Assembly (NCBI GenBank): GCA_012329085.1 | Contig: JAAXQB010000324.1 | Location: 1 to 10,265 of the forward strand | DNA length: 10,265 nucleotides | DNA from: Methanosarcinales archaeon | GTDB lineage: Archaea > Halobacteriota > Methanosarcinia > Methanosarcinales > Methanosarcinaceae | Reading direction: 5' to 3' | Shown: positions 1 through 10,265 of the stretch, piece after piece | Layout: every line of letters starts with the position of its first letter | How positions within the stretch are numbered: position 1 is the first letter of the stretch | The notes under the pieces: generated by a model | Told to the model about the DNA's origin: nothing | What the model saw: only the letters and a program-made list of their open reading frames with translations | Databases searched by the model: none | Made by a program: the position numbers and the translations under genes

Positions 1-73
1 AATTGTAGATCCTGGTAAAAGTAGCGATTTAATTGCAGATGTTGCTGAAAAAGTCAATGCACTTAAAAATTAA
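1..73 (+). CDS. rpl7ae: Ribosomal protein L7Ae, C-terminal end (5' truncated by window)
   Basis: An open frame enters at the window edge (first whole codon at base 2) and runs 23 codons to a TAA at 71-73. The peptide reads IVDPGKSSDLIADVAEKVNALKN. It resembles the end of archaeal L7Ae, where a short strand and an acidic or glycine turn lead into a final helix ending in EKVNxLK. In archaea L7Ae binds kink-turns in 23S rRNA, in box C/D and H/ACA guide RNPs and in RNase P. The position directly before S28e, L24e and ndk fits the usual archaeal gene order. Only the tail is visible, so the call depends on this short match plus context. Confidence 0.8.
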   Translation, partial: IVDPGKSSDLIADVAEKVNALKN

Positions 74-106
74 AGATATTGTATAAAAATAAAAAAGTGA
101 TTGATT

Positions 107-322
107 ATGGCAAATGATGATACAGGATATCCAGCAGAAGTTATTGAAATAATCGGAAATACAGGAATGCACGGAGAAGCAAGTCAAATACAATGTCGCA
201 TACAAGAAGGACGAGATAAAGGGCGAGTTGTGACCAGAAATTGTGTTGGACCTGTGAGAATAGGCGATATTTTAATGCTTGTAGAAACTTCAAGAGAAGC
301 AAAAAAACTATCAAAAAGGTGA
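107..322 (+). CDS. rps28e: 30S ribosomal protein S28e
   Basis: This 71-residue protein matches the full length of archaeal S28e, a small OB-fold protein of the 30S subunit near the mRNA exit. The family signatures are visible: [17 protein letters not shown] near residues 9-25, a central [17 protein letters not shown] at about 40-56, and a basic tail ([10 protein letters not shown]). The ATG at 107 is chosen over an in-frame TTG at 101. It gives the normal family N-terminus, and a GTGA stretch at 97-100 can act as a weak ribosome binding site at suitable spacing. Its TGA stop lies inside the ribosome binding site of the L24e gene, so the two genes are probably translationally linked. Confidence 0.96.
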
Positions 323-323
323 G
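318..323 (+). promoter_or_regulatory. Ribosome binding site for L24e overlapping the S28e stop
   Basis: GGTGAG at 318-323 matches the archaeal anti-Shine-Dalgarno sequence and lies six bases before the L24e ATG at 330. The last three bases of GGTGA are the TGA stop codon of S28e, an arrangement that favours coupled translation. Confidence 0.8.
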
Positions 324-329
324 TGAAAA

Positions 330-518
330 ATGGAAAAAAGAAAATGTGCATTTTGCGGAGATCAAATGGAATATGGTACTGGATTGCTTTTTGCAAAGAA
401 AGACGGTTCCACCTATTACATTTGCACCTCCAAATGTAGGACTAATATGAAACTTGGAAGACTTCCAAGAAGAACTACGTGGACTGAACAAGGACGAATC
501 GCTCTTAAAAAAGAGTAA
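330..518 (+). CDS. rpl24e: 50S ribosomal protein L24e (zinc-ribbon)
   Basis: This is a 62-residue protein of normal length for archaeal L24e, a component of the large subunit. It carries the expected zinc-binding set: Cys6-x2-Cys9 near the start (CAFC) and Cys32-x3-Cys36 (CTSKC). Between them are the family features [18 protein letters not shown], and after them a basic RNA-binding stretch with the [11 protein letters not shown] pattern. The start has a strong ribosome binding site overlapping the upstream S28e stop. The gene sits in the conserved L7Ae-S28e-L24e-ndk row. Nothing is unusual. Confidence 0.97.
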
Positions 519-543
519 ATAGATATTTAAATTATCGATTCAA

Positions 544-993
544 ATGGAACAAACATATATTATGATAAAGCCCGATGGAGTCCAAAGAGGACTTATCGGA
601 GAAATTATATCAAGAATAGAAAATCGTGGGCTAAAAATTATTGCTATGAAAATGGCAGTAATGAATGAAGAAGCTGCAAAAGAACATTATGCAGAACATT
701 CTGAGCGACCGTTTTTCAAATCATTAGTGGATTATATTATAGCAGCACCATCAATTTCAATGATTGTTGAAGGAAAAGATGCAATACCAATTATGCGTAA
801 AGTAAATGGTGCAACAAATCCTGTGGATGCAGATCCCGGCACAATTAGAGGAGATTTTGCAATTGAGATGGGGCGGAATCTTGTTCATGCATCAGATTCT
901 ACAGAATCTGCTATAAGAGAAATTGCAATTCATTTTAATGAATCGGAAATTTTATGCTATAAAAAATCTGATGATGAATATCTGTATGAATAA
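544..993 (+). CDS. ndk: Nucleoside diphosphate kinase
   Basis: NDK transfers the gamma-phosphate of a nucleoside triphosphate to a nucleoside diphosphate through a phosphohistidine. The 149-residue length is typical. The N-terminal IMIKPDGVQRGLIGEII is the family start, with K9 and D11 conserved. The region NPVDADPGTIRGDFA (92-106) forms part of the nucleotide site. The signature RNLVHASDS (111-119) contains the catalytic His115. No clear Shine-Dalgarno sequence precedes the ATG. An AT-rich tract (TATTTAAAT, 524-532) lies too close to the start to be the TATA box of a leaderless message, so read-through from L24e is the simplest expression route. A hairpin with a T tract follows the gene. Confidence 0.97.
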   Translation: MEQTYIMIKPDGVQRGLIGEIISRIENRGLKIIAMKMAVMNEEAAKEHYAEHSERPFFKSLVDYIIAAPSISMIVEGKDAIPIMRKVNGATNPVDADPGTIRGDFAIEMGRNLVHASDSTESAIREIAIHFNESEILCYKKSDDEYLYE

Positions 994-1017
994 ATTGTTT
1001 TTAACAATATTTTAATA

Positions 1018-1039
1018 GCCCATTCAGAATGAATGGGCG
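1018..1039. repeat. Palindromic repeat element, ndk-infB spacer copy
   Basis: This is a perfect 9-bp stem with a three-base GAA loop, ending in GAATGGGCG. Bases 1018-1035 (GCCCATTCAGAATGAATG) are identical to the reverse complement of 3792-3809 in the spacer after S6e. The same GAATGGGCG ending recurs at 3713-3721, 3782-3790 and 3802-3810, so this is one member of a dispersed small-palindrome family. Confidence 0.7.
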
Positions 1040-1047
1040 TTTATAAG
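1040..1047 (+). promoter_or_regulatory. Possible TATA box for infB
   Basis: TTTATAAG at 1040-1047 resembles an archaeal TATA box. The usual distance of about 25 bases puts a start near 1070, just before GGGAG at 1074-1078, which would be the infB ribosome binding site. The site directly follows the ndk hairpin, consistent with a transcript boundary. It is inferred from sequence only. Confidence 0.4.
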
Positions 1048-1092
1048 GTATTTTTTCTAAAAACGCAATAATTGGGAGCATAAGATTAAATT

Positions 1093-2874
1093 ATGAGTAA
1101 AAATGACAAATCGCTTAGAACTCCAATTGTTTGTGTAATGGGTCATGTAGATCATGGAAAAACCACACTCTTAGACAAGATTCGTGGAACTTCTATTGTA
1201 GATAAAGAAGATGGTGCAATAACACAACATATTGGTGCGACAGAAGTACCAATTAGTACAATTGCAATAAAATGTGGAAATCCAGAATTAGAAAAAAAAT
1301 TCATGGTCCCAGGATTACTTTTTATAGATACACCAGGACATCAAGCATTTACTTCACTTAGAAGTAGGGGTGGTGCATTAGCAGACCTTGCAATCATAAC
1401 AATAGATATTAATGAAGGTTTTATGCCTCAAACAATAGAAAGTTTAAAAATTTTAAAGAAATTTAAAACTCCTTTTGTAGTGGCAGCAAATAAAATCGAT
1501 AGAATTCATGGTTGGAACTCCAACAAAGACTCTCCTTTTTTATTAACTTATAAAGCTCAAAACGAGCGTATAAAACAAATGGTTGATGAAAAAATTTATA
1601 AAATCATTGGGGATTTATATGAATTGGGTTTTAATTCAGAACGATATGACAGAGTGACTGATTTTAGTAAAAATATAGGAATTATTCCAATAAGTGCAAA
1701 AACAGGAGAAGGAATTCCAGATATTTTAATGGTGCTTTTGGGTCTTGCACAAAAATTCTTAGAATTTAATTTATGTTATGATGCAAAGAGTCCCGGAATT
1801 GGCACCGTTCTTGAAGTTAAAAGAGAAAAAGGACTTGGTGCAACAGTCGATGCAATTCTTTATGATGGAACTCTTAAAAAAGGAGATACAATTGTAATCG
1901 GAAGTCTTGGAAATCCCATTAAAACAAAAATTAAAGCAATATTAAAACCAAATCCACTTTCTGAAATTCGATCAGAAGAAAAATTTAAATCTGTAAATAA
2001 AGTTACAGCAGCGATAGGAATTAAAATATCTGCACCAAATCTTGAAAATGCATTAGCAGGTGCGCCAATAAAAGTTGTGTCTTATGATACTGTTGATGGC
2101 ATAACAAAAGAAATCAAATCTGAAATAGAAGCAATTAGAATTGATACAAGTTTAGATGGTATTTTAGTTAAAGCAGATACTATAGGCTCACTTGAAGCAC
2201 TTGTAAATGAATTTAAAAAAGAAAATATTAAAATTAGAAAAGCAGATGTTGGTGAGATTTCTAAGCGAGATATTATAGATGCAGCAGCTACCGATAATAA
2301 ATTTCATTCTGTAATATTGGGATTTAATGTTAATATCCGTTCTGATGCAAAAGAAAAACTTGATGCTCTTTCAAATCTTAAAATATTTAGTAATACTGTT
2401 ATTTATAGTTTGATTGATGATTATGTTGATTGGGTGCAATTAGAAAAACAAAAATCTAAAAAAAGTGTAGCTGAATTAATTATAAAATCTGGTCGATTTG
2501 AACTATTGCCTGATAGTGTTTTTAGGCAAAGTAAGCCAGCTGTAATTGGAGTGAGAGTGAGGGGCGGCATAATTAAAACTAATGTTGATGTTATGACAGA
2601 AGATGGAGTTGTTATTGGCACAATAAAAGGAATTCAATCACAAGGAAAACCAATAAATGAGGCACGAATTGGAATGGAAGTTGCAGTTGCAATTGAAGGC
2701 GTAGTTGCAGGGAGACAAATCAAAGATGGAGATGAATTATATATAAATGTTCCTGAAAGACATGTAAAAATTCTTGAACAAGAATTAATTGATTCATTAA
2801 AAGCTGATGAAATTGAAACTCTTGAGGCATTTGTGAAAATAAAACGGAAAGACAATCCTTTTTGGGCAAAATAG
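1093..2874 (+). CDS. infB: Translation initiation factor aIF5B (IF2 family GTPase)
   Basis: aIF5B promotes ribosomal subunit joining and initiator tRNA placement, using GTP. The 593 residues match the standard archaeal length and there is no intein or eukaryote-like N-terminal extension. The G domain is complete: P-loop GHVDHGKTT (17-25), switch-II DTPGH (79-83) and NKID (133-136). After it come the beta-barrel domain II (about 230-340, GIGTVLEVKREKGLGATVD), domain III (about 345-450) and the C-terminal barrel (about 470-570, with VIGVRVRGGIIKT and GMEVAVAIEG) that binds the acceptor end of initiator tRNA. GGGAG at 1074-1078 is a plausible, rather distant ribosome binding site. S6e follows 56 bases downstream, a frequent archaeal pairing. 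Confidence 0.98.
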   Translation: MSKNDKSLRTPIVCVMGHVDHGKTTLLDKIRGTSIVDKEDGAITQHIGATEVPISTIAIKCGNPELEKKFMVPGLLFIDTPGHQAFTSLRSRGGALADLAIITIDINEGFMPQTIESLKILKKFKTPFVVAANKIDRIHGWNSNKDSPFLLTYKAQNERIKQMVDEKIYKIIGDLYELGFNSERYDRVTDFSKNIGIIPISAKTGEGIPDILMVLLGLAQKFLEFNLCYDAKSPGIGTVLEVKREKGLGATVDAILYDGTLKKGDTIVIGSLGNPIKTKIKAILKPNPLSEIRSEEKFKSVNKVTAAIGIKISAPNLENALAGAPIKVVSYDTVDGITKEIKSEIEAIRIDTSLDGILVKADTIGSLEALVNEFKKENIKIRKADVGEISKRDIIDAAATDNKFHSVILGFNVNIRSDAKEKLDALSNLKIFSNTVIYSLIDDYVDWVQLEKQKSKKSVAELIIKSGRFELLPDSVFRQSKPAVIGVRVRGGIIKTNVDVMTEDGVVIGTIKGIQSQGKPINEARIGMEVAVAIEGVVAGRQIKDGDELYINVPERHVKILEQELIDSLKADEIETLEAFVKIKRKDNPFWAK

Positions 2875-2930
2875 GGAAAAATTAAAATAATATTAATTGT
2901 TAATTAAATATTAATTGGAGATAAAAAAAT

Positions 2931-3338
2931 ATGGCAAGTTTTAAAGTAGTAGTTTCAGACCCTAAATCTAAAACATATCAGTTTGAGATAGAAGGGGCTG
3001 AAGCAAATAAATACATTGGAAAATCTATTGGTGATACAATAGATGGCGAAACTGTTGGATTAAGTGGATATACACTTAAAATTACAGGCGGAAGTGATTT
3101 AAGTGGAATCATGATGCGAAAAGATTTACCCGGTTCAAAAAGAAGAAGAATTTTACTTGCAGGCAAGACTTATGGGTATAAACCAAGTGCAAGTGGAGTT
3201 AGAAGGAGAAAATTTATAAGAGGTAAAGATATATCTCCAGACATTGTCCAGATTAACACAAAAGTTGTTGAATATGGTGGCAAAGATATTGCAGCAATAC
3301 TTGGGTTAGAAGAAAAAGTTGTTAGCGAAGGCGAGTAA
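2931..3338 (+). CDS. rps6e: 30S ribosomal protein S6e
   Basis: This 135-residue protein has the length of archaeal S6e, which lacks the long phosphorylated C-terminal tail of eukaryotic S6. Recognisable features are the opening [21 protein letters not shown], the [11 protein letters not shown] turn (31-40), [25 protein letters not shown] (44-68) and the basic KRRRILL and [10 protein letters not shown] segments that contact 16S rRNA. GGAG at 2917-2920 precedes the ATG by ten bases. The gene follows infB on the same strand. A T-rich stretch just after the stop probably marks the end of the transcript, because the next gene is convergent. Confidence 0.97.
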
Positions 3339-3340
3339 TA

Positions 3341-3350
3341 ATTTTAATTT
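3341..3350 (+). terminator. T-rich stretch after S6e
   Basis: TTTTAATTTT starts within a few bases of the S6e stop. Archaeal RNA polymerase often terminates on T-rich non-template DNA without a hairpin, and the gene beyond is on the opposite strand. The call rests on composition and position only. Confidence 0.4.
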
Positions 3351-3355
3351 TGGTG

Positions 3356-3483
3356 TAGGGGCTGTTGATAAATAGTTCTTATGCGATTTACTTTTTTTGT
3401 ATGTGTTTAGCCACTATATTTCACTATCAAGAGCCACAATAAGTTAAATTTAACATAATTACGGATTTATAAGGACGCCCCTA
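3356..3483. mobile_element. Possible 128-bp MITE-like element or insertion-sequence remnant
   Basis: TAGGGGC at 3356-3362 is matched by its reverse complement GCCCCTA at 3477-3483. Reading inward from both ends, the similarity continues loosely to a shared ATAAAT. This could be a small non-autonomous transposon with imperfect terminal inverted repeats, or IS ends left after deletion. No convincing target duplication was found (TTGGTG on the left, TTGACA on the right), and no transposase is encoded. A chance seven-base inverted repeat remains possible. Confidence 0.3.
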
Positions 3484-3580
3484 TTGACATCGATTTTGAA
3501 TTTAAAACTTGCAACTATCTGCAAAAATACATGTAACCAAACATCCTTATGACATCGATTTTAATGAGCTAAACACATAC
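3399..3580. repeat. 13-bp inverted repeat pair and internal direct repeats
   Basis: GTATGTGTTTAGC at 3399-3411 is exactly complementary to GCTAAACACATAC at 3568-3580. On the + strand, T runs lie just before the left arm and just after the right arm. Inside the pair, GACATCGATTTT occurs twice in direct orientation (3486-3497 and 3551-3562). The inverted pair overlaps the possible element at 3356-3483, so the region has probably been rearranged more than once. No gene could be supported in it. Confidence 0.55.
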
Positions 3581-3589
3581 CTTTTTTTT

Positions 3590-3810
3590 AATAGCTTGCT
3601 CGGAAAGAATATCAACGCACATTCGGAAAGTACATTCGTAACGAATAGGCGTAAACACTCATTCTTTCAGAATGAGTTTAAGAAAATCTTTGATAGCACA
3701 TTCTCCATAGGAGAATGGGCGAATAAGAAAACCTTCGGTTTTCTCTGACGCATATTATCTTCAAGAACATACTCTCAAAGAGAATGGGCGTCATTCATTC
3801 TGAATGGGCG
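3590..3810. repeat. Cluster of small palindromic elements
   Basis: At least four hairpins with three-base loops are packed here: ACTCATTCT/AGAATGAGT (3657-3665/3669-3677, loop TTC), CATTCTCC/GGAGAATG (3699-3706/3710-3717, loop ATA), AGAAAACC/GGTTTTCT (3726-3733/3737-3744, loop TTC) and CATTCA/TGAATG (3792-3797/3801-3806, loop TTC). A weaker one is ATTCG/CGAAT (about 3634-3646, loop TAA). Units tend to begin CGCACATTC or GCACATTC and to end in GGCG (3647-3650, 3718-3721, 3787-3790, 3807-3810). Bases 3656-3694 match 8310-8348 inside mbhJ with two differences. An open frame at 3509-3748 crosses the cluster but has no ribosome binding site or family features and is not taken as a gene. Confidence 0.75.
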
Positions 3811-3824
3811 TTATATTATTTTAT

Positions 3825-4304
3825 TTATTTATTTTTTAAAATATCTATAAGGTCATCCATTTTTTTATTTAAATTGCCCATTCCTGAATTTAAATTACCC
3901 ATTCCTGAATTAATATCTGTAAGTATTTCTTTATGCTCTTCTAATTTTCCAAAAATTAATTTGACATATTTCACTCCTTCATCTAATTTTTTATTTAGTT
4001 CAAGTAAATTATCTGCAGAAATTCTGTTAATTCCTTTTGGAAATTCTATATATGCATTCAGATCTTTTTCTTCAATTTCATCTATCTTAATTAAATCATC
4101 TTTTTTTTCTAAAAACTTTATGCTCTTTTTTAAAAACTCTTTTAATTCTTCATCATCAAAATTTGCCAATATTCTAACTATATCATCTTCATAATTATAG
4201 ACTATTCCATCAATATCTAAAGCATGTCCTAAATTTTCAATCTTCTCTCTAAATCCTACATGCGGAATTTTACCATGTATTTTTAATTCATAAGTTGTTA
4301 CCAT
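3825..4304 (-). CDS. Acylphosphatase-domain protein with helical C-terminal tail
   Basis: Residues 1-65 form an acylphosphatase-like fold: [15 protein letters not shown] corresponds to the phosphate-binding loop. Arg19 (in VGFR) and Asn37 (in IVYN) are 18 residues apart, the spacing of the catalytic Arg/Asn pair in this family. Such enzymes hydrolyse carboxyl-phosphate bonds. The usual QG before VGFR is replaced by PH, so activity is likely but not certain. Residues about 95-159 are charged and helical, with a perfect heptad duplication (NSGMGNL twice, 132-145), suggesting a coiled coil for oligomerisation or partner binding. The ATG at 4304 is preferred over one at 4322: AAAGGT at 4311-4316 (read on the minus strand) is a good ribosome binding site, and the predicted transcript start falls near 4318. 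The protein is 159 residues. Its substrate or partner is unknown. Confidence 0.75.
3871..3912 (-). repeat. 21-bp tandem duplication in the acylphosphatase tail
   Basis: The 21-base unit at 3871-3891 is repeated at 3892-3912 with only two base changes. It encodes two identical heptads NSGMGNL. Each copy contains CCCATTCCTGAAT, which partly resembles the palindromic repeat family of the neighbouring spacer. Confidence 0.85.
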
Positions 4305-4336
4305 AATTTTACCTTTTAGCATATAATGTTTTCAAC

Positions 4337-4348
4337 AATATATAAATT
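4337..4348 (-). promoter_or_regulatory. TATA-box promoter of the acylphosphatase gene
   Basis: On the minus strand this reads AATTTATATATT, a near-consensus archaeal TATA box. A start about 25 bases downstream falls near 4318, giving a short leader of some 14 bases that contains the ribosome binding site AAAGGT and leads to the ATG at 4304. Confidence 0.6.
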
Positions 4349-4639
4349 ATTTGATATATTTTCAAAATTTTAAAACAAAAAATTAAAAATTTCTTTGAGT
4401 ATATAATTTTAACAAGTCATATATAAAAATAAAAGTATTTTATAATGGGGTTTTAATCTCTTATAAATCAATTATTATATATACACAATTTCTTTTTATG
4501 AGATAAAGCAATTAAGAATATTTTTTTTGTTTTTCAAAGAATTAAAAACACATCTAATATTGTTTTAAATTATGAAAATGGTTTGGCATAACTATCTAAA
4601 CAAATACGCCGTCTAAATTTTAATAATCGTAATTCCACT
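4349..4639. other. AT-rich spacer between mbhN and the acylphosphatase gene
   Basis: Very AT-rich DNA with no open frame that could be supported on either strand. On the minus strand it should hold the end of the mbh transcript: a TTTTT tract appears at about 4544-4548 and further T-rich stretches follow. TATA-like sequences are frequent here (for example near 4430 and 4485) but cannot be told from background composition. No tRNA or other RNA gene was recognised. Confidence 0.5.
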
Positions 4640-5029
4640 TCACTCAACAATCAATCGCCGTGAATCTTTTTCATATGCATTAACTAACACATCATCAGTC
4701 ATAAAAATAGCACCTTTTGAACACACATCCTTACATTGTCCACAAGATATGCATCGTCCAACCCAAATTCGTGCCCTCCTCTCCTTTTTAACAAGTTGTA
4801 TTGCACCACATGGGCAAACTTTATTGCAAAATCCACATCCATTGCAAAGATAATTATTTATTCCAACCATTCCCCTATAATCAATTGGCACAGAAATAGG
4901 CGGAGTTTCAGGAAATAAATTTGTATCTGGTTTTTTAAATAAATTTTTAATAGATATCTCTAATATTTTAAAAATACGCATTCTCCGAAGGAATGTGCGT
5001 TCAATAAAATCTCTAATTTTCGTTTTCAT
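4640..5029 (-). CDS. mbhN: Membrane-bound hydrogenase, 2x[4Fe-4S] ferredoxin-like subunit MbhN
   Basis: This is the polyferredoxin-type (NuoI-like) electron-input subunit, carrying electrons from reduced ferredoxin toward the small subunit. Two complete cluster motifs are visible: C62-x2-C65-x2-C68-x3-C72 and C93-x2-C96-x2-C99-x3-C103. The pre-cluster segment IKNLFKKPDTNLFPETPP (27-44) is typical of MbhN. The 129-residue protein carries about 26 residues before IKNLF, more than I recall for Pyrococcus MbhN. Residues 11-18 (RTFLRRMR) of this extension are encoded by a palindrome related to the spacer repeats. GGGAG at 5038-5042, overlapping the mbhM stop, is the ribosome binding site. It is the last gene of the operon. 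Confidence 0.92.
   Translation of the reverse strand: MKTKIRDFIERTFLRRMRIFKILEISIKNLFKKPDTNLFPETPPISVPIDYRGMVGINNYLCNGCGFCNKVCPCGAIQLVKKERRARIWVGRCISCGQCKDVCSKGAIFMTDDVLVNAYEKDSRRLIVE
4977..4999 (-). repeat. Palindromic element within mbhN coding sequence
   Basis: On the minus strand the element begins CGCACATTC and ends GGAGAATGCG. It shares GCACATTC and GGAGAATG, in the same order, with the spacer copy at 3696-3717. Arms CGCATTC (4977-4983) and GAATGTG (4991-4997) can form a seven-pair stem including one G-T pair. It encodes residues 11-18 of mbhN without disturbing the frame. Confidence 0.6.
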
Positions 5030-5041
5030 TGTTAAAACTCC

Positions 5042-6067
5042 CTATACAAATAAATAATCAATTGAAATGAATATCAATCCAATTAAAGCAATCGGAATCA
5101 ATACAAACCAATAAAATCCAACTGCTTGATCAATCTTTAAACGACCAGACATGACATCCACTAATGATATTGAAAAGAATACTACAATAAAACTTTTAAC
5201 AAGATGGGCTACAAAATCCAACAATATCCCAAAACCTTCTTGAATTCCAATAATTTCAGACAATCTAAATGGAAAGAATATTGCAATACAAAGACCACTC
5301 ATTACAATCAATAGCATAGCATCTGAAAGCTTATATAAAGCGAGATTTCTACCAGAATATTCTACAGAAGAACCATATGCCAATTCCTGTTTTGCTTTAT
5401 TAAGGTCAAATAAGCCAACTCCTGATTTTCCGGGAATGCATGCCATAAATACAATTAATAATAAAAACACCCCAATAAATGTTAAAAGACCATCCATCAA
5501 CCATATATTAACTTGCGAAAATGAAGTTAATAAAAATGGTAGTTCTACCAATCCACTAATTCGCCATGCAAGACTAAATAGAACTAATGCCATTGGGCCT
5601 TTATATGCAACAATCATTACAAGTTCTCTTTGTACCCCAAGAGTTCCAAACATTGATGCAGAAGATGCACCTCCGATTATTTTTGCTATTGCAGCCATTG
5701 TTAAAAGATATATTATGGAAATAACATCACCAAATTGCGAAAATGGATGCACTATTCCAATTGGAATGTATAGCATAATTGCAATTAGAGATGCAAGTGA
5801 AAGTATTGGTGCAAAATTAAAAAGCCATCCAATAGCCATTTTTGGAACTATGCTCTCTTTTCCACATAGTTTTAAAAAATCATAAAACTCCTGATAAATT
5901 GAAGGTCCAACTCTTTTTTGCATCCTTGCAATTATTTTTCTATTCATTCCTGAAAATAATAGCCCGAAAAATCCAGTATAAAAAAATCCAACTACTATCA
6001 AATAAAATGTGATTTTAAATCCTTCCAACGCCGCATTTATTAACAGATTTAAATCATTTGAGACCAT
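5042..6067 (-). CDS. mbhM: Membrane-bound hydrogenase, NuoH-like membrane anchor MbhM
   Basis: This is an integral membrane subunit of the complex I NuoH/HyfC/EchB family. It docks the hydrogenase peripheral arm onto the membrane and links redox chemistry to ion transport. Its 341 residues are largely hydrophobic, with about eight predicted helices. The family signatures are RVGPSIYQEF (52-61) after helix 1, FGTLGVQREL (140-149), and the acidic loop GLFDLNKAKQELAYGSSVEYSG (218-239), equivalent to the NuoH PFDxxEAExELVxGxxxEYSG loop, with E228 and E236 retained. The start overlaps the mbhL end by 14 bases, so translation is probably coupled. It sits between the large subunit and MbhN, as in Pyrococcus. 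Confidence 0.95.
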   Translation of the reverse strand: MVSNDLNLLINAALEGFKITFYLIVVGFFYTGFFGLLFSGMNRKIIARMQKRVGPSIYQEFYDFLKLCGKESIVPKMAIGWLFNFAPILSLASLIAIMLYIPIGIVHPFSQFGDVISIIYLLTMAAIAKIIGGASSASMFGTLGVQRELVMIVAYKGPMALVLFSLAWRISGLVELPFLLTSFSQVNIWLMDGLLTFIGVFLLLIVFMACIPGKSGVGLFDLNKAKQELAYGSSVEYSGRNLALYKLSDAMLLIVMSGLCIAIFFPFRLSEIIGIQEGFGILLDFVAHLVKSFIVVFFSISLVDVMSGRLKIDQAVGFYWFVLIPIALIGLIFISIDYLFV

Positions 6068-7316
6068 TTAAATTCAACTCTTTTGTCTTCTTTATAGATA
6101 AATTTAGCAAATCTTGTTCCGATAATACTTTAATAGAATCATCTTTTTCATTGATTATTGCAACTCTATCTGTACAACTAAAACATGGGTCAATCGATGT
6201 AATTATGACTGACACATCTGCAATTTGACTGCCAATCATCATGGGTACATATCCTTGTACATTACTAATTGATGGAGTTTTTGATTTCCAAAGAATTGGT
6301 TTATCACTCTTTTCAGCACAAACGTAATTTATTGCCTCCCCCCTTGAACCTTCATGCCGCCCAATACCATAACCTGTTGCTCTTTTAAGTTTATTTATAA
6401 TCTTTATTGGATTTTTTTCAGTTAATATATCTCCATTTGGCATCATATCCAATGCATCATCAATTATTCTTAGAGATAATTTTAATTCATGTAGTCGAAC
6501 CATGGCTCTATCAAATATAGATCCTTTTGGAGTTCCATATAAATCTTGTGGAACAATTGCTTTTACACCAATATCACCGTATGCTGCATGTCCTTCATCT
6601 TGCCTTACATCTTTTCTTATCCCACTCCCTCTTGCCACAGGACCTGCAACACAAAGTTCTAATCCTTGTTTTTTTGATAAAATTCCAGAATTTGCCAATC
6701 TTTTTTCAATTGTAATATCATGTAAAAATATTTCAATTAGTTTATCAACTTGTGATTTATAATATTCAAGATCTTTTTTTATTTTATCTGCATGTCTTTC
6801 TTCTATATCTCTTCTAACACCACCAACCATATTCATTGCATAATGAATTCGATTTCCTGAAATATAATCAAATAAATCCATTACTCGCTCCCTCATTTGC
6901 CATGCAATATGCAATATTGAATCATATCCAATTGAATATCCTGTAACTCCTGCCCAAAGAAAATGTGAATGAATTCTTTCAAGTTCTCCAATAATTACTC
7001 GTATATAGTCTGCTCGTTCTGGAACTTCAAATTCACATGCATCCTCTGTTGCTTGAACAAAACAAAATGGTTGTGTATGTGAGCAAATTCCACAAATTTT
7101 TTCTGCAAGATATATTGTTTGTATCCAATTTCTCCTAAGTGAAAGCCACTCGATTCCTCTATAATTAAAACCATTCCGTATATCCACACCAACTATCTCT
7201 TCCCCATCCACAGTAATATTTATGCCAATTGGCTCTTTGAGTGCTGCATGGAATGGTCCAATTGGGACAGTAAGTGTTGGAGAAAACTTATAAGCACCAT
7301 CTTTATTTTGACTCAT
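6054..7316 (-). CDS. mbhL: Membrane-bound [NiFe] hydrogenase large subunit MbhL
   Basis: This is the catalytic subunit (NuoD-like), which reduces protons to H2 at the NiFe site. The 420-residue length fits MbhL. Both nickel-binding pairs are present: C75-x2-C78 (EKICGICSH) and C378-x2-C381 (DPCFSCTDR), so this is a hydrogenase rather than a redox-inactive Fpo/Nuo-type homologue. Other family features are GPFHAAL (20-26), the ELERIHSHFLW helix (111-121) and HEGSRGEA (321-328). Only 39 residues follow the last cysteine, with no obvious His-bounded tail of the sort cleaved in group 1 enzymes. The start is firm: GGGAGAGGGT (7322-7331) lies five bases before the ATG, which overlaps the mbhK stop as ATGA. 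Confidence 0.96.
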   Translation of the reverse strand: MSQNKDGAYKFSPTLTVPIGPFHAALKEPIGINITVDGEEIVGVDIRNGFNYRGIEWLSLRRNWIQTIYLAEKICGICSHTQPFCFVQATEDACEFEVPERADYIRVIIGELERIHSHFLWAGVTGYSIGYDSILHIAWQMRERVMDLFDYISGNRIHYAMNMVGGVRRDIEERHADKIKKDLEYYKSQVDKLIEIFLHDITIEKRLANSGILSKKQGLELCVAGPVARGSGIRKDVRQDEGHAAYGDIGVKAIVPQDLYGTPKGSIFDRAMVRLHELKLSLRIIDDALDMMPNGDILTEKNPIKIINKLKRATGYGIGRHEGSRGEAINYVCAEKSDKPILWKSKTPSISNVQGYVPMMIGSQIADVSVIITSIDPCFSCTDRVAIINEKDDSIKVLSEQDLLNLSIKKTKELNLNGLK

Positions 7317-7861
7317 TTTTTACCCTCTCCCTTTTTAATAAAAGGTGCATTATTTACTAATGGATGTGTATCACTTATTCCAGACTCATCAAGTCTAAGT
7401 GGATATAAATTTTCTGGAAAATCATCAGGCAATACAAATTTTGCATCATCATTTAAATTTTCAATTGTAACTCCAAGCATTTCTCGAACCTCTTTTTCAT
7501 ATAAAATTGCACCTGGTATTATATCTGTTATGGTTTGAATTTTTGGATTGTCTTTTGAAACTCGTGTTACAAGAGCGATTACAATATCTTTTTTTACCAA
7601 CCCATATTGTATAGTTATGAAATAAATTATTTCAATTTCATTTCCCACATCTCTTCCACTAATTGTAGATATGTGTAAATTTTCTTGAAATTTTAAAAGA
7701 AAATTTATTGCATTTTTTATTTTTTTATTACTTATATGTATCCACAATCTTTTTAATTTGTGTTCGTTTTTACCTACTTTTTTTATGCCTATACGAGTTT
7801 GAGTGATATATTCTCCAAATTCATTTTTAAACTCTTCACACAATTCTTTAATATTAATCAT
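7313..7861 (-). CDS. mbhK: Membrane-bound hydrogenase, NuoC-like 30-kDa subunit MbhK
   Basis: This is the structural peripheral-arm subunit homologous to NuoC, packing against the large and small subunits. At 182 residues it has the size of MbhK/EchD proteins. The N-terminal half is divergent and lysine-rich, as is common. The C-terminal half has the recognisable NuoC pattern: PGAILYEKEVREMLGVTIEN (about 115-134), then KFVLPDDFPENLYPLRLDES (about 141-160), equivalent to the family E-REV-DM-GI and LLPDDW--PLRKD signatures. It overlaps the mbhJ stop and the mbhL start by ATGA quadruplets. No clear ribosome binding site is seen, so coupling to mbhJ is likely. The final lysine-rich tail is ordinary. 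Confidence 0.93.
   Translation of the reverse strand: MINIKELCEEFKNEFGEYITQTRIGIKKVGKNEHKLKRLWIHISNKKIKNAINFLLKFQENLHISTISGRDVGNEIEIIYFITIQYGLVKKDIVIALVTRVSKDNPKIQTITDIIPGAILYEKEVREMLGVTIENLNDDAKFVLPDDFPENLYPLRLDESGISDTHPLVNNAPFIKKGEGKK
7322..7331 (-). promoter_or_regulatory. Strong ribosome binding site for mbhL
   Basis: On the minus strand the sequence is GGGAGAGGGT, purine-rich and five bases before the mbhL ATG, lying inside the end of mbhK. It probably gives the catalytic subunit independent or boosted initiation besides ATGA coupling. Confidence 0.7.
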
Positions 7862-8373
7862 AATTTTTCAATAATTTTTGTCATTCCATCTATGATATTT
7901 TCAGGTCTCGGAGGACATCCCTCTATATATACATCAACTGGCATTATATTATCCAATGGTCCATCAATGGAAAATGAACCATTGAAAATTCCATTTGAAG
8001 TCGGACATGTGCCAATTGCAATCACAAATTTTGGATTTGCAATTTGATCGTAAATTCTTTTAAGTTTTTCTGCACCTAAATGGCATACAGGTCCTGTAAC
8101 TAATAATATATCTGCATGTTTTGGAGATCCAACAAGTACCGCTCCAAATCGTTCTACATCATATCTTGGAGTTAATGCTGCAATTATTTCAATATCGCAT
8201 CCATTGCATGACCCTGAATTGACATGATATATCCATGGAGATTTCTTAATATATTTTGATGGATTTGGCAATAGCTTCTTAATAGCTTGTTCGAAACGAA
8301 CGAGCATATCACTCATTCTTTCAGAATGAGTTTGAAAAAATCTTTGATTTTTGATTTTATCGACAAATTTCAT
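7858..8373 (-). CDS. mbhJ: Membrane-bound [NiFe] hydrogenase small subunit MbhJ
   Basis: This NuoB-like subunit holds the proximal [4Fe-4S] cluster that passes electrons to the NiFe site. The cluster ligands are complete: C56-x2-C59 (GSCNGCDIE), C123 (GTCP) and C153 (GCPPRPE). The core from SPWIYHVNSGSCNGC (45-59) onward is close to Mbh homologues. The part before SPW is unusual: about 44 residues, roughly twice what I recall for Pyrococcus MbhJ. Residues 9-31 of it are encoded by two adjacent palindromes, one of which recurs in the spacer after S6e. The frame stays open and the core is intact, so the gene should be functional. The ATG directly follows the mbhI stop and has GGTGG (within 8379-8384) as ribosome binding site. 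Confidence 0.95.
   Translation of the reverse strand: MKFVDKIKNQRFFQTHSERMSDMLVRFEQAIKKLLPNPSKYIKKSPWIYHVNSGSCNGCDIEIIAALTPRYDVERFGAVLVGSPKHADILLVTGPVCHLGAEKLKRIYDQIANPKFVIAIGTCPTSNGIFNGSFSIDGPLDNIMPVDVYIEGCPPRPENIIDGMTKIIEKL
8281..8348 (-). repeat. Compound palindromic element within mbhJ coding sequence
   Basis: Two hairpins lie side by side. GCTTGTTCG (8285-8293) pairs with CGAACGAGC (8297-8305) across AAA, with one G-T pair. ACTCATTCT (8311-8319) pairs perfectly with AGAATGAGT (8323-8331) across TTC. Bases 8310-8348 match 3656-3694 in the spacer except at two positions, and 8281-8293 match 3590-3602 except at one. The stretch encodes residues 9-31 of MbhJ. Confidence 0.8.
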
Positions 8374-8766
8374 CTATGTTCCACCAAATAATACAATAAT
8401 CATTAATAAAATCGCAAGTATGATTGTAATCCATATATTATAATCAAGAATATTTCCAGTATGCTCTTGTTTAACTGGGGTGTAATAGAACTTTAAAGCT
8501 TTTTTAAAACCCCACAAAAGATTATGGCCTGAAACTTGCAATTCATTTGAATTTTGTATTTTTTTTATATCCATTTCTGAATGCCCACTTAAAAAAGACA
8601 TGCATTTATTTACTCCTTTTTCATGCTCTACTGAACTAAACTTTGCCAACATAACAACTGCTTTTGAAATTAGTAAAGAAACACATAATACAAATGTAAA
8701 TACAATTGCATTAAATTGTCCAAATTCTGTAATAAGCGTCAGTTTATAAACCTCCTCTAACTGCAT
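8374..8766 (-). CDS. mbhI: Membrane-bound hydrogenase subunit MbhI
   Basis: This is a small membrane subunit between the antiporter-like MbhH and the small subunit, with the place and layout of MbhI. One hydrophobic helix lies near the start (FNAIVFTFVLCVSLLISKAVVML) and one at the end (YNIWITIILAILLMIIVLF). Before the last helix is FYYTPVKQEHTGNILDYNIW, a pattern I recall from MbhI and related subunits. The ATG at 8766 gives 130 residues; an in-frame TTG three bases earlier is less likely. The best ribosome binding site, GAGGAGGT at 8750-8757, lies inside this frame and points to a CTG at 8742, so the true start is uncertain. Residues about 55-80 are polar and may be an extra loop. Confidence 0.82.
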   Translation of the reverse strand: MQLEEVYKLTLITEFGQFNAIVFTFVLCVSLLISKAVVMLAKFSSVEHEKGVNKCMSFLSGHSEMDIKKIQNSNELQVSGHNLLWGFKKALKFYYTPVKQEHTGNILDYNIWITIILAILLMIIVLFGGT

Positions 8767-10265
8767 CAATGTATGTAGATTGATTTAACAGTGCTTCTGT
8801 TGCAGGATGTATTAAATTATCAATGATATGCTCTGGGAAAACACCCATAAGTATGCAACTTATTGCAAGTAAAATCATTGGAATTAATATTATAAGTGGT
8901 GCCTCACCTACACAATCACATTTTGCAACGGTATATCCTGAAAATGCACTTAAAAATACTTTAAGAAATGATGCAAGGGTAAGTGCAGAAACGGATATTG
9001 CAATTAATGTAATGACTGGATTAAACATAGCACTCGAAGTATATATAAGCCATTTAGATGCAAATCCATTAAATGGTGGTATTCCACTAATTGATGCTAC
9101 ACCAACTATAAAACACATTGTTGTAATTGGCAGGCTTTTTGCAAGTCCCCCCAATTCATTAAGATTTGTGGTTTGAGTTTTATACATAATAACACATGCG
9201 GTCATAAATAACAATGTTTTATATTGTGCATTATTTAAAACATGAAATAGCCCCCCATTTATTGAATTGATTGATATTGTAGGAGATGCAACCATTAATG
9301 TAAATCCTATTCCAATTCCAAGTAGCATATAACCAATCTGAGAGACAATATGATATGCTAAAAGTCTTTTATAATCAGTTTGTAAAAGTGCCATACTCAC
9401 ACCTACAAACATAGACAAAATTCCAAATATAATTAATATCCATCCTATCACATTTTTGTCAACTGCCACTCCAAATAATGTAAAAACGATTCTTACAATT
9501 GTATAAATTGCCGTTTTTGTAGCAAATCCTCCGAGCATAACCGCTACTGGCAGGGGTGCAAAACCATAAGCGTCTGCAAGCCACATATGAAGCGGAACTG
9601 CACCACATTTTAATGCAAATCCTACTATAAATAGTGCAAGTGCTATATTTCCTACAAACGAAGGATTCATTCCAATATAGTATGCAAGTTGTGCAATTGC
9701 AAGTGTGCCATATTCTCCATAAAGAAGTGCTATACCTATTAATATAAATGTGGATGCAATAGATCCAACAATTAGGTATTTTAATGATGCTTCTATACTT
9801 TCTGGGTTATCTTTATCAAATGCAATAAGTGCAAATGATGCAACTGCACTAATTTCAATAAATACATACATATTGAATAAATCGCCAGTTAATACAATTC
9901 CAAGAAATCCTGTCATCATAAGCATGCACAGAGTGTAAAAAAGTCCAAGCCCTGATTCTTTTTTCATATATTCAAATGCAAAAATGAGGGATAAAAATCC
10001 TATAATTGAAATTATAAATGCCAAAAGTATGCTTAAACCATCAATAGTAAGCATAATTCTTATAGGAAAATCATAATTATAAGGAATTGGATTTAATGCA
10101 CCAAGTGTATATACAATTGGATTGAAATCTCCTTTATAAAGCTGAACACTAGTAAGAAAAACCATTAATATGGTTACAAAACTTCCTATTATCACTCCTG
10201 CATTTCTTAATTTTGCATTAATCATATCCAATAGAGGTATTAAAAATGCAGTCAAAAGGGGCAAT
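8744..10265 (-). CDS. mbhH: Membrane-bound hydrogenase antiporter-like subunit MbhH (5' end cut by window)
   Basis: This is a large polytopic membrane protein of the MrpD/NuoN/NuoL family. In Mbh complexes this subunit joins the hydrogenase module to the Mrp-like antiporter module and takes part in proton or sodium movement. About 506 residues are visible, close to full length, with some 14 hydrophobic helices. Key ion-path residues are in place: Glu137 in the VFIEISA helix, Lys219 (FALKCGAVPLHMWLADAYG), Lys250 (FATKTAIY), His341 (GLFHVLNNAQYKTLLF) and Lys404 (NGFASKW). A TTG lies at the very edge (10262-10264), but homologues usually begin a few residues earlier, so the true start is probably outside the window. 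The stop overlaps the start of mbhI. Confidence 0.93.
   Translation of the reverse strand, partial: LPLLTAFLIPLLDMINAKLRNAGVIIGSFVTILMVFLTSVQLYKGDFNPIVYTLGALNPIPYNYDFPIRIMLTIDGLSILLAFIISIIGFLSLIFAFEYMKKESGLGLFYTLCMLMMTGFLGIVLTGDLFNMYVFIEISAVASFALIAFDKDNPESIEASLKYLIVGSIASTFILIGIALLYGEYGTLAIAQLAYYIGMNPSFVGNIALALFIVGFALKCGAVPLHMWLADAYGFAPLPVAVMLGGFATKTAIYTIVRIVFTLFGVAVDKNVIGWILIIFGILSMFVGVSMALLQTDYKRLLAYHIVSQIGYMLLGIGIGFTLMVASPTISINSINGGLFHVLNNAQYKTLLFMTACVIMYKTQTTNLNELGGLAKSLPITTMCFIVGVASISGIPPFNGFASKWLIYTSSAMFNPVITLIAISVSALTLASFLKVFLSAFSGYTVAKCDCVGEAPLIILIPMILLAISCILMGVFPEHIIDNLIHPATEALLNQSTYIDAVRGGL
8750..8757 (-). promoter_or_regulatory. Consensus ribosome binding site at the mbhH-mbhI junction
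   Basis: The minus strand reads GAGGAGGT, a near-perfect complement to the 16S rRNA end, just before the mbhH stop (TAA, 8744-8746). It is downstream of the mbhI ATG and seven bases before an in-frame CTG at 8740-8742. It therefore either supports a non-ATG start for mbhI or reflects the overlapping codons alone. Confidence 0.5.

Follow-up and report, generated by a model that had tools for sequence, protein, structure and literature searches.

The in-frame capture of hairpin repeats within genes has been described for bacteria, most of all for Rickettsia. RPEs are short palindromic repeats that occur in spacers and also in frame inside unrelated genes, to which they add a peptide segment (PMC10969869). 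REPs tagged with GTAG/CGTC are hairpins of 20–40 bp arranged in clusters and dimers; they are mostly intergenic, and those found in ORFs lie more often at the N-terminal end (PMC3733652). In enterobacteria, RU elements are MITE-like repeats with open frames that have become fused into genes (PMC2759123). A text search of PMC3733652 met archaea only in the reference list. REPs themselves have been reported from archaea (PMC12306157), as have small non-autonomous elements, or MITEs (PMC10969869), and IS200-type Y1 transposases are the sole TnpA-Y1 subclass with archaeal reports (PMC6006769). Our search of open-licence papers found no case of an archaeal in-frame palindromic insertion.

Here we describe a hydrogenase gene of an archaeon in which residues ~9–32 of the encoded protein are probably a REP/MITE-like, non-autonomous hairpin repeat captured as an N-terminal extension. 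The window, i.e. the whole stretch of 10 265 nt that was analyzed, has a GC content of 31% and carries ribosomal protein genes, ndk, infB, and the S6e gene, followed by a spacer, an acylphosphatase-like gene, and a minus-strand operon for an Mbh-type hydrogenase. Its aIF5B has one relative at 98% identity, all next matches being at ≤ 70% and the named ones belonging to Methanolobus and other Methanosarcinaceae; among 185 genomes of the order Methanosarcinales, the best match was at 70%. The host would thus be an uncultured, deep relative of Methanosarcinaceae. An Rfam and tRNA search of the window returned no known RNA family or tRNA, the sole Rfam match (U6 at 428–528) falling below the gathering score.

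The gene in question is mbhJ (7858–8373, minus strand), which encodes the 171-aa small subunit of an Mbh-type membrane-bound [NiFe] hydrogenase and was assigned by Pfam, NCBIfam, and 6cfw_J. The Pfam domain Oxidored_q6 spans residues 56–166 (1.8e-30), matches to NuoB-type NCBIfam models begin at residues 43–57, and the MbhJ of P. furiosus (6cfw_J) matches with an E value of 7.4e-57.

Near its start, mbhJ contains a 73-nt two-hairpin repeat, here called element A (8276–8348, minus strand), which codes for residues ~9–32 (N-QRFFQTHSERMSDMLVRFEQAIK) and was delimited by sequence matches, hairpin scanning, folding, and blastn. The first-pass annotation had described two adjacent hairpins at 8281–8348 encoding residues 9–31; this span and both hairpins were recovered, the repeat unit itself being slightly longer. 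Hairpin 1 (8285–8305; GCTTGTTCG-AAA-CGAACGAGC) has one mismatch and was barely at the threshold of the hairpin scan, and is paired in the predicted fold, and hairpin 2 (8311–8331; ACTCATTCT-TTC-AGAATGAGT) was found by the scan as well. Element A folds to −21.7 kcal/mol on the plus strand (z −4.3) and to −19.1 kcal/mol on the coding strand (z −3.1), with none of 200 shuffles as good in either case. Hairpins are generally not rare here, as the scan found 16 in the window versus 1–8 in each of ten Markov copies.

Two copies of the two-hairpin unit are known, the one in mbhJ and one in the spacer between the S6e and acylphosphatase-like genes (3585–3694), located by alignment and blastn. Over 8310–8348 and 3656–3694 the copies agree at 37 of 39 bases, and over 8281–8293 and 3590–3602 they differ at one base in 13, exactly as had been noted at first; the latter match belongs to a longer block (8276–8300 and 3585–3609) with 21 of 25 bases identical. 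In blastn of 8276–8348 against the window, the spacer copy scored 61.9 bits (E 1.5e-13), and a chance match was rejected because the best of 200 shuffled windows reached 28.2 bits. The genic copy is shorter than the spacer copy by 37 nt, and their alignment leaves a 36-nt gap between the two blocks, filled in the spacer copy by a palindrome-like stretch (~3614–3654). Read from this gap, the spacer copy is apparently one element nested inside another. By eye, the borders at 8276 and 8348 enclose internal hairpins but display no clear terminal repeats or target-site duplication. On the plus strand, a 79-codon open frame (3509–3748) runs through the spacer hairpins, so that the “non-coding” copies also lie within an open frame.

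We compared MbhJ with its homologues using an alignment of the 120 best matches, i.e. this protein and 119 others. Ahead of S45 there are 44 residues here versus 7–17 in 112 of the 119 listed homologues, and the other seven (P0060, P0078, P0086, P0097, P0100, P0102, and P0106) have 24–44 unrelated residues in this place. The element peptide scored at best 19 against the 119 homologue N-termini (self-score 122), and a protein look-up with this peptide returned only MbhJ itself (1 match among 11 candidates). The junction is longer at the DNA level, too: the upstream stop lies 132 nt from the S45 codon here versus a median of 42 nt (IQR 26–76) in 66 relatives, three of which have a distance of ≥ 132 nt. 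These 66 were the ones among 80 relatives with an MbhI-sized upstream ORF, which was taken as mbhI by its size; of the other 14, 13 lacked a frame of this kind and one was of insufficient length. Subtracting 69–73 nt would bring the mbhI–mbhJ junction to ordinary length. On this comparison, residues ~9–32 are an extra segment relative to homologues. The claim that this part of mbhJ is repeat-derived is borne out by the spacer match, by the absence of residues 9–31 from all 119 listed homologues, and by the limits of the match, which coincide with those of the extra segment.

The N-terminus had further been described as looking about 20 residues longer than in Pyrococcus, and residue 10 of 6cfw_J does align with residue 31 here. 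Thermococcus and Pyrococcus MbhJ have N-terminal extensions of their own, with 32–35 residues before S45 (P0060, P0086, P0102, and P0106), and BLASTP coverage of the MbhJ query by P0106 is 98%, as might be expected of an N-terminus that was coding from the outset, like that of Thermococcales, with the spacer holding a stray copy of the mbhJ 5′ end. However, similarity between the extension sequences does not exceed chance (147–213 of 500 shuffles score as high for the three Thermococcus-like proteins P0086, P0102, and P0106, and 152 of 500 for P0060), the spacer homology is confined to the hairpin unit and ends before the flanking mbhJ codons, and related hairpins recur in the window without mbhJ sequence. 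We hold such an ancestry to be highly improbable. In the 111 family genomes searched, all MbhJ matches were at ≤ 56% and none had an empty site nearby; these matches look Ech-type, whereas the operon of the window (4640–10264) is Mbh-type.

The ATG at 8373 directly abuts the TAG stop of mbhI, whose end (8374–8388, minus strand) provides a GGTGG Shine–Dalgarno (SD) motif at the right distance. The SD energy of this start is −6.2 kcal/mol, calculated with what we take to be the anti-SD sequence, as against −0.3 at the TTG at 8271 (residue 35), −0.9 at M20, and −2.2 at M23. Since −6.3 is reached by 5% of random positions, and the starts of mbhK (−0.9) and ndk (−1.3) score poorly, we regard the SD argument as moderate; it favors ATG 8373 as the translation start of MbhJ. 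The listed TTG start of mbhI itself (8374–8769) has no SD motif, and because a strong GGAGGT (−11.3) lies just upstream of ~8745, mbhI probably starts further in.

Element A could also be placed in an untranslated mbhI–mbhJ leader, with MbhJ starting at TTG 8271 or at an internal ATG (residue 20 or 23) and the open frame upstream of it arising by accident; any effect of the hairpins would in that case be on mRNA stability or on coupling. TTG 8271 is a possible alternative start and would yield a protein beginning like those homologues that open with MPxPxK, and the short distances to S45 in 112 of the 119 mean that many homologues begin near here. The REP literature advises caution over REPs at predicted N-termini, many of which turn out to be extragenic since translation begins downstream (PMC3733652), and the chance of 34 open codons at this base composition, ∼0.06, is not negligible. 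Weighing against such a leader are the missing SD motifs at the three internal starts and the abutting of ATG 8373 on the mbhI stop, which is the usual coupled arrangement, as well as the absence of a stop codon: the codon that is CAA in mbhJ is TAA in the spacer copy when read in the same frame (F-Q versus S-stop), one of the two differences in 39. This difference fits maintenance of an open frame in mbhJ, although an open frame is also a precondition for the gene being noticed at all. An untranslated leader seems unlikely to us, and translation of MbhJ would start at ATG 8373. In a structure model of MbhJ (mean pLDDT 73), the element is predicted to contribute a helix (residues 16–34) of low to middling confidence, the block means over residues 1–40 being 48, 64, 76, and 61.

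According to the preferred reading, in which the repeat was captured as coding sequence, hairpin elements would be scattered by a Y1-type single-strand transposase and land in short operon junctions. An element of ~69–73 nt would have inserted beside or just inside the mbhJ start, at the tight mbhI–mbhJ junction, the direction of insertion running from a spacer-type repeat into the gene. Given a whole number of codons and a stop-free frame, a ribosome coming from ATG 8373 would read through element A and add a ~23-residue arm ahead of the conserved MbhJ fold. One copy of fitting length and frame may in this way have become the MbhJ N-terminus with its predicted, low-confidence helix. The extension would probably be tolerated, because this N-terminus varies among family members and is not part of the iron–sulfur domain. 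A Y1/IS200-like transposase is the candidate mobilizing enzyme; Y1_Tnp was found in 6 of the 10 nearest related genomes searched.

A second gene of the operon shows a comparable arrangement. The 4Fe-4S subunit gene mbhN (4640–5029, minus strand) has ~20 extra N-terminal residues, judged from NF006221, which matches from residue 17, and from the junction distance: the mbhM stop lies 72 nt from residue 21 here, versus −1 to 40 nt to residues 21–27 in 34 of 41 relatives (among the other seven, mbhM was not matched in two, the genes lay apart in three, and the match began only at residue 43 in two). Pattern search and folding place a family B palindrome (see below), which the first-pass annotation had overlooked, at 4974–5001 on the minus strand, coding for about residues 10–18 of this ferredoxin-like subunit. 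Its hairpin is weak (−8.3 kcal/mol, z −2.4, 5 of 200 shuffles as good) and falls under the hairpin-scan threshold. The SD energy is −6.6 at ATG 5029 and −1.1 at the internal ATG. Two hairpin captures of the same kind thus seem to have taken place within this operon.

The presence of a hairpin close behind the start codon in two subunit genes of one operon, with those of element A forming on the mRNA strand, might instead reflect recruitment for a function (e.g. damping of translation or mRNA cleavage that would adjust subunit ratios in the mbh operon), with the extension as a side effect. Yet hairpins of this family also populate non-coding spacers, the usual pattern for dispersed repeats, and the weakness of the mbhN hairpin also speaks against recruitment, which we consider distinctly unlikely.

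The family B palindromes share the core CATTC..GAATGGGCG. One lies between ndk and infB (1018–1039; fold z −5.0) and one in the S6e/acylphosphatase spacer (3695–3721; fold z −4.8), both found by hairpin scan and pattern search, and pattern search added two more units in the same spacer (3764–3812). Altogether, the window has six CATTCN{3,9}GAATG hairpins: four are in spacers, and the other two lie inside mbhJ and mbhN, near the starts of these genes. With ≤ 1 mismatch, GAATGGGCG occurs at 10 sites versus 0.73 expected, a count in which both arms of some hairpins are included, as are, possibly, two intragenic sites of no relation to the family. The pattern CATTCN{3,9}GAATGGGCG occurs at 3 sites in these 10 kb and at 4 sites in 111 family genomes, equal to a reversed-pattern control (4); on these counts, we read family B as an expansion of this lineage. 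A stricter pattern had no match in the 111 genomes and is given no weight, as it also misses the window's own copies.

For element A, the related genomes held only matches of 22–38 nt (E 0.0006–0.01; 9 of 111 family and 2 of 13 other genomes), which we read as chance. Exact cores had no match in IMG/VR, and the 2 and 3 contigs obtained there with looser cores had unrelated flanks.

Compared with the described systems, element A resembles RPEs in being palindromic, in occurring both inside a gene and in a spacer (3339–3825), and in lying in an open frame as a segment that none of the 119 listed homologues carries, the true start codon being the caveat. It is unlike them in its archaeal host, in its length (73 nt versus ~150), in its N-terminal position, and in having one genic and one spacer copy known, and the resemblance is one of kind, not of sequence comparison. 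The initial suggestion of an RPE equivalent in an archaeal [NiFe] hydrogenase stands as far as this pattern goes and falls short of being established: at so extreme an N-terminal position, initiation further downstream is the well-known pitfall, and the SD evidence favors translation from ATG 8373, short of proof. The clustering of 20–40 bp hairpins at 3585–3812 is that of REPs, but the copies in the window have no GTAG and no constant CGTC tag at the hairpin foot (they end in GGGCG followed by TTT, AAT, TCA, TTA, or TAA, with CGTC in one only), and we do not class them as members of the GTAG/CGTC-tagged group. RU elements differ in length (103–168 bp) and in their enterobacterial hosts. Element A is small and non-autonomous, as are archaeal MITEs and IS200-derived hairpin elements, its matching transposase being putative. 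By analogy, element A in MbhJ would be an archaeal instance akin to bacterial RPEs and intragenic REPs.

A broader reading, which we offer tentatively and can neither favor nor dismiss with any firmness, is that of an archaeal RPE-like expansion, in which hairpins repeatedly land at short operon junctions and become new in-frame N-termini of core enzymes, the Mbh hydrogenase among them. If true, this would be a first archaeal counterpart of protein-coding palindromes, with peptide segments of Mbh born from selfish DNA. A case in a redox subunit of a membrane hydrogenase from a methanogen-related archaeon, with a second, related palindrome in the operon, would extend the supply of new peptide segments by selfish hairpins to the other prokaryotic domain. 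Annotators, too, should be aware that repeats may be the source of N-termini in genomes of this kind.

Two further repeats were observed in the window. The acylphosphatase-like gene has a tandem seven-residue repeat at its end (NSGMGNL, twice; 3870–3910). Directly adjoining element A in the spacer is a 182-nt MITE-like stretch (3399–3580) with perfect 13-nt inverted repeats (GTATGTGTTTAGC / GCTAAACACATAC) and an internal direct repeat, TGACATCGATTTT, present twice.
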